In this document: piece by piece, positions 1 through 64,000 of the stretch
Layout of the letters: every line of letters begins with the position of its first letter
How positions within the stretch are numbered: position 1 is the first letter of the stretch
Source: Burkholderiaceae bacterium
GTDB taxonomy: Bacteria; Pseudomonadota; Gammaproteobacteria; Burkholderiales; Burkholderiaceae_C
DNA: 64,000 nucleotides
NCBI GenBank assembly: GCA_019745555.1
Contig: JAIESX010000012.1
Location: 1 to 64,000, forward strand
Reading direction: 5' to 3'
Made by a program: the position numbers and the translations under genes
Notes under the pieces: generated by a model
Told to the model about the DNA's origin: nothing
Seen by the model: only the letters and a program-made list of their open reading frames with translations
The model's database searches: none

Positions 1-42
1 GTTCGGGCAAGGTGATGCGTGGATCAGTCAGTTGAGGCATGA

Positions 43-1155
43 ATGCGGATAGCACATTTGACTTCGGCACATCCTAGAGATGACGTCCGGATCTTTCTCA
101 AGGAGTGCCTGAGTCTGTCTAAGTTCGGGCATGCCGTGACGTTGGTCGTCGCCGACGGATTGGGTAATGAGTCCCGGTCGGGAGTCGCGGTTGTCGATGT
201 CGGGCGGTCCAAAGGGCGGCTCGGCAGGATGCTGGGAGCGACACGACGTGTGCTGCGCCAGGCACTCGCACTAGATGCGGAGGTCTACCATATCCACGAT
301 CCTGAGTTGCTCACGATCTGCCTTGCCCTCAAGAGGCGCGGCAAGAAGGTGATCTTCGATGCGCACGAGGATGTGCCCAAGCAGATCCTTGCCAAGCATT
401 ACCTCAAGCCGGCGGTGCGAAAAGTCATCGCGTGGGCGTTCGCTCGGTATGAACGCTATGTGTGCAAACGGATAGACGGGGTGATCGCGGCGACCCCTAC
501 CATCCGTCAGAAATTCCTGAGCATCCATCCCAATTCTGAAGATATCAACAACTATCCCTTGCTTGGAGAGCTGGACGCAGCATCTCAAGCCGAGAAATCT
601 GCGAACGAGGTGTGTTATGTGGGTAGCATCGCCGCCATACGCGGCGTGCGCGAGCTGGTGCGGGCGCTTGAGCTGACGCAGGCGGATATCCGACTCAATC
701 TGGTGGGTGGTTTCGCGGAGTCGCGAACGGAAGAGGAGGTTCGTCGCTATCCGGGATGGACCAGGGTGCACGCTTGGGGCGTCCAGGGACGGGCCGGGGT
801 GCGAGACGTGATGGCGCGCTCGGTCGCCGGGTTGGTGACACTGCACCCCACGCCGAATTACATCGAGTCGCTTCCGATCAAGATGTTTGAATACATGTCG
901 GCAGGCATCCCGGTTATTGCATCCGACTTTCCGCTCTGGCGTGACATCGTGGAGGGCTGTGGATGCGGGGTGTGTGTCGACCCTCTTGTCCCCGCGCAGA
1001 TCGCCCGGGCCATCGACGCGCTGGTGCGCGATCCCCAAGAGGCGCGGAAGATGGGGCAGAACGGTCGCAGGGTCGTGATGGAACGCTACAACTGGGCGGT
1101 CGAGGAAAGAAAGCTGCAGGCGTACTACACATGTCTTGCGGGAGATGGCAGATGA
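43..1155 (+). CDS. GT4-family glycosyltransferase
   Basis: ORF 370 aa; [26 protein letters not shown]-terminus, C-terminal [22 protein letters not shown] donor-binding motif. Confidence 0.85.
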
Positions 1156-2246
1156 CGAAGATATTGACGGTGCTGGGGGCTCGCCCGCAATTCATCAAGG
1201 CAAGCGCGGTCTCCCGGGCCATCATCGGCGTGGGTGGTATGCAGGAAATCGTGGTGCACACGGGACAGCATTTCGACGCCAACATGTCCGAGGTGTTTTT
1301 CTCGGAATTGGCCATGGCCACCCCGCAATACAACCTTGGAATTCACGGTGGGCGGCATGGGGCGATGACCGGGCAAATGCTGGCGGGGATCGAGGAGATT
1401 TTGCTGAAGGAGGAGCCGCAAGCCGTGCTTGTTTACGGCGATACGAACTCCACGTTGGCGGGAGCGCTGGCGGCGGCCAAGCTGCATATTCCTGTGGTCC
1501 ACGTGGAGGCAGGGTTGCGCAGCTTCAACATGCGCATGCCAGAAGAAATCAACCGCATCCTAACGGACCGGATCTCGACATGGCTGTTTACCCCGACGGA
1601 CGTTGCCGCGCAGCACCTCCGCAACGAAGGGGCAAACGACGACCGGATCATTCCTGTCGGCGATGTCATGTACGACGTGGCGCTCCATTTTGGAGCGCGT
1701 GTCAAGACGACCGGGGGCATGCTTGACCGACTGGGAGTTCGTCCTGGGGACTATATCCTGGCGACTGTACATCGCGCAGAGAATACTGACGACCCGGTGC
1801 GCCTTGGCGCCATCGTGTCGGCGCTCACGCACGCTTCTCGGACTGTGCCTGTCATTTGGCCGCTGCATCCCCGCACGCGGGCGGTGCTCCAGCGAGGCAG
1901 GCTGCTGGATGGTGTGGCCGATTCAGGAGTCAGGCTCATCGACCCGGTCGGCTATCTTGAAATGGTGGAACTGGAGAAGCATGCCGCATTGATCGCCACA
2001 GATTCCGGAGGGGTCCAGAAGGAGGCCTATTTCTATCAGGTGCCTTGCGTTACGCTGCGTGACGAGACCGAATGGGTGGAATTGGTCGAATCTGGCTGGA
2101 ATCGTTTGGCGCCACCCAAGGACGCGGAGCTTTTGAGCGTCGCCATCCAGGAGGCATTAGGAACTCGTGGCCGCGCTGTTTCACTTTATGGGAAAGGTGA
2201 CGCTGCGGATAAGATAGCGTCAAGGCTCGCCGCCGACATCCGCTGA
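1152..2246 (+). CDS. wecB: Non-hydrolysing UDP-N-acetylglucosamine 2-epimerase (WecB/WbpI-like)
   Basis: [62 protein letters not shown] at 1152 overlaps the upstream stop. Confidence 0.88.
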
Positions 2247-2330
2247 CTCCCGCCACTTTCACCGGGCGGCAATTTGTCGTCTGCAGGGCCCAGCTTTCAA
2301 TGTTTCTGATCAGGGACTCGTAATCTCACA

Positions 2331-4142
2331 ATGTGCGGCATATTTGGCATCGTCTCATGGTCACCAGTCCCCGAGGGTGATTTGGGCGTTTTGGTGAAGC
2401 ATTCCCAGCAACGCGGCAGGGATTCCAGCGGCTTGCTGACCTTTGGCGGAGGGAGCTACCACGCCTATCGCGCTGACTATCCGATCACTCGTTTGCTGAA
2501 AGAGGTGCGTCCCCAGTCCAGCCATCTTGTGCTGGGGCATAGCCGTCTCATCACCAACGGTCTGGCGGACAACCAGCCGGTGGTACGCGATGGCATCTGT
2601 GTGTTTCACAACGGCATCGTGGTCAACGACGACGCCATCTGGCCGCAGATCGGAAAAGCGCGGGAACTCCAGATCGACACCGAGGTGATTGCGGGCATCG
2701 CGGCGGCACATCTGGAGGCGGGCGGCGTGCTGGAGCAGCTGCCGGCGCGCATCCTGAACCTGTGCCGCGGCGTCGTGGCCTGTGCCCTCATCGTGCCCCG
2801 TCTGGGCAAGCTCTGCCTGTTCTCCAACAATGGCAGCCTCTATGTGGCAAAGAAGGAGCACAGCACCTGCTTTGCTTCGGAGCGTTATCCGCTGGAGGTG
2901 GTCGGCTGTGCAGAGATCGAGCAGGTGCGGGATGCGGTGTTCGTGGATATTCCGGTTTCGTCGCAACCCATTGCGATCACGGACCACAAGGAAAGAACGA
3001 CCAACCTGATCCCGGGCTTGTCCTTGTCCGGCGTCGAGGAAAAGCTGCTTGAGTATCGCAAGCACGACCTGCGTCGCTGCACCCGTTGCCTGCTGACCGA
3101 GACCATGCCCTTCATCAAATTTGATGGTGAGGGCGTCTGCAATTACTGCCGGCATTACAAACCCCGCAACAAGCCGCGCCCCAAGGAAGAATTGTTCCGG
3201 CTGGTCGAGTCCTACCGGCGGGACAAGGGCAACGACTGCATCGTGCCGTTTTCTGGAGGACGGGACAGCTGCTACGGCTTGCATCTGATCGTCAAGGAAC
3301 TCCAGATGAAGCCGGTGACCTACACCTACGACTGGGGCATGGTCACCGATCTGGGGCGCCGCAACATCAGCCGCATGTGCGCCGAGTTGGGTGTCGAGAA
3401 CATCATCGTGGCGGACGACATTGCGAAGAAACGTGACTACATCGCCATGAACCTGCGGGCTTGGCTGAAGTCGCCGCACCTGGGCATGATCAGTGTTCTG
3501 ACGGCTGGCGACAAGCACTTCTTCCGGCATGTCGAAACCATCAAGCAGCAGACTGGCATCAGCCTGAATCTGTGGGGCATCAACCCGCTGGAGGTAACCC
3601 ACTTCAAGGCGGGTTTCCTGGGGGTGCCACCGGATTTTGAAGAGGAGCGCGTCTATTCGCACGGCGCAATGAAGCAGTTGCGCTACCAGTTTCTGCGCCT
3701 GCGAGCCATGTTGCAGAGCCGGGGCTACTTCAACAGTTCTCTGTGGGACACGCTGTCGGGCGAGTACTACCGCAGCTTCACGAAGAAGACGGACTACTAC
3801 CATATCTTCGATTACTGGCGCTGGGACGAGAAGCAGATCGATGAGACCCTGGCCCAGTACGACTGGGAGAAAGCGCCTGATACCAAGACCACCTGGCGCA
3901 TTGGCGACGGTACGGCCGCCTTCTACAACTACGTCTACTACACAGTTGCGGGCTTTACGGAGCACGATACCTTCCGCAGCAACCAGATTCGCGAGGGCGA
4001 CCTGACGCGCGCCGAAGCCCTGGAGATGGTAGAAGAGGAGAACGCGCCGCGTTATCCGAATATCAAGTGGTATCTGGACGCCGTGGGCGTGGACTTCAAG
4101 GAAGCGATCCAGGTCGTGAACGCCATCCCGAAGCTGTACTGA
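2331..4142 (+). CDS. Class-II glutamine amidotransferase domain fused to N-acetyl sugar amidotransferase (WbpG/PseA-type)
   Basis: MCGIFGIV Ntn-glutaminase start (Cys2) and HNGIVVND; C-terminal half CTRCLLTETMPFIKFDGEGVCNYC and PFSGGRDSCYGLH PP-loop. Confidence 0.85.
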   Translation: MCGIFGIVSWSPVPEGDLGVLVKHSQQRGRDSSGLLTFGGGSYHAYRADYPITRLLKEVRPQSSHLVLGHSRLITNGLADNQPVVRDGICVFHNGIVVNDDAIWPQIGKARELQIDTEVIAGIAAAHLEAGGVLEQLPARILNLCRGVVACALIVPRLGKLCLFSNNGSLYVAKKEHSTCFASERYPLEVVGCAEIEQVRDAVFVDIPVSSQPIAITDHKERTTNLIPGLSLSGVEEKLLEYRKHDLRRCTRCLLTETMPFIKFDGEGVCNYCRHYKPRNKPRPKEELFRLVESYRRDKGNDCIVPFSGGRDSCYGLHLIVKELQMKPVTYTYDWGMVTDLGRRNISRMCAELGVENIIVADDIAKKRDYIAMNLRAWLKSPHLGMISVLTAGDKHFFRHVETIKQQTGISLNLWGINPLEVTHFKAGFLGVPPDFEEERVYSHGAMKQLRYQFLRLRAMLQSRGYFNSSLWDTLSGEYYRSFTKKTDYYHIFDYWRWDEKQIDETLAQYDWEKAPDTKTTWRIGDGTAAFYNYVYYTVAGFTEHDTFRSNQIREGDLTRAEALEMVEEENAPRYPNIKWYLDAVGVDFKEAIQVVNAIPKLY

Positions 4143-4149
4143 GCCGCCC

Positions 4150-5391
4150 GTGAAACCCTGCATCTGGTACGTTTCCAAGTACGTGGCGCCACCGGCCAAG
4201 GTCGGTGCGGGCGGACGCGGATATCTCATCATGCGTGAGTTTGCGCGTATGGGCTATCAGAGTGTGATCGTTACCTCGGACTCCAACCAGCTGACCGAGG
4301 TGCCCGTCCTGGAAGAGCCTTATCTTTTCCAGGGCGTGGACGGCATGACGCTCTGCTGGGTGCGGACCATGAAGTACACGGTGGCCAAGTCCTTGCGGCG
4401 CATTCTGAGCTGGCTGGACTTCGAGTGGCGGCTCTGGCGCCTGCCCAAGGAAAAATTGCCGGCTCCCGACGTGGTGATCGTATCCAGCCTGTCCCTGCTC
4501 ACCATCCTCAATGGCTTTCTGCTGCGTCGGCGCTACAAGTGCCGCCTGGTGCTCGAAATCCGCGACATCTGGCCGCTGACCATTACGGAGGAGGGGGGCT
4601 TCAGCCGCTGGAATCCGCTGGTGCTGGGCCTGGGCTTCATCGAGAAGCTGGGCTACCGTCACGCGGATGCCATCGTGGGCACCATGCCCAACCTCGGTGA
4701 GCACGTGGCCGGTGTGCTGGGGCGGCCCAAGACCACCCACTGCATCCCCATGGCCGTCGACGAGGCGACCCTGGGCCCGGGAGAGGTGCTGCCGGCCGAC
4801 TACGTTGAGAAGTACATCCCCAAGGGCAAGTTCATCGTGGCGCATGCCGGCACCATAGGCATCACCAACGCGCTGGACACCATGCTCGACTGCGCCGACG
4901 CCATGAAGGACGACCCCGGGGTCCACTTCCTCGTCGTCGGAGAGGGTGACCTGCGCGCGCACTACCAGCGCAAGTACGCGCACCTGAGCAACCTCACCTT
5001 CGCGCCGCGTGTACCCAAGCAGATGGTGCAGTCCGTGCTCTCGCACTGCGATCTGCTGTACTTCTCCGTGCACGTCTCGACGGTCTGGAAGTACGGACAG
5101 TCCCTGAACAAGGTGATCGACTACATGCTGGCCGGCAAGCCGGTTGTAGCCTCGTACACCGGCTTCCCCTCGATGATCAACGAGGCCGATTGCGGCACTT
5201 ATGTGCCGGCCGGCGACGTGACGGCGCTGCGCCGCGAACTCCAGCGTTATGCAGCCATGGACGCCGCACAGCGTGAGGCCATCGGCCGGCGTGGCCGCGA
5301 ATGGATCCTGGCGCATCGCCGCTACGAGACGCTGGCCAGGAACTACTTGGCCATCCTGTTCGGTCCGGCGCAAGCAGGGGCGGTGCGATGA
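4150..5391 (+). CDS. GT4-family glycosyltransferase (WbuB-like)
   Basis: ORF 413 aa; KPCIWYVSKYVAPPAKVGAGGRGYLIMREFARMGYQSVIVTSDSNQ, EIRDIWPLT, YMLAGKPVVASYTGFPSMI. Confidence 0.85.
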   Translation: MKPCIWYVSKYVAPPAKVGAGGRGYLIMREFARMGYQSVIVTSDSNQLTEVPVLEEPYLFQGVDGMTLCWVRTMKYTVAKSLRRILSWLDFEWRLWRLPKEKLPAPDVVIVSSLSLLTILNGFLLRRRYKCRLVLEIRDIWPLTITEEGGFSRWNPLVLGLGFIEKLGYRHADAIVGTMPNLGEHVAGVLGRPKTTHCIPMAVDEATLGPGEVLPADYVEKYIPKGKFIVAHAGTIGITNALDTMLDCADAMKDDPGVHFLVVGEGDLRAHYQRKYAHLSNLTFAPRVPKQMVQSVLSHCDLLYFSVHVSTVWKYGQSLNKVIDYMLAGKPVVASYTGFPSMINEADCGTYVPAGDVTALRRELQRYAAMDAAQREAIGRRGREWILAHRRYETLARNYLAILFGPAQAGAVR

Positions 5392-5981
5392 AGCGCCTTT
5401 TCGACCTGCTGCTGTCGTTCGGGCTTCTGCTGGTCCTGGCTCTGCCCCTGCTATTGCTGTGGGGTCTGGTGCGCTGCAAGCTAGGCAGCCCGGTGCTGTT
5501 CCGGCAGGTCCGTCCGGGACTGCACGGGCGGCCTTTCATGATGGTCAAGTTCCGCACCATGACGGACGAACGCGGCGCGGACGGCGAGCTGTTGCCTGAT
5601 GCCCAGCGCCTGACGTCCTTTGGCCGTTTCCTGCGTGCCACCAGCCTGGACGAGTTGCCCGAGCTCTGGAATGTGTTGCGCGGTGAGATGAGCCTGGTGG
5701 GACCGCGGCCCCTGCTGATGGAGTATCTGCCGCTGTACTCGCCAGAGCAGGCGCGGCGCCATGAGGTGCGCCCGGGTATCACAGGCTGGGCCCAGGTGAA
5801 TGGGCGCAACGCCCTCAGCTGGGAAGATCGCTTCAAGCTTGACATCTGGTATGTCGACCACCGTTCGCTCTGGCTGGATGTGCGCATCCTCTGGCTCACG
5901 GTGCGCAAGGTCATCGTGCGCGAAGGCATCAGCGCGCAAGGCGAGGCCACCATGCCCCGCTTCACGGGGAAGAAGCCATGA
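5388..5981 (+). CDS. Bacterial sugar transferase (PglC-like phosphoglycosyl transferase)
   Basis: N-terminal hydrophobic helix, VKFRTMTDER, SLDELPELWNVLRGEMSLVGPRPLLMEYL, PGITGWAQVNGRN. Confidence 0.92.
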   Translation: MKRLFDLLLSFGLLLVLALPLLLLWGLVRCKLGSPVLFRQVRPGLHGRPFMMVKFRTMTDERGADGELLPDAQRLTSFGRFLRATSLDELPELWNVLRGEMSLVGPRPLLMEYLPLYSPEQARRHEVRPGITGWAQVNGRNALSWEDRFKLDIWYVDHRSLWLDVRILWLTVRKVIVREGISAQGEATMPRFTGKKP

Positions 5982-6610
5982 AGCGTCTGGGCCTGCTCGG
6001 TGCCAGCGGCCACGGCAAGGTGGTCGCCGACGCGGCCCTGGCCGGTGGCTGGGATGCCGTGGAGTTCTTTGACGATGCCTGGCCGCAGCGTCAGAGCAAC
6101 GGCCCCTGGCCTGTGACGGGTGACAGCACCGCGCTGCTGGCGCGGCTCCAGGAATTCCAGGGGGTGATCGTTTCCATCGGCGATTGCGCTGTGCGCTGGG
6201 CCAAGCACCAGACCCTGCAGGCCGCCGGTGCGCCGCTGGTGACCGTGGTGCACCCGGCCGCAGTGGTGAGCCCTCATGCCGTGCTGGGTGCCGGCACCGT
6301 GGTGATGGCGGGCGCGGTCGTGAATATCGACGCCGTCGTGGGCCAAGCCGGCATCATCAACACTGGTGCTACGGTGGACCACGATTGCCGTCTCGGCGAT
6401 GCCGTGCACATCTGCCCGGGTGCGCACCTTTCAGGCAACGTCCAGGTCGGACACGGCAGCTGGGTGGGTGTGGGAGCCGCCGTCAAGCAGGGCATGATCC
6501 TTGGTGAGCGCGTCATGGTGGGCGCAGGCGCTGTGGTGGTGCAGGCCGTGCCTGACGGGCTCACGGTCGTCGGCAACCCCGCCATGCCCATGGGCGCGGG
6601 CAAAACATGA
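5978..6610 (+). CDS. Sugar O/N-acetyltransferase, NeuD/PglD-type left-handed beta-helix
   Basis: MKRLGLLGASGHGKVVADAAL; hexapeptide repeats; GNPA C-terminal motif; overlaps upstream stop by 4 nt. Confidence 0.9.
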   Translation: MKRLGLLGASGHGKVVADAALAGGWDAVEFFDDAWPQRQSNGPWPVTGDSTALLARLQEFQGVIVSIGDCAVRWAKHQTLQAAGAPLVTVVHPAAVVSPHAVLGAGTVVMAGAVVNIDAVVGQAGIINTGATVDHDCRLGDAVHICPGAHLSGNVQVGHGSWVGVGAAVKQGMILGERVMVGAGAVVVQAVPDGLTVVGNPAMPMGAGKT

Positions 6611-6629
6611 GCGCAGAGTCATCAAGATC

Positions 6630-7805
6630 ATGCTGAACACGCCTTTCTCCCCCTGGCCCAGCTACACCGAAGAAGAGGCTCGGGCCGTGCAGCAGGTGCT
6701 GCTGTCCAACAAGGTCAATTACTGGACCGGCAACGAATGTCGCGAGTTCGAGCGTGAGTTCGCCGCCTGGTGCGGCACGCGCCATGCCATCGCGCTTTCC
6801 AACGGCACCCTGGCGCTGGACCTGGCGCTCAAGGGCCTGGGGATCGGCCCCGGCGACGAGGTAGTGGTCACGCCGCGCACCTTCATCGCCAGTGTGTCCT
6901 GCGTAGTCAATGCAGGTGCAACCCCGGTGTTCGCCGATGTCGAGGCCGACGGCGGCAATCTGTCCGCGCACACCATCGCGCAGGTTCTCACGCCGCGCAC
7001 CAAGGCCGTGATCTGTGTGCACCTGGCGGGCTGGCCCTGCGACATGGACCCCATCATGGCGCTGGCCGCGCAGCACGGTTTCAAGGTGATCGAGGACTGC
7101 GCGCAGGCGCACGGTGCAATCTACAAGGGGCGCAATGTGGGCAGCATCGGCCACGTCGGGGCCTGGAGTTTCTGCCAGGACAAGATCATGACCACCGGCG
7201 GCGAAGGCGGCATGGTCACGCTGAACGACGAACAGCTGTGGCGTGACATGTGGGCTTACAAGGACCACGGCAAGAGCTATGCCGCGGTCTACGAGCGCCA
7301 GCACCCGCCGGGCTTCCGCTGGTTGCACGAGAGTTTCGGCACCAACTGGCGCATGCTGGAGATGCAGGCCGTGATCGGCCGCATCCAACTCAAGCGCCTG
7401 GCTGGCTGGACGCAGCAGCGCACGGCCTACGCGCGTGCCATTCTTGAGGCCTGCCGCGGCCAGGCCGCCGTGCGCGTGCCAGAACCGCCGGCCGGCAGCG
7501 TGCACGCCTATTACAAGTGCTATGTCTACGTGCAGCCGCAACATCTGGCTGCAGGCTGGAGCCGTGACCGCATCGTCGAGACGATCAACGCGCGTGGTGT
7601 GCCGGCCTACCAGGGCTCCTGCTCCGAGGTCTACCGTGAGAAAGCCTTCGATCGCACCCCATGGCGTCCCGCACACCGCTTGCCGGTGGCGCAGGCCCTG
7701 GGCGAGGACAGCCTGATGTTCCTGGTCCATCCCACGCTCACGTCGGCCGAGATCGAGAAGACCTGCGAGGTCGTGCGCTCGGTGCTGACGGAGGCCGGGG
7801 CCTGA
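6630..7805 (+). CDS. DegT/DnrJ/EryC1/StrS aminotransferase (PglE-like)
   Basis: ALSNGTLALDLALKGLGIGPGDEVVVTPRTFIASV, EDCAQAHGA, SFCQDKIMTTGEGG-type PLP-Lys motif. Confidence 0.92.
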   Translation: MLNTPFSPWPSYTEEEARAVQQVLLSNKVNYWTGNECREFEREFAAWCGTRHAIALSNGTLALDLALKGLGIGPGDEVVVTPRTFIASVSCVVNAGATPVFADVEADGGNLSAHTIAQVLTPRTKAVICVHLAGWPCDMDPIMALAAQHGFKVIEDCAQAHGAIYKGRNVGSIGHVGAWSFCQDKIMTTGGEGGMVTLNDEQLWRDMWAYKDHGKSYAAVYERQHPPGFRWLHESFGTNWRMLEMQAVIGRIQLKRLAGWTQQRTAYARAILEACRGQAAVRVPEPPAGSVHAYYKCYVYVQPQHLAAGWSRDRIVETINARGVPAYQGSCSEVYREKAFDRTPWRPAHRLPVAQALGEDSLMFLVHPTLTSAEIEKTCEVVRSVLTEAGA

Positions 7806-7849
7806 CACCGCATCCATCGTCCACCACAGCATTCATCAAGGAGCCAAGC

Positions 7850-8233
7850 ATGGGGAACCTGATCGAGATCCAAAGCCAGATCGAGAAGTTGCAGAAGCAG
7901 GCGGCCGAGATCAAGTCGCGCGAGTTCGACAAGACGGTGAAGCAGATCCTGGTCATGATGGAGGCCTACGGCATCACGCTGCGTGACCTGCAGCAGGCCG
8001 GCGGCAAGACGCCGCGCAAGACAGCGAGCAAAAAGGGCAAGTCGGGCCGGCCGGCGGCGAAGAAAGCGCTTGTCCAGAAGAGGGCGCGCAAGCCTTCAGC
8101 GACCAAGGGGGCCAAGCTGGAGCCCAAGTACCGTGGCCCCAAGGGCGAGACCTGGAGTGGTCGCGGCTCCATGCCGCGCTGGCTGGCCGAGCTCGTGGCC
8201 GGGGGCAAACCCCGCGAAAGCTTCGCGGTCTGA
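7850..8233 (+). CDS. H-NS family nucleoid-associated protein
   Basis: Coiled-coil N-terminus; C-terminal PKYRGPKGETWSGRGSMPRWL DNA-binding motif; Lys/Ala-rich linker. Confidence 0.92.
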   Translation: MGNLIEIQSQIEKLQKQAAEIKSREFDKTVKQILVMMEAYGITLRDLQQAGGKTPRKTASKKGKSGRPAAKKALVQKRARKPSATKGAKLEPKYRGPKGETWSGRGSMPRWLAELVAGGKPRESFAV

Positions 8234-8260
8234 CAACGGGTACGCGGGTTCGGGGGAGGC

Positions 8261-10129
8261 ATGCAACAAAGAATTCTGGCTTGGCCGCGCGCGGTCAAAC
8301 GCCTCGTGGTCCTGGCCATGGATGTGGTCCTGTCGCTGCTGGCGACCTGGGTAGCCTTTTCCCTGCGTCTGGACACACTGCATTGGCCCGAGGGGCTGCA
8401 ATGGCGGGTCTACGTCTTGGCGCCGCTGCTGGCCATTCCGGTCTTCATTCGCCTGGGGCTGTACCGGGCCATCTTCCGCTACACGGGGCAAGCAGCGCTG
8501 CTGACCACGGCCAAGGCTGTGCTGTTATACGGGCTGCTGCTGCTGGGTTTACTGCTCTGGCTGCGCTGGGAGAACGTGCCACGCAGCCTGGGCGTGCTGC
8601 AGCCACTGATTTTTCTGCTGCTGGTGGGGGGGAGCCGCGCACTGGCGCGCTTCTGGCTGGCGGGCCTGGGGCGCAAGGCGGCGGGGTCGGGACGCTTCCT
8701 GATTTATGGGGCCGGGATGGCCGGTGCCCAGACCGCGGCGGCTCTGGGCATGAGTGGCGAACATGTCCTGTTGGCTTTCGCGGACGATGACGCGAGCAAG
8801 ATCGGGCGAAGCATCAACGGTGTCCAGGTCCACGCCGGTTCGGAGGTGCCCGCCCTGGTGGACAAGTTAGGCATTACCGATGTCCTGCTGGCCTTACCCA
8901 GCGTGTCGCGCGAGCGCCGCAACCGCATCATCGAAAACCTGCGCCATCTGCCGGTGCATATCCGCACGCTACCGGGCATGGCCGACCTCGCCAACGGCCG
9001 GGTCACGGTGCAGGATTTCCGCGAACTCGATATTGAAGACCTGCTCGGGCGTGACCCCGTGCCGCCGGATGCTGAGCTGTTGGCCCGGGACCTGGCGCAC
9101 AAGACCGTGTTGGTGACCGGTGCCGGTGGCAGCATCGGCAGCGAGCTGTGCCGCCAGATCCTGCGCCAGCAGCCCAGCCGCCTGCTGCTGCTCGACCACA
9201 GCGAGTATGCGCTCTACAGCATCCACCAGGAGCTTGAGCAGCTGTGCCGTCATGAAGGCATCGGCGCCGAGATGACGCCCTTGCTGGGCAGCGTCAACCA
9301 CGAGACGCGTCTGCGCGAGATTTGCGGCTTGTACCGCCCACACACCATCTACCACGCGGCTGCGTACAAGCACGTGCCCATGGTGGAGTCGAATCCGGCC
9401 GAGGGGGCACGCAACAACGTCTTTGGCACCCTGAACATGGCACGCGTCGCCCGCGACACCGGCGTCGCCCGCTTTGTGCTGGTGTCTACCGACAAGGCGG
9501 TGCGCCCCACCAACATCATGGGCGCGAGCAAGCGCATGGCCGAGCTGGTGCTGCAGGCCATGGCGACCGAGGCGGCGGGAGCGACCTGCTTCAGCATGGT
9601 CCGCTTCGGTAATGTCCTGGGGTCGAGTGGCAGCGTGGTGCCCCTGTTCCGGCGCCAGCTCGAGGCAGGTGGTCCCATCACGGTCACGCATGCGGAGGTG
9701 ACGCGTTATTTCATGACCATTCCGGAGGCGGCCCAGCTGGTGTTGCAGGCTGGTGCCATGGCACAGGGCGGAGAGGTCTTCGTGCTCGACATGGGCGAGC
9801 CGGTGCGCATCCTGGATCTCGCGCGTCGCATGGTCGAGCTCTCGGGCCTGACCGTGCGCGACGCAGCCAACCCCCAGGGTGATATCGAGATTGCCATCAC
9901 CGGCTTGCGCCCGGGTGAGAAGCTCTATGAGGAGCTGCTGATCGGCGACAACCCCGCGCCTACCGGCCACCCGCGCATCATGAAGGCGCATGAGGACTAC
10001 CTGCCCTGGTCAGAACTGCAGTTGCAGCTCGAGCGCCTGCTGCACGCCGCTGAAGCGGGTGACGAGGCCGGTATCCGGGCTGTGCTGTGCACCTGCGTGC
10101 ATGGTTTCCAGCCCGGTGCGGCGCGGTGA
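8261..10129 (+). CDS. Membrane-bound nucleoside-diphosphate-sugar 4,6-dehydratase (PglF/WbpM/CapD-type)
   Basis: N-terminal TM helices then [55 protein letters not shown]. Confidence 0.93.
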
Positions 10130-10170
10130 TCGGGCACAATCCAGCCACTTGTTACCCGCGTGATCCGACC

Positions 10171-11055
10171 ATGACCACACCCTCCGCCCCCCACGCCAAG
10201 GCCGAGATCCTGGCCCAGGCCCTGCCCTATATCCGCAAGTTCCATGGCAAGACCATGGTGATCAAGTACGGCGGCAACGCCATGACCGACCCCACCCTGC
10301 AGGCCGCTTTTGCCGAGGACGTGGTGTTGCTCAAGCTGGTGGGTATCAACCCCGTGGTGGTGCATGGCGGCGGACCGCAGATCGAGACGGCGCTCAAGCG
10401 CTTGGGCAAGAAGGGCGAATTCATCCAGGGCATGCGCGTGACCGATGCCGAGACCATGGAAGTGGTCGAGTGGGTGCTGGCCGGCGAGGTGCAGCAGGAC
10501 ATCGTGGGCCTGATCAACCAGGCCGGTGGCAAGGCCGTGGGCCTGACCGGGCGCGACGGCGGCCTGATCCGGGCCAGGAAGCTGCGCATGCTGGACCAGC
10601 AGGACCCGAGCAAGGAGCACGACGTGGGCCAGGTGGGCGACATCGAGTCCATCGATCCCAGTGTGGTCAAGGCCCTGCAGGACGACCAGTTCATCCCCGT
10701 GGTCAGCCCCATCGGCTTTGGCGCCCACAACGAGAGTTACAACATCAACGCCGACGTGGTGGCCGCCAAGCTGGCCACCGTGCTGCAGGCCGAGAAGCTG
10801 CTGATGCTGACCAACATCCCGGGCGTGCTGGATAAGCAGGGCGCCTTGCTGCCCGAGCTGACCATGAAGCGCATCGACGAGCTGGTGGCCGACGGCACTA
10901 TCTCCGGCGGCATGCTGCCCAAGATCGCCGGTGCCCTGGACGCGGCCAAGAGCGGTGTCAACGCCGTGCACATCATCGACGGCCGCGTGCCCCATGCCAT
11001 GCTGCTCGAAATCCTGACCGACCAGGCCTACGGCACCATGATCCGCTCTCACTGA
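10171..11055 (+). CDS. argB: Acetylglutamate kinase
   Basis: [38 protein letters not shown]. Confidence 0.96.
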
Positions 11056-11181
11056 AGGGATGTGGCACGATCTCTGCGTCGTGCCCAGGCAGGCTTGCGC
11101 CTCCAAGCGGAGTGGGCGGCCACTGAGGACTAACCCCTAGCTGGCACTGTGCGAGAATCAAAAAAAGGATTTCCGAACACC

Positions 11182-11835
11182 ATGTCTGACGCCGACCTCA
11201 ACCCCGCCACCGAGTCGACCGAATCGGCCGCCCCCCCGGCCCGCAAGCGCCCCAAACCGGGCGAGCGCCGCATCCAGATCCTGCAGGCCCTGGCCAGCAT
11301 GCTGGAGCAGCCGGGGGCCGAGCGCATCACCACGGCCGCACTGGCTGCGAAGCTGGAGGTAAGTGAGGCCGCGCTTTATCGCCATTTCGCCAGCAAGGCC
11401 CAGATGTTCGAGGGCCTGATCGAGTTCATCGAGCAGGCCGTCTTCACCCTGGTCAACCAGATCGCCGAGCGCGAGGCGGGCGCCACCGATCCGGCCGCCG
11501 GCGCCCGCCATGCGGGCAAGGTGGTGACCATGCTGCTGCAGTTTGCCGAGAAGAACCCGGGCATGGTGCGCGTGATGGTCGGCGACGCCCTCGTCTACGA
11601 GAACGAGCGCCTGCAGCAGCGCATGAACCAGTTCTTCGACAAGATCGAAGCCACGCTCAAACAGTGTCTGCGCGAAGGCACAGCCGGATCGGCCACCCCC
11701 ACGGCCGACGCCCAGGTCCAGGCCTCGGTGCTCACGGCCTTTGTGGTCGGCCGCCTGCAGCGCTTCGCGCGCTCGGGCTTCCGCCGCGCGCCGACCGAGC
11801 ATCTGGACGCCAGCCTGGGCCAGATGCTGCGCTGA
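11182..11835 (+). CDS. slmA: Nucleoid occlusion factor SlmA (TetR-fold)
   Basis: RRIQILQALASMLEQPGAERITTAALAAKLEVSEAALYRHFASKAQMFEGLIEFIEQAVF. Confidence 0.9.
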   Translation: MSDADLNPATESTESAAPPARKRPKPGERRIQILQALASMLEQPGAERITTAALAAKLEVSEAALYRHFASKAQMFEGLIEFIEQAVFTLVNQIAEREAGATDPAAGARHAGKVVTMLLQFAEKNPGMVRVMVGDALVYENERLQQRMNQFFDKIEATLKQCLREGTAGSATPTADAQVQASVLTAFVVGRLQRFARSGFRRAPTEHLDASLGQMLR

Positions 11836-11845
11836 AGCGCTGCCC

Positions 11846-11870
11846 GCGGCGGCAAGCCCGCCGCCTTTCT
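11846..11870 (+). terminator. Putative intrinsic terminator after slmA
   Basis: gcggcgg-caagc-ccgccgc stem followed by ctttctct. Confidence 0.5.
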
Positions 11871-11891
11871 CTTGCTGATTGAGGAGACCGC

Positions 11892-12743
11892 ATGAAACTC
11901 GTGCGCTATGGCAAACCGGGCAGGGAAAAGCCGGGCCTGATCGATGCCGCCGGCCGGCTGCGAGACCTCAGTGCCGTGCTGCCCGACATCGGCCCGGCCC
12001 AGCTGTCCGATGCCGTGTTGGGCAAGCTACTCAAACTTAAGACCGACAGGCTGCCCCTTGTGCGTGGCAGGCCCCGCATGGGCTGCCCGGTGGCCGGCAT
12101 CGGCAAGTTCATCGCCATCGGCCTGAACTACAGCGACCATGCCAGGGAAGCCGGCATGCCCATCCCCAGCGAGCCCATCGTATTCACCAAGGCCATCAGC
12201 TGCATCCAGGGGCCGGACGACGACGTGATGCTGCCCAAGGGCTCGGTCAAGGGCGACTGGGAGGTGGAACTGGGCGTGGTCATCGGGAAGATGGCGCGCC
12301 ATGTCACGCAGAAGGCGGCGCTCGACCATGTGGCGGGCTATGTGCTGTCCAACGACGTCAGCGAGCGCGAATTCCAGCTCGAGCGCGGCGGCCAGTGGGA
12401 CAAGGGCAAGGGCTGCGACACCTTCGGCCCGCTGGGGCCCTGGCTGGTCACGAAGGAAGAAATCCCCAACCCCCAGAAGCTGGCCATGTGGCTGGACGTG
12501 AATGGCCAGCGTATGCAGACCGGCAATACCAAGACCATGATCTTCAGCGTGGCCAAGATCGTCAGCCACCTGAGCGAGTACATGACCCTGATGCCGGGCG
12601 ACGTCATCATCACCGGCACCCCGCCCGGGGTGGGGCTGGGCATGAAGCCCCAGCGTTTCCTGAAGGCCGGCGACGTCATGACCCTGGGTATCGAGGGTCT
12701 GGGCACCCAGACCCAGCGGGTCGTGCCTTTCCGCAAGCCTTGA
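11892..12743 (+). CDS. Fumarylacetoacetate hydrolase family protein
   Basis: GLNYSDHAREAGMPIPSEPIVFTK, WEVELGVVIGK, VSEREFQ, TGTPPGVGLGMKP. Confidence 0.92.
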   Translation: MKLVRYGKPGREKPGLIDAAGRLRDLSAVLPDIGPAQLSDAVLGKLLKLKTDRLPLVRGRPRMGCPVAGIGKFIAIGLNYSDHAREAGMPIPSEPIVFTKAISCIQGPDDDVMLPKGSVKGDWEVELGVVIGKMARHVTQKAALDHVAGYVLSNDVSEREFQLERGGQWDKGKGCDTFGPLGPWLVTKEEIPNPQKLAMWLDVNGQRMQTGNTKTMIFSVAKIVSHLSEYMTLMPGDVIITGTPPGVGLGMKPQRFLKAGDVMTLGIEGLGTQTQRVVPFRKP

Positions 12744-12776
12744 CCTGGTCTTCCGGGCCGCGGGATAGTCCCCATG

Positions 12777-12806
12777 ACGCCGGCCGCGGGCCGGCGTATT
12801 CTTTTT
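12777..12806 (+). terminator. Intrinsic terminator
   Basis: acgccggcc-gcg-ggccggcgt 9-bp perfect stem followed by attcttttt. Confidence 0.8.
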
Positions 12807-12818
12807 GGGACGTCTGGG

Positions 12819-12861
12819 TTGACGGCCGGGAATTTTGGTGCAAAATAGCACGACCGTTCGT
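12819..12861 (+). promoter_or_regulatory. Candidate promoter and operator for the TetR gene
   Basis: ttgacg (12819-12824), caaaat at 16-nt spacing (12841-12846), near-palindrome acgaccgttcgt at 12850-12861. Confidence 0.45.
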
Positions 12862-12875
12862 TTTATTTCCTGCCC

Positions 12876-13631
12876 ATGCCCGTCGTCCCCCTGTCTCCCA
12901 AGACCCCGCGCTCCGGCGCGCGCGCTGCGGCGCGCGATGGGCGTGCCCTGCACAAGGGCCAGCAGACCAAGCTCGCCATCATCGATGCCGCCTTGGGCCT
13001 GGCGGCCCAGATCGGCCTCGAAGGTCTGAGCATCGGTGTGCTGGCCGAAGTCACGGGCATGAGCAAGTCCGGCGTCTTCGCCCACTTCGGTTCGCGCGAG
13101 GAGCTGCAGATCTCGGTGGTCCGCGAGTACTTCGCCCGCTTCGAGCAGGAGATCTTCTATCCGGCGCTTGAGCAGCCGCGAGGCTTGCCACGCCTGAAGG
13201 CCCTGTTCTCCAACTGGATGAAGCTCGTGACCGTGGAAATCCAGTCCGGCTGCATCTTCATCAGCGGCGCCGTGGATTTTGACGATCGCCCGGGGCCCGT
13301 GCGCGACGCGCTGGCCAGCTCGGTCAAGATCTGGCTCGCCGCGGTGCAACGCGCCGTGGTGCAGGCCAAGGAGGAGGGGCATCTGGCCGCCGATGCCGAC
13401 GAAAGCCAGATCGGTTTCGAGATCCACGGTCTGATCCTGGCCGTGCACTACGAAGCCCGTTTCCTCAAGGCCCCCGGATCGATCGCGCGTGCCAACAAGG
13501 CTTTCGAACAGATCCTGGCGCGCTATGGCGCCGACGGCAAGGCCGTCAAGACCGTGACATCCAAGGCTGCCAACGTCAAGGCCGCCCGCAAATCCGCATC
13601 CAAAACCCTCACCACATCCAAACAGGAGTAA
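12876..13631 (+). CDS. TetR/AcrR family transcriptional regulator
   Basis: TKLAIIDAALGLAAQIGLEGLSIGVLAEVTGMSKSGVFAHFGSREELQ HTH; Lys/Ala-rich C-terminal tail. Confidence 0.9.
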   Translation: MPVVPLSPKTPRSGARAAARDGRALHKGQQTKLAIIDAALGLAAQIGLEGLSIGVLAEVTGMSKSGVFAHFGSREELQISVVREYFARFEQEIFYPALEQPRGLPRLKALFSNWMKLVTVEIQSGCIFISGAVDFDDRPGPVRDALASSVKIWLAAVQRAVVQAKEEGHLAADADESQIGFEIHGLILAVHYEARFLKAPGSIARANKAFEQILARYGADGKAVKTVTSKAANVKAARKSASKTLTTSKQE

Positions 13632-13634
13632 GCC

Positions 13635-15431
13635 ATGCCCAGCTACAACCCGCCCCTGCGCGACATGCAGTTCGTGATGCACGAAGTGCTCAAGGTCAGC
13701 GACGCGCTCAAGGAGATTCCGCGCCACGCCGACACCGATGCCGACACTATCAATGCGGTGCTGGAAGAAGGCGGCAAGTTTGCGGCCGAGGTGATCTTTC
13801 CGCTCAACATCAGCGGCGATGCCGAGGGCTGCAAGCTCGACAAGACCACGCACGAGGTGACCGCGCCCAAGGGTTTCAAGGAAGCCTACGCGCAGTACAT
13901 CGAAGGCGGCTGGGCGGCGCTCTCCTGCGATCCCGAATACGGCGGCCAGGGCCTGCCCTTCGTGATCAACCAGTGCTTCTACGAGATGATGAACTCGGCC
14001 AACCAGGCCTGGACCATGTACCCCGGCCTGTCGCACGGCGCCTACGAGTGCCTGCATGCCCACGGCACCGATGAGCAGAAGAAGCTCTTCCTGCCCAAGC
14101 TGGTCAGCGGCGAATGGACCGGCACCATGTGCCTGACCGAACCCCATTGCGGCACCGATCTGGGCATGCTGCGCACCAAGGCCGAGCCCCAGGCCGATGG
14201 CAGCTACAAGATCAACGGTGCCAAGATCTTCATCAGTGCCGGTGAACACGACCTGGCCGAGAACATCGTGCATCTGGTGCTGGCCCGCCTGCCCGACGCA
14301 CCCAAGGGCAGCAAGGGTATCAGCCTCTTCCTAGTACCCAAGTACAAGGTCAAGGCCGACGGCTCGCTGGGCGAGCGCAACGGTATCTACTGCGGCGGCC
14401 TCGAGCACAAGATGGGCATCCACGGCAATGCCACGGCCCAGATGATCCTGGACAACGCCGTCGGTACGCTGGTGGGCCAGCCCAACAAGGGCCTGCAGGC
14501 CATGTTCGTGATGATGAACGCCGCGCGCCTGGGCGTGGGTAACCAGTCCCTGGGCCTGACCGAGGTGGCCTACCAGAATGCCCTGGCCTACGCCAAGGAC
14601 CGCATCCAGATGCGCAGCCTGTCGGGCACCAAGGCCAAGGACAAGGAAGCCGATCCCATCATCGTGCACCCGGACGTGCGCAAGATGCTGCTGACCGCCA
14701 AGGCCTACGCCGAAGGGGGCCGGGCCCTGGCCTGCTACTGCGCGCTGCTGCTGGACCAGCACCTCTATCACCCGGACGAGAAGGTGCGCAAGGACAGCGA
14801 CGAGATGCTGGCCCTGCTGACCCCCATCATCAAGGCCTTCCTGACCGACAACGGCTTCGAAGCCACGGTGATGTGCCAGCAGGTCTTCGGTGGCCACGGC
14901 TACATCAAGGAGTGGGGCATGGAGCAGTTCGTGCGCGATGCCCGCATCAACATGATCTACGAAGGCACGAACACCGTGCAGTCGCTGGACCTGCTGGGCC
15001 GCAAGATCCTCGGCAACAACGGCGCCACGCTCAAGAAGTTCGGCAAGCTGGTCGGCCAGCTGGTGGAGGAGGAGGGCGTGAACGAGAAGATGGCCGAGTT
15101 CATCAATCCGCTGGCCGTCCTGGGCGACCAGATGACCAAGTTCACCATGGAAATCGGTTTCAAGGGCCTGCAGAACCCGGACGAAGTGGGCGCCGCCGCC
15201 GTGGACTACCTGCGTGTGGCCGGCCATCTGGTGTTCGGCTACTTCTTCGCCCGCATGGCTTCCGTGGCGCTGAAGGAAATTGCCGCCGGCAACACCGATC
15301 CTTTCTACCAGGCCAAGCTGCAGACCGCGCGCTTCTACTTCGCCAAGCTCTTCCCCGAGACCGCGACGCTGATGCGCACGGCCCGCGCCGGCTCCAAGGT
15401 CCTGATGGACACCGACCTCGCCCTGGCCTGA
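13635..15431 (+). CDS. Acyl-CoA dehydrogenase (about 600-aa type)
   Basis: MCLTEPHCGTDLGMLRTKA, QVFGGHGYIKEWGMEQFVRDARINMIYEGTNTVQ. Confidence 0.94.
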   Translation: MPSYNPPLRDMQFVMHEVLKVSDALKEIPRHADTDADTINAVLEEGGKFAAEVIFPLNISGDAEGCKLDKTTHEVTAPKGFKEAYAQYIEGGWAALSCDPEYGGQGLPFVINQCFYEMMNSANQAWTMYPGLSHGAYECLHAHGTDEQKKLFLPKLVSGEWTGTMCLTEPHCGTDLGMLRTKAEPQADGSYKINGAKIFISAGEHDLAENIVHLVLARLPDAPKGSKGISLFLVPKYKVKADGSLGERNGIYCGGLEHKMGIHGNATAQMILDNAVGTLVGQPNKGLQAMFVMMNAARLGVGNQSLGLTEVAYQNALAYAKDRIQMRSLSGTKAKDKEADPIIVHPDVRKMLLTAKAYAEGGRALACYCALLLDQHLYHPDEKVRKDSDEMLALLTPIIKAFLTDNGFEATVMCQQVFGGHGYIKEWGMEQFVRDARINMIYEGTNTVQSLDLLGRKILGNNGATLKKFGKLVGQLVEEEGVNEKMAEFINPLAVLGDQMTKFTMEIGFKGLQNPDEVGAAAVDYLRVAGHLVFGYFFARMASVALKEIAAGNTDPFYQAKLQTARFYFAKLFPETATLMRTARAGSKVLMDTDLALA

Positions 15432-15467
15432 TCACGACAGCCCCACATGTTTCCGGTGAACCTCATG

Positions 15468-15902
15468 AAATCCGGTCTGATCGCCACCGGCTTCGCGCTG
15501 GTGGCGCTGGGCGTCCAGGCCCAGCCCACGCCCGCGGGCCTGTGGAAGACCATCGACGACGCGAGCCATAAAGAGAAATCCCTGGTCCGCATCCGTGAAG
15601 TCAACGGCGTGTACTCCGGCACGATCGAGAAGTTTCTCGATCCCGAGACCAAACCCGATGCGGTCTGTGACAAGTGCACGGACGAGCGCAAGGGGCAGCC
15701 CGTGCTGGGCATGACCATCCTGCGCGGCCTGCAGCAAAGCCCGGATAACCCGGGTGTCTGGGAGGGCGGCAACGTGCTCGACCCGAACAACGGCAAGGTC
15801 TACCGCGCGCGCCTCAAGCCTGTCGACGGCGGCAGGAAACTGGAAATGCGGGGCTATATCGGCCCCTTCTACCGCACCCAGGTCTGGGTCCGGGTGGAAT
15901 AG
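15468..15902 (+). CDS. DUF2147 family secreted protein
   Basis: Signal peptide MKSGLIATGFALVALGVQAQ; GLWKTIDDASHKEKSLVRI, DCTDERKGQPVLGM-type DUF2147 pattern, AKPVDGGRKLEMRGYIG. Confidence 0.78.
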   Translation, partial: KSGLIATGFALVALGVQAQPTPAGLWKTIDDASHKEKSLVRIREVNGVYSGTIEKFLDPETKPDAVCDKCTDERKGQPVLGMTILRGLQQSPDNPGVWEGGNVLDPNNGKVYRARLKPVDGGRKLEMRGYIGPFYRTQVWVRVE

Positions 15903-15920
15903 ATCTCAAGGAAATAAACC

Positions 15921-18341
15921 ATGTCACGATTCCAAGTCCGCAAAGTCGCCGTGCTCGGCGCCGGCGTGATGGGCGCGCAGATTGCCGCCCACCTGGTCAA
16001 CGTCAAGGTGCCGGTCGTGCTGTTCGACCTGCCGGCCAAGGAAGGCCCGAAGAACGGCATCGTCACCAAGGCGATCGACAACCTCAAGAAGCTCAAGCCC
16101 TCGCCGCTGGGCGTGGCTGACGACGCCGGGCTGATCCAGGCCGCCAACTACGAAGAGAACCTCGCGCTGCTGGGCGAGTGCGACCTCATCATCGAGGCCA
16201 TCGCCGAGCGCATGGACTGGAAGCTCGATCTCTACAAGAAGATCGCGCCCCATGTCGCCTCGCACGCCATCGTTGCCTCCAACACCTCGGGCCTGTCCAT
16301 CACCAAGCTGTCCGAGGCGCTGCCGCAGGAAATCAAGCCGCGCTTCTGCGGCATCCACTTCTTCAACCCACCGCGCTACATGTACCTGGTGGAGCTGATC
16401 GCCACGCCGACCACGCAGCCGGCGATCCTCGATCAGCTCGAAACCTTCGTCACCAGCGGTCTGGGCAAGGGTGTGGTGCGCGCCAAGGACACGCCCAACT
16501 TCATCGCCAACCGCGTCGGCATCGCCGGCATGCTGGCCACGATGAAGGAGGTCGAGAACTTCGGTCTGAGCTACGACGTGGTCGACGACCTCACCGGCAA
16601 AAAGCTCGGCCGCGCGAGCTCGGGCACCTTCCGCACTGCCGACGTGGTGGGTCTGGATACCATGGCCCACGTCATCAAGACCCTGCAGGACAACCTGGAC
16701 GAGAAGAGCGACCCCTTCTACGCCAGCTTCGGCACGCCGGCCGTCCTCAAGACCCTGATCGAGATGGGCAACCTGGGCCAGAAGAGCAAGGCTGGTTTCT
16801 ACAAGAAGGTCGGCCGCGACATCCTGCGCTTCGACCTCGAGGCCAAGGACTACGTGCCCGGTGGCCAGAAGTCCGATGCGGTCTACGAGCGCATGCTCAA
16901 GAAGCCGGCCGGTGAACGCCTGAAACTGCTGCGCAACGCCGAAGGCGCGCAAGGCCGCTTCCTCTGGGCCATCCTGCGCAACAGCTTCCACTACGCGGCC
17001 GTGCACCTGGCCACCATTGCCGATACCGCGGCCGACGTGGACCTGGCCATGCGCTGGGGCTTCGGCATGAAGCAGGGCCCCTTCGAGCTCTGGCAGGAAG
17101 CTGGCTGGCTGGAAGTGGCGAAGATGATCCAGGAGGACATCGATGCCGGCAAGGCGCTCTCCAAGGCGCCGCTGCCCAAGTGGGTGTTCGAGGGCCCCGT
17201 GGCCCGGGCCGGCGGCGTGCACACGCCCGAAGGCTCCTTCAACCCGACGACCGGCAAGTTCCAGCCGCGCAGCAATCTGCCGGTCTATGGCATCCAGTAC
17301 TTCCGTGAAAGCCTGCGTGGCGACGGCTCGGCCAACTACAAGACAGCTGGCAAGACCCTGCACGAGGACGAGGCCATTCGCATCTGGACGCTGGACGAGA
17401 ACCGCGAGGCCGTCACGGGCAGCGTGCTGATCGCCAGCATCAAGAGCAAGATGCACGCGATCGGCCCCGGCGTGGTCGAGGGCCTGGTGCGTGCGGTCGA
17501 GCTGGCCGAGGCCGATTACCAGGGCCTGGTGATCTGGTCCGGTGACGAGCCCTTCAGCGTCGGTGCCGACCTGCAGGCCACCCTGCCGGCCTTCATGGTC
17601 GCAGGCGTGGGCGCCATCGAAGGGGCCGAGCACGAGATGCAGCAGATGATGTTGCGCCTGCGCTATGCCGGCGTGCCCGTGGTGGCTGCCGTGCGCGGCA
17701 TGGCCCTGGGCGGCGGCTGCGAGCTGGCCGTCCACGCCGCACGCCGCGTGGTGGCGATGGAAAGCTATATCGGCCTGGTCGAGGTTGGCGTGGGCCTGGT
17801 GCCCGGCGCCGGCGGCCTGACCTATATCGCGCGCCGCGCCGCCGAGAACATGGCCACCTCCACCGGCAAGGACATCCTGCCCTTCCTGACCGAAGGCTTC
17901 ACCGCCGCGGCCATGGCCAAGGTGGGCACCAGCGCGCTGGAATCGCGCAAGCTCGGCTACCTGCTGGACAGCGACATCATCGTCCCCAACAAGGACGAGC
18001 TGCTTTACGTGGCGCTCAACGAGGCCCGTGCCATGTACCAGGGCGGCTGGCGCGCCCCGCTGCGCCGTCCCTTCCCGGTGGCGGGCCGCAACGGCTTGGC
18101 CACCATCAAGGCGCAGCTGGTGAATATGCGCGACGGCGGCTTCATCAGTGCGCACGACTTCCACATCGCCACCCTGATCGCCGAGGTGGTCTGCGGTGGT
18201 GACGTCGACGCCGGCTCCCTGGTGACCGAGGAATACCTGATGGCCCTGGAGCGCAAGGCCTTCTGCTCGCTCATCGTCAACCCCAAGACGCAGGAACGGA
18301 TCATGGGCATGCTCAACACCGGCAAACCCGTTCGCAACTGA
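15921..18341 (+). CDS. Bifunctional 3-hydroxyacyl-CoA dehydrogenase / enoyl-CoA hydratase (dehydrogenase N-terminal, FadN-like order)
   Basis: KVAVLGAGVMGAQIAAHL N-terminus; HFFNPPRYM; C-terminal crotonase AAVRGMALGGGCELAVHAARRV. Confidence 0.94.
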   Translation: MSRFQVRKVAVLGAGVMGAQIAAHLVNVKVPVVLFDLPAKEGPKNGIVTKAIDNLKKLKPSPLGVADDAGLIQAANYEENLALLGECDLIIEAIAERMDWKLDLYKKIAPHVASHAIVASNTSGLSITKLSEALPQEIKPRFCGIHFFNPPRYMYLVELIATPTTQPAILDQLETFVTSGLGKGVVRAKDTPNFIANRVGIAGMLATMKEVENFGLSYDVVDDLTGKKLGRASSGTFRTADVVGLDTMAHVIKTLQDNLDEKSDPFYASFGTPAVLKTLIEMGNLGQKSKAGFYKKVGRDILRFDLEAKDYVPGGQKSDAVYERMLKKPAGERLKLLRNAEGAQGRFLWAILRNSFHYAAVHLATIADTAADVDLAMRWGFGMKQGPFELWQEAGWLEVAKMIQEDIDAGKALSKAPLPKWVFEGPVARAGGVHTPEGSFNPTTGKFQPRSNLPVYGIQYFRESLRGDGSANYKTAGKTLHEDEAIRIWTLDENREAVTGSVLIASIKSKMHAIGPGVVEGLVRAVELAEADYQGLVIWSGDEPFSVGADLQATLPAFMVAGVGAIEGAEHEMQQMMLRLRYAGVPVVAAVRGMALGGGCELAVHAARRVVAMESYIGLVEVGVGLVPGAGGLTYIARRAAENMATSTGKDILPFLTEGFTAAAMAKVGTSALESRKLGYLLDSDIIVPNKDELLYVALNEARAMYQGGWRAPLRRPFPVAGRNGLATIKAQLVNMRDGGFISAHDFHIATLIAEVVCGGDVDAGSLVTEEYLMALERKAFCSLIVNPKTQERIMGMLNTGKPVRN

Positions 18342-18364
18342 TCGGCCGCAGCAAAGGAATCATC

Positions 18365-19558
18365 ATGAAACAAGTTCAAGACGCCTACATCGTTGCCGCC
18401 ACGCGCACGCCCATCGGCCGCTCGGGCCGCGGCTTCTTCCGTAACACCCGCCCCGACGACCTGCTGGTGGCCGCCATCAAGAGCGCCATGACCCAGGTGC
18501 CCACGCTGGACCCCAAGGCGATCGAAGACGCCATCATCGGCTGCTCCTTCCCCGAGGCCGAGCAGGGCATGAACATGGCGCGTATCGCCGTGGGCCTGGC
18601 CTTCAACCATCCCGTGGGTGGCGTCACCGTCAACCGCTTCTGCGCCTCGGGCGTGACCGCCATCCAGATGGCGGCCGACCGCATCCGCGTGGGGGAAGCC
18701 GATGTGCTGATCGCCGGCGGCGCCGAGTCCATGAGCCTGGTGCCCATGGGCGGCGTCAAGCCCTCCTTCAATCCCGAGGTCTTCATGCGCGACGAGAACG
18801 TCGGCATCGCCTACGGTATGGGCCTGACGGCCGAGAAGGTAGCCCAGCAGTGGAAGGTCACGCGCGAGATGCAGGACGCGTTCGCGCTGGAATCGCACAT
18901 GCGCGCCGTCAAGGCGCAGAAGGCCGGCGAGTTCACGGACGAGATCACGCCCATCGAGGTCACGGAGCGCATGCCCGATCTGGCCAGCGGCGAGGTCCTC
19001 ACGAAGAAGCGCACCGTCAACCTGGACGAAGGCGCGCGCCCCGACACCACGCTCGAGGCCCTGGCCAAGCTCAAACCCGTGTTCGCAGCTCGCGGCAGCG
19101 TGACCGCCGGCAACAGCTCGCAGACCAGTGATGGCGCGGGCGCGCTGATCCTGGCCAGCGAGAAGGCGGTCAAGCAGTTCGGTCTCAAGCCGCTGGCGCG
19201 TTTCGTCAGCTTCGCCGCCCGCGGCGTGCCGCCCGAGATCATGGGCATCGGCCCGATCGAGGCCATTCCGGCTGCGCTGCGTTACGCCGGCCTCAAGCAC
19301 GAGGACATCGGCTGGTTCGAGCTCAACGAAGCCTTCGCGGCCCAGTCGCTGGCCGTGATCAACAGCCTGGGCCTGGATCCGGCCAAGGTCAACCCCATGG
19401 GCGGCGCCATCGCCCTGGGCCACCCGCTGGGTGCCACCGGCGCCATCCGCGCAGCCACGGTCGTGCATGCCCTGCATCGCCACAACCTGAAGTACGGCAT
19501 GGTGACCATGTGCGTTGGGACGGGTCAGGGCGCTGCCGGCATTTTCGAGCGCGTTTAA
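18365..19558 (+). CDS. Acetyl-CoA C-acyltransferase (thiolase)
   Basis: DAYIVAATRTPIGRSGRGFF, NRFCASGVTAIQMAA, NPMGGAIALGHPLGATGA, CVGTGQGAAGIFE. Confidence 0.96.
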   Translation: MKQVQDAYIVAATRTPIGRSGRGFFRNTRPDDLLVAAIKSAMTQVPTLDPKAIEDAIIGCSFPEAEQGMNMARIAVGLAFNHPVGGVTVNRFCASGVTAIQMAADRIRVGEADVLIAGGAESMSLVPMGGVKPSFNPEVFMRDENVGIAYGMGLTAEKVAQQWKVTREMQDAFALESHMRAVKAQKAGEFTDEITPIEVTERMPDLASGEVLTKKRTVNLDEGARPDTTLEALAKLKPVFAARGSVTAGNSSQTSDGAGALILASEKAVKQFGLKPLARFVSFAARGVPPEIMGIGPIEAIPAALRYAGLKHEDIGWFELNEAFAAQSLAVINSLGLDPAKVNPMGGAIALGHPLGATGAIRAATVVHALHRHNLKYGMVTMCVGTGQGAAGIFERV

Positions 19559-19636
19559 TGCTGAAGGGCGGGCGCCGAGTGCGTCCGCCCGCCACGACCC
19601 GGCATCAAGATCGGGCGTGCACACGAGGGGAACACC

Positions 19637-20581
19637 ATGGAAGCAGAGCGTCGGGATCTCACAGCACAAGACGGTGGCGTGATCACATTGCGCGTCTACG
19701 AGCCGGTCGCGATGGCACGCGCCAATGTGGTCATTGGCGGCGCCATGGGTGTGCCCCAGGCCTATTACGGGCCCTACGCCCGCTGGCTCACGCAGCACGG
19801 CTACCGCGTCTGGACCTTCGACTACCGCGGCCATGGGGATTCGCTGGCCCATGTGCCCCGGCGGTCCCTGCGCGGTTTCCAGGCCGACCTGTTTGACTGG
19901 GCGCGCGACTACGAAACGGTGGTTCTCACGGCGCGGCGCGAGCGACCGTCGCTGCCGCTCTACCTGCTGGGTCACAGTCTGGGGGCGCAGCTGCCGGGCC
20001 TGTTCCACCAGCCGGATCAGGTCGATGGCCTGTTCAGCATCGCGGCCGGCAGTGGCTACTGGCGCGAGAACGCGCCCCAGCTCAAGCGCAAGGTGTTGTT
20101 CTTCTGGCACGTGATGGTGCCCCTGGCCACGCGGGTCTGCGGCTACTTCCCGGGCAAGCGCCTGGGCATGGTGGGCAACCTGCCGGCCGGCGTGATCCAC
20201 CAGTGGCGGCGCTGGTGCATGCACCCGCGCTACAGCGTGGGCGCCGAGGGAGCCGAGGTGGCGCAGCGTTATGCTCGGGCGCGTTTCCCGGTGCAAGCCT
20301 GGTCCTTCAGCGACGACGAGCTCATGACGCTGCGCGGCACGCGCAGCCTGCTGGGCCTGTACAGCGCCGCGCCGCAGCGCGTGCAGGTCATCCATCCGGT
20401 CGAGGTGCCTTCGCGGCGCATCGGTCATTTCGGTTTCTTCCGCGAGGCCATGGCGCCCACGCTGTGGCCGCGTAGCCTCCAGGTACTGCAGTCGCTCGGC
20501 GCCATCGCATCCGTCCCCCACGCGACGGATGAGGACGAGCGCACCATGGATACTCGGCCCCATGAGCTCACACCCCTTTGA
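19637..20581 (+). CDS. Alpha/beta hydrolase
   Basis: WTFDYRGHGDSLAHV, LLGHSLGAQLPGLF nucleophile elbow. Confidence 0.85.
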   Translation: MEAERRDLTAQDGGVITLRVYEPVAMARANVVIGGAMGVPQAYYGPYARWLTQHGYRVWTFDYRGHGDSLAHVPRRSLRGFQADLFDWARDYETVVLTARRERPSLPLYLLGHSLGAQLPGLFHQPDQVDGLFSIAAGSGYWRENAPQLKRKVLFFWHVMVPLATRVCGYFPGKRLGMVGNLPAGVIHQWRRWCMHPRYSVGAEGAEVAQRYARARFPVQAWSFSDDELMTLRGTRSLLGLYSAAPQRVQVIHPVEVPSRRIGHFGFFREAMAPTLWPRSLQVLQSLGAIASVPHATDEDERTMDTRPHELTPL

Positions 20582-21386
20582 CGCGGCCCTGAAGCTGCAG
20601 GCGATGGCGCCGGGCCGCTACGCCGGGCAGACCAGTGAGGCCTACTGGAACATGGTTGGCCCCTTCGGCGGCTGCACGGCGGCCACGGTGCTTGCGGCCA
20701 TCCTGCAGCATCCGCAGCGGCTGGGCGCGCCGCTGTCCGTCACGGTCAACTTCGCCGCGGCGCTGGCCCAGGGACCGTTCGAGGTGCAGCTGCATGCGGC
20801 ACGTACCAACCGGTCCACCCAGCACTGGACGGCGGCCATCGTCCAGAACGATGCCCAGGGCCAGCCCCAGGTGGTGACCACGGCCACGGCCGTGACCGCG
20901 GCGCGCCGCGAGACCTGGAGCCTGAGCGACCAGCCCATGCCGCGCGTACCCGTGCCCGCCGAGATGCCCGCCATGCGTTACGAAAAGGCCATGGCCTGGC
21001 TGGACCATTACGAGCTGCGTCCGGTCAGTGGCATGATCCCGCAGACCTGGGACGGCAGCCAGCGCGACGACAGCGTGACGCGTCTCTGGATGCGTGATGT
21101 CCCGCCGCGGCCGCTGGACTACTGTTCCTTGCTGGCGCTGTCCGATATCTTCTATCCGCGCGTCTGGCTCAAGCGCGCCACGCGGGTGCCAGCGGGCACG
21201 GTGTCCCTCACCACCTATTTCCATGCCGGCGATGCCGAACTGCGCGCCACCGGCAGCGGCTACCTGCTAGGCCAGGCGCGCGGCCAGGAATTCCGCAACG
21301 GCTTCTTCGACCAGTCGGCCCAGCTCTGGAACGAGGCCGGCACCCTGCTGTGCACCTCGCACCAGCTCGTCTATTACAAGGAATGA
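20562..21386 (+). CDS. Acyl-CoA thioesterase, double-hotdog TesB-like
   Basis: YWNMVGPFGGCTAATVLAAILQHPQRLGAPLSVTVNFAA; overlaps upstream gene. Confidence 0.78.
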   Translation: MSSHPFDAALKLQAMAPGRYAGQTSEAYWNMVGPFGGCTAATVLAAILQHPQRLGAPLSVTVNFAAALAQGPFEVQLHAARTNRSTQHWTAAIVQNDAQGQPQVVTTATAVTAARRETWSLSDQPMPRVPVPAEMPAMRYEKAMAWLDHYELRPVSGMIPQTWDGSQRDDSVTRLWMRDVPPRPLDYCSLLALSDIFYPRVWLKRATRVPAGTVSLTTYFHAGDAELRATGSGYLLGQARGQEFRNGFFDQSAQLWNEAGTLLCTSHQLVYYKE

Positions 21387-22156
21387 ACACCATGAGCGAC
21401 ATCCTCGTCCACACCGAAGACGGTGTCTGCACCCTGAGCTTCAACCGCCTGGAGCGCAAAAACTCGATCACGGCAGCCATGTACGCGACCCTGGCCGATG
21501 CGGTCAATGCCGCGGCGGCCGACCCCGCCGTGCGGGTGCTGGTCTTCCAGGGCCATGAGACGGTTTTCTCGGCCGGCAACGACATCGGCGACTTTCTCAA
21601 CGCGCCGCCCGCGGACCCGGAGGCGCCGGTCTGGCGCTTCATGCGCGCGCTCGCCGGCTTCCCCAAGCCGGCCCTGGCCTCGGTCTGCGGCCCGGCCGTG
21701 GGTATCGGCACCACGCTGCTCTTCCACTGCGACCTGGTCTATGCCGGGGACAACGCCGCCTTCTCCATGCCCTTCGTGAACCTGGGGCTGTGCCCGGAGT
21801 TCGCCTCCAGCCTGCTGGTGCCGCAGATGTTCGGCTACCACCGCGCGGCCGAGGCCCTGCTGCTGGGCGAGCCCTTCATGGCCGAGGCGGCGCTCGAGGC
21901 CGGCCTGGTCAACCGCGTGCTCCCGCCCACCGAGGCCAATGCCTATGCGCAGGCGCAGGCGCGCAAGCTCGCGGCCAAGCCCCTGTCCTCCCTGGTCGAG
22001 ACCAAGCGCCTGATGAAGAAGGCGGGCGCGGCGCAGGTGATGGCGCAGATGGGCGAGGAGGGCGCGAGCTTCGGCCGCATGCTGCGCGAACCTGCGGCGC
22101 GTGAGGCCTTCGGTGCCTTCATGGAGAAGAGGAAGCCCGACTTCTCCAAGGTCTGA
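21383..22156 (+). CDS. Enoyl-CoA hydratase/isomerase
   Basis: VCTLSFNRLERKNSITAAMYATLADAV, VFSAGNDIGDF, CGPAVGIGTTLLFHCDLVYA. Confidence 0.92.
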   Translation: MNTMSDILVHTEDGVCTLSFNRLERKNSITAAMYATLADAVNAAAADPAVRVLVFQGHETVFSAGNDIGDFLNAPPADPEAPVWRFMRALAGFPKPALASVCGPAVGIGTTLLFHCDLVYAGDNAAFSMPFVNLGLCPEFASSLLVPQMFGYHRAAEALLLGEPFMAEAALEAGLVNRVLPPTEANAYAQAQARKLAAKPLSSLVETKRLMKKAGAAQVMAQMGEEGASFGRMLREPAAREAFGAFMEKRKPDFSKV

Positions 22157-22641
22157 TGAAAAACACTGCGCCTTTCCCGGCGACCGGCTTCGAGCCCGAG
22201 TTCATCGTGGCGCTCAAGGACATCTTCGAGGACAAGATCGCCTTCAACCGCGTGCTGGGGCTGGAGATCACCCAGATCGCGCCCGAGCGCGTGACAGCCC
22301 GCATCGCCATGAAGCCCGAACTCATCGGGCACTATGGCCACCAGCGCATCCACGGTGGCGTGATCAGCGCGGGGCTGGACGCCATGGGTGGCCTGGCGGT
22401 GATGGCGGCCATTGGCGCGCGTCACATGGACGAGGCGCCGCTGCAGCGCCTGCAGCGTTTTGCCAAGCTCGGCACCATCGACCTGCGCGTGGACTATCTG
22501 CGTCCGGGCATCGGGGCATCGTTCGAGCTGCGCGCCGAGGTGCTGCGCCTGGGCTCACGGGTGGCTTCGACGCGCATGGAATTCCTGGACAGCCAGGGCA
22601 AGCTGCTCTCCAGCGCCGCCGCGGCCTACATCGTGTCCTGA
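22156..22641 (+). CDS. PaaI-like hotdog thioesterase
   Basis: RIHGGVISAGLDAMGGLAVMAA, IDLRVDYLRPG. Confidence 0.85.
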   Translation: MKNTAPFPATGFEPEFIVALKDIFEDKIAFNRVLGLEITQIAPERVTARIAMKPELIGHYGHQRIHGGVISAGLDAMGGLAVMAAIGARHMDEAPLQRLQRFAKLGTIDLRVDYLRPGIGASFELRAEVLRLGSRVASTRMEFLDSQGKLLSSAAAAYIVS

Positions 22642-22648
22642 GCTCGAC

Positions 22649-23065
22649 CTAGGCGGGTCGGTGCGGCAGCGGGCGGGGCTTGCCCTGGTCGTCGATGGCC
22701 ACATAGGTCAGCGTGGCCTCCGTCACCTTGACGAACTGCCCCTGGGACTGGAAGCGCTCGGCATAGACCTCCACCTTCACCGTGATCGAGGTCTTGCCGA
22801 TGCGCGTGAGCTTGGAATAGAAAGACAGGATGTCACCCACGCGCACCGGCTGTTTGAAGATGAACTCGTTCACCGCCACCGTGGCGATGCGCCCGCCGGC
22901 ATAACGGGCCGGGATGACCGAGCCGGCCAGGTCGACCTGGGCCATGACCCAGCCGCCGAAGATGTCGCCATTGGCGTTGCTGTCGGCCGGCATGGGAATG
23001 ACCTTGAGCACCAGCTCTTCGTCAGACGGGGGAATGGCAGGGCCGGGGGCGGGTGTGACGGACAT
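22649..23065 (-). CDS. Acyl-CoA thioesterase, YciA/hotdog-type
   Basis: NANGDIFGGWVMAQVDLAGSVIPARYAGGRIATVAVNEFIFKQPVRVGDILSFY. Confidence 0.88.
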   Translation of the reverse strand: MSVTPAPGPAIPPSDEELVLKVIPMPADSNANGDIFGGWVMAQVDLAGSVIPARYAGGRIATVAVNEFIFKQPVRVGDILSFYSKLTRIGKTSITVKVEVYAERFQSQGQFVKVTEATLTYVAIDDQGKPRPLPHRPA

Positions 23066-23107
23066 GGGGGACAATCGCAAAAACAAACTCAGCAGATTGT
23101 CTCACTC

Positions 23108-24934
23108 ATGCGCGGCCGTGGCGAACGCCTTTCCCTTGCCGGCACCGTGGCATCCACCGAGGCGCAGGCCCAGCCGCAGCCGCGCTCGGACTGGGCCACG
23201 CTGCGCCGGCTCTTCCCCTACCTCTGGCACTACAAATGGCGTGTGATCGCGGCGCTGGCCTTCATGGTCGGCGCCAAGCTGGCCAACGTGGGCGTGCCCG
23301 TGCTGCTCAAGGAGCTCGTGGACCGCATGGACACGCGACCGGCCGACGCGCTCTGGCTGGTGCCTGCGGCCCTGCTGCTGGCCTATGGCGCGCTGCGTTT
23401 CCTGACTTCGCTCTTCACCGAGCTGCGCGAGCTGGTCTTCGCCAAGGCCACCGAAGGGGCGGCGCGCACCATCTCGCTGCAGGTCTTCGGGCACCTGCAT
23501 GCCCTGAGCCTGCGGTTCCATCTGGAGCGCCAGACCGGCGGGATGACGCGCGACATCGAACGCGGCACCCGTGCGGTGCACTCGCTGATCTCGTATTCGC
23601 TCTACAGCATCGTGCCCACGCTGATCGAGTTCGCCCTCGTGCTGGGGCTGCTGGCGTTCAGGTTCGACCTGATGTTCGTCTGGATCACGCTGGCCGCGCT
23701 GGTGAGCTACATCATCTTCACCGTGACGGTGACCGAGTGGCGCACGCGCTTTCGTCGCCGCATGAACGAACTCGATTCCACGGCGCACAGCCGTGCCGTC
23801 GATTCGCTGCTGAATTACGAGACGGTCAAGTACTTCAACAACGAGGAGTTCGAGGCGCGACGCTACGACGAAAACCTCGAGAAGTACCGGCGCGCAGCCA
23901 TCAAGAGTCAGGCCTCGCTGAGCCTGCTCAACACCGGCCAGCAGCTCATCATCGCCACGGGTCTCGTCGCCATGCTCTGGCGCGCCACGCTGGGCGTGAC
24001 CGAGGGGCGCATGACCCTGGGCGACCTGGTCATGGTCAATGCGCTGATGATCCAGCTCTACATCCCGCTGGGTTTCCTGGGGGTGCTCTACCGCGAGATC
24101 AAGCAGAGCCTGACCGACATCGACAAGATGTTCACCCTGCTCGAGCGCGAGCGCGAGGTGGCCGATGCGCCGGGTGCACCGGACCTGCCGCTGCCGCCGG
24201 GCGCCGCGGCTGTGCGCTTCGAACATGTGAGCTTCGCCTACGACCCGGCGCGGCCCATCCTGCACGACGTGAGTTTCGAGATCCCGGCTGGCAAGACCGT
24301 GGCGGTGGTCGGTCCCTCTGGGGCCGGCAAATCCACGCTGGCGCGCCTGCTCTACCGCTTCTACGACGTCACGGGCGGGCGCATCGAGATCGCGGGCCAG
24401 GATATCCGTCACGTCACACAGGCCAGCGTCAGGCGGGCCATCGGTATCGTGCCGCAGGACACGGTACTGTTCAACGACACGGTGGAATACAACATCGCCT
24501 ATGGCCGCCCGGGCGCCAGCCGCGCCGAGGTGGAGGCGGCTGCGCGTGCGGCCCACATCCATGACTTCATCGCCGGCACGCCCGCAGGCTACGACACCAT
24601 GGTGGGCGAGCGCGGGCTCAAGCTCTCGGGCGGCGAGAAGCAGCGCGTGGCGATTGCGCGCACCCTGCTCAAGAATCCGCCCATCCTGATCTTCGACGAG
24701 GCCACCTCGGCGCTGGACTCGGCCAACGAGCGCGCCATCCAGGCCGAGCTGCGCAGCGTGGCGCAAGGCAAGACCGCGCTGGTGATCGCCCACCGCCTGT
24801 CCACCGTGGTCGATGCCCACGAGATCCTGGTCATGGAAGGCGGGCGGATTGTCGAGCGTGGTCCGCATGCTGCTTTGCTGCGCCGGGACGGCACTTATGC
24901 ACGTATGTGGGCACTGCAGCAGAGCGCGGAATAG
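23108..24934 (+). CDS. ATM1/HMT1-type ABC transporter, fused permease and ATPase
   Basis: Six-TM region; NYETVKYFNNEEFEARRY; Walker A GPSGAGKST; LSGGEKQRVAIARTLLKNPPILIFDEATSALD. Confidence 0.93.
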   Translation: MRGRGERLSLAGTVASTEAQAQPQPRSDWATLRRLFPYLWHYKWRVIAALAFMVGAKLANVGVPVLLKELVDRMDTRPADALWLVPAALLLAYGALRFLTSLFTELRELVFAKATEGAARTISLQVFGHLHALSLRFHLERQTGGMTRDIERGTRAVHSLISYSLYSIVPTLIEFALVLGLLAFRFDLMFVWITLAALVSYIIFTVTVTEWRTRFRRRMNELDSTAHSRAVDSLLNYETVKYFNNEEFEARRYDENLEKYRRAAIKSQASLSLLNTGQQLIIATGLVAMLWRATLGVTEGRMTLGDLVMVNALMIQLYIPLGFLGVLYREIKQSLTDIDKMFTLLEREREVADAPGAPDLPLPPGAAAVRFEHVSFAYDPARPILHDVSFEIPAGKTVAVVGPSGAGKSTLARLLYRFYDVTGGRIEIAGQDIRHVTQASVRRAIGIVPQDTVLFNDTVEYNIAYGRPGASRAEVEAAARAAHIHDFIAGTPAGYDTMVGERGLKLSGGEKQRVAIARTLLKNPPILIFDEATSALDSANERAIQAELRSVAQGKTALVIAHRLSTVVDAHEILVMEGGRIVERGPHAALLRRDGTYARMWALQQSAE

Positions 24935-25036
24935 ACACGCCCGGTGTTTTGCGGCATCCTCGGGCAGCAAGCCTGCGCAGGCCGTTCCCGGGATGCCCCG
25001 GGTGCCTGGGGCGCAAGGTGGGAAAGACAAACAGGA

Positions 25037-26152
25037 ATGCCGGGGAAGCTGATCGCTGTACTTTCCCGCTGGCTTCTGGGTTCGAGCCCAGGCCGGCGTG
25101 AACGTGTCATCCTGACGCTGCTGACCATGGCGGGCTACGTGACGTTCGCGCTGCTGCAGGAGGCGGAAGTTCGTCTGGGTTACATCGATCCGCGCGAGTC
25201 CAACTGGCTGACGGCTTACAACCTCAGCGGCTCGATCCTCTTCTACCTGATGGTGCGCACGGGCTGGAGCGAGCGCCTGTCCCCCTCGGAGCCCTCCATG
25301 ACCTTTGTACAGACCGTCCACGGTGTCGTGGCGATCGTCGGCTCCTATGCCATCACCGGTCCGGCGCGGGGCGCGGTGCTGGCCATCCTGGTGCTCGTGC
25401 TGGCGTATGGCATGTTCAGCCTGACCGTCCAGCAGGCGCGCGGGCTGGCCGTTTTTGCCCTGTTTGCCCTGGTCGCCGTGATGGTGTGGAAGCACCGGAC
25501 GCAGCCGCAACGCTATCCGGGGGGGGTCGAAGCCGTGCACCTGGCGTTCGCCGTCGTCGTGCTGGCAGGTGTCTCGGTGCTGTCGATGCGCATGGGCTTG
25601 CTGCGCCGCCGGCTGCGGGAACAGAAGCAGGCGCTGGCGCAGTCGCTGGAGCAGATCCGATTGCTGGCCACGCAGGATGAGCTGACTGGCCTGACCAACC
25701 GCCGGCACATGGTCGAACTGATGCAGGACGAGCAGTCGCGCCAGCAGCGCTCCGGATCGACGATGAGCCTGGTGCTGCTGGATCTCGACCATTTCAAGCG
25801 CGTCAATGACGATTACGGGCACAAGGCCGGCGACACCGTCCTGCGCGCCTTCGCCGACAGCGTGCGGCTCAGTTTGCGCAGCTCGGATGTCCTGGCTCGC
25901 TGGGGCGGCGAGGAATTCCTGCTGCTGCTGCCCGCCACCGGCCCGACCGAAGCGCTGCAATGCGTGGAGCGCATGCGCGAAGGCCTGGCCCGGGTGTCGC
26001 TGGCCGATATTGCGCCCGACCTGACGCTGACGTTTTCCGCCGGGCTGGTCGCCTTCGAGTCCGGGCAGCCGATCGACACCGTGATCGAGCGCGCCGATCA
26101 GGCGCTGTACCGCGCCAAGCAGGCCGGGCGCAACCGCACCGTCATGGCCTGA
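25037..26152 (+). CDS. Membrane-bound diguanylate cyclase (GGEEF)
   Basis: Hydrophobic N-terminus; DELTGLTNRRHMVEL, LLDLDHFKRVNDDYGHKAGD, RWGGEEFLLLLP. Confidence 0.94.
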   Translation: MPGKLIAVLSRWLLGSSPGRRERVILTLLTMAGYVTFALLQEAEVRLGYIDPRESNWLTAYNLSGSILFYLMVRTGWSERLSPSEPSMTFVQTVHGVVAIVGSYAITGPARGAVLAILVLVLAYGMFSLTVQQARGLAVFALFALVAVMVWKHRTQPQRYPGGVEAVHLAFAVVVLAGVSVLSMRMGLLRRRLREQKQALAQSLEQIRLLATQDELTGLTNRRHMVELMQDEQSRQQRSGSTMSLVLLDLDHFKRVNDDYGHKAGDTVLRAFADSVRLSLRSSDVLARWGGEEFLLLLPATGPTEALQCVERMREGLARVSLADIAPDLTLTFSAGLVAFESGQPIDTVIERADQALYRAKQAGRNRTVMA

Positions 26153-26173
26153 GGCCTGCGCATAATCGCCGCC

Positions 26174-27103
26174 ATGGAGACCAAGTGGCTTGAGGATTTC
26201 GTGAGTCTGGCCGAAACGCGCAGCTTCAGCCGCTCGGCCCAGCTGCGCCACGTCACGCAACCGGCCTTCTCGCGCCGCATCCAGTCGCTCGAGGCCTGGG
26301 CCGGCACCGATCTGGTGGATCGCAGCGCCTACCCGACGCGCCTCACCCCCGCCGGCGAAACGCTCTATGGCCAGGCCCTGGAACTGCTCGAGGGCCTGCA
26401 GCACACCCGGGCCATGCTGCGCAGCCACACGGCAGCTGGCGAGGACGTGATCGAGTTCGCCGTGCCCCATACCCTGGCCTTCACCTTTTTTCCCGCCTGG
26501 GTCTCGGCCTTGCGCGAGAAGTTCGGGCCGTTCAAGAGCCGGCTGATCGCGCTCAACGTGCACGACGCGGTAGTCCGCCTGACCGAGGGCAGCTGCGATC
26601 TGCTGCTGGCCTACCACCATGCTGCCCATCCTTTCCCGCTCGATGCCGAGCGCTACGAGATGGTGAGCCTGGGGCAGGAGAGCATCGCGCCCTATTGCCG
26701 GCCCGACGCGCAAGGGCAGCCGCTCTTCGCCCTGCCCGGGCGACCGGACCAGCCCCTGCCTTATCTGGGCTATGCGCCAGGGGCCTACCTGGGGCAGGTG
26801 GTCGATTTCATGCTCAAGCAGGCGGGGACGCCCATGCACCTGGACCGGGTCTACGAAACCGATATGGCCGAAGGCCTCAAGGCCATGGCCATCGAGGGGC
26901 ATGGCCTGGCCTTCCTGCCGCACAGCGCGGTGCGGCAGGAGCTGCGCGCCGGGCGTCTGGTCGTTGCTGCGCCGGCGTCGCTGGCCGGGCTGCAGATCAC
27001 CATGGACATGCGTCTGTACCGGCAGAAACCGCAGGGCCGGCAGCAGCCCAAGCGTACCGCCCAGGCCTTGTGGAGCTTTCTGGCCGGGTCGGCATCAGGG
27101 TAG
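26174..27103 (+). CDS. LysR family regulator, HypT/YjiE-like
   Basis: METKWLEDFVSLAETRSFSRSAQLRHVTQPAFSRRIQSLEAW. Confidence 0.88.
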   Translation: METKWLEDFVSLAETRSFSRSAQLRHVTQPAFSRRIQSLEAWAGTDLVDRSAYPTRLTPAGETLYGQALELLEGLQHTRAMLRSHTAAGEDVIEFAVPHTLAFTFFPAWVSALREKFGPFKSRLIALNVHDAVVRLTEGSCDLLLAYHHAAHPFPLDAERYEMVSLGQESIAPYCRPDAQGQPLFALPGRPDQPLPYLGYAPGAYLGQVVDFMLKQAGTPMHLDRVYETDMAEGLKAMAIEGHGLAFLPHSAVRQELRAGRLVVAAPASLAGLQITMDMRLYRQKPQGRQQPKRTAQALWSFLAGSASG

Positions 27104-27219
27104 CCCTGTCTTGCCAAAGCGACGCCCGGCGTTCTTTAATGTCCCTACAGTGCCGGTCCCGGCACAGGTTTTGCTGGATACTCGCGGTCTGTCTTTCATC
27201 CATACACAAGGAGCAACGC

Positions 27220-28107
27220 ATGAAGAAGCATCTGCTGGCCCTCGCGCTCACCGCCCTCGCCGTGGGCGCCCAGGCCGATACCCTGGCCAAGGTCAAGGCC
27301 TCGGGCAGCATCACCATGGGTGTGCGTGATTCGTCCGGTGCCCTGTCCTACACCCTGGGCGACGGCAAGTACGCAGGCTTCCATGTGGAACTCTGCCAGC
27401 GCATCATCGCCAATGTGGAGAAGGCCGTGGGCAGGAAGCTGGACGTGAAGTACCAGTCGGTGACCTCGCAGAACCGCATCCCGCTGACGCAGAACGGTAC
27501 CGTGGACATCGAGTGCGGCTCCACCACCAACAACGCCACGCGTCAGAAAGACGTGGCTTTCGCCGTGACCACCTACGTCGAGGAAGTGCGCATCGCCGTC
27601 AAGGCCAACTCGGGCATCACCTCGATCTCCCAGCTCAATGGCAAGAACGTGGCCACCACCACCGGCACCACCTCGGTGCAGACCCTGCGCCGCAACGAGC
27701 GCGCCCAGGGCATCAATTTCAACGAGATCTACGGCAAGGACCACGCCGACAGCTTCCTGCTGCTCGAATCGGGCCGCGCCGATGCCTTCGTGATGGACGG
27801 CTCCATCCTGGCCGGCAACATCGCCAACGCCAAGAACCCGGCCGACTTCAAGATCGTCGGCGAAGTGCTGTCCGTCGAGCCCATCGCCATCATGCTGCGC
27901 AAGGACGACCCGGCCTTCAAGAAGGTGGCCGACGACACGCTGATGGACCTGATGAAGTCCGGCGAGCTGGCCAAGATCTACGACAAGTGGTTCCTGCAGC
28001 CCATCCCGCCCAAGAACGTGAAGGTGGGCCTGGCCCTGAGCGACAGCACCAAGGCGGCCTGGGCCGCCCCGAACGACAAGCCCATGGAAGACTACGCCAG
28101 GAAATAA
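27220..28107 (+). CDS. gltI: Amino-acid (Glu/Asp-type) ABC transporter substrate-binding protein
   Basis: Signal peptide; SGSITMGVRDSSGALSYTLGDGKYAGFHVELCQRI; followed by permease genes. Confidence 0.9.
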   Translation: MKKHLLALALTALAVGAQADTLAKVKASGSITMGVRDSSGALSYTLGDGKYAGFHVELCQRIIANVEKAVGRKLDVKYQSVTSQNRIPLTQNGTVDIECGSTTNNATRQKDVAFAVTTYVEEVRIAVKANSGITSISQLNGKNVATTTGTTSVQTLRRNERAQGINFNEIYGKDHADSFLLLESGRADAFVMDGSILAGNIANAKNPADFKIVGEVLSVEPIAIMLRKDDPAFKKVADDTLMDLMKSGELAKIYDKWFLQPIPPKNVKVGLALSDSTKAAWAAPNDKPMEDYARK

Positions 28108-28131
28108 GGCGGTATCCGCCATGTCGGCAAC

Positions 28132-28165
28132 GCCCCGCTCCGGTTCACACCCGGGCGGGGTTTTT
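28132..28165 (+). terminator. Intercistronic terminator/attenuator between gltI and gltJ
   Basis: gccccgc...gcgggg stem followed by ttttt. Confidence 0.75.
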
Positions 28166-28200
28166 GCTTGCTGTGACGGGCAGATCGACGGAGACGACAC

Positions 28201-28923
28201 ATGAACTGGGACTGGCAGGTCTTCCTCAACGACGACGGCAGCGGCCGCACCTACCTCGAATGGATGATCGACGCCTGGGGCTGGACGCTCGCGGTGGCAG
28301 GCTGCTCCTGGGTGGTGGCCCTGCTGGTGGGCGCCCTCATGGGCACGCTGCGCACTTTGCCCGGCAGCCCCTGGCTGGTGCGCCTGGCCACGGCCTGGGT
28401 AGAGCTGTTCCGCAACATCCCGTTGCTGGTGCAGATCTTCCTCTGGTACTTCGTGGTGCCCAAGATCTTTCCGGTCTTCCAGCAGGTGCCGGGCTTTGTG
28501 CTCGTGGTCTTCGGCCTGGGTTTCTTCACCTCGGCGCGTATTGCCGAGCAGGTGCGCGCGGGTATCCAGGCCCTGCCGCGCGGGCAGCGCTATGCGGCCC
28601 TGGCCATGGGCTTCACCCAGGCCCAGGCCTACCGCTACGTGATCCTGCCCATGGCGTTCCGCATCATCCTGCCGCCACTGACCAGCGAGTCGATGAACCT
28701 GCTGAAAAACTCGGCTGCGGCCTTTGCCGTGTCGATTGCAGAGCTCACCATGTTCGCCATGCAGGCGCAGGAGGAAACCTCGCGCGGCATCGAGATCTAC
28801 CTGGCCGTGACCGGCCTGTACATGCTGTCGGCCTTCGCGGTCAACCGCATCTTCGCCTTCGTCGAGAAGAAGGTGCAGGTACCGGGCTTCATCGTCGCTG
28901 GTGGCACCGGGGGAGGGCATTGA
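28201..28923 (+). CDS. gltJ: Amino-acid ABC transporter permease
   Basis: ELFRNIPLLVQIFLWYFVVPKIFP, EQVRAGIQALPRGQRYAALAMGFT. Confidence 0.92.
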   Translation: MNWDWQVFLNDDGSGRTYLEWMIDAWGWTLAVAGCSWVVALLVGALMGTLRTLPGSPWLVRLATAWVELFRNIPLLVQIFLWYFVVPKIFPVFQQVPGFVLVVFGLGFFTSARIAEQVRAGIQALPRGQRYAALAMGFTQAQAYRYVILPMAFRIILPPLTSESMNLLKNSAAAFAVSIAELTMFAMQAQEETSRGIEIYLAVTGLYMLSAFAVNRIFAFVEKKVQVPGFIVAGGTGGGH

Positions 28924-28924
28924 G

Positions 28925-29593
28925 ATGCTGAACCTCGACCTGACCTTTCTCAGCTGGGACATCATCAGCAAGTTCGTGCTCGGTGGCCTGTGGTTCAGCA
29001 TCAAGCTCACGCTGATCGCCACGGCCGGCGGCATCTTCTTCGGCACCCTGCTGGCGCTCATGCGCCTGTCGGGGCGCAAGTGGCTCGATGTCCCTGCGGC
29101 CATCTACGTCAACGGCATGCGTTCCATCCCGCTGGTGATGGTGATCCTCTGGTTCTTCCTGCTGATCCCCTTCATCATCGGCAAGCCCATCGGTGCCGAG
29201 GTCTCGGCCATCATCACCTTCATCGCCTTCGAGGCGGCCTACTTCAGCGAGATCATGCGCGCGGGCATCCAGTCCATCCCGCGCGGCCAGGTCTTTGCGG
29301 GCCAGGCCCTGGGGATGAGCTATGCGCAGAACATGCGTCTGGTGGTGCTGCCCCAGGCCTTCCGCAACATGCTGCCGGTGCTGCTGACGCAGACCATCAT
29401 CCTGTTCCAGGACACCTCGCTGGTCTACGCCATCGGCGCCTATGACCTGCTCAAGGGTTTCACCAACGCCGGCAAGATTTATGGCCGGCCCGAGGAGGCC
29501 TATCTGCTGGCCGCCGTCGTGTATTTTGTGATCTGTTTTGCCCTGTCCTGGAGCGTCAAGCGCCTGCAGGCCAAGATCGCCATCGTTCGCTGA
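28925..29593 (+). CDS. gltK: Amino-acid ABC transporter permease
   Basis: YVNGMRSIPLVMVILWFFLLIPF, EIMRAGIQSIPRGQVFAGQALGMSYAQ. Confidence 0.92.
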   Translation: MLNLDLTFLSWDIISKFVLGGLWFSIKLTLIATAGGIFFGTLLALMRLSGRKWLDVPAAIYVNGMRSIPLVMVILWFFLLIPFIIGKPIGAEVSAIITFIAFEAAYFSEIMRAGIQSIPRGQVFAGQALGMSYAQNMRLVVLPQAFRNMLPVLLTQTIILFQDTSLVYAIGAYDLLKGFTNAGKIYGRPEEAYLLAAVVYFVICFALSWSVKRLQAKIAIVR

Positions 29594-29607
29594 GTGCGGA
29601 GTAGACC

Positions 29608-30345
<738 letters not shown>

Positions 30346-30368
30346 GCGCCCTGGCCTACAATCCGCTC

Positions 30369-30470
30369 ATGCTTCACCTCGCCCGCATGTCCTCCCTGCC
30401 CGCCTGCTCCCTGCAGGCGCCGCATGCGTGTGCCTGGACGCCCTGCCTGCTGCCGCAGGCAGAGTCCTGA
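30369..30470 (+). CDS. Possible 33-codon upstream ORF (leader peptide candidate)
   Basis: ATG 6 nt after tacaat -10-like hexamer; translation MLHLARMSSLPACSLQAPHACAWTPCLLPQAES; no homology evidence. Confidence 0.25.
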   Translation: MLHLARMSSLPACSLQAPHACAWTPCLLPQAES

Positions 30471-30571
30471 GCCCGGCGATCCACCTCTTCCCCCTTTTCG
30501 CGCCGACACTGGATCACCGGGCCGCCCCAGGCGCCAGCCCGGACGGTCCGGGCTCCTTCCGGAGCATTTCC

Positions 30572-30973
30572 ATGTCTCATTCCGATACGGCCCGCCTGAT
30601 GAGCGAGCTGGACCATGCCCGCATCCTTCGCCTGCTGCCGCAGCGGGGTGTGCCTGAATCCCTGAGCGAGTTGCTGCAGGGCGCCGAACTGATGGATCCG
30701 CGTGAGCTGCCGCCCCAGGTGGTCACCATGCACAGCCACCTGCTGGTCGAGGACCCGCTCAGTGGCACCCGCCAGGAGCTGACCCTGAGCTATCCCGTCG
30801 ATGCTGATCCGGCCCAGGGCCGGGTCTCCGTGCTCTCGCCGGTGGGGACCAGCCTGCTGGGCCTAGAAGAGGGCGAAACGGCCGAATGGCTGACGCCCGA
30901 CGGTCGCCGCCATGCGCTGCGCCTGGTGCGCATCCTCTACCAGCCCGAGGCCAGCGGCGACTACCTGCGCTGA
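30572..30973 (+). CDS. rnk: Rnk-like nucleoside diphosphate kinase regulator (GreA/GreB C-terminal fold)
   Basis: TMHSHLLVEDPLSGTRQELTLSYPVDADPAQGRVSVLSPVGTSLLGLEEGE. Confidence 0.85.
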   Translation: MSHSDTARLMSELDHARILRLLPQRGVPESLSELLQGAELMDPRELPPQVVTMHSHLLVEDPLSGTRQELTLSYPVDADPAQGRVSVLSPVGTSLLGLEEGETAEWLTPDGRRHALRLVRILYQPEASGDYLR

Positions 30974-31009
30974 CGACCGGTCGGCGGAGCGGGGTGCGAC
31001 AATCACGCC

Positions 31010-32038
31010 ATGGACACGCTGACCCTCACCCGCCCCGACGACTGGCATCTGCACGTACGCGACGGCGCCGCCCTGGCCGCCGTGGTGCCGCACACGGCGC
31101 GCCAGTTTGGCCGCGCCATCATCATGCCCAACCTCAAGCCGCCGGTGACCACGGCCACCGAGGCCGCGCACTACCGCGCCCGCATCCGCGCTGCAGTGCC
31201 TGCGGGCGTCGACTTCGAGCCGCTGATGACGCTCTACCTCACCGACAACCTGCCGCCCGAGGAGATCGAGCGCGCCAGGGCCATCGGCGTGGTGGCCTGC
31301 AAGCTCTACCCGGCTGGCGCCACGACCAACAGCGATGCCGGCGTGACCGACATCCGCAAGACCTACAAGACACTCGAAGCCATGCAGCGCGAGGGCCTGC
31401 TGCTGCTGGTGCATGGTGAAGTCACCAGCCCGGAGATCGATCTCTTCGACCGCGAGGCGGTCTTCATCGAGAAGCAGCTGCAGCCCCTGCGCCGCGATTT
31501 CCCCGAGCTCAAGATCGTCTTCGAGCACATCACCACGAAGGAAGCAGCGCAGTACGTGATGGAGAGCGACAAGTACACCGGCGCCACCATCACCGCCCAC
31601 CACCTGCTCTACAACCGCAACGCCATCTTCACGGGTGGCATCCGCCCGCACTACTACTGCCTGCCCGTGCTCAAGCGTGAAACGCACCGTCAGGCGCTGG
31701 TGGCTGCAGCCACCAGCGGCAGTCCGAAGTTCTTCCTCGGTACCGACAGCGCGCCACATCCGGCGCATCTGAAGGAGCACGCCACGGGCTGTGCCGGCTG
31801 CTACACGGCGCACGCGGCCATCGAGATGTACGCCGAGGCTTTTGACGCGGTGGGTGCGCTGGACAAGCTGGAAGGCTTTGCCAGCTTCCATGGCGCCGAC
31901 TTCTACGGCCTGCCGCGCAACCGCGGGACCATCACGCTGCGACGCGAGAGCTGGACGCCGCCCGAGAGCTTTGCCTTCGGCGAAGCCGAGCTCAAGCCGC
32001 TGCGCTCGGGCGAGGCCCTGCCGTGGCGCATGGTCTAG
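31010..32038 (+). CDS. pyrC: Dihydroorotase
   Basis: [53 protein letters not shown]. Confidence 0.96.
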
Positions 32039-32775
32039 AGCACATCGACTGGGCCGCACCCTGGCTGGCGCCTTATCGCACCGTTGGCGAACCGCTCGCG
32101 CAGGCTGTCTGTGACGGCGGCAGCAATGCCAGGGTGCTTGATGCGGCGGGCGGCCCGGTCCGGTTCGTGCACCAGGAGATGCTGCCAGCCGGACAGGCTT
32201 ACGAGCACTTCATCTTCGAGAGCGGGCAGGTGCCCACGCGCGAAGGCCTGCACGACTTCTTCAACGGCCTGGTCTGGCTGCATTTCCCTCAGACCAAGCG
32301 CCGGCTCAATGCGCTGCAGGCGGCCGCCATCGCGGCCGACGGGATCGGGCCGGTGCGCGGACCGCTGCGCGACGCCCTGACTCTGTTCGACGAAAACGCC
32401 GCCTTGCTGCAGGTGCCGGACGTGCTCTGGGAGGCGCTCTGCGCGCGCGACTGGCGCCGCCTGTTCGTCGAGCACCGTCCACTCTGGCGGCTCGCCCGCG
32501 TGACGCTATTTGGTCACGCCTTGATCGAAAAGCTCGTGCAGCCGCGCAAGGACATCACCGCCCATGTCTATCGCGTGCCGCTGGACGTGCCACCCGAATC
32601 GCTCGACACCTGGCTGGCGGGTGATCTGGCGCCCGGGCGGCTGGCGGACAAGCCCTTCCAGCCCCTGCCCGTGCTGGGCGTGCCCGGCTGGTGGCCGGTC
32701 AACGAAGCGCCGGCTTTCTATCAGGATGCGCAGGTTTTCCGCCCGCGCCGCACCCCCGCTGCCGAACGAAAATAG
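32023..32775 (+). CDS. DUF3025 family protein
   Basis: [37 protein letters not shown]; overlaps pyrC by 16 nt. Confidence 0.82.
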
Positions 32776-32888
32776 GCATTTCGCTACACCCGGCAGTGGG
32801 AATGCACCGCTGCGCTTGATTTCGGCCTTTTCACCCTTACCATTCGCGCCATCGGTCCCACTGTGTCGGACTGTTCCTGAAGGAAACC

Positions 32889-33764
32889 ATGAAACGCATC
32901 ATCCTGTTCGTCCTGACCAACCTAGCTGTGGTGGTCGTGCTGGGCATTGTGGCCAGCCTGCTGGGCGTCAACCGCTTCCTCACCGCCAACGGCCTGAACC
33001 TGGGCGCCTTGCTGGGCTTTGCGCTCATCATGGGCTTTGGAGGCGCCATCATCTCGCTGCTGATCAGCAAGCCCGTGGCCAAGTGGAGCGCGGGTGTGCA
33101 GATCATCGAGCAGCCGCAGACGCCGGATGAGGCCTGGATCGTCAACACCGTGCGCAAGTTCGCCGATCAGGCCGGCATCGGCATGCCCGAGGTCGGCATC
33201 TTCGAAGGCGACCCCAATGCCTTTGCCACCGGTGCTTTCAAGAACTCGGCCCTGGTGGCCGTGTCCACGGGCCTGCTGCGCAACATGACGCGCGAAGAGG
33301 TCGAGGCGGTGATCGGTCACGAGGTGGCGCACATCGCCAACGGTGACATGGTCACCATGACGCTGATCCAGGGCGTGATGAACACTTTCGTGGTCTTCAT
33401 CAGCCGCGTGGTGGGCTACGCCGTGGACAGCTTCCTGCGTAAGGGCGACTCGGAGAACTCCGGCCCGGGCATCGGCTACTTTGTCACCACCATCGTGATG
33501 GACATCGTGCTGGGTTTCCTGGCTGCCATCATCGTGGCCTGGTTCTCGCGTCAGCGCGAATTCCGTGCCGACGCGGGCGCTGCCCAGCTCATGGGCCGTC
33601 GCCAGCCCATGATCAACGCCCTCGCGCGCCTGGGGGGGCTGCACACGGCCGAACTGCCCAAGAGCATGGCGGCCATGGGCATCGCCGGTGGCATCGGCAA
33701 GCTGTTCTCGACGCACCCGCCGATCGAAGAGCGCATCGCCGCGCTGCAGAACATGCAGGGCTGA
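32889..33764 (+). CDS. htpX: Protease HtpX
   Basis: [66 protein letters not shown]. Confidence 0.96.
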
Positions 33765-33782
33765 GCGCCGCGCTTTCTCTGC

Positions 33783-33820
33783 GGCCCCGCGGGCAAACCC
33801 TGCCCCGGGGCCTTTTCTTT
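33783..33820 (+). terminator. Intrinsic terminator after htpX
   Basis: ggccccg...cggggcc stem followed by ttttcttt. Confidence 0.7.
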
Positions 33821-33895
33821 GGGCTTGCGCGGGGCAGGGCACACGCCCAAAATGGGTGCAGGCGTCGGCTCTGATCGGAGCCTGGCCCTGCCCTC

Positions 33896-36610
33896 ATGAC
33901 TTCTGCAGTACCTGAGCCCCTCCGCGCGAAGTCCGCCGCCCGCGGTTTCCTGCTGCGCCTGTGGCTGGCGGTGGTGCTGCTCAATCTGCTGCTCATCGGA
34001 TTTGCGATCTGGGCGCTGGATCAGAGCCGCATGCGGTTTGAGGAGCGGGCCGCGGTGATGGTGGGCAATCTCTCCCACCTGATGGAGCAGGACATCGCCG
34101 CATCGGTGCGTGTGATCGATCTGGTGCTGTTGGCGGTGGGCGACGAGGTCCTGCGTGCTGGTGGCAGCGCGCGCGTGGATACCCTGATCGAGGACAAGCT
34201 GCGACGGTTGCCCGAACTGGACGGCCTGCGTGTGGCCGACGTCCGGGGCGATCTGCGACACGGTACGGGGGTCACGCCCCGGACCCGGGTCAATATCGCG
34301 GACCGCGATTATTTCGTCCGCCTGCGTGATGATCCCGGCGCTGGTCTGGTCGTGAGCAAGCCGGTCCAGGGGCGCCTGAGCGGCAAATGGGTGATCAACC
34401 TGGCGCGCGGCCTGCGCGCGCCCGACGGGCGCTTTCTGGGCGTGGTCCAGGGTTCCTTGCCCTTGCAGCACATCATCGCGCGTCTGGCGCCGCTGCAGTT
34501 CGGCACCAGCGGCTCATTCACGGTTTTCGACGCGGATTTTCGTCTGGTTGTGCGTCACCCCTCGCCGGATGGCGTGGCCGAGGCTGTGGGCATGCCCTTC
34601 GGCTCGCCTGAACTGCGCCAGCTTGTGGGGAGCGGGCAGCGCAGTGGCGTCTACAAGGCGCGCTCCATCGTCGACGCGGTGCAGCGCACTTCCTCGTTTC
34701 GCCGCATCACGGGGACGGACCTGTACCTCGTGATCGGCTTTGCCGAGGACGACTACCTCGCGGGCTGGCGCGAGGAGGTGGGCAAGGCTGTGGGGGTGGT
34801 GCTGTTGTTTCTGTGCACCAGCCTGGTGGTGGCGGCCCTGATCCGGCGCTCCTGGCAGCGCCAGGCCGAGGCCACGCAGGCCTTGCAGCAGGCCTATCGC
34901 AAGCTGGAGGCGGAAAAGCAGCTGAACCAGACCATCATTCGCTCCTCGCCTTTCGCCATCTACACGCGTGACCGCGAGGGCATCGTCACGGCCTGGAATC
35001 CCGCGGCCGAGAAGCTGTTCGGCTGGCGTGCCGAACAGATCCTCGGGCGACCCCTGCTCAGCGTGCCGGCGGGCCGGCAGCGCGAGACGGCAGAGTTGCG
35101 CCAGCGCGTGTTGCGCGGTGAGAGCATCCTGGACCAGGAGGTGCAGCGTCAGAAGGCCGACGGCACGCTGTTCGACCTGAGCACGACGCTGGCGCCGCTG
35201 CGTGATGCCAGTGGCGAGATCAGCGGCTATCTCGCCATCGCCGCCGACATCACGGCGCGCAAGGCGGCCGAACGCCAGGTCGAGTTCCTGGCCTACCGCG
35301 ATGTACTCACCGGTCTGCCCAATCGTCTGCTGCTGCAGGACCGGTTCAGCCAGGCCGTGGCGCATGCCGAGCGCACGCAGCGGCGCCTGGCCCTGCTGTT
35401 CCTGGACCTGGACAACTTCAAGACCATCAACGACTCGCTGGGCCACGCCGTGGGTGATGCCCTGCTCAAGGAGATCGCGCTGCGCCTGAGCGAGTGTGTG
35501 CGCGAGACTGACACCATCAGTCGCCAGGGCGGTGATGAATTTCTCATCGTGCTGTCTGACCTCAGCGGTACCGAAGCCATCGTGCCCGTGCTGGTCAAGA
35601 TCCGTGAGAGGCTGCAGGCTCCCTTCCTCATCGATGGCCACGAACTCAGCACATCGGCCTCGATCGGTGTGGCGCTGTACCCGGACGACGGGCGTGATTT
35701 CGAGATCCTGCATCAGAAGGCTGACACCGCCATGTACCGGGCCAAGGACGCAGGGCGCAATCATTACCGCTTCTTCGATGAGCAGATGAACGTCGAGGCC
35801 GTCGAGCATCTGCGACTCAAGAATGGCCTGCGCCGCGCACTGGAGCGAGGCGAATTCGAGCTGCACTACCAGCCGCAGATCACGCTGGACCAGGGGCGCG
35901 TCGTGGGGGTCGAGGCGCTGCTGCGCTGGCGTCATCCCGAGCAGGGGCTGATTCCGCCGGGCCGCTTCATTCCGGTGGCCGAAGACGGCGGCCTGATCGT
36001 GCCGATCGGCGAATGGGTGCTGGAAGAGGCCTGTCGCCAGGCCATGGCCTGGCGCGCCCAGGGCCTGCCGCCGCTGGTGCTGGCGGTCAACCTGTCTGCG
36101 GTGCAGTTCCGCCGCGGTGATCTGCAGCCCGCGATTGCCCGTATCCTGCAGCGCACCGGCTTCGAGCCGCGCCTGCTGGAACTGGAACTCACGGAATCCA
36201 TCATGATCCACGATGCCGAGGCCGTGCTGGCCGCGGTGCGCCAGCTCAAGCAGCTGGGCGTCAAGCTCTCGATCGATGACTTCGGTACCGGCTACTCCAG
36301 TCTGTCCTACCTGAAACGCTTCGACGTCGACAAGCTCAAGATCGACCAGGGCTTTGTCCGCGACCTGGCGCGCAACCCCGACGACGCGGCCATTGTGCGC
36401 GCCATCATCCAGATGGCGGCCAGCCTGGGCCTGCACACCATCGCCGAGGGCGTGGAGGATGCCGAGGCGCTGGCGCTGTTGCGACAGTATGGTTGTCACG
36501 AGGCGCAGGGCTATTTCTTTGCACGACCCATGGACGCAACGGCTCTGGCAGACTACGTGCTGCACATGTTGCAGACACCACCCAACTTCGAAGACACGGG
36601 GGCCCTATGA
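33896..36610 (+). CDS. Membrane sensor with Cache-like region, PAS, GGDEF and EAL domains
   Basis: SRQGGDEFLIVL, EALLRWRHPEQGLIPPGRFIPVAED, DDFGTGYSSLSYLKRF; PAS-like FAIYTRDREGIVTAWNPAAEKLFGW. Confidence 0.95.
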   Translation: MTSAVPEPLRAKSAARGFLLRLWLAVVLLNLLLIGFAIWALDQSRMRFEERAAVMVGNLSHLMEQDIAASVRVIDLVLLAVGDEVLRAGGSARVDTLIEDKLRRLPELDGLRVADVRGDLRHGTGVTPRTRVNIADRDYFVRLRDDPGAGLVVSKPVQGRLSGKWVINLARGLRAPDGRFLGVVQGSLPLQHIIARLAPLQFGTSGSFTVFDADFRLVVRHPSPDGVAEAVGMPFGSPELRQLVGSGQRSGVYKARSIVDAVQRTSSFRRITGTDLYLVIGFAEDDYLAGWREEVGKAVGVVLLFLCTSLVVAALIRRSWQRQAEATQALQQAYRKLEAEKQLNQTIIRSSPFAIYTRDREGIVTAWNPAAEKLFGWRAEQILGRPLLSVPAGRQRETAELRQRVLRGESILDQEVQRQKADGTLFDLSTTLAPLRDASGEISGYLAIAADITARKAAERQVEFLAYRDVLTGLPNRLLLQDRFSQAVAHAERTQRRLALLFLDLDNFKTINDSLGHAVGDALLKEIALRLSECVRETDTISRQGGDEFLIVLSDLSGTEAIVPVLVKIRERLQAPFLIDGHELSTSASIGVALYPDDGRDFEILHQKADTAMYRAKDAGRNHYRFFDEQMNVEAVEHLRLKNGLRRALERGEFELHYQPQITLDQGRVVGVEALLRWRHPEQGLIPPGRFIPVAEDGGLIVPIGEWVLEEACRQAMAWRAQGLPPLVLAVNLSAVQFRRGDLQPAIARILQRTGFEPRLLELELTESIMIHDAEAVLAAVRQLKQLGVKLSIDDFGTGYSSLSYLKRFDVDKLKIDQGFVRDLARNPDDAAIVRAIIQMAASLGLHTIAEGVEDAEALALLRQYGCHEAQGYFFARPMDATALADYVLHMLQTPPNFEDTGAL

Positions 36611-36903
36611 AACGTAGCCACAACTTGTTGCTCGTCGCCCTCTGCGCCGCTGTCTCCGGCGCAGCCTGGGCACAGTCGCCCCAGACCTGCGAGCAGGCCT
36701 GGGCTGAGTACAGGCAGTTCATGAAGGACAACGAGATGGAACCCGGGCGCCACGCCTACACGGTGTACGGCGCCAATGTGCGTGCCCTGTGCGGGGCTGA
36801 TGCACTGCCGGTGCCGCCGGGCGTCGACACGCCGCCGCGCATCATCCGCAGGCCGCCGCCCCCGCCGCCCAAACCGCCGCAGAACCCTCCGGCGCCCAAG
36901 TAG
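36607..36903 (+). CDS. Small secreted proline-rich protein of unknown function
   Basis: Signal peptide MKRSHNLLLVALCAAVSGAAWAQ; two Cys; RRPPPPPPKPPQNPPAPK tail; 4-nt overlap with upstream gene. Confidence 0.75.
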   Translation: MKRSHNLLLVALCAAVSGAAWAQSPQTCEQAWAEYRQFMKDNEMEPGRHAYTVYGANVRALCGADALPVPPGVDTPPRIIRRPPPPPPKPPQNPPAPK

Positions 36904-36915
36904 GCCAGGAGCCGG

Positions 36916-38646
36916 TCAGCCAACCAGGTCCTGCGCCAGGGCTTCGGCCACCTTGATGCCATCCACGCCGGCCGAGAGGATGCCGCCGGCATAACCCGCC
37001 CCTTCGCCTGCGGGGTAGAGGCCGCGCACATTGAGGCTTTGCAGATCATCGCCGCGCGGGATGCGCAGCGGTGAGGAGGTGCGCGTTTCCACGCCGGTGA
37101 GGACGGCGTCGGGCATGTCGTAGCCCTTGATCTTGCGTCCGAAGACCGGCAGGGCCTCGCGCATGGCCTCGATGGCGTACGCCGGCAGCGCGGGCTGCAG
37201 GTCGCCGAGTTTCACACCCGGCTTGTACGAGGGCAGCACGCTGCCGAAGTCTTTCGAGGGTTGACCAGCCAGGAAGTCGCCCACGAGCTGGCCCGGGGCT
37301 TCGTAGCTGCTGCCGCCCAGCACATAGGCTTGCGCCTCCAGCTTGCGCTGCAGCACGATGCCTGCAAGCGGGTGGTACTGCGGTGGTTGTTTGCCACGCA
37401 TCTCCGCAGCCTGCGCCGCATAACGCGGCCCGTCCTCGGGGCCGAAAGCGGCGATCCAGTCGTCCACGGTCTGGCCATCCGGGTAGTCAGGCGGTTCGAT
37501 CCCCACCACCATGCCCGCATTGGCGTTGCGCTCGTTGCGCGAGTACTGGCTCATGCCATTGGTGACCACCCGCCCGGGTTCCGAGGTGGCGGCCACCACG
37601 GTGCCGCCGGGGCACATGCAGAAGCTGTAGACCGCGCGACCATTCTTCGCGTGGTGTACCAGCTTGTAGTCGGCCGCGCCCAGCATGGGGTGGCCTGCGT
37701 ACTTGCCCCAGCGCGCACGGTCGATCACGCCCTGCGGGTGTTCAATGCGGAAACCGATGGAGAAGGGCTTGGCCTGCAGGCTCACGCCGCGCTCCCAGAG
37801 CATGGTGAAGGTGTCGCGCGAGCTGTGGCCCAGGGCCAGTACCACGTGGCGGGCCGGCAGCTCGTAGCTCTGCCCGGTGGCCTGGTCCAGCACCCGCAGG
37901 CCGCGCAGCGCCTTGCCGTTCGGCGTCTCGTCGAGCAGCAGGTCGGTGACGCGCTGCTGGAAGCGGATCTCGCCACCCAGGGACTCGATCTGTTCGCGGA
38001 TGCCTTCGACCACCTTGACGAGCTTGAAGGTGCCGATGTGCGGATGCGCCTCGACCAGGATCTCGCGCGGTGCGCCGGCGTCCACGAACTCCTGCATGAC
38101 CTTGCGGCCCAGGTGGCGCGGATCCTTGATCTGGCTGTAGAGCTTGCCGTCGCTGAAGGTGCCCGCGCCGCCCTCGCCGAACTGCACGTTGGATTCGGGC
38201 TGCAGCACCTTCTTGCGCCACAGGCCCCAGGTGTCCTTGGTGCGTTCGCGCACGGTCTTGCCGCGCTCGAGCACGATGGGCCGGAAGCCCATCTGGGCCA
38301 GCAGCAGGGCCGCGAAGATGCCGCAGGGGCCGAAGCCCACGACCACCGGGCGTTCTTCCAGTTTCGCCGGCGCGTGCACGGGCGGGCGGTAGACCAGGTC
38401 GGGGCTGGGGCCGATGTGAGGATGCTTGTGGAACTGCGTGAGCAGACGGGTTTCCAGTTCCGGTGCGAGCTCGACGTCGACGATGTAGACCTGCAGCAGC
38501 TCGGCCTTGCGTGCGTCGAAGCTGCGCTTGTAGACGGTGTGGTGGCGCAGGTCACCTGGCGCGATGCCCAGCGTCTTGCAGATCAACGCGGGCAGGGCCT
38601 CGGGGGCGTGCTCCAGCGGGAGCTTGAGTTCGGTCAGTCGGATCAT
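36916..38646 (-). CDS. NAD(P)/FAD-dependent oxidoreductase
   Basis: VVVGFGPCGIFAALLLAQMGFRPIVLERG; C-terminal GLYPAGEGAGYAGGILSAGVDGIKVAEAL. Confidence 0.92.
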   Translation of the reverse strand: MIRLTELKLPLEHAPEALPALICKTLGIAPGDLRHHTVYKRSFDARKAELLQVYIVDVELAPELETRLLTQFHKHPHIGPSPDLVYRPPVHAPAKLEERPVVVGFGPCGIFAALLLAQMGFRPIVLERGKTVRERTKDTWGLWRKKVLQPESNVQFGEGGAGTFSDGKLYSQIKDPRHLGRKVMQEFVDAGAPREILVEAHPHIGTFKLVKVVEGIREQIESLGGEIRFQQRVTDLLLDETPNGKALRGLRVLDQATGQSYELPARHVVLALGHSSRDTFTMLWERGVSLQAKPFSIGFRIEHPQGVIDRARWGKYAGHPMLGAADYKLVHHAKNGRAVYSFCMCPGGTVVAATSEPGRVVTNGMSQYSRNERNANAGMVVGIEPPDYPDGQTVDDWIAAFGPEDGPRYAAQAAEMRGKQPPQYHPLAGIVLQRKLEAQAYVLGGSSYEAPGQLVGDFLAGQPSKDFGSVLPSYKPGVKLGDLQPALPAYAIEAMREALPVFGRKIKGYDMPDAVLTGVETRTSSPLRIPRGDDLQSLNVRGLYPAGEGAGYAGGILSAGVDGIKVAEALAQDLVG

Positions 38647-38722
38647 GGCTTGTAGTTATCAAGCGAAGAAGGCCGCCATGATACGCGCCGGCACGAAGTG
38701 CCGCAGGCTGGGATAATCCGTG

Positions 38723-39056
38723 GTGTGAAGTCGGCCGGACCGCCGCTGGTGCAAGCTGGGAAACCAGGCACTGGAGGAACGTCCGGACTGCACAGGGCAG
38801 CGTAGGAGGTAACACCTCTCCACCGTGAGGTGAGGATCAGAGCAACAGAGACGAGTCGCTACCGGGCAACCGGTAACGGGTGAAACGGGCAATCTCTACG
38901 CGCAGCAATACCAAATAGGCCAGCGTTGATGTGGCTCCGCGGAGCTGGCGGGTAGGTAGCACCGAGCCGGGTGGGTGACCCCCGGCCCAGATTAATGGCG
39001 GTCACGCTGCGGGCAACCGCAGTGCACAGAATCCGGCTTACAGGCCGACTTCACAC
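38723..39056 (+). ncRNA. rnpB: RNase P RNA (bacterial class A)
   Basis: gaggaacgtccggactgcacagggcag, caacagagac...gggtgaaacgg, cagaatccggctta; 14-nt terminal complementarity gtgtgaagtcggcc/ggccgacttcacac (P1). Confidence 0.96.
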
Positions 39057-39108
39057 TTCTTCCGTCCGGTGCCGCGCAGGCGGCACCGGGCTCTCAGAGG
39101 TCGCGCTC

Positions 39109-39645
39109 TCAGGACTTGGCGGCCAGTGCGCCGGCCAGCGCGAACACCGAATTGGGTGCCGTGGTCTTGGGCGGCTCGGGCTTGCGCTGGGCAAAGATGC
39201 CGCGCCGGCTCGTGGTCTGGCGCTCTTCCACCGCCACGCCCTTGGCACGCTGCTCCTCGCAGAGCTGCAGCAGCTTGATGCCTTCAAGGTGCTCCATCAT
39301 GCGGCTGTTCAGGCCGCTCCAGAGTTCGCGTGTGAGTTGCCAGCCGGCCTCGCCGGCGTCGCTATTCTCATCGGCCTGCAGGCCACGCGGCCCTTCGACG
39401 GCACGGATGATGTCGGCCACGCTGATGAACTGGACACTGCGGCCCAGGGTGTAGCCGCCGCCCGGCCCGCGGGTGCTTTCCACGAGACCCTGCTGACGCA
39501 GCTTGCTGAACAGCTGTTCCAAGTAGGACAGGGAGATCTGCAGCCTTTGCCCGATGGAATTCAGGGGCACGGGTCCGGTCGACTCGCGCAGGGCGAGGTC
39601 GATCATGGCGGCGACGGCAAAGCGGCTTTTGGCGCTGAGACGCAT
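39109..39645 (-). CDS. Rrf2/IscR-like transcriptional regulator lacking the Fe-S cysteines
   Basis: MRLSAKSRFAVAAMIDLALRESTGPVPLNSIGQRLQISLSYLEQLFSKLRQQGLVESTRGPGGGYTL. Confidence 0.9.
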   Translation of the reverse strand: MRLSAKSRFAVAAMIDLALRESTGPVPLNSIGQRLQISLSYLEQLFSKLRQQGLVESTRGPGGGYTLGRSVQFISVADIIRAVEGPRGLQADENSDAGEAGWQLTRELWSGLNSRMMEHLEGIKLLQLCEEQRAKGVAVEERQTTSRRGIFAQRKPEPPKTTAPNSVFALAGALAAKS

Positions 39646-39778
39646 GGCGTTTCCTTTCTCGGATGTGGCGCGGGCACTGGATGGCACTCGCACACGAAAC
39701 TTTAGGGATATTCGATCTTCCGGTAAATTCGAATTTTCGAAAGAATCACTTCGATTAAAACGAACTAAAAGAGTTCCC
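39646..39778. promoter_or_regulatory. Divergent regulatory region between Rrf2 and LysR genes
   Basis: AT-rich; 12-bp perfect palindrome aaattcgaattt (39725-39736); TTCGA at 39711, 39728, 39736, 39750. Confidence 0.55.
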
Positions 39779-40678
39779 GTGAACTTCAAACATCTGCACT
39801 ATTTCTGGGTGGCTGCAAGATCTGGTGGAATCTTGAGAGCTGGTGAGCAGTTACATACAACACCGCAAACCCTGTCCGGTCAAATCAAACTGCTGGAAGA
39901 ACGTCTAGGACGCAAGCTGTTCCGCAAAAGCGGCCGGCAACTGGAGCTGACCGACGACGGCCGTCTGGCCCTGGGCTATGCCGACGAGATCTTCACCCTG
40001 GGCGCCGAGCTGGAGGCTGCGCTGCGCCAGCCGCGCAGCGGGCCGCGGGTGCTGGACTTCCGGGTCGGGGTGGCCGATTCGGTGGCCAAGTCCGTGGCCT
40101 ACCGGCTGCTCGAGCCGGCCATGAACCTGGAGGTGCCGGTGCGCCTGATCGGGGTCGAGGGCAAATTCCCTGACCTGCTGGCCCAGCTGGCCCTGCATCG
40201 GCTGGACCTGGTGATCGCCGACGAGCCGCTGACGCGGCGCATCAGCGTCAAGGCCTACAACCACGCACTGGGCACCTCGCGCATGAGCTTCTTCTGCGCG
40301 CCGACGTTGCGCAGCCAGCTGCAGGGGCCGTTTCCCCAGTGTCTGCACGGCGCGCCCATGCTGATCCAGGGTGCGGCCTCGTCCGTGCGGCAGGAACTCG
40401 ACGCCTGGCTGCTGCGCCAGGGCATCCAGCCGCGCATCGTGGGTGAGTTCGACGATGGCGCGCTGATGACGGCCTTCGGACGCGAGGGCCGCGGCGTCTT
40501 CATGTCACCCAGCGTGCTGGAGGACGAGACCGTGGCGCATTACGGCGTGGAGGTCATCGGCCGCGGCGATGAGGAACTAGTCGAGGAGTTCTATGCCGTC
40601 TCGGTGGAGCGGCGCATCAAGCACCCGGCCGTGGCGGCCATCACGCAGGCCGCACGCGGGCGGCTCTTTCACGCCTAG
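39779..40678 (+). CDS. LysR family regulator (NhaR-like), GTG start
   Basis: VNFKHLHYFWVAARSGGILRAGEQLHTTPQTLSGQIKLLEERLGRKLFRKSGRQLELT. Confidence 0.88.
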   Translation: MNFKHLHYFWVAARSGGILRAGEQLHTTPQTLSGQIKLLEERLGRKLFRKSGRQLELTDDGRLALGYADEIFTLGAELEAALRQPRSGPRVLDFRVGVADSVAKSVAYRLLEPAMNLEVPVRLIGVEGKFPDLLAQLALHRLDLVIADEPLTRRISVKAYNHALGTSRMSFFCAPTLRSQLQGPFPQCLHGAPMLIQGAASSVRQELDAWLLRQGIQPRIVGEFDDGALMTAFGREGRGVFMSPSVLEDETVAHYGVEVIGRGDEELVEEFYAVSVERRIKHPAVAAITQAARGRLFHA

Positions 40679-40681
40679 TGC

Positions 40682-41800
40682 TCAGCGGCACAGCGCACCA
40701 GCCTTGAGCTGCTCGGCGCGCTGCGGCGTGGCCGGGTGCGTGCTGAGCCAGTCGGCCATGGTGCTGCCGTGCGCCTGGGGGGCGGGGGCGCCGTGCTCCT
40801 GCGACAGGCCCAGCAGCAGCTCGGCCATGGGAGCGGTGGGCTTTTGCGCGCGCGTCATCAGCGCCAGCGCGAAGCAGTCGGATTCGGTCTCGTGCTGGCG
40901 TCGGTAGGCCAGGCCTGTGAGCACCGTGCTGGCCAGCGAGACCACACTGGACACATCGCCCAGTGCCAGGCCCAGCCCCACATTGAGCACGCCCTGTTCG
41001 ACGATCAGGCGCGTGCCGTGACGGTGCTCGACATGGCCGATCTCGTGCGCCAGCACCCCCAGCAGCGCGTCGTCCGGGAGGCCGGCCTTGGCCGCGCTTT
41101 CGACCAGTTCGTCGGTCATGACCAGGGTGCCGCCGGGCAGGGCGAAAGCGTTGGGGCCCAGACCGCGGCGAAACAGCAGCTCGTAGCGGGGACGATAGGC
41201 CGGGTAGCGCTTGAGCTTGGGGTCGAGCTGACGCAGCAGGTCGTCGAAGCTGGCCCGCAGCGCGGCCTGGCGTTCGGGGGCCAACTGGCTGGGCTTGAGC
41301 CAGCGTTGCTCGATCTGGCCCAGCGCCTCCTGGCTGATGCCCAGCTCCCATTCCAGCGGTACATGGCGGCTCAGCTGGGCCGCGGCCCAGGGCGTGCCGT
41401 AGCGGTAGAAGGCCAGGAGCCCGAGGATGGCGAAGGCCAGCACGCCCAGCAACACCGGCCAGCGGGTCTGCATGCGCTGGGCCAGGCCGGGGCGCGCGCC
41501 GGCAGCGGCCAGGGCCTGCTGCCAGACCTGGGGCTGGTCGATCTCGATGCTGCCGTGCTCGTGCAGGGCGATGGTGAGGCGCTCAGGTGCGCGGTCGGCG
41601 CTCCATTGTGGCGGCCATTCCACCTCGTCGTGCTCGAAGCGGCGCGAGGCGGCGTGCGCGAGGTCCAGCACATGCAGGCGCAGGGCCGGTCCCTTGGGCC
41701 CGGGTTCGAGCACGATCAGCACCTCGCGCGCGCGGCTGCTGCGGCCGTTGAACCATTTGGCGCGCAAGGGCGCGGCCGGGCTGACGGTCTCGGCCATGGG
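40682..41800 (-). CDS. M48 family metallopeptidase
   Basis: GVLAHEIGHVEHRHGTRL HExxH; GGTLVMTDELVE; TM segment. Confidence 0.9.
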   Translation of the reverse strand, partial: PMAETVSPAAPLRAKWFNGRSSRAREVLIVLEPGPKGPALRLHVLDLAHAASRRFEHDEVEWPPQWSADRAPERLTIALHEHGSIEIDQPQVWQQALAAAGARPGLAQRMQTRWPVLLGVLAFAILGLLAFYRYGTPWAAAQLSRHVPLEWELGISQEALGQIEQRWLKPSQLAPERQAALRASFDDLLRQLDPKLKRYPAYRPRYELLFRRGLGPNAFALPGGTLVMTDELVESAAKAGLPDDALLGVLAHEIGHVEHRHGTRLIVEQGVLNVGLGLALGDVSSVVSLASTVLTGLAYRRQHETESDCFALALMTRAQKPTAPMAELLLGLSQEHGAPAPQAHGSTMADWLSTHPATPQRAEQLKAGALCR

Positions 41801-41801
41801 C

Positions 41802-43010
41802 TCAGCCGACGATGTCCAGGCCGGCGGCATCGGCGAGGGCGTCACCCAGGCCATCCTGCTGCTTGACCAGATCGCCTACCAGCTGGTCCAGGCCGCCCTT
41901 GACGTGCAGGGTGACCGAGTCGGCCTTTATGCGGTATTCGCTGACACGGGCGAAGGGGCGGTAGAAGCCCAGGGTCAGCAGCGTGAGCAGCAGGTTTTTG
42001 AGGCGCAGGCGTACGAAGGGCCAGTGCCTGAGGTCGCATTTGAAGCGTGCGATCTGGCTCAGGCCCACATTGCTCCAGATCAGCTTGAACATGCGCGCCT
42101 CGCGGTAGGCGCGCGCCGGCGCCGAGACCAGGATCAGGCCCAGGAAGACGGCGAGCACCGTCACCAGGATCAGCACGAACATGGCCGGTCCGCGCGCATT
42201 GCTGAACAGGCTCTGCAGGGTGTAGAGCGCCCCGGCCCCCAGGGCCAGGATCAGCGCGATGCCGGCCAGCAGCACGGCGACGGTCGCAGCCCAGATGCGC
42301 ACGAAGTCGCTGTAGACCGGTTTCCAGCGCCCGTGCTGCCTGCCGATGCCGGCACGCAGTACCAGCAGGCTCTTGTAGTTGAACTCGACGCGGATGATGC
42401 ACAGCAGGCTGACGACCACGCCCAGGGCGACCAGGCCCCACATGGGCGCACTCACGACCGGGAACTGGACGCCGCGCGGCTTGCGCACCGGGGGGGCACC
42501 CGCATCGGCGGCCAGCATCTCGAGGCCGAAACTGATCGCGATCCAGAGCGCGGCCATCACGAAGATGGGCCAGCTCGCCAGGTAGACATCCTTCCAGCCG
42601 GCGGCGAAATGCAGCTGCAGGCCGCGCCAGCGCGTGCTGGCCAGGCGAAAGCGCATGGCGCTGCCCCAGATGTAGGGGGCCAGCACGGCCGCGGCGACGA
42701 TGAAGAACAGCACCAGGGTCTCCTGCCCGGTCTCGGCCGCGATCTGGTAGGCGATGTACAGGAGGGCGAAAAGGATGAAGCTGAACACCATCTTGCGCAG
42801 CGGCGCGGTGAATTCCAGCGGGCTGTCTGCGATCAGGGTGTGGTCGTAGAACCAGCGCGCGGTGCGCCGGCGCGCCCAGGGCGTGTACAGCCCCAGCGTG
42901 ACGATGGACAGCAGCACATTGACGATCCAGACCCGGAAGTATTCGCCGCCGGTACCGGAAAAGCGTAAGCGGTAGGCGGCAATGCCGTGACGTTGCGTCC
43001 TGCTGTCCAT
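41802..43010 (-). CDS. YjgN family (DUF898) membrane protein
   Basis: YFRVWIVNVLLSIVTLGLYTPWARRRTARWFYDHTLI, multiple TM segments, LGFYRPFARVSEYRI. Confidence 0.88.
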   Translation of the reverse strand: MDSRTQRHGIAAYRLRFSGTGGEYFRVWIVNVLLSIVTLGLYTPWARRRTARWFYDHTLIADSPLEFTAPLRKMVFSFILFALLYIAYQIAAETGQETLVLFFIVAAAVLAPYIWGSAMRFRLASTRWRGLQLHFAAGWKDVYLASWPIFVMAALWIAISFGLEMLAADAGAPPVRKPRGVQFPVVSAPMWGLVALGVVVSLLCIIRVEFNYKSLLVLRAGIGRQHGRWKPVYSDFVRIWAATVAVLLAGIALILALGAGALYTLQSLFSNARGPAMFVLILVTVLAVFLGLILVSAPARAYREARMFKLIWSNVGLSQIARFKCDLRHWPFVRLRLKNLLLTLLTLGFYRPFARVSEYRIKADSVTLHVKGGLDQLVGDLVKQQDGLGDALADAAGLDIVG

Positions 43011-43078
43011 ACCCCTGGCCTCCCGGTGATGTCGTTGCGCCGGCAGTGTAGCAGCGCGTCCCGTTGCGTGAACGGATC

Positions 43079-43795
43079 CTAGAAGCGCTCGTGGGCCTGC
43101 AGATAGCGCCATTGCCCCTCAGGCAGCTGGCTCATGGGCACGCGACCGATGCGGATGCGCTTCATGGCCAGGATCTGCAGGCCGGCGCGTTCACAGACAT
43201 AGGCAACGAGGCCGGGGTGGGCGCCCTTGATGGCCAGGCGCAGCTTGCTGCGACCGTTGCCGCTGCCGGTCAGGCTGGCCTTGAGCGGGGGCAGGGGTTG
43301 CCCACGCACGTCGGTGTTCCGCATCAGCAGCGCCAGCTGTTCGCGCGAGACCTCGCCCTGGACGTCGACCGTCATCTCCACCTCGATCAGCCGTTCCTCT
43401 TCGCCGAGCTTGCGCGCGACGCGTCCGTCCTGGGTGTAGACCAGCAGGCCGCTGGCCGCAGGCTCCAGCGGGACGGTGAGCCTGAGCTGGTGGAAGTGGC
43501 GCTTGAGCACGCGCGTGCCGCTGGGGTCGGCGCTCCAATGGCTGGCCGCGCTCAGCAGGGTCAGCGGGGCCGGATGGTCTGCCGGCTTGTGCAGCAGCAG
43601 CGTCACGGGTGGCAACTCGGTGAGCCGCGCGTGCGGGTCGAGTTCTATCTTCTCGTGAAGCACGCGGAACTGCGGTTCCTCCACCACGCGGCCGTCGACC
43701 GTGACCCAGCCGCCTTCGATGTAGCGCTCGGCCTCGCTGCGCGAGCAGGAGAGTTGGGCGGCGAGGCGCTTGGACAGGCGGACAGCTTCAGTCAT
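43079..43795 (-). CDS. S4-domain RsuA/RluF-family pseudouridine synthase homologue, degenerate catalytic motifs
   Basis: RLSKRLAAQLSCSRSEAERYIEGGWVTVDGRVV S4 domain; LLLHKPADH; C-terminal LAMKRIRIGRVPMSQLPEGQWRYL. Confidence 0.85.
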   Translation of the reverse strand: MTEAVRLSKRLAAQLSCSRSEAERYIEGGWVTVDGRVVEEPQFRVLHEKIELDPHARLTELPPVTLLLHKPADHPAPLTLLSAASHWSADPSGTRVLKRHFHQLRLTVPLEPAASGLLVYTQDGRVARKLGEEERLIEVEMTVDVQGEVSREQLALLMRNTDVRGQPLPPLKASLTGSGNGRSKLRLAIKGAHPGLVAYVCERAGLQILAMKRIRIGRVPMSQLPEGQWRYLQAHERF

Positions 43796-44700
43796 CTGGA
43801 CGATCCCGGCAGGGCCTGCAGGCGTTCGACATGGGCCTGCAGCGAGCGCTTGGCGACGGGCCAGATGGCCGGTGGCACATCGTCATAGGCCAGCGCCACC
43901 CAGTCGTCCAGCGTGCCCCCGGGCCGGGCGCTCATGGCAGCCTGTACCTTTGCCTCGCGGGCCAGGCGGTGGGCCTTGAGTTGGGCGATAACGGTGCGCG
44001 CCTGGTCCATCACATGGCCGTGGGCCGGCAGGATGTAGCCTAGGCCCAGGCGAGCGCAGGCGGCGTCGAGTGCGTCGAGCGCATCGAGGTAGGCCGTCAT
44101 ATTGCCGTCCGGTGGATTGATCACCGTGGTGCTGCCGTTGAGGATGTGGTCGCCTGAAAACAGCAGGCCCGTGCCGGCGGCGTCGGCCAGCAGCAGGCAG
44201 AGGTGGTTGGCCGCATGGCCCGGGGTGTGGATGATCTGCAGGCGGTGCAGTACCTGCCCTGCCGCGTCGCGCAGCGTGAGCGTCTCGCCGTCGGCCAGTG
44301 CCCGGTCGGGGCTGAACTGGCTGGCCGCGTTCGCCGTGGGCGCCGAGGGCAGGCCCAGCACGGGCGGTGTGTGGCCGCCGCGCTCGGTGCACAGGGTCTG
44401 CAGCGGCCGGGCGGCCGGCGCGTGGTCGGCGTGCGAATGCGTGCAGACGATGAGGCGGATGTCGCCGTCCGCGGCCTGCCACAGTCGTTCGATGTGGGTT
44501 GGCTCCAGCGGCCCGGGGTCGATGACCAGCCAGCCCGTGGCCGGCGAGCCTACGAGGTAGCTGTTGGTGCCGGGGCCGGTCATGAGCCCGGGGTTCGGTG
44601 CCGTCAGACGCAGCACGTGCGGCAGCAGGGCGACGGGCGCCTCGTGCTGCCAGGGCGGCCGGGCCTGCAGGCCGGCTAGGGGTAGATGCGGAGTGGACAT
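43792..44700 (-). CDS. MBL-fold metallohydrolase (LACTB2-like)
   Basis: GPGTNSYLVG, IVCTHSHADHAPAARPL, IIHTPGHAANHLCLLLADAAGTGLLFSGDHIL. Confidence 0.92.
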   Translation of the reverse strand: MSTPHLPLAGLQARPPWQHEAPVALLPHVLRLTAPNPGLMTGPGTNSYLVGSPATGWLVIDPGPLEPTHIERLWQAADGDIRLIVCTHSHADHAPAARPLQTLCTERGGHTPPVLGLPSAPTANAASQFSPDRALADGETLTLRDAAGQVLHRLQIIHTPGHAANHLCLLLADAAGTGLLFSGDHILNGSTTVINPPDGNMTAYLDALDALDAACARLGLGYILPAHGHVMDQARTVIAQLKAHRLAREAKVQAAMSARPGGTLDDWVALAYDDVPPAIWPVAKRSLQAHVERLQALPGSSR

Positions 44701-44756
44701 GAAGGGCTGGAAAAGTACCATGGGCTGGCGACCCCAACTCTAAAGGAGACGAACTC

Positions 44757-45737
44757 ATGTACAAGCACGTATTGCGCCGCGCCCTGCTGACCCTGTCCGC
44801 GATCTCGGTCCTGGGCCTGGGCCTGGGCGCACAGGCCCAGGACTGGCCGGCCCGCCAGCCGATCAAGCTCGTGGCGGTGTTTCCGCCCGGCGGCTCGGTG
44901 GATCAGGTCTCGCGCCTGCTGGCGCCCTACCTGCAACAGGAGCTGGGCCAGAACGTGATCGTCGAGAACAAGGGCGGGGCCTCGGGCTCCATCGGCGCGG
45001 CCCAGGTGGCCGCTGCCGCGCCCGACGGCTACACCTTTGCCGTGGTCTTCGATACCCATGGTGTGAACCCGGCGCTCATGCCCAACCTGCCCTTCGATAC
45101 ACGCAAGGACCTGAGCACGGTGATTGTCGTGGGCACCTCGCCCATGGTGCTGGCCACGCCCGCAGGTTCGGAGTACAAGACCTTTGCCGATGTGCTGGCG
45201 GCCGCCAAGGCCAGCAAGGGCGTGAGCTACGGCAGTATCGGCTCGGGCAGCCTGGGGCATCTGGCGATGGCGCTGCTGGGCAAGAACAACCAGCTGAACT
45301 TTGTCCACGTGCCTTACAAGGGCGGCGGCCCGCTGATGAACGATGCCGTGGCCGGCCATGTGCCCCTGGCCATCGGCTCGGTCTTCGTGGTCAAACCGCA
45401 CGTGGACAGCAAGCGCCTGCGTCCGCTGGCGGTGACGACCAGCCAGCGGGCCCGCCAGCTGCCCGAGGTGCCGACCATCGCCGAGAGCGGCTTTGCGGGC
45501 TTCGAGGCGCCGGCCTGGTGGGCCGTGCTGGCGCCCGCGAAGACGCCGCCGGCCATCGTGCAGCGCATGAACGAGGCCATCAACAAGATCATGAAGAACC
45601 CCGAGGTGGCGCAGCGCCTGGCCGGGCAGGGCATCGATGTGCTGGGCGGTACGCCGCAGGCCGGCCAGGCCTTCCTCGAGCGCCAGATGGATATCTGGGC
45701 CAAGGTCGTCAAGGACAACGACATCAAGCCGGATTGA
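44757..45737 (+). CDS. Bug/TctC-family tripartite tricarboxylate transporter substrate-binding protein
   Basis: Signal peptide; WPARQPIKLVAVFPPGGSVDQVSRLLAPYLQQELGQNVIVENKGGASGSIG. Confidence 0.94.
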   Translation: MYKHVLRRALLTLSAISVLGLGLGAQAQDWPARQPIKLVAVFPPGGSVDQVSRLLAPYLQQELGQNVIVENKGGASGSIGAAQVAAAAPDGYTFAVVFDTHGVNPALMPNLPFDTRKDLSTVIVVGTSPMVLATPAGSEYKTFADVLAAAKASKGVSYGSIGSGSLGHLAMALLGKNNQLNFVHVPYKGGGPLMNDAVAGHVPLAIGSVFVVKPHVDSKRLRPLAVTTSQRARQLPEVPTIAESGFAGFEAPAWWAVLAPAKTPPAIVQRMNEAINKIMKNPEVAQRLAGQGIDVLGGTPQAGQAFLERQMDIWAKVVKDNDIKPD

Positions 45738-45775
45738 TGCCTTCCCTGTGGCGGCCTTGCGGGCCGCCGCAGGGG

Positions 45776-46321
45776 CTACTTCTCCGGCGTGATCTGCAGC
45801 GCCACGAGAAAGCGCGCCACCATGTTGTAGGTGGCGATGGCGCTCGTGAGTTCGACCAGGCCGGTCTCGTCGAAATGCCGGCGCAGGGCGTCGAAAACTT
45901 CGTCACTCACCTGGACGTCCAGCGTCATCTGCGCCGCGTAGCGGATCACCAGCCGGTCCAGCTCGTCCAGCACCGCGGCGTCGGGGATGCCGCGTGGGTC
46001 GGCCCGTAGGAAAGCCTGCAGCGCATCAAGCTGGGCCTGGCTGCCGCCGGCGGCCAGGAAGTCGGGCGCGTGGTGGTGGTACTCGTAGTGCGCGCCCGTG
46101 AGCAGGGCCACGGTGCAGATGCCGAGCTCGCGCAGCCTGCGGCTGGTCGGCAGCTCGGTGCGCACGGCGCGCAGGTAGGTGTTCCAGCCGCGGGCCAGCG
46201 GCTCGCTCCAGAGCAGGGCCTTGTCCAGGTTGATCAGGGTGCCGCCGCGGCGCGCCTTGATGGCGTCCACGAGTTCGGCGGGCTGAGGTTTGCGTTCAGG
46301 CGTCCAGTCGGGCAGTCGCAT
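45776..46321 (-). CDS. Carboxymuconolactone decarboxylase/AhpD-like family protein
   Basis: RRLRELGICTVALLTGAHYEYHHHAPDFLAAGGSQAQLDAL; ending TYNMVARFLVALQI. Confidence 0.85.
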   Translation of the reverse strand: MRLPDWTPERKPQPAELVDAIKARRGGTLINLDKALLWSEPLARGWNTYLRAVRTELPTSRRLRELGICTVALLTGAHYEYHHHAPDFLAAGGSQAQLDALQAFLRADPRGIPDAAVLDELDRLVIRYAAQMTLDVQVSDEVFDALRRHFDETGLVELTSAIATYNMVARFLVALQITPEK

Positions 46322-46403
46322 CGTTGTTTTCCCGTGAGGCGGTGGATGAAATGGCGTTTGCAGCCTCCAGCATACGCGGGGAATGGGCGGATAATTTGCG
46401 GCC

Positions 46404-47276
46404 ATGCGTATCCGCTTCACCAAGATGCAGGGTGCGGGCAATGACTTCGTCGTGCTCGACGAGACCCGCGGCCCCAGCGTGCCCGGAGGGCTGACCCCGG
46501 CACAGTACCGCTGGCTGGCCGACCGCCACTTCGGCGTCGGCGCCGACCAGATCCTCAGCGTGCGCCCGGCCCCGGCGCCCGGCATCGATTTCGAGTATGT
46601 GATCCACAACGCCGACGGCAGCGAGGTCGAGCAGTGCGGCAATGGCGCGCGCTGCTTTGCCCGCTATGTGCACGACGCCGGCCTCACGGGCAAGGACCGC
46701 ATCCGCGTGCAGACCCTGGCCGGCGTGATCGAGCCGCGCCTCAATGCCGATGGCCGGGTGACCGTGGACATGGGCGCGCCCATCTTCGAACTGGAGCGCG
46801 TGCCCTTCGACGCCAGCAACCTGAGTCCTGTGGCCGATGGCGACTGGCAGACCTGGCCGGTGGTGGTCGATGGTGTCACCGTGCCACTGGCCGTGCTGTC
46901 CATGGGCAATCCGCATGCGGTGCAGCTGGTGCCCGATCTGGAGAGCGCCCCGGTACGCACGCAGGGTCCGCTGATCGAACACCATGCCCGTTTCCCGCGC
47001 CGCGTCAATGCCGGCTTCCTGCAGATCGTCGACCGTACGCAGGTGAAGCTGCGTGTCTGGGAGCGTGGCGCTGGCGAGACCCTGGCCTGCGGCACCGGTG
47101 CCTGTGCGGCCGCGGTGGCGGGCATGCGCCTTGGGCGGCTCGATGCCCGCGTGGACGTGCAGACGCGCGGCGGCGTGCTGACCATCGAATGGGCCGGTGA
47201 GGGCCAGCCGGTCTACATGACCGGCCCGGCCACCACGGTCTTCCAGGGCGAAGTCGATGTGCCTGAACTGAACTGA
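46404..47276 (+). CDS. dapF: Diaminopimelate epimerase
   Basis: [44 protein letters not shown]. Confidence 0.96.
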
Positions 47277-47293
47277 TCCAAGACACCAGAACC

Positions 47294-47956
47294 ATGACCG
47301 AACAAGACATCGCCAACTACCTGCGCGGCAACCCCGCCTTCTTCGAGCGCCAGGCCGACCTGCTGGCCGAGATCTGCCTGATCAGCCCGCACAGCCGGCG
47401 CACCGTGAGCCTGCAGGAACGTCAGGCCGAGCTGCTGCGCGAGAAGATCCGCATGCTCGAAGGCCGGCTCATGGAGATGATCCGCCATGGGGGCGACAAC
47501 CTCGTGCTGTCGGACAAGATGCTGCGCTGGGCGCGCGACCTCTTCCTCGTGGAGGCGGAAGACCTGATCCCTGAAGCCATCGTCGACTCCATCCAGCTGC
47601 AGTTCGCCGTGCCCCAGACCGCCATCCGTCTCTGGGGCGTGGACGAGGCCTTTGCGGGCGAGTCCTGGGCCCAGCGCGTGAGCGAAGACGCGCGCCTGCT
47701 GGCAGATTCCCTGCGCGAGCCTTTTTGCGGCGTCAATTCGGGTTTCGAGGCGACCCAATGGCTGCCGCAACCCGAGCAGGCTGTTTCATTGGCCCTGCTG
47801 CCCCTGCGTCCGCTGGAAGCGGGCAACAGCGGCCCGGCCTTCGGCATGATCGTGCTGGCTTCGCCCGATGCGCAGCGCTACACCAGCACCATGGGCACCG
47901 ATTTCCTGGTGCGCATCGCCGAGGTGGCGAGTGCTGCCCTGTCGCGCCTGAGGTAG
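47294..47956 (+). CDS. DUF484 family protein
   Basis: DIANYLRGNPAFFERQADLLAEICLISPHSRRTVSLQERQAELLREKIR; dapF-DUF484-xerC context. Confidence 0.9.
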   Translation: MTEQDIANYLRGNPAFFERQADLLAEICLISPHSRRTVSLQERQAELLREKIRMLEGRLMEMIRHGGDNLVLSDKMLRWARDLFLVEAEDLIPEAIVDSIQLQFAVPQTAIRLWGVDEAFAGESWAQRVSEDARLLADSLREPFCGVNSGFEATQWLPQPEQAVSLALLPLRPLEAGNSGPAFGMIVLASPDAQRYTSTMGTDFLVRIAEVASAALSRLR

Positions 47957-47958
47957 GC

Positions 47959-48915
47959 ATGAGCACGCCAGCGCAGCCCGGCAGCGACGATCAGCAGCTG
48001 GTCGAGCGCTATCTTGAGCACGTGCGGGTGGAAAAACGCCTGGCCCTGCGCACGGTCGAGCTCTATGCGCTCGACCTGCGCCGGCTCGGCGAGTTCGCTG
48101 CCCAGGCCGGCGTGCCGCTGGCCAGTGTGCACAGCGCCCATGTGCGGCGCTGGATCGCCCAGATGCACGCTGCGGGTCGCAGCGGCCGCGGCATCGCACT
48201 CATCCTTTCGGGCTGGCGCGGCTTCTACGCCTGGCTGGGCCGCGAGGGGCGTGTGACCAGCAATCCGGTGCAGGACGTGCGTGCCCCCAAGGCGGCCAAA
48301 CCCCTGCCCAAAGCGTTGAGCGTGGACGACGCGGTGCAACTCGCGGCCCATCGCGACGAGGACGACGATCCCTGGCTGCAGGCGCGCGACGCGGCCATGA
48401 CCGAGCTGCTCTACAGCAGCGGCCTGCGTGTGAGCGAGCTCACGGGCCTGGATGTGCACGCGAGCTCAAGCGCCCGGGGCTGGATCGACCTGCAGGCCGG
48501 CGAGGCCCATGTGCTGGGCAAGGGCAGCAAGCGCCGCAGCGTGCCCGTGGGCGCGGCGGCGATGACGGCCTTGAAGCACTGGCTGGCGCTGCGCGCACAG
48601 GCCGGTGTGCTTGCGGATCAGCCCGCGCTCTTCATTGGCCGTCACGGCACGCGGCTCACGCCCCAGTCCATCTGGCAGCGCCTCAAGCGCCGCAGCCTGC
48701 AGGCCGGCCTGGCCACGCCGGTGCACCCACACATGCTGCGCCATTCCTTCGCCAGCCATGTGCTGCAGTCCAGCAGCGATCTGCGCGCCGTGCAGGAGCT
48801 GCTGGGTCATGCCAACATCGCCACGACCCAGGTCTACACGCGACTCGATTTCCAGCACTTGGCCCAGGCCTACGACGCGGCGCATCCGCGCGCGCGCGTC
48901 AAAGGTGGCAAGTAG
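47959..48915 (+). CDS. xerC: Tyrosine recombinase XerC
   Basis: TELLYSSGLRVSELTGLDV, PHMLRHSFASHVLQSSSDLRAVQELLGHANIATTQVYTRLDF. Confidence 0.94.
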   Translation: MSTPAQPGSDDQQLVERYLEHVRVEKRLALRTVELYALDLRRLGEFAAQAGVPLASVHSAHVRRWIAQMHAAGRSGRGIALILSGWRGFYAWLGREGRVTSNPVQDVRAPKAAKPLPKALSVDDAVQLAAHRDEDDDPWLQARDAAMTELLYSSGLRVSELTGLDVHASSSARGWIDLQAGEAHVLGKGSKRRSVPVGAAAMTALKHWLALRAQAGVLADQPALFIGRHGTRLTPQSIWQRLKRRSLQAGLATPVHPHMLRHSFASHVLQSSSDLRAVQELLGHANIATTQVYTRLDFQHLAQAYDAAHPRARVKGGK

Positions 48916-48920
48916 AAGCC

Positions 48921-50651
48921 CTAGAAGGTTTCCCAGTCACCGTCGTCTGCACCAGCCGCCTTGGCAGGCGCCTTCACAGGTGGCGTGGCGGCGGGCGCTG
49001 CCAGACGCTGAGGGGCGGCTGATGCGGGTCTGGGAGCAGGCGCGCGAGCCGGAGCGGTCGGCGCTGCCGCGGCTGCCATGCCTTTCGGCGGTGCTTGCCC
49101 CGTGTCGCCCGCCAGCCTGAACACGGCTACGGTCTGCACCAGCTCCTGGGCCTGCGTCTTGAGGCTGCTGGCGGCGGCGGCCATCTCTTCCACCAGGGCC
49201 GCATTCTGCTGGGTGGTCTGGTCCATGCTCGTGATGGCCTCGCCCACCTGGGCCACGCCCTGGCTCTGCTCGCTGCTGGCGGCGCTGATCTCGCCCATGA
49301 TGTCGGTCACGCGCCGGATGCTGGCCACCACCTCGTTCATGGTGGCGCCGGCCTGGTCCACCAGGGCGGTGCCGCGGCCCACACGTTCCACGCTGTCGGT
49401 GATCAGGGTCTTGATCTCCTTGGCCGCTTCGGCACTGCGCCCGGCCAGGCTGCGCACCTCGCTGGCCACGACCGCGAAGCCACGGCCCTGTTCGCCCGCG
49501 CGCGCCGCTTCCACGGCGGCGTTGAGCGCCAGGATGTTGGTCTGGAAGGCGATGCCGTCAATCACGCTGATGATGTCGTGGATCTTGCGCGCGCTGTCGT
49601 TGATGCCCTTCATCGTGTCCACCACCTGGGCCACGACCTCGCCGCCCTGCACGGCCACCGTCGAGGCGCTCTGCGCGAGCTGGTTGGCCTGGCGGGCGTT
49701 GTCGGCGTTCTGCCGCACGGTGGAGGAGAGTTCTTCCATCGACGCCGCGGTCTCTTCCAGCGCGCTGGCCTGGCTCTCGGTGCGGGCCGAGAGGTCGTTG
49801 TTGCCGGTGGCGATCTCGGCGCTGGCGTTGGAGACGGCGTCGCTCCCCTGGCGCACCTGGTTGACGAGACGGGTCAGGGCATTCTGCATGTCGCGTACGG
49901 CGTGCAGCAGCTGGCCGATCTCGTCCTGGGTGTTGGGCGTGATGCGCGCGCTCAAATCGCCCTCGGCCACCTTGCGCGTGAGCTGGGCGGCGTAGGACAG
50001 GCCGCCAGCGATGGTGCGGTTGAGCGTGCGGGCGATGAGCAGGCCCAGCACGATGGTGACCAGCAGGGCCCCCAGGTTGCCGTACAGCACGCTGGTCTGG
50101 ATGGCGGCACTCTCCTCACGGGCCTGCAGGCCGCCGTCCTGGGCGATCTTGCCGAGCGTGCGCAGCTGGGTGGTGAGGACGCCGAAGGTCTGCAGCGCCG
50201 GCCCCTTGAGAATATCCAGCGCCTCTTCGTCACGACGCTGGCGGGCCAGGCCCACGATCTCGGCCTGTTGCGCCTGGTACTGCTTCCAGCCAGCCTGCAA
50301 GGCAACCAGTGCCTGCTGCTCGGCGCCGGAGGAGAAGATGTCAGCCAGGCTCTGCAGTTCCTTGTTGATGTTGCCGCCCATGTCGTCCATCTGCTTTTCG
50401 AGCGCACGGCGCTCGTCTTCGCCGAAGGTCAGCACGTGTTGGAACTGGGCCGCCCGCAGCAGGCTGACCTGGGTGCCCAGGAGGCCGGCGTGCCGCGTGC
50501 CCGGCAGCCAGCGGTCGGCGATCAGGCTGGAATGGCTGTTGAGCGTGCTGGTGCCGTAGACCGCGTACAAGGTCTGGGCCGCGGCCAGGCACAGCACGAC
50601 GATGAAGCCGCCCATGAGCTTGGTCCCGATCTTGACATCCTTGAATCGCAT
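48921..50651 (-). CDS. Methyl-accepting chemotaxis protein
   Basis: 4HB-like sensor, HAMP, signalling hairpin [38 protein letters not shown]-terminus DWETF. Confidence 0.95.
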
Positions 50652-50740
50652 AACAGTCTCCTCGGCCTGGCGGCCCTGTGCCTGCACTCTAACTCCAAGG
50701 ATACAAAAGGAAACCCCGGAAAAGCCCGACAATCCTGTCC

Positions 50741-51925
50741 ATGAAGTTGATACGCATCAAGGAGGGCAAGGATCGGGCGCTGCAGCGCCGGCATCCCTGG
50801 GTGTTCGAGTCGGCCATCGCCAAGGGTGGCGCCGATGCCGGAGAGACCGTGCGCCTGGAGTCGGCGCAGGGGGATTTCCTGGCCTGGGCGGCATTCAGTC
50901 CGCAGTCCAAGATCCGCGCGCGCGCCTGGAGCTTTGATGAGAAACAGCGCATCGACGCAGCCTTCTTCACGCAACGCATTGCGGCGGCCGTGCGGGCGCG
51001 TGCACGTTTCGATATCCGCAGCAATGGCTTGCGCCTGGTGCATGGCGAAGCCGATGGACTGCCCGGGCTCATCGTCGATCGCTACGGCGACACCCTGGTG
51101 GCGCAGTTCCTGAGTGCCGGTGCCGAGCGCTGGAAGAGCGTGCTGACCGATGCGCTGCTGGCCGAGACTGGTCTGGACAGACTGTATGAGCGCTCCGATG
51201 CCAGCGCGCGTGGCCTGGAAGGCCTGCCCGAGGCCACAGGCTGGTTGCGCGGCGAGGGCCCAACACAGCTCGTGCTGCAGGAGCACGACTGGCAGCTCGG
51301 CCTGGACATCGCCCAGGGACACAAGACCGGCTTTTACCTCGACCAGCGCGACAGCCGCAAGCGCTTTGCCGACTACGCGGCACGCCTCCAGTTCCAGCGC
51401 GTGCTCAACTGCTATTGCTACACCGGTGGCTTCACCGTGGCGGCCCTGGCCGGCGGTGCGGCCCATGTCACGTCCATCGATTCGTCCGGCCCGGCGCTGG
51501 AGCAGGCGCGCACCAACGTGGCCCTCAACGGCCATGATCCGGCGCGCTGCGAGTTCCTCGACGCTGACGTCAACGCCAGCCTGCGCCGCTTTGCGCAGGA
51601 GGGGCGGACCTTCGACGCCATCGTGCTCGACCCCCCGAAGTTCGCACCCACCGTGGCGCATGCCGAGCGCGCGGCGCGGGCCTACAAGGACATCAACCGC
51701 CTGGCCTTCAAGATACTGGAGCCCGGCGGCGTGCTTTTCACCTACTCGTGTTCCGGCGGCATCAGCGCCGACCTGTTCCACAAGATCGTGGCCTCGGCCG
51801 GCACGGACGCCGGCGTCGACGGCTATATTCACGAACGCATGGGTGGTGCGCCCGACCACCCCATGACCATCGCCTTCCCCGAGGGCGAGTATCTCAAGGG
51901 TCTGGTGGTCATGCGCAAGGCCTGA
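50741..51925 (+). CDS. rlmI: RlmI-like class I SAM-dependent rRNA methyltransferase
   Basis: [29 protein letters not shown]-like N-terminus; [26 protein letters not shown]. Confidence 0.9.
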
Positions 51926-51977
51926 GGGCGGCGCCCTCTTGACAGGCTCGCTACACTCCTCATATATCCCCCTGTCC

Positions 51978-52012
51978 TGGCCGCCAACCTGCCGTGTGCA
52001 AGTTGGCGGCCA
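51978..52012 (+). promoter_or_regulatory. Stem-loop upstream of the COG0523 gene
   Basis: tggccgccaac (51978-51988) / gttggcggcca (52002-52012), 11-bp perfect stem, 13-nt loop, no T-tract. Confidence 0.5.
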
Positions 52013-52032
52013 CTCCTTTGCGAGAGTGCATC

Positions 52033-53100
52033 ATGGCTTTGATTCCCGCCACCATCCTCACCGGCTTCCTGGGAGCCGGCAAGACCACCCTGCTCAAACG
52101 CGTGCTGCAGGAGGCACACGGCCAGAAGATCGCCGTGATCGAGAACGAGTTCGGTGAAGAGAACATCGACAACGACATCCTCGTGTCGGACACGAAGGAG
52201 CAGATCATCCAGATGAGCAATGGCTGCATCTGCTGCACCATCCGCGAGGATCTGCGCACGACCCTGCAGGACCTGGCCGCCAGGAAGCGCAAGGGCGAAC
52301 TGGACTTCGAGCGTGTGGTCATCGAGACCACGGGCCTGGCCGACCCCGGCCCGGTGACGCAGACCTTCTTCATGGACGACGAGATCGCCGAGAGCTTCCT
52401 GCTCGACTCCGTCATCACCCTGGTCGACGCCAAGCATGCGGCCCAGCAGCTCAATGACCGCCAGGAGGCGCGCCGCCAGGTGGGTTTTGCCGACCAGATC
52501 TTCATCAGCAAGACCGACCTGGTGAGCGCTGAGGAGCTCGACGCCCTGCAGCATCGCCTCAAGCACATGAACCCGCGGGCGCCGCAGAAGGCCGTGCATT
52601 TTGGCGAGGTGGCGATCCGGGAGGTGTTCGACCTGCGCGGCTTCAACCTCAATGCCAAGCTCGAGATCGACCCCGACTTCCTCAAGGACGACGACCATGG
52701 TCATGACCACGATCACGATCACCATGATCACGACCACGTGCACGGCGAGCACTGCAGCCACCCCTCGCACCAGCATGGCCACGGTCACCACCATCACCAT
52801 GACGACGATGTGAAGAGCTTCGTCTTCCGCTCCGAGCGCGCTTTCGATCCGCACAAGCTCGAGGACTTCCTCGGCGCCATCATCAATATCTACGGCCCGC
52901 GCATGCTGCGCTACAAGGGTGTGCTGTACATGAAGGGCACCGACCGCAAGGTCATCTTCCAGGGGGTGCACCAGCTCATGGGCAGCGACCTGGGTCCCGA
53001 GTGGGCCGAGGGCGAGCAGCGCCTGAGCAAAATGGTCTTCATTGGTATCGACCTGCCCAAGGACATCCTGGTGCAGGGCCTCGAGCAGAGCCTGGTCTGA
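52033..53100 (+). CDS. COG0523/CobW family G3E GTPase metallochaperone (YjiA/YeiR-like)
   Basis: TGFLGAGKTTLLKRVL, SNGCICCTIREDL, His-rich DDDHGHDHDHDHHDHDHVHGEHCSH...HGHGHHHHH insert. Confidence 0.93.
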   Translation: MALIPATILTGFLGAGKTTLLKRVLQEAHGQKIAVIENEFGEENIDNDILVSDTKEQIIQMSNGCICCTIREDLRTTLQDLAARKRKGELDFERVVIETTGLADPGPVTQTFFMDDEIAESFLLDSVITLVDAKHAAQQLNDRQEARRQVGFADQIFISKTDLVSAEELDALQHRLKHMNPRAPQKAVHFGEVAIREVFDLRGFNLNAKLEIDPDFLKDDDHGHDHDHDHHDHDHVHGEHCSHPSHQHGHGHHHHHDDDVKSFVFRSERAFDPHKLEDFLGAIINIYGPRMLRYKGVLYMKGTDRKVIFQGVHQLMGSDLGPEWAEGEQRLSKMVFIGIDLPKDILVQGLEQSLV

Positions 53101-53275
53101 GCCGGGTCACGGCGCGCGCGGGCTGTCGTTGTTTCGCAACCCCTGTCCATCGAGCGTGAACGGCAGTACACTCGCGCGCCATAAATTTCGGCTTCGCATG
53201 CCGGGTGGCCTTGCATTGCGGGTATAACAGCAGGCCAGAAGAAACGCGCAGGCCCCGCCTGCCAGGAGACAAGAA

Positions 53276-54286
53276 GTGAAAGCCAAACCAGGAAAGGTGT
53301 CCGTGTCTTCCAAAGCCAAATCCGCTGCGGGCAAGGCCAAACCGGCCCCCAAGAAAGCTGCCGCCAAGCCGGCCGCCAAGGCCAAGCCGGCCGTGAAGAC
53401 CACCAAGCCTGGTGCGGCCAAGAAGGCCGTGGCCAAACCCGCCGCCAAGAAGCCGGCCGCCAAGCCTGTGGCCAAGAAGGCCGCTGCCAAACCCGTGGCC
53501 AAGAAAGCCCCGGCCAAGGCGCCCGCTACCAAGAGCAAGCCGGTTGCCAAGGCCCCTGCGAAAGCGCCCGTGAAGGCTTCGGCGAAAGCCGCGGTCAAGG
53601 CGGCGCCCGTCAAGGTGCCCCTCAAGACCGTGGCCGCCCCGGCACCTGTGCCGGCCAAGCCGCAGCCGCCGGTGCCCGAGGCACCGGTACGCACGGCCAA
53701 GGCTTCGGCCCGGCTGGCCCAGCTTACCGTTCCATCCATGGCCCAGACCTCGGCATCCAATGCCGTGAAGGCCAGTTACGTCCCGACCATGTCCCAGACC
53801 CTGATTGCCCCTCCCCTGCCTTCTTCCATCAAGAAGGACCCCAAGCTCGCCAACAACTGGAAGACCAAGCCCGGCGAGCAGCTCAGCGACGACGAGCTGA
53901 TGGCCATGCCCGACAGCGAGTACATGAACGACAAGCAGCTCGCCGCCTTCCGCGTGCGCCTGCAGCAGCTCAAGCAAGACATCCTGAACAATGCCGGCGA
54001 GACCACCGAGCATCTGCGTGAAGACACCGTGATCGTGCCGGACCCGGCCGACCGCGCCACCATTGAGGAAGAGCACGCGCTGGAGCTGCGCACGCGCGAC
54101 CGCGAGCGCAAGCTGCTCAAGAAGATCGAGCAGTCCATCGCCCGAATCGACGCGGGCGACTATGGCTACTGCGACGAGACCGGCGAGCCCATCGGTGTGG
54201 GCCGTCTGCTGGCCCGTCCCACGGCCACCCTTTCGCTCGAGGCCCAGCAGCGCCGCGAGCTCAAGCAGAAGATGTTCGGGGATTGA
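53276..54286 (+). CDS. dksA: DksA-family RNA polymerase-binding protein with Lys/Ala/Pro-rich N-terminal extension
   Basis: LRTRDRERKLLKKIEQSIARIDAGDYGYCDETGEPIGVGRLLARPTATLSLEAQQRRELKQKMFGD; GTG start. Confidence 0.9.
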   Translation: MKAKPGKVSVSSKAKSAAGKAKPAPKKAAAKPAAKAKPAVKTTKPGAAKKAVAKPAAKKPAAKPVAKKAAAKPVAKKAPAKAPATKSKPVAKAPAKAPVKASAKAAVKAAPVKVPLKTVAAPAPVPAKPQPPVPEAPVRTAKASARLAQLTVPSMAQTSASNAVKASYVPTMSQTLIAPPLPSSIKKDPKLANNWKTKPGEQLSDDELMAMPDSEYMNDKQLAAFRVRLQQLKQDILNNAGETTEHLREDTVIVPDPADRATIEEEHALELRTRDRERKLLKKIEQSIARIDAGDYGYCDETGEPIGVGRLLARPTATLSLEAQQRRELKQKMFGD

Positions 54287-54331
54287 TCTCCGACAGGCCG
54301 TCTACCACCTTGCCGCACACATAATCAGGAC

Positions 54332-56197
54332 ATGGCTGAAGAGGAAAACCGGTCCGGCTTGCTGTCCAAGGTGGCCAAGTTCGTGCGCAATCCGACCAAG
54401 GACTGGTCGGAGCTTGATCAGAAGGAGCCTGAAGCCGAGGGCGGCTACAGCAAGGAGGCGCTCAAGGAGATGATCGAGCGCAAGCGCCAGAACGACTTCG
54501 TGCGCAAGCGCGAGTTCGACCACCTGCGCAAGCTTCGCCGCCGCGATCCCCTGGGGCCGCCGGATCAGGCAGGGCGCCCGTCCTTCTTCCAGAGCAGCAT
54601 GACGTCGAACCACGACGACCGTGCCGAGACACTCAAGAAGATCGACGAGATCGAGGCCCAGATGTCGCGCCAGTGGTGGAAGGGCAAGGAGGCCGCCTCC
54701 CGTGCCGGCGCCTTTCCGATGGGTCCGGGGGCGGGTCTCAAGCCCGAAGCCGGCCCGACCCAGCCGCCGACGACCGTGCCCTCCGAGCCCGATGCGGCCG
54801 CCACCTCAGGGGGCGAGGACAGCCATTTCCAGCCCACCGAGGCCTCGGGCTTGCGCCCGGGCAGTTCCCAGTGGGGCGAGCCCGAGGGTGGCGGCGAGTA
54901 CATCCCGACCCAGCTGGCCGATGCATCGCCCACGGTGCCGGCTTCCATGGCCTTGCGCCAGGGGCTGGCGGCCAGCGCGAGCCGGCCCATCAGCCGGCCG
55001 CAGTCCCTGCCGCCGCAAGGCGGACCGCGCATGCCGGTCGGGGCCGGTTTCTCCACGCAGCGTCTCTACGCCCAGGTGCCGGTCGACAACCTGACCGACC
55101 CCGACCTGGAGGACGCGGCCATCCGCTTTGCCAACGGTGACGATGCCGGCGCCGAGGAAAGCCTGCTGGCTGCGCTGGCGTCCGGCGAGCAGCGGCCCGA
55201 GCTGACCGAGACCTGGATGTCGGCGCTGTTCGATCTCTACCGTGCCACCGGCCAGCAGGCCCGTTTCGACAGCGTGGCGCTGGAGTTTGCCAACCGCTAC
55301 GGCCGCTCGGCGCCGGCCTGGTTCTCCATGCCTGACATGCTGGGCCGCAGCAAGAGCGTGGCGCCGGTCAAGGCGCGTCCCAGCACCTCGGTGGCCAGCC
55401 CGGCCGACTGGAGCAGCCCTGCCCAGCTCGACGCCGCCGCGCTGCAGGAACTGCAGGCCCTGATGCGTGTCCCCGGGCCCCTGGTGCTGGACTGGCAGGC
55501 GGTGGGGGCCATCGCCCCCGACGCGGTACCTCTGCTGTCGCAGATGGTGGCCCACTGGTGCGTGTCGCCGGCCTTGCTCGTCTTCCGCGGCCATGCCAGT
55601 CTGGAGCGCGCGCTGCTGGCCCTCACCCCCTCGGGCGACCGCAGCGTGGACCCGGTGTGCTGGCAGCTGCGCATGGATGCGCTGCGCATCATGCGTCTGC
55701 AGGATGCCTTCGAACTCGTGGCGCTGGACTACTGCGTCACCTACGAGGTCTCGCCGCCGTCCTGGCAGGAGCCGCGCTGCAGCTGTGACCTGCAGGGCCT
55801 GAACGACCCGGCCGAGGCCGAGGCCGAAGACATCCGCTCCCGCTGGGACGAGCCTCACTCCATGTGGGACGACCCTTTGCGCAACCTCACGGTCCCGGCC
55901 GGGCTGGAGGAGCAGCCGCCCGCCGTGGTCGAGCTCTACGGCGAGATCATCGGTGACGCCGCCGAGGTGCTGGCCAAGCTTGAAAAGGGCATGGAGGGCT
56001 CGACCCGCATGGTCGTGTCCTGCGCCCGTCTGATCCGGGTGGACTTTTCGGCCGCCGGCAGCATCCTCAACTGGGTGGCCGAGCAGCAGGGCCAGGGCTG
56101 CCAGGTGCAGTTCCGTGACGTCAACCGCATGGTCGCGGCTTTCTTCAACGTGATCGGCATCTCCGAGCATGCGCGCGTCGTTCCGCGTGCCGCATAA
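54332..56197 (+). CDS. Protein with two STAS-like segments, function unknown
   Basis: C-terminal [79 protein letters not shown]; earlier related segment [28 protein letters not shown]. Confidence 0.7.
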
Positions 56198-56261
56198 AAC
56201 ACCCCGAAGCGGCTGCAGCTGTCTTGGACTTGGGCACTCGCGGAGCTGGCTTGGCCAGTCC

Positions 56262-56320
56262 ACTGAGTGCGCCCCCTGAGGGGGGCGTAGCGCACGAAGG
56301 GCGCGCAGTCTGGGGGTGGG
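56262..56320. repeat. Candidate dispersed intergenic palindromic repeat
   Basis: gtgcgccccctgaggggggcgtagcgcac palindrome followed by gaagggcgcgcagtctgggggtggg; copy number not assessable here. Confidence 0.45.
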
Positions 56321-56331
56321 ACAATAGCACC

Positions 56332-56880
56332 ATGGAACAATTTCACGGCACCACCATCGTCAGCGTGCGGCGCCAGACCGCCAACGGCCTGCAGGTGGCC
56401 ATCGGCGGTGACGGCCAGGTCACGCTGGGCCACATCGTCGTCAAGGGCACGGCACGCAAGGTGCGCAAGCTCTACCATGGCAAGGTGCTGGCCGGCTTTG
56501 CCGGCGCCACAGCCGATGCCTTCACGCTGTTCGAGCGTTTCGAGGCCAAGCTCGAGAAGCACCAGGGCCATCTGCAGCGTGCCGCCATCGAGCTCACGCG
56601 CGACTGGCGCACCGACCGCGTGCTGCGCCGGCTCGAAGCCATGCTGTCCGTAGCCGATCGCGAATGCTCGCTCATCATCAGTGGCAACGGCGACGTGCTC
56701 GAGCCCGAGCATGGCGTCGTGGCCATCGGCTCGGGGGGCGCCTACGCGCAGTCGGCCGCCATCGCCCTGCTCAAGCACACGCAGCTGGGCGCGGCCGAGA
56801 TCGTCAAGCAGTCGCTCGAGATCGCGGGCGAGCTCTGCATCTATACCAATATGCACCACACCATCGAGACGCTGGACTGA
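56332..56880 (+). CDS. hslV: ATP-dependent protease subunit HslV
   Basis: [53 protein letters not shown]. Confidence 0.96.
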
Positions 56881-56914
56881 GCGCCGCGTCCCGAAGGTTA
56901 GACGGATCAACACC

Positions 56915-58243
56915 ATGTCCTCGATGACCCCGCAGGAGATCGTCTCCGAACTCGACCGCCATATCGTGGGCCAGGCCGATGCCAAGCGCGCCGTGGCCAT
57001 CGCGCTGCGCAACCGCTGGCGTCGCCAGCAGGTCGAGGCCGCGCTGCGCCCCGAGATCACCCCCAAGAACATCCTCATGATCGGCCCCACCGGCGTGGGC
57101 AAGACCGAGATCGCGCGCCGTCTGGCGCGGCTGGCCGATGCGCCCTTCATCAAGGTCGAAGCCACCAAGTTCACCGAGGTGGGTTATGTGGGCAAGGACG
57201 TGGACAGCATCATCCGCGACCTGATGGAAGTCGCCGTCAAACAGACCCGCGAGGCCGAGATGAAGAAGGTGCGCACGCGGGCCGAGGATGCAGCCGAAGA
57301 CCGCATCCTCGACGTGCTGGTGCCGCCGCCGCGCAATGAGTTCGGCGGCAACGAGGGCGGCGACAACACCGCACGCCAGGTCTTTCGCAAGAAGTTGCGC
57401 CAGGGCGAGCTGGACGAGCGCGAGATCGAACTCGAGGTCAACGAACCCAGGCCGCAGCTCGAGATCATGGGGCCGGCCGGCATGGAAGACATGGCCGAGC
57501 AGCTGCGGGGCATGTTCGGTCAGCTCGGTGCGGGCAAGCGCAAGCTGCGCAAGATCCGCATCGGCGAGGCCATGAAGCTGCTGGTGGACGAGGAGGCCGC
57601 CCGGCTGGTCAACGAGGAGGAGATTCGCGCCCAGGCCCTGCAGAACGCCGAGCAGAACGGCATCGTCTTCATCGACGAGATCGACAAGGTCACCTCGCGC
57701 AGCGACGGCGGCAGCACGGCCGAAGTCTCGCGCCAGGGCGTGCAGCGCGACCTGCTGCCACTGGTGGAGGGTACCTCGGTGTCCACCAAGTACGGCGTCA
57801 TCAAGACCGACCACATCCTCTTCATCGCCTCGGGGGCCTTCCACCTGAGCAAACCCAGTGACCTGATCCCCGAGCTGCAGGGGCGCCTGCCCATCCGTGT
57901 CGAGCTGGCCTCGCTCTCGGTGCAGGACTTCGAGGCCATCCTCACGCAGACCCACGCCTCGCTCGTCAAGCAGTACCAGGCCCTGCTGGCGACCGAGGGG
58001 GTGACGCTGGAGTTTGCGCCCGATGGCATCACGCGCCTGGCGCACATCGCCTACGAGGTCAACGAGCGCACCGAAAACATCGGTGCGCGCCGCCTGGCCA
58101 CGGTGATGGAGCATCTGCTGGACGAGGTGAGCTTCAATGCCGCGCGTCTGCAGGGCCAGACCGTGCGCATCGACGCGGCCTACGTGGACCAGCGCCTGGC
58201 CGATCTGAGTCGCAACGAGGACCTCTCGCGCTACATTCTTTGA
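56915..58243 (+). CDS. hslU: ATP-dependent protease ATPase subunit HslU
   Basis: [83 protein letters not shown]. Confidence 0.97.
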
Positions 58244-58460
58244 AGCAGGCCAGGGTGTCTGCGAGGCAGTCGTGGCGTTTTCGCGCCGTGGCGGTGCATG
58301 GTGCCCGCTCGCATGCTCCTTCATGCGTCACATTCACACCAATCGCTAAGTCCTTCATTTAGAAGAGATTTTTGACCCGGGAAATTGTGTGAAAGTGTTT
58401 CTAAGTCCTTGATTTCATTGAAAATTTCTCGTCTTTCCCCTTGTGCGGCAATGTTTTGCT

Positions 58461-58500
58461 GATACAGTGCAAAAAAGTGGAATTAAGTGGTGAAAAGTGC
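58461..58500 (+). promoter_or_regulatory. Candidate MraZ-binding repeats upstream of mraZ
   Basis: AGTG core at 58466, 58476, 58486, 58496 (exact 10-bp period): gatacagtgc aaaaaagtgg aattaagtgg tgaaaagtgc. Confidence 0.7.
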
Positions 58501-58549
58501 GCTCGTGCTTTTCTCCCTCCTTTATTGCGGTTGGACAGAGGGGTTTTGC

Positions 58550-58978
58550 GTGTTTCAAGGGGCTTCGTCGCTGAGTCTGGATGCCAAGGGGCGGCTGTCC
58601 GTGCCGACCCGGCATCGTGACGTGCTCAGTGCCACGGCCGCCGGCCAGCTCACGATCACCAAACACCCGCACGGCTGTCTCATGATCTTCCCGCGCCCCG
58701 AGTGGGAGAAGTTCCGCGAGCGCATCGCGGCCCTGCCCATGGCCGCCCAGTGGTGGAAGCGCATCTTTCTCGGCAATGCCATGGACGTGGAGATGGATGC
58801 CACGGGCCGTGTGCTGGTCTCGCCCGAGTTGCGTGCCGCCGCCGGCATCAGCAAGGACACCATGCTGCTGGGCATGGGCAACCACTTCGAGCTCTGGGAC
58901 AAGGGACGGTACGAGGCCCAGGAGGCCGAGGCCATGCAGGGCGAGATGCCCGATGTCTTCAAGGACTTCTCCTTCTGA
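58550..58978 (+). CDS. mraZ: Transcriptional regulator MraZ (GTG start)
   Basis: [40 protein letters not shown]; first gene of dcw cluster. Confidence 0.94.
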
Positions 58979-58987
58979 AAGCGGACG

Positions 58988-59932
58988 GTGGAACAGGCCC
59001 CATGGACACACACCACCGTCTTGTTGAACGAAGCCATCGAAGCCTTGCTCAACAAGCCGCAGGATCCGCCCGGCGTGGCCGAGCCGGCCGATGGCGCCTA
59101 TGTGGATGCCACCTTCGGCCGCGGCGGGCACACGCGTCTGCTGCTCTCCAGGCTCTCCCCCCGTGGGCGGGTCACCGCCTTCGACAAGGATCCCGCTGCC
59201 ATTGCCGAGGCGCAGACCATCGCCGACCCGCGCTTCGCCATCCGGCACCAGGGCTTCCGGCATCTGCGCGAGCTGCCGCCGGCCAGTGCGGACGGCCTGC
59301 TCATGGACCTGGGTGTGAGCTCGCCCCAGATCGACGACCCGACACGCGGTTTCAGCTTCCGTTTCGACGGGCCGCTGGACATGCGCATGGACACCACGCG
59401 GGGCCAGAGCGTGGCGCAGTGGCTGGCGACGGCCGAGACAAAAGCAATCGCGGAGGTGATACGTGACTACGGTGAAGAACGGTTTGCTGGCCCGATTGCA
59501 AAGGCGATTGTGGCGCGCCGACAGGAACGGGGCCCAGTTTCAAGCACCGCTGAACTGGCCCAGCTCGTGGCTGACACGGTCAAAACCCGCGAGCCGGGCC
59601 AGAACCCTGCAACGCGCACATTTCAGGCTCTTCGGATTTTCATCAACGCCGAGCTTGAGGAGCTGCAAGAAGCGCTAGAGGCCAGCCTCGATGTGCTGCA
59701 ACCCGGAGGACGGCTGGTCGTGATCAGTTTCCACTCGCTGGAAGACCGCATCGTCAAGCAGTTCATCGCGCAGCATTCGCGCGAGGTCTACGACCGCCGT
59801 GCGCCCTTTGCCGAGCCCAAGCCCATGAAGCTGCGCGCGTTGGACCGCATCAAGCCGAGTGCCGTCGAGGTGGCCGCCAACCCGCGCGCGCGCAGCGCCA
59901 TCATGCGCGTGGCCGTGAGGACTGCCGCATGA
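58988..59932 (+). CDS. rsmH: 16S rRNA (cytosine(1402)-N(4))-methyltransferase
   Basis: [62 protein letters not shown] start. Confidence 0.96.
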
Positions 59933-60258
59933 CACGCGTGAACCTCGTCCTGCTGCTCGCTGTGCTGGCCAGCGCGCTCTACCTCGTGAGCGTGCAGTAC
60001 GAGTCGCGCCGCCTGTTCGCCGAACTCGACCGCGCCGTGGGCGAAGCGCGCCGCATCGAGAGCGAGCGCGAGCAGCTCGAGCTGGAGAAGCGCCGCCAGG
60101 CCACGACCCAGCGCGTCGAGAAGCTGGCCAAGGACAAGCTGGGCATGCGTCCGGCCAGCCCGGCCATCACCGATTACGTGAGTTACCAGCCCTACAGCGG
60201 CACCGTGCCCTCGGGAGCGACTGTACAACCGCGTGTCTCCGGGGGGCGCCTGCAATGA
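59929..60258 (+). CDS. ftsL: Cell division protein FtsL
   Basis: Single TM N-terminus, coiled coil, position between rsmH and ftsI. Confidence 0.9.
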
Positions 60259-62000
60259 GCAGCCGCAGCATCCAGTACACCTCGAGTCCGCTGCTGGCCA
60301 GCCGTACGCCGGTCTGGCGCAGCAAGTTCGTCGTCGCCATGCTGGCGCTGAGCTTTCTGGTGCTCGCGGGCCGTGCAGCCTATATCCAGGTCATCTCCAA
60401 CGACTTCTTCCAGAAGCAGGGCCAGGTGCGCTTCGCGCGCACGCTGGAGCTGCCGGCCAACCGCGGCCGGGTGCTGGACCGCCATGGCCAGATCCTGGCC
60501 ACCAGCGTGCTCGCGCCCAGCATTTGGGCCATCCCCGAGGACGTGGACCGCGATCCCAGGCAGTTGCAGCGCCTGGCCCGCCTGCTGGACATGCCGCTGG
60601 CGGACCTCAAGCGCAAGCTCGAGGACGAGGACAAGACCTTCGTCTGGCTCAAGCGCCAGGTCGATGAACCCGTGGCCAAGCAGATTGCCGAGCTCGGCAT
60701 CAAGGGTGTCTACCAGCGCAAGGAATACAAACGCCAGTACCCCGAGGGCGAGGTCGCCGCGCACCTGGTCGGGTTCACCAATATCGAGGACCACGGCCAG
60801 GAGGGCGTGGAGCTGGCCTTCAACAGCACGTTGGCGGGCAAGTCCGGTTCGCGCCGCGTGATCAAGGACCGATTGGGCAGCGTGGTCGAGGCCGTGGGTG
60901 CGCAGGTGCCGCCGGTCGAGGGCCGCGACGTGCAGCTGTCCATCGACAGCAAGATCCAGTTCTATGCCTACCAGCGCCTCAAGCAGGCGGTGCAGGAGAA
61001 CCAGGCCCAGGCCGGCAGCGTGGTGGTGCTCGATGCCCAGACTGGCGAGCTGCTGGCTCTGGCCAACTACCCGAGCTTCAACCCGGCGCGTCGCCTGAGC
61101 CACAAGAACGCGCCGCTGCGCAACCGCGCGCTGACCGATTCCTTCGAGCCCGGCTCCACGGTCAAGCCCTTCGTCGCGGCGCTGGCGCTGGAGAAGGGGG
61201 TGGTCGTCCCCTCGACGCCCATCCAGCTCAGCAGCAACGGCCGCATGAACGTCGGCAGCTCCACCATCAGTGACTCCCACCCCCATGCCGTGCTGACGCT
61301 GACCGAGGTGGTGCAGAAGTCCAGCAACATCGGCATGGTCAAGCTGGCACAGCAGATGCCGGCGCGCGACCTGTGGGAGATGTACAGCCAGGTCGGTTTC
61401 GGCCAGCGCCCGCAGCTGCCTTTCCCGGGCGCGGTCAGCGGCCGCCTGCGGCCCTGGAAGACCTGGAAGCCCATCGAGCACGCGACCATGAGCTATGGCT
61501 ACGGTCTCTCGCTGAGCCTGGTGCAGCTGGCCCACGCCTACACCGTGTTCGCGCACGACGGGGAGATCATTCCCATCTCGCTGCAGAAGGTCGAAGGGCC
61601 GGTCCATGGCGTGCGCATCCTGCAGGCCCGCCACGCCCGCGCGGTGCGCCACATGCTGCAGCTGGCCACCGGCCCGGGCGGCACGGCGCCCAAGGCCCAG
61701 ACCCTGGGCTACTCGGTGGGCGGCAAGACCGGCACAGCGCGCAAGCAGGAAGGCCGAGGTTATGCCGACAAGAAGTACCGCAGCTTCTTCGTCGGCCTGG
61801 CACCCGTGGCCAACCCGCGCATCATCGTGGCGGTGATGATCGACGAGCCGGATGCCGGCAAGATCTACGGCGGCGATGTAGCCGCACCCGTCTTCAGCGA
61901 GACCGTGCAGCAGACCCTGCACCTGCTGGGCGTACAGCCGGACATCGAGGTCAAGCCGGCGATCGTCGCCCAGAGTCCGCTGGCGGAGGACAAGCTGTGA
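60255..62000 (+). CDS. ftsI: Peptidoglycan D,D-transpeptidase FtsI (PBP3)
   Basis: RGRVLDRHGQILATSV, FEPGSTVKPFVAALAL (SxxK), KSSNIGMVKLA, GGKTGTARK. Confidence 0.96.
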   Translation: MSSRSIQYTSSPLLASRTPVWRSKFVVAMLALSFLVLAGRAAYIQVISNDFFQKQGQVRFARTLELPANRGRVLDRHGQILATSVLAPSIWAIPEDVDRDPRQLQRLARLLDMPLADLKRKLEDEDKTFVWLKRQVDEPVAKQIAELGIKGVYQRKEYKRQYPEGEVAAHLVGFTNIEDHGQEGVELAFNSTLAGKSGSRRVIKDRLGSVVEAVGAQVPPVEGRDVQLSIDSKIQFYAYQRLKQAVQENQAQAGSVVVLDAQTGELLALANYPSFNPARRLSHKNAPLRNRALTDSFEPGSTVKPFVAALALEKGVVVPSTPIQLSSNGRMNVGSSTISDSHPHAVLTLTEVVQKSSNIGMVKLAQQMPARDLWEMYSQVGFGQRPQLPFPGAVSGRLRPWKTWKPIEHATMSYGYGLSLSLVQLAHAYTVFAHDGEIIPISLQKVEGPVHGVRILQARHARAVRHMLQLATGPGGTAPKAQTLGYSVGGKTGTARKQEGRGYADKKYRSFFVGLAPVANPRIIVAVMIDEPDAGKIYGGDVAAPVFSETVQQTLHLLGVQPDIEVKPAIVAQSPLAEDKL

Positions 62001-63496
62001 TGCAGCGCCTGCACTCCCCCGAGCAGGCGGCCGCCTGGCTGCGCAGCCGTGTGCGCGGCACGTTGCACACCGACAGCCGGCGCGTGGGCGCGGGCGACGG
62101 TTTCATCGCCTGGCCGGGCGCTGCGCGCGACGGCCGGCACTTCGTGTCCGATGCGCTGGCCCAGGGGGCCGTGGCCTGCGTGGTCGAGCAACAGGGCGTC
62201 GAGGCCTTCGGTTTCGAGAGCGGTCCGATCGCAACGTACGACGGACTGAAGGCGGCCAGCGGTCCGATCGCCGCCGCTTACTATGAGCAGCCCTCGCAGC
62301 AGATCGAGGTGCTGGCCGTGACAGGCACCAATGGCAAGACCTCCACGAGCTGGTGGCTGGCCCAGGCCCTGGAGGCGCTGCAGCCTGCTGTGCCTTGCGG
62401 TCTGATCGGCACGCTCGGGGTGGGGCGCGTGTCCACACCGGGCGGCGCCGTGCAGAGCACCGGCCTGACCACACCCGACCCGGTGCTGCTGCAGCAGACC
62501 CTGCGCCGCTTCGTCGAGGAGGGGCTGCAGGCCTGCGCCATCGAGGCCTCGTCCATCGGCATCGCCGAGCGGCGGCTCGATGGCACGCGCATCCGCGCCG
62601 CCATCTTCACCAATTTCACCCAGGACCATCTGGACTACCACGGCAGCATGGCCGCCTACTGGCGGGCCAAGGTCGAGCTCTTCGACTGGCCCGGTCTGCA
62701 GGCGGCCGTGCTCAACCTAGACGACCCCAAGGGGGTGGAGCTTGCCGCGGCGCTCGCGGGCCGCGAACTGGACCTGTGGACGGTCTCGCTGCGTTCCGAC
62801 GCCGGTGCCCGCCTGACGGCGCAGGACCTGCGCATGGGCCCGCGTGGCGTGCAGCTGCTGGTCTGCGAAGGCGACTTGCGTGTCCCGCTGAGCACACACG
62901 TGCTGGGCGACTACAACGTCAGCAATCTGCTGGGCGTGATCGCCACGCTGCGCAGCCTGGGCATTTCCCTGGTGGATGCTGTGCTGGCCTGCCACGCGCT
63001 CCAGCCCGTGCCCGGTCGCATGGAATTCCAGGGCGGCGACGATCTGCCGCTGGCCGTGGTGGACTATGCCCATACGCCCGACGCCCTGGCCCAGGTGCTC
63101 CAGGCTTTGCGTCCACTGGCAGCACAGCGCGGCGGCCGGGTGTGGTGCGTGTTCGGCTGCGGCGGCGACCGTGATCCGCACAAGCGCCCGCTCATGGGGG
63201 CAGCCGCGGCCGCGCATGCGGACCAGATCGTCCTGACCAACGACAACCCACGCAGCGAGTCGCCCGAGGCCATCCTCGCGCAGATCCGCGCCGGCGTGCC
63301 GGCGGCCCGTGTCGAGCCCGACCGCGCCCGCGCCATTGCGGCGGCGCTCGCGCAGGCTGACGCCCGCGACGTGGTGCTTGTGGCCGGCAAGGGGCACGAG
63401 GACTACCAGGAGGCGGCGGGCGTACGCATGCCCTTCTCGGACCGCGAGCAGGTGGGCCTGGCGCTGCGCGCGCGCCGCACAGGAGTCCGTGCATGA
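62000..63496 (+). CDS. murE: UDP-MurNAc-tripeptide synthetase MurE (mDAP-type)
   Basis: VTGTNGKTSTSWWLAQAL, DYAHTPDAL, LTNDNPRSESP (DNPR). Confidence 0.96.
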   Translation: MQRLHSPEQAAAWLRSRVRGTLHTDSRRVGAGDGFIAWPGAARDGRHFVSDALAQGAVACVVEQQGVEAFGFESGPIATYDGLKAASGPIAAAYYEQPSQQIEVLAVTGTNGKTSTSWWLAQALEALQPAVPCGLIGTLGVGRVSTPGGAVQSTGLTTPDPVLLQQTLRRFVEEGLQACAIEASSIGIAERRLDGTRIRAAIFTNFTQDHLDYHGSMAAYWRAKVELFDWPGLQAAVLNLDDPKGVELAAALAGRELDLWTVSLRSDAGARLTAQDLRMGPRGVQLLVCEGDLRVPLSTHVLGDYNVSNLLGVIATLRSLGISLVDAVLACHALQPVPGRMEFQGGDDLPLAVVDYAHTPDALAQVLQALRPLAAQRGGRVWCVFGCGGDRDPHKRPLMGAAAAAHADQIVLTNDNPRSESPEAILAQIRAGVPAARVEPDRARAIAAALAQADARDVVLVAGKGHEDYQEAAGVRMPFSDREQVGLALRARRTGVRA

Positions 63497-64000
63497 GCGC
63501 GCACAGCATCATGTTCAATCTGCAGCAGGCCCAGCCTTGGCTGGCAGGTGCGCGCCTGGTCGGTGACGGCCTCGTGGGCGTGACGCGGGTGCACAGCGAC
63601 ACGCGGACCCTGCAGCCCGGTGATCTCTTCGTGGCGCTCAAGGGCGAGCGCTTCGACGGCAACGCCTTCCTCGCGCAGGCCCGTCAGGCCGGCGCGGTGG
63701 CCGCGCTGTGCAGCGACGAGGCGGCCCTGCGCGCCAGCGGGCTGAGCGGCCTCGTGGTGGCCGACAGCAAGGCCGGCCTGGGCCAGCTGGCCACAGGCTG
63801 GCGTGCCCGGCACAAGCTGCCGCTGATCGCGGTGACCGGCAGCAACGGCAAGACCACGGTGACGCAGATGACGGCCGCCATCCTGCGTGCCTTCAAGCCG
63901 CAGGCTACCCTGGCCACCGAAGGCAATCTCAATAACGACATCGGTGTGCCGCTGACCCTGCTGCGCCTGCGCGCCCAGCACCAGCTGGCCGTGGTGGAGC
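63493..64000 (+). CDS. murF: UDP-MurNAc-tripeptide--D-Ala-D-Ala ligase MurF (partial, runs off window)
   Basis: Read directly from sequence: MSAHSIMFNLQQAQPWLAGARLVGDG...HSDTRTLQPGDLFVALKGERFDGN...IAVTGSNGKTTVTQM; 4-nt overlap with murE. Confidence 0.93.
   Translation, partial: MSAHSIMFNLQQAQPWLAGARLVGDGLVGVTRVHSDTRTLQPGDLFVALKGERFDGNAFLAQARQAGAVAALCSDEAALRASGLSGLVVADSKAGLGQLATGWRARHKLPLIAVTGSNGKTTVTQMTAAILRAFKPQATLATEGNLNNDIGVPLTLLRLRAQHQLAVVE

Follow-up and report, generated by a model that had tools for sequence, protein, structure and literature searches.

A widespread, overlooked fusion protein that probably makes unusual amidated cell-surface sugars by itself is encoded in the window, the whole 64,000-nucleotide stretch of Burkholderiaceae DNA that was analysed. 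A class-II glutaminase and a WbuX/WbpG-type sugar amidotransferase domain are joined there in one polypeptide, and the preferred reading, held with a probability of roughly two in three, is a self-contained glutamine- and ATP-dependent amidotransferase of an O-antigen/surface-polysaccharide locus, which would yield an acetamidino sugar from a UDP-2,3-diacetamido-hexuronic acid. The fusion, its conservation, its catalytic motifs, its independence from HisF2 and its pathway context are established observations. Knowledge of how sugar amidotransferases are built and how they act is scant, according to the LpNASAT structure paper (PMC10607449); the classical enzyme relies on two partner proteins. 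The gene and its parts are located as follows:

2331..4142, + strand: fused gene, class-II glutaminase plus WbuX/WbpG-type amidotransferase domain, 603 aa
2331..3035, + strand: Ntn glutaminase domain, residues 1 to about 235 (GATase_6, GlmS/PurF matches, 1xff)
2334-2336, + strand: codon of Cys2 of the glutaminase domain, the Cys after Met1
3075..4124, + strand: WbuX/WbpG-type (NASAT) domain, residues about 249-598 (TIGR03573, 8wex, hhalign)
3078..3149, + strand: zinc tetracysteine motif C250-x2-C253 ... C270-x2-C273, from alignments
3252..3269, + strand: PP-loop SGGRDS, the ATP pyrophosphatase site, residues 308-313, invariant in 82/82

The 603-aa translation of the single uninterrupted 603-codon frame (2331-4142, +) starts with MCGIFGIV and carries CTRCLLTETMPFIKFDGEGVCNYC and PFSGGRDSCYG within, just as quoted in the original prediction of an ORF that opens with the first string and runs stop-free into the others. 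With a 65-sequence alignment as input, the AlphaFold2 model of the 603-aa fusion reached a pLDDT of 86.6 and a pTM of 0.88. The Foldseek ranking of PDB entries for this model placed 8wex first, followed by GlmS, AsnB, PurF and the isolated GlmS glutaminase 1xff, and a sequence search of the PDB led from the N-terminal half to GlmS and from the C-terminal half to 8wex (LpNASAT). The proposed division into a glutaminase half and a WbuX-type half is borne out by the GATase_6 and TIGR03573 profiles and by these PDB matches.

A genome scan returned 80 relatives with 65-89% identity, nearly all aligned along the full query. They come from Pseudomonadota, Bacteroidota, Actinomycetota, Planctomycetota, Campylobacterota, Bacillota and others, some of these taxon labels being derived from metagenome bins. 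Intact, full-length fusions make up 78 of the 80, the two broken copies (L064 and L083) being metagenome bins, which rules out two genes joined by a frameshift or misassembly and answers the possibility of a sequencing error raised with the original prediction. Two deeper members (L125 and L135), whose C-domains are about 49% identical, are built in the same way and are about 650 aa long. In a C-domain tree of 100 rows built by a quick method, stand-alone WbuX fell outside a single, long-branched group (SH-aLRT 100) that comprised every fused protein. The fusion occurs in 4 of the 25 further genomes compared from the window's genus and in about 3 of the 369 class-sample genomes (G000, G162 and G231), a patchy distribution which fits horizontal transfer of surface-polysaccharide loci; the phage search yielded no match to it. 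Identical WbuX rows and matching HisH/HisF values were observed for two metagenome bins (L033 and L034) that bear the labels Brevundimonas and Bryobacterales, which suggests that these bins are mixed up, and the taxon labels of MAG loci are therefore to be read with care.

The N-terminal part scores 33.4 bits with the Pfam family GATase_6 (cut-off 27) and matches the glutaminase portion of the GlmS and PurF NCBIfam profiles, the GlmS models covering residues 1-211 of the fusion only, and the GlmS glutaminase domain 1xff aligns with the model at a TM of 0.70-0.71 by target. The class-II glutaminase signature is present, comprising the N-terminal Cys nucleophile, Arg72, the Asn94-Gly95 oxyanion hole and Asp116. 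The residues C2, R28, H70, R72, T75, N94, G95 and D116 do not vary in any of the 82 aligned sequences, so that the glutaminase catalytic residues, whose absence had been named as grounds for dropping the prediction, are all kept.

The C-terminal part is matched over residues 249-572 by the NCBIfam model TIGR03573 (WbuX) with an E of 8e-39 and 134 bits, below its 203.2-bit naming cut-off, and the remaining fused proteins likewise lie under that cut-off, mostly at 109-155 bits. An hhalign comparison of the C-domain with stand-alone WbuX gave 98.2%, and the NASAT fold was found in the C-domain through the top Foldseek match 8wex (E 6.6e-13, TM 0.57 by target, about 380 columns). The CxxC...CxxC zinc motif and the SGGxDS PP-loop defined for LpNASAT (PMC10607449) are both present; Cys250, Cys253 and SGGRDS are the same throughout the 82-sequence alignment, and C270 and C273 are at least nearly invariant among the aligned fusions. 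The fused set and both stand-alone sets have no more than 11 conserved positions in common. The original prediction had also described an asparagine-synthase-like architecture, which holds for the domain order and fails for the synthetase family: Pfam Asn_synthase gave no match in the C-terminal half at E 0.1, and the TIGR01536 match is restricted to the glutaminase part. Judged by its sequence, the C-domain is a divergent WbuX clade with a score under the curated cut-off and a long branch in the tree, and because of this divergence the product, acetamidino sugar or uronamide, is a predicted one. Given 134 versus 203 bits and the long branch, its chemistry could differ from that of WbuX.

The gene is flanked in the window by genes of surface-polysaccharide synthesis, as listed here:

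43..1155, + strand: GT4 glycosyltransferase (Pfam), best matches being the cluster 8 genes adjoining the fusion
1137..2246, + strand: wecB/wbpI-like non-hydrolysing UDP-sugar 2-epimerase, directly upstream of the fusion (TIGR00236, 300 bits, cut-off 210)
4150..5391, + strand: GT4 glycosyltransferase downstream of the fusion, WcaI-like, homologue in 58/80 loci
5388..5981, + strand: PglC-type initiating sugar-phosphate transferase (Bac_transf, E 1e-63)
5978..6610, + strand: PglD/NeuD-type sugar acetyltransferase (TIGR03570, 212 bits, over cut-off)
6624..7805, + strand: PglE-like DegT aminotransferase, from domain profiles
7850-8233, + strand: H-NS-like DNA-binding protein (PF00816)
8261..10129, + strand: WbpM/PglF-like UDP-sugar 4,6-dehydratase (Polysacc_synt_2, E 6e-123)

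Close relatives have the GT4 gene of 43..1155 in the corresponding slot next to the fusion, and a wecB/wbpI-like epimerase is found in the fusion cluster in 10 loci, as in the window. No close WbpB homologue was detected in the assembled contigs of the same genome, where the start of the contig truncates the cluster. L-FucNAc, made by FnlA/FnlB/FnlC as in E. coli O145, was considered as a substrate because a neighbouring GT4 could be WbuB-like, and was rejected with no FnlA above cut-off in this genome, where the only strong FnlA match is the WbpM-like gene; wbp-type genes fit better than the FnlA/FnlB/FnlC route. As a separate observation, the H-NS-like gene is part of the O-antigen cluster, flanked there by the genes for the aminotransferase and the WbpM-like dehydratase, and an H-NS-like gene occupies the same slot in a relative (L018, 15486-15869); the protein is possibly a local silencer of the O-antigen locus.

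The best indication of the substrate comes from another locus. In a complete E. coli genome (L136), the fusion sits in an O-antigen locus together with genes for a WbpB-like dehydrogenase, TviB, a WbpD-like acyltransferase, a WbpE-like aminotransferase, wzx, wzy, wecB and a GT4 on either side of the wecB-fusion pair, with TviB (UDP-GlcNAc 6-dehydrogenase, wbpA-like) and wecB both above cut-off, and HisH and HisF are confined to the his operon, without HisH2/HisF2. This gene set predicts UDP-GlcNAc3NAcA and UDP-ManNAc3NAcA, the latter being the presumed substrate of WbpG in P. aeruginosa O5 (PMC10622841, PMC10607449). The O-antigen of E. albertii O1 reportedly resembles that of P. aeruginosa O5, according to a report as cited in two later papers (Carbohydr. 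Res. 2017, 446-447:28; cited in PMC10622841, PMC5622975). A 2,3-diacetamido-hexuronic UDP-sugar is the best-inferred substrate of the fusion, since wbpB/A/D/E/I-like genes accompany it in this E. coli locus without HisH2/HisF2. Of the 54 long loci, about half have WbpD- or WbpE-like genes within 10 kb of the fusion. A close relative of WbpB occurs in 21 of the 49 fusion genomes, as compared with 22 of the 369 genomes in the class sample, two samples that differ in taxonomy. Several loci, notably actinobacterial ones, have a nucleotide-sugar 6-dehydrogenase and no WbpD/WbpE-like gene within 10 kb, so the substrate may vary within the family.

The dependence on partner proteins was assessed in 49 whole genomes holding the fusion. 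Stand-alone WbuX scores above cut-off in 17 of them, and a HisF2-type match was obtained in the identical 17 genomes and no others (NF038364 at 302 bits or more, 15 of the 17 exceeding the 310 cut-off, with housekeeping-type matches at 240 bits or less), both being absent from the other 32. The association is strong (Fisher p 1.5e-13), a value that is indicative only since the 49 genomes are phylogenetically non-independent. HisF2 therefore tracks the stand-alone enzyme and not the fusion, and the HisH2/HisF2 pair, a feature of the WbuX family, is absent with the fusion unless stand-alone WbuX is also there. The fusion does without HisF2, with strong genomic support. In the genome of the window itself, the recommended look for further hisH/hisF copies found one HisF, one HisA and one HisH only, adjoining on contig C50, and no second WbuX was found in this assembly, which is 88.6% complete and whose contig starts 2.3 kb upstream of the gene; the upstream stretch in which relatives have their triads would fall outside this contig.

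A stand-alone WbuX-HisH2-HisF2 set is located near the fusion in about a quarter of the loci, and in five relatives of the window (L011, L012, L016, L017 and L018) it is found a few kb upstream in the same cluster. The presence of the triad in 17 of 49 genomes and in the clusters of these relatives implies that the fusion often adds to the triad and does not replace it. In the clusters that hold both, which are frequent, the fusion probably carries out an additional amidation independently of the triad, and the two probably modify different sugars or positions. The claim that no HisH/HisF partner would be needed thus stands as regards the glutaminase in cis and the 32 genomes without HisH2/HisF2, and has to be qualified by the triad co-resident in the other 17.

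Other arrangements of the domain were also observed, such as a HisF2-WbuX fusion of 685 aa beside a separate HisH (L127, 5760-8449; TIGR03573 278 bits, TIGR03572 240 bits), and a 989-aa protein in which an NRPS adenylation domain is interrupted by a WbuX-like PP-loop domain (L126, 4746-7715, - strand). Very large multi-domain relatives are mentioned in a paper on the QueC family (PMC13329287). More divergent stand-alone WbuX-like proteins of 353-415 aa occur in five loci (L128, L129, L130, L131 and L132), with no HisH/HisF homologues detected within the locus stretches examined.

In the proposed mechanism, Cys2 of the N-domain, to judge from the invariant residues, would hydrolyse glutamine and release ammonia, which would move inside the polypeptide through a putative channel to the C-domain. 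There the PP-loop would use ATP to adenylate the carbonyl oxygen of an N-acetyl group, at a presumed position, of a UDP-activated 2,3-diacetamido-2,3-dideoxy-hexuronic acid of the UDP-GlcNAc3NAcA/ManNAc3NAcA family. Ammonia would then displace the activated oxygen with AMP, and an acetamidino (NAm) sugar would result, as has been proposed for WbpG.

The main rival to this mechanism, though an unlikely one, is that the fusion makes a uronamide by amidating an N-acetylated uronic acid at its C-6 carboxyl and leaves the N-acetyl group alone. WbpS/WbmE-type asparagine-synthase-like enzymes are thought to amidate the C-6 carboxyl in this way, carboxyl activation is the chemistry of class-II GATase plus PP-loop synthetases such as AsnB, and the E. 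coli locus shares a uronic-acid (6-dehydrogenase) pathway with the actinobacterial ones; the divergence of the C-domain from WbuX would also suit a uronamide, as would the clusters holding both the fusion and the WbuX triad, in which the two chemistries may differ. The profile, the zinc motif and the fold, however, are of WbuX/NASAT type and favour an amidine, Asn_synthase gave no match, and separate asnB-like genes that could make uronamides adjoin the fusion in two loci (L133 and L135). A different target for the amidine chemistry, namely a lipid-linked sugar or the 4-N-acetyl of a first sugar derived from PglD/E/F in place of a diacetamido-uronic sugar, is suggested by the tight linkage of the fusion to GT4-PglC-PglD-PglE, and is quite improbable in view of the E. 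coli cluster, which has the fusion without PglC/D/E/F genes.

It is very improbable that the glutaminase domain is vestigial or regulatory and that the C-domain is fed by HisH2/HisF2 in trans. The triad close to the fusion in about a quarter of the loci, near relatives of the window included, favours such feeding, but HisF2 is missing from 32 of 49 genomes, its presence coincides exactly with stand-alone WbuX, and in the 17 triad-bearing genomes the glutaminase residues, SGGRDS and the four zinc cysteines are all unchanged. The product names in RefSeq and PLSDB would make the fusion a glucosamine-6-phosphate synthetase or a 7-cyano-7-deazaguanine synthase, an identity refuted by the domain content and left with next to no probability: no SIS isomerase domain was found with Pfam, GlmS models reach only the N-terminal 200 or so residues, the setting is a polysaccharide locus, and the C-domain has the NASAT fold. 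Public records for the fused proteins in four loci (L133, L134, L135 and L136), which read hypothetical protein, glucosamine 6-phosphate synthetase or 7-cyano-7-deazaguanine synthase, misname the family.

Beyond the preferred reading of a self-contained amidotransferase, the chances are about even that the fused proteins form an unnamed single-chain clade of several phyla in which a GlmS-type glutaminase replaced HisH2/HisF2 and the position or sugar modified differs from that of the triad, so that some O-antigens would carry two independent amidine (or amidine plus amide) modifications. A version in one polypeptide would allow the reaction to be assayed from a single purified protein supplied with glutamine, ATP and a UDP-sugar, would correct wrong database names, and would provide a genomic marker for amidated O-antigen sugars, with one locus in E. 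coli. The parts are already known; no description of their combination in a glutaminase-WbuX fusion was found in the openly accessible literature. The fusion would work as WbpG does together with its ammonia supply; it lacks two tested WbuX features, namely a score above the cut-off and the HisH2/HisF2 partner, and is better named a sister clade of the WbuX family.

Compared with WbpG of P. aeruginosa O5 and WbuX of E. coli O145, the fusion shares the zinc tetracysteine motif, the SGGxDS PP-loop, the 8wex fold, a C-terminal TR-EA motif and a location in O-antigen loci with wbp-type diacetamido-uronic pathway genes, whereas its ammonia is supplied by a fused class-II Ntn glutaminase in place of class-I HisH plus HisF, and its C-domain belongs to a separate divergent clade under the cut-off, with SGGRDS in every fused protein. 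The closest solved structure to the C-domain, LpNASAT of Legionella pneumophila (8WEX, PMC10607449), stands alone without a glutaminase domain. The HisF2-WbuX fusion mentioned above likewise couples WbuX physically to ammonia machinery but keeps class-I HisH/HisF. With GlmS and PurF the fusion shares the N-domain family and the catalytic residues and not the sugar isomerase or phosphoribosyltransferase partner domain. As in AsnB/WbpS-type enzymes, a class-II glutaminase is followed by a PP-loop synthetase, and AsnB is aligned by Foldseek over the whole length; the domain packing differs, however, with an overall TM of 0.27-0.33, and the synthetase half is of WbuX/NASAT type with a zinc motif and not Pfam Asn_synthase.
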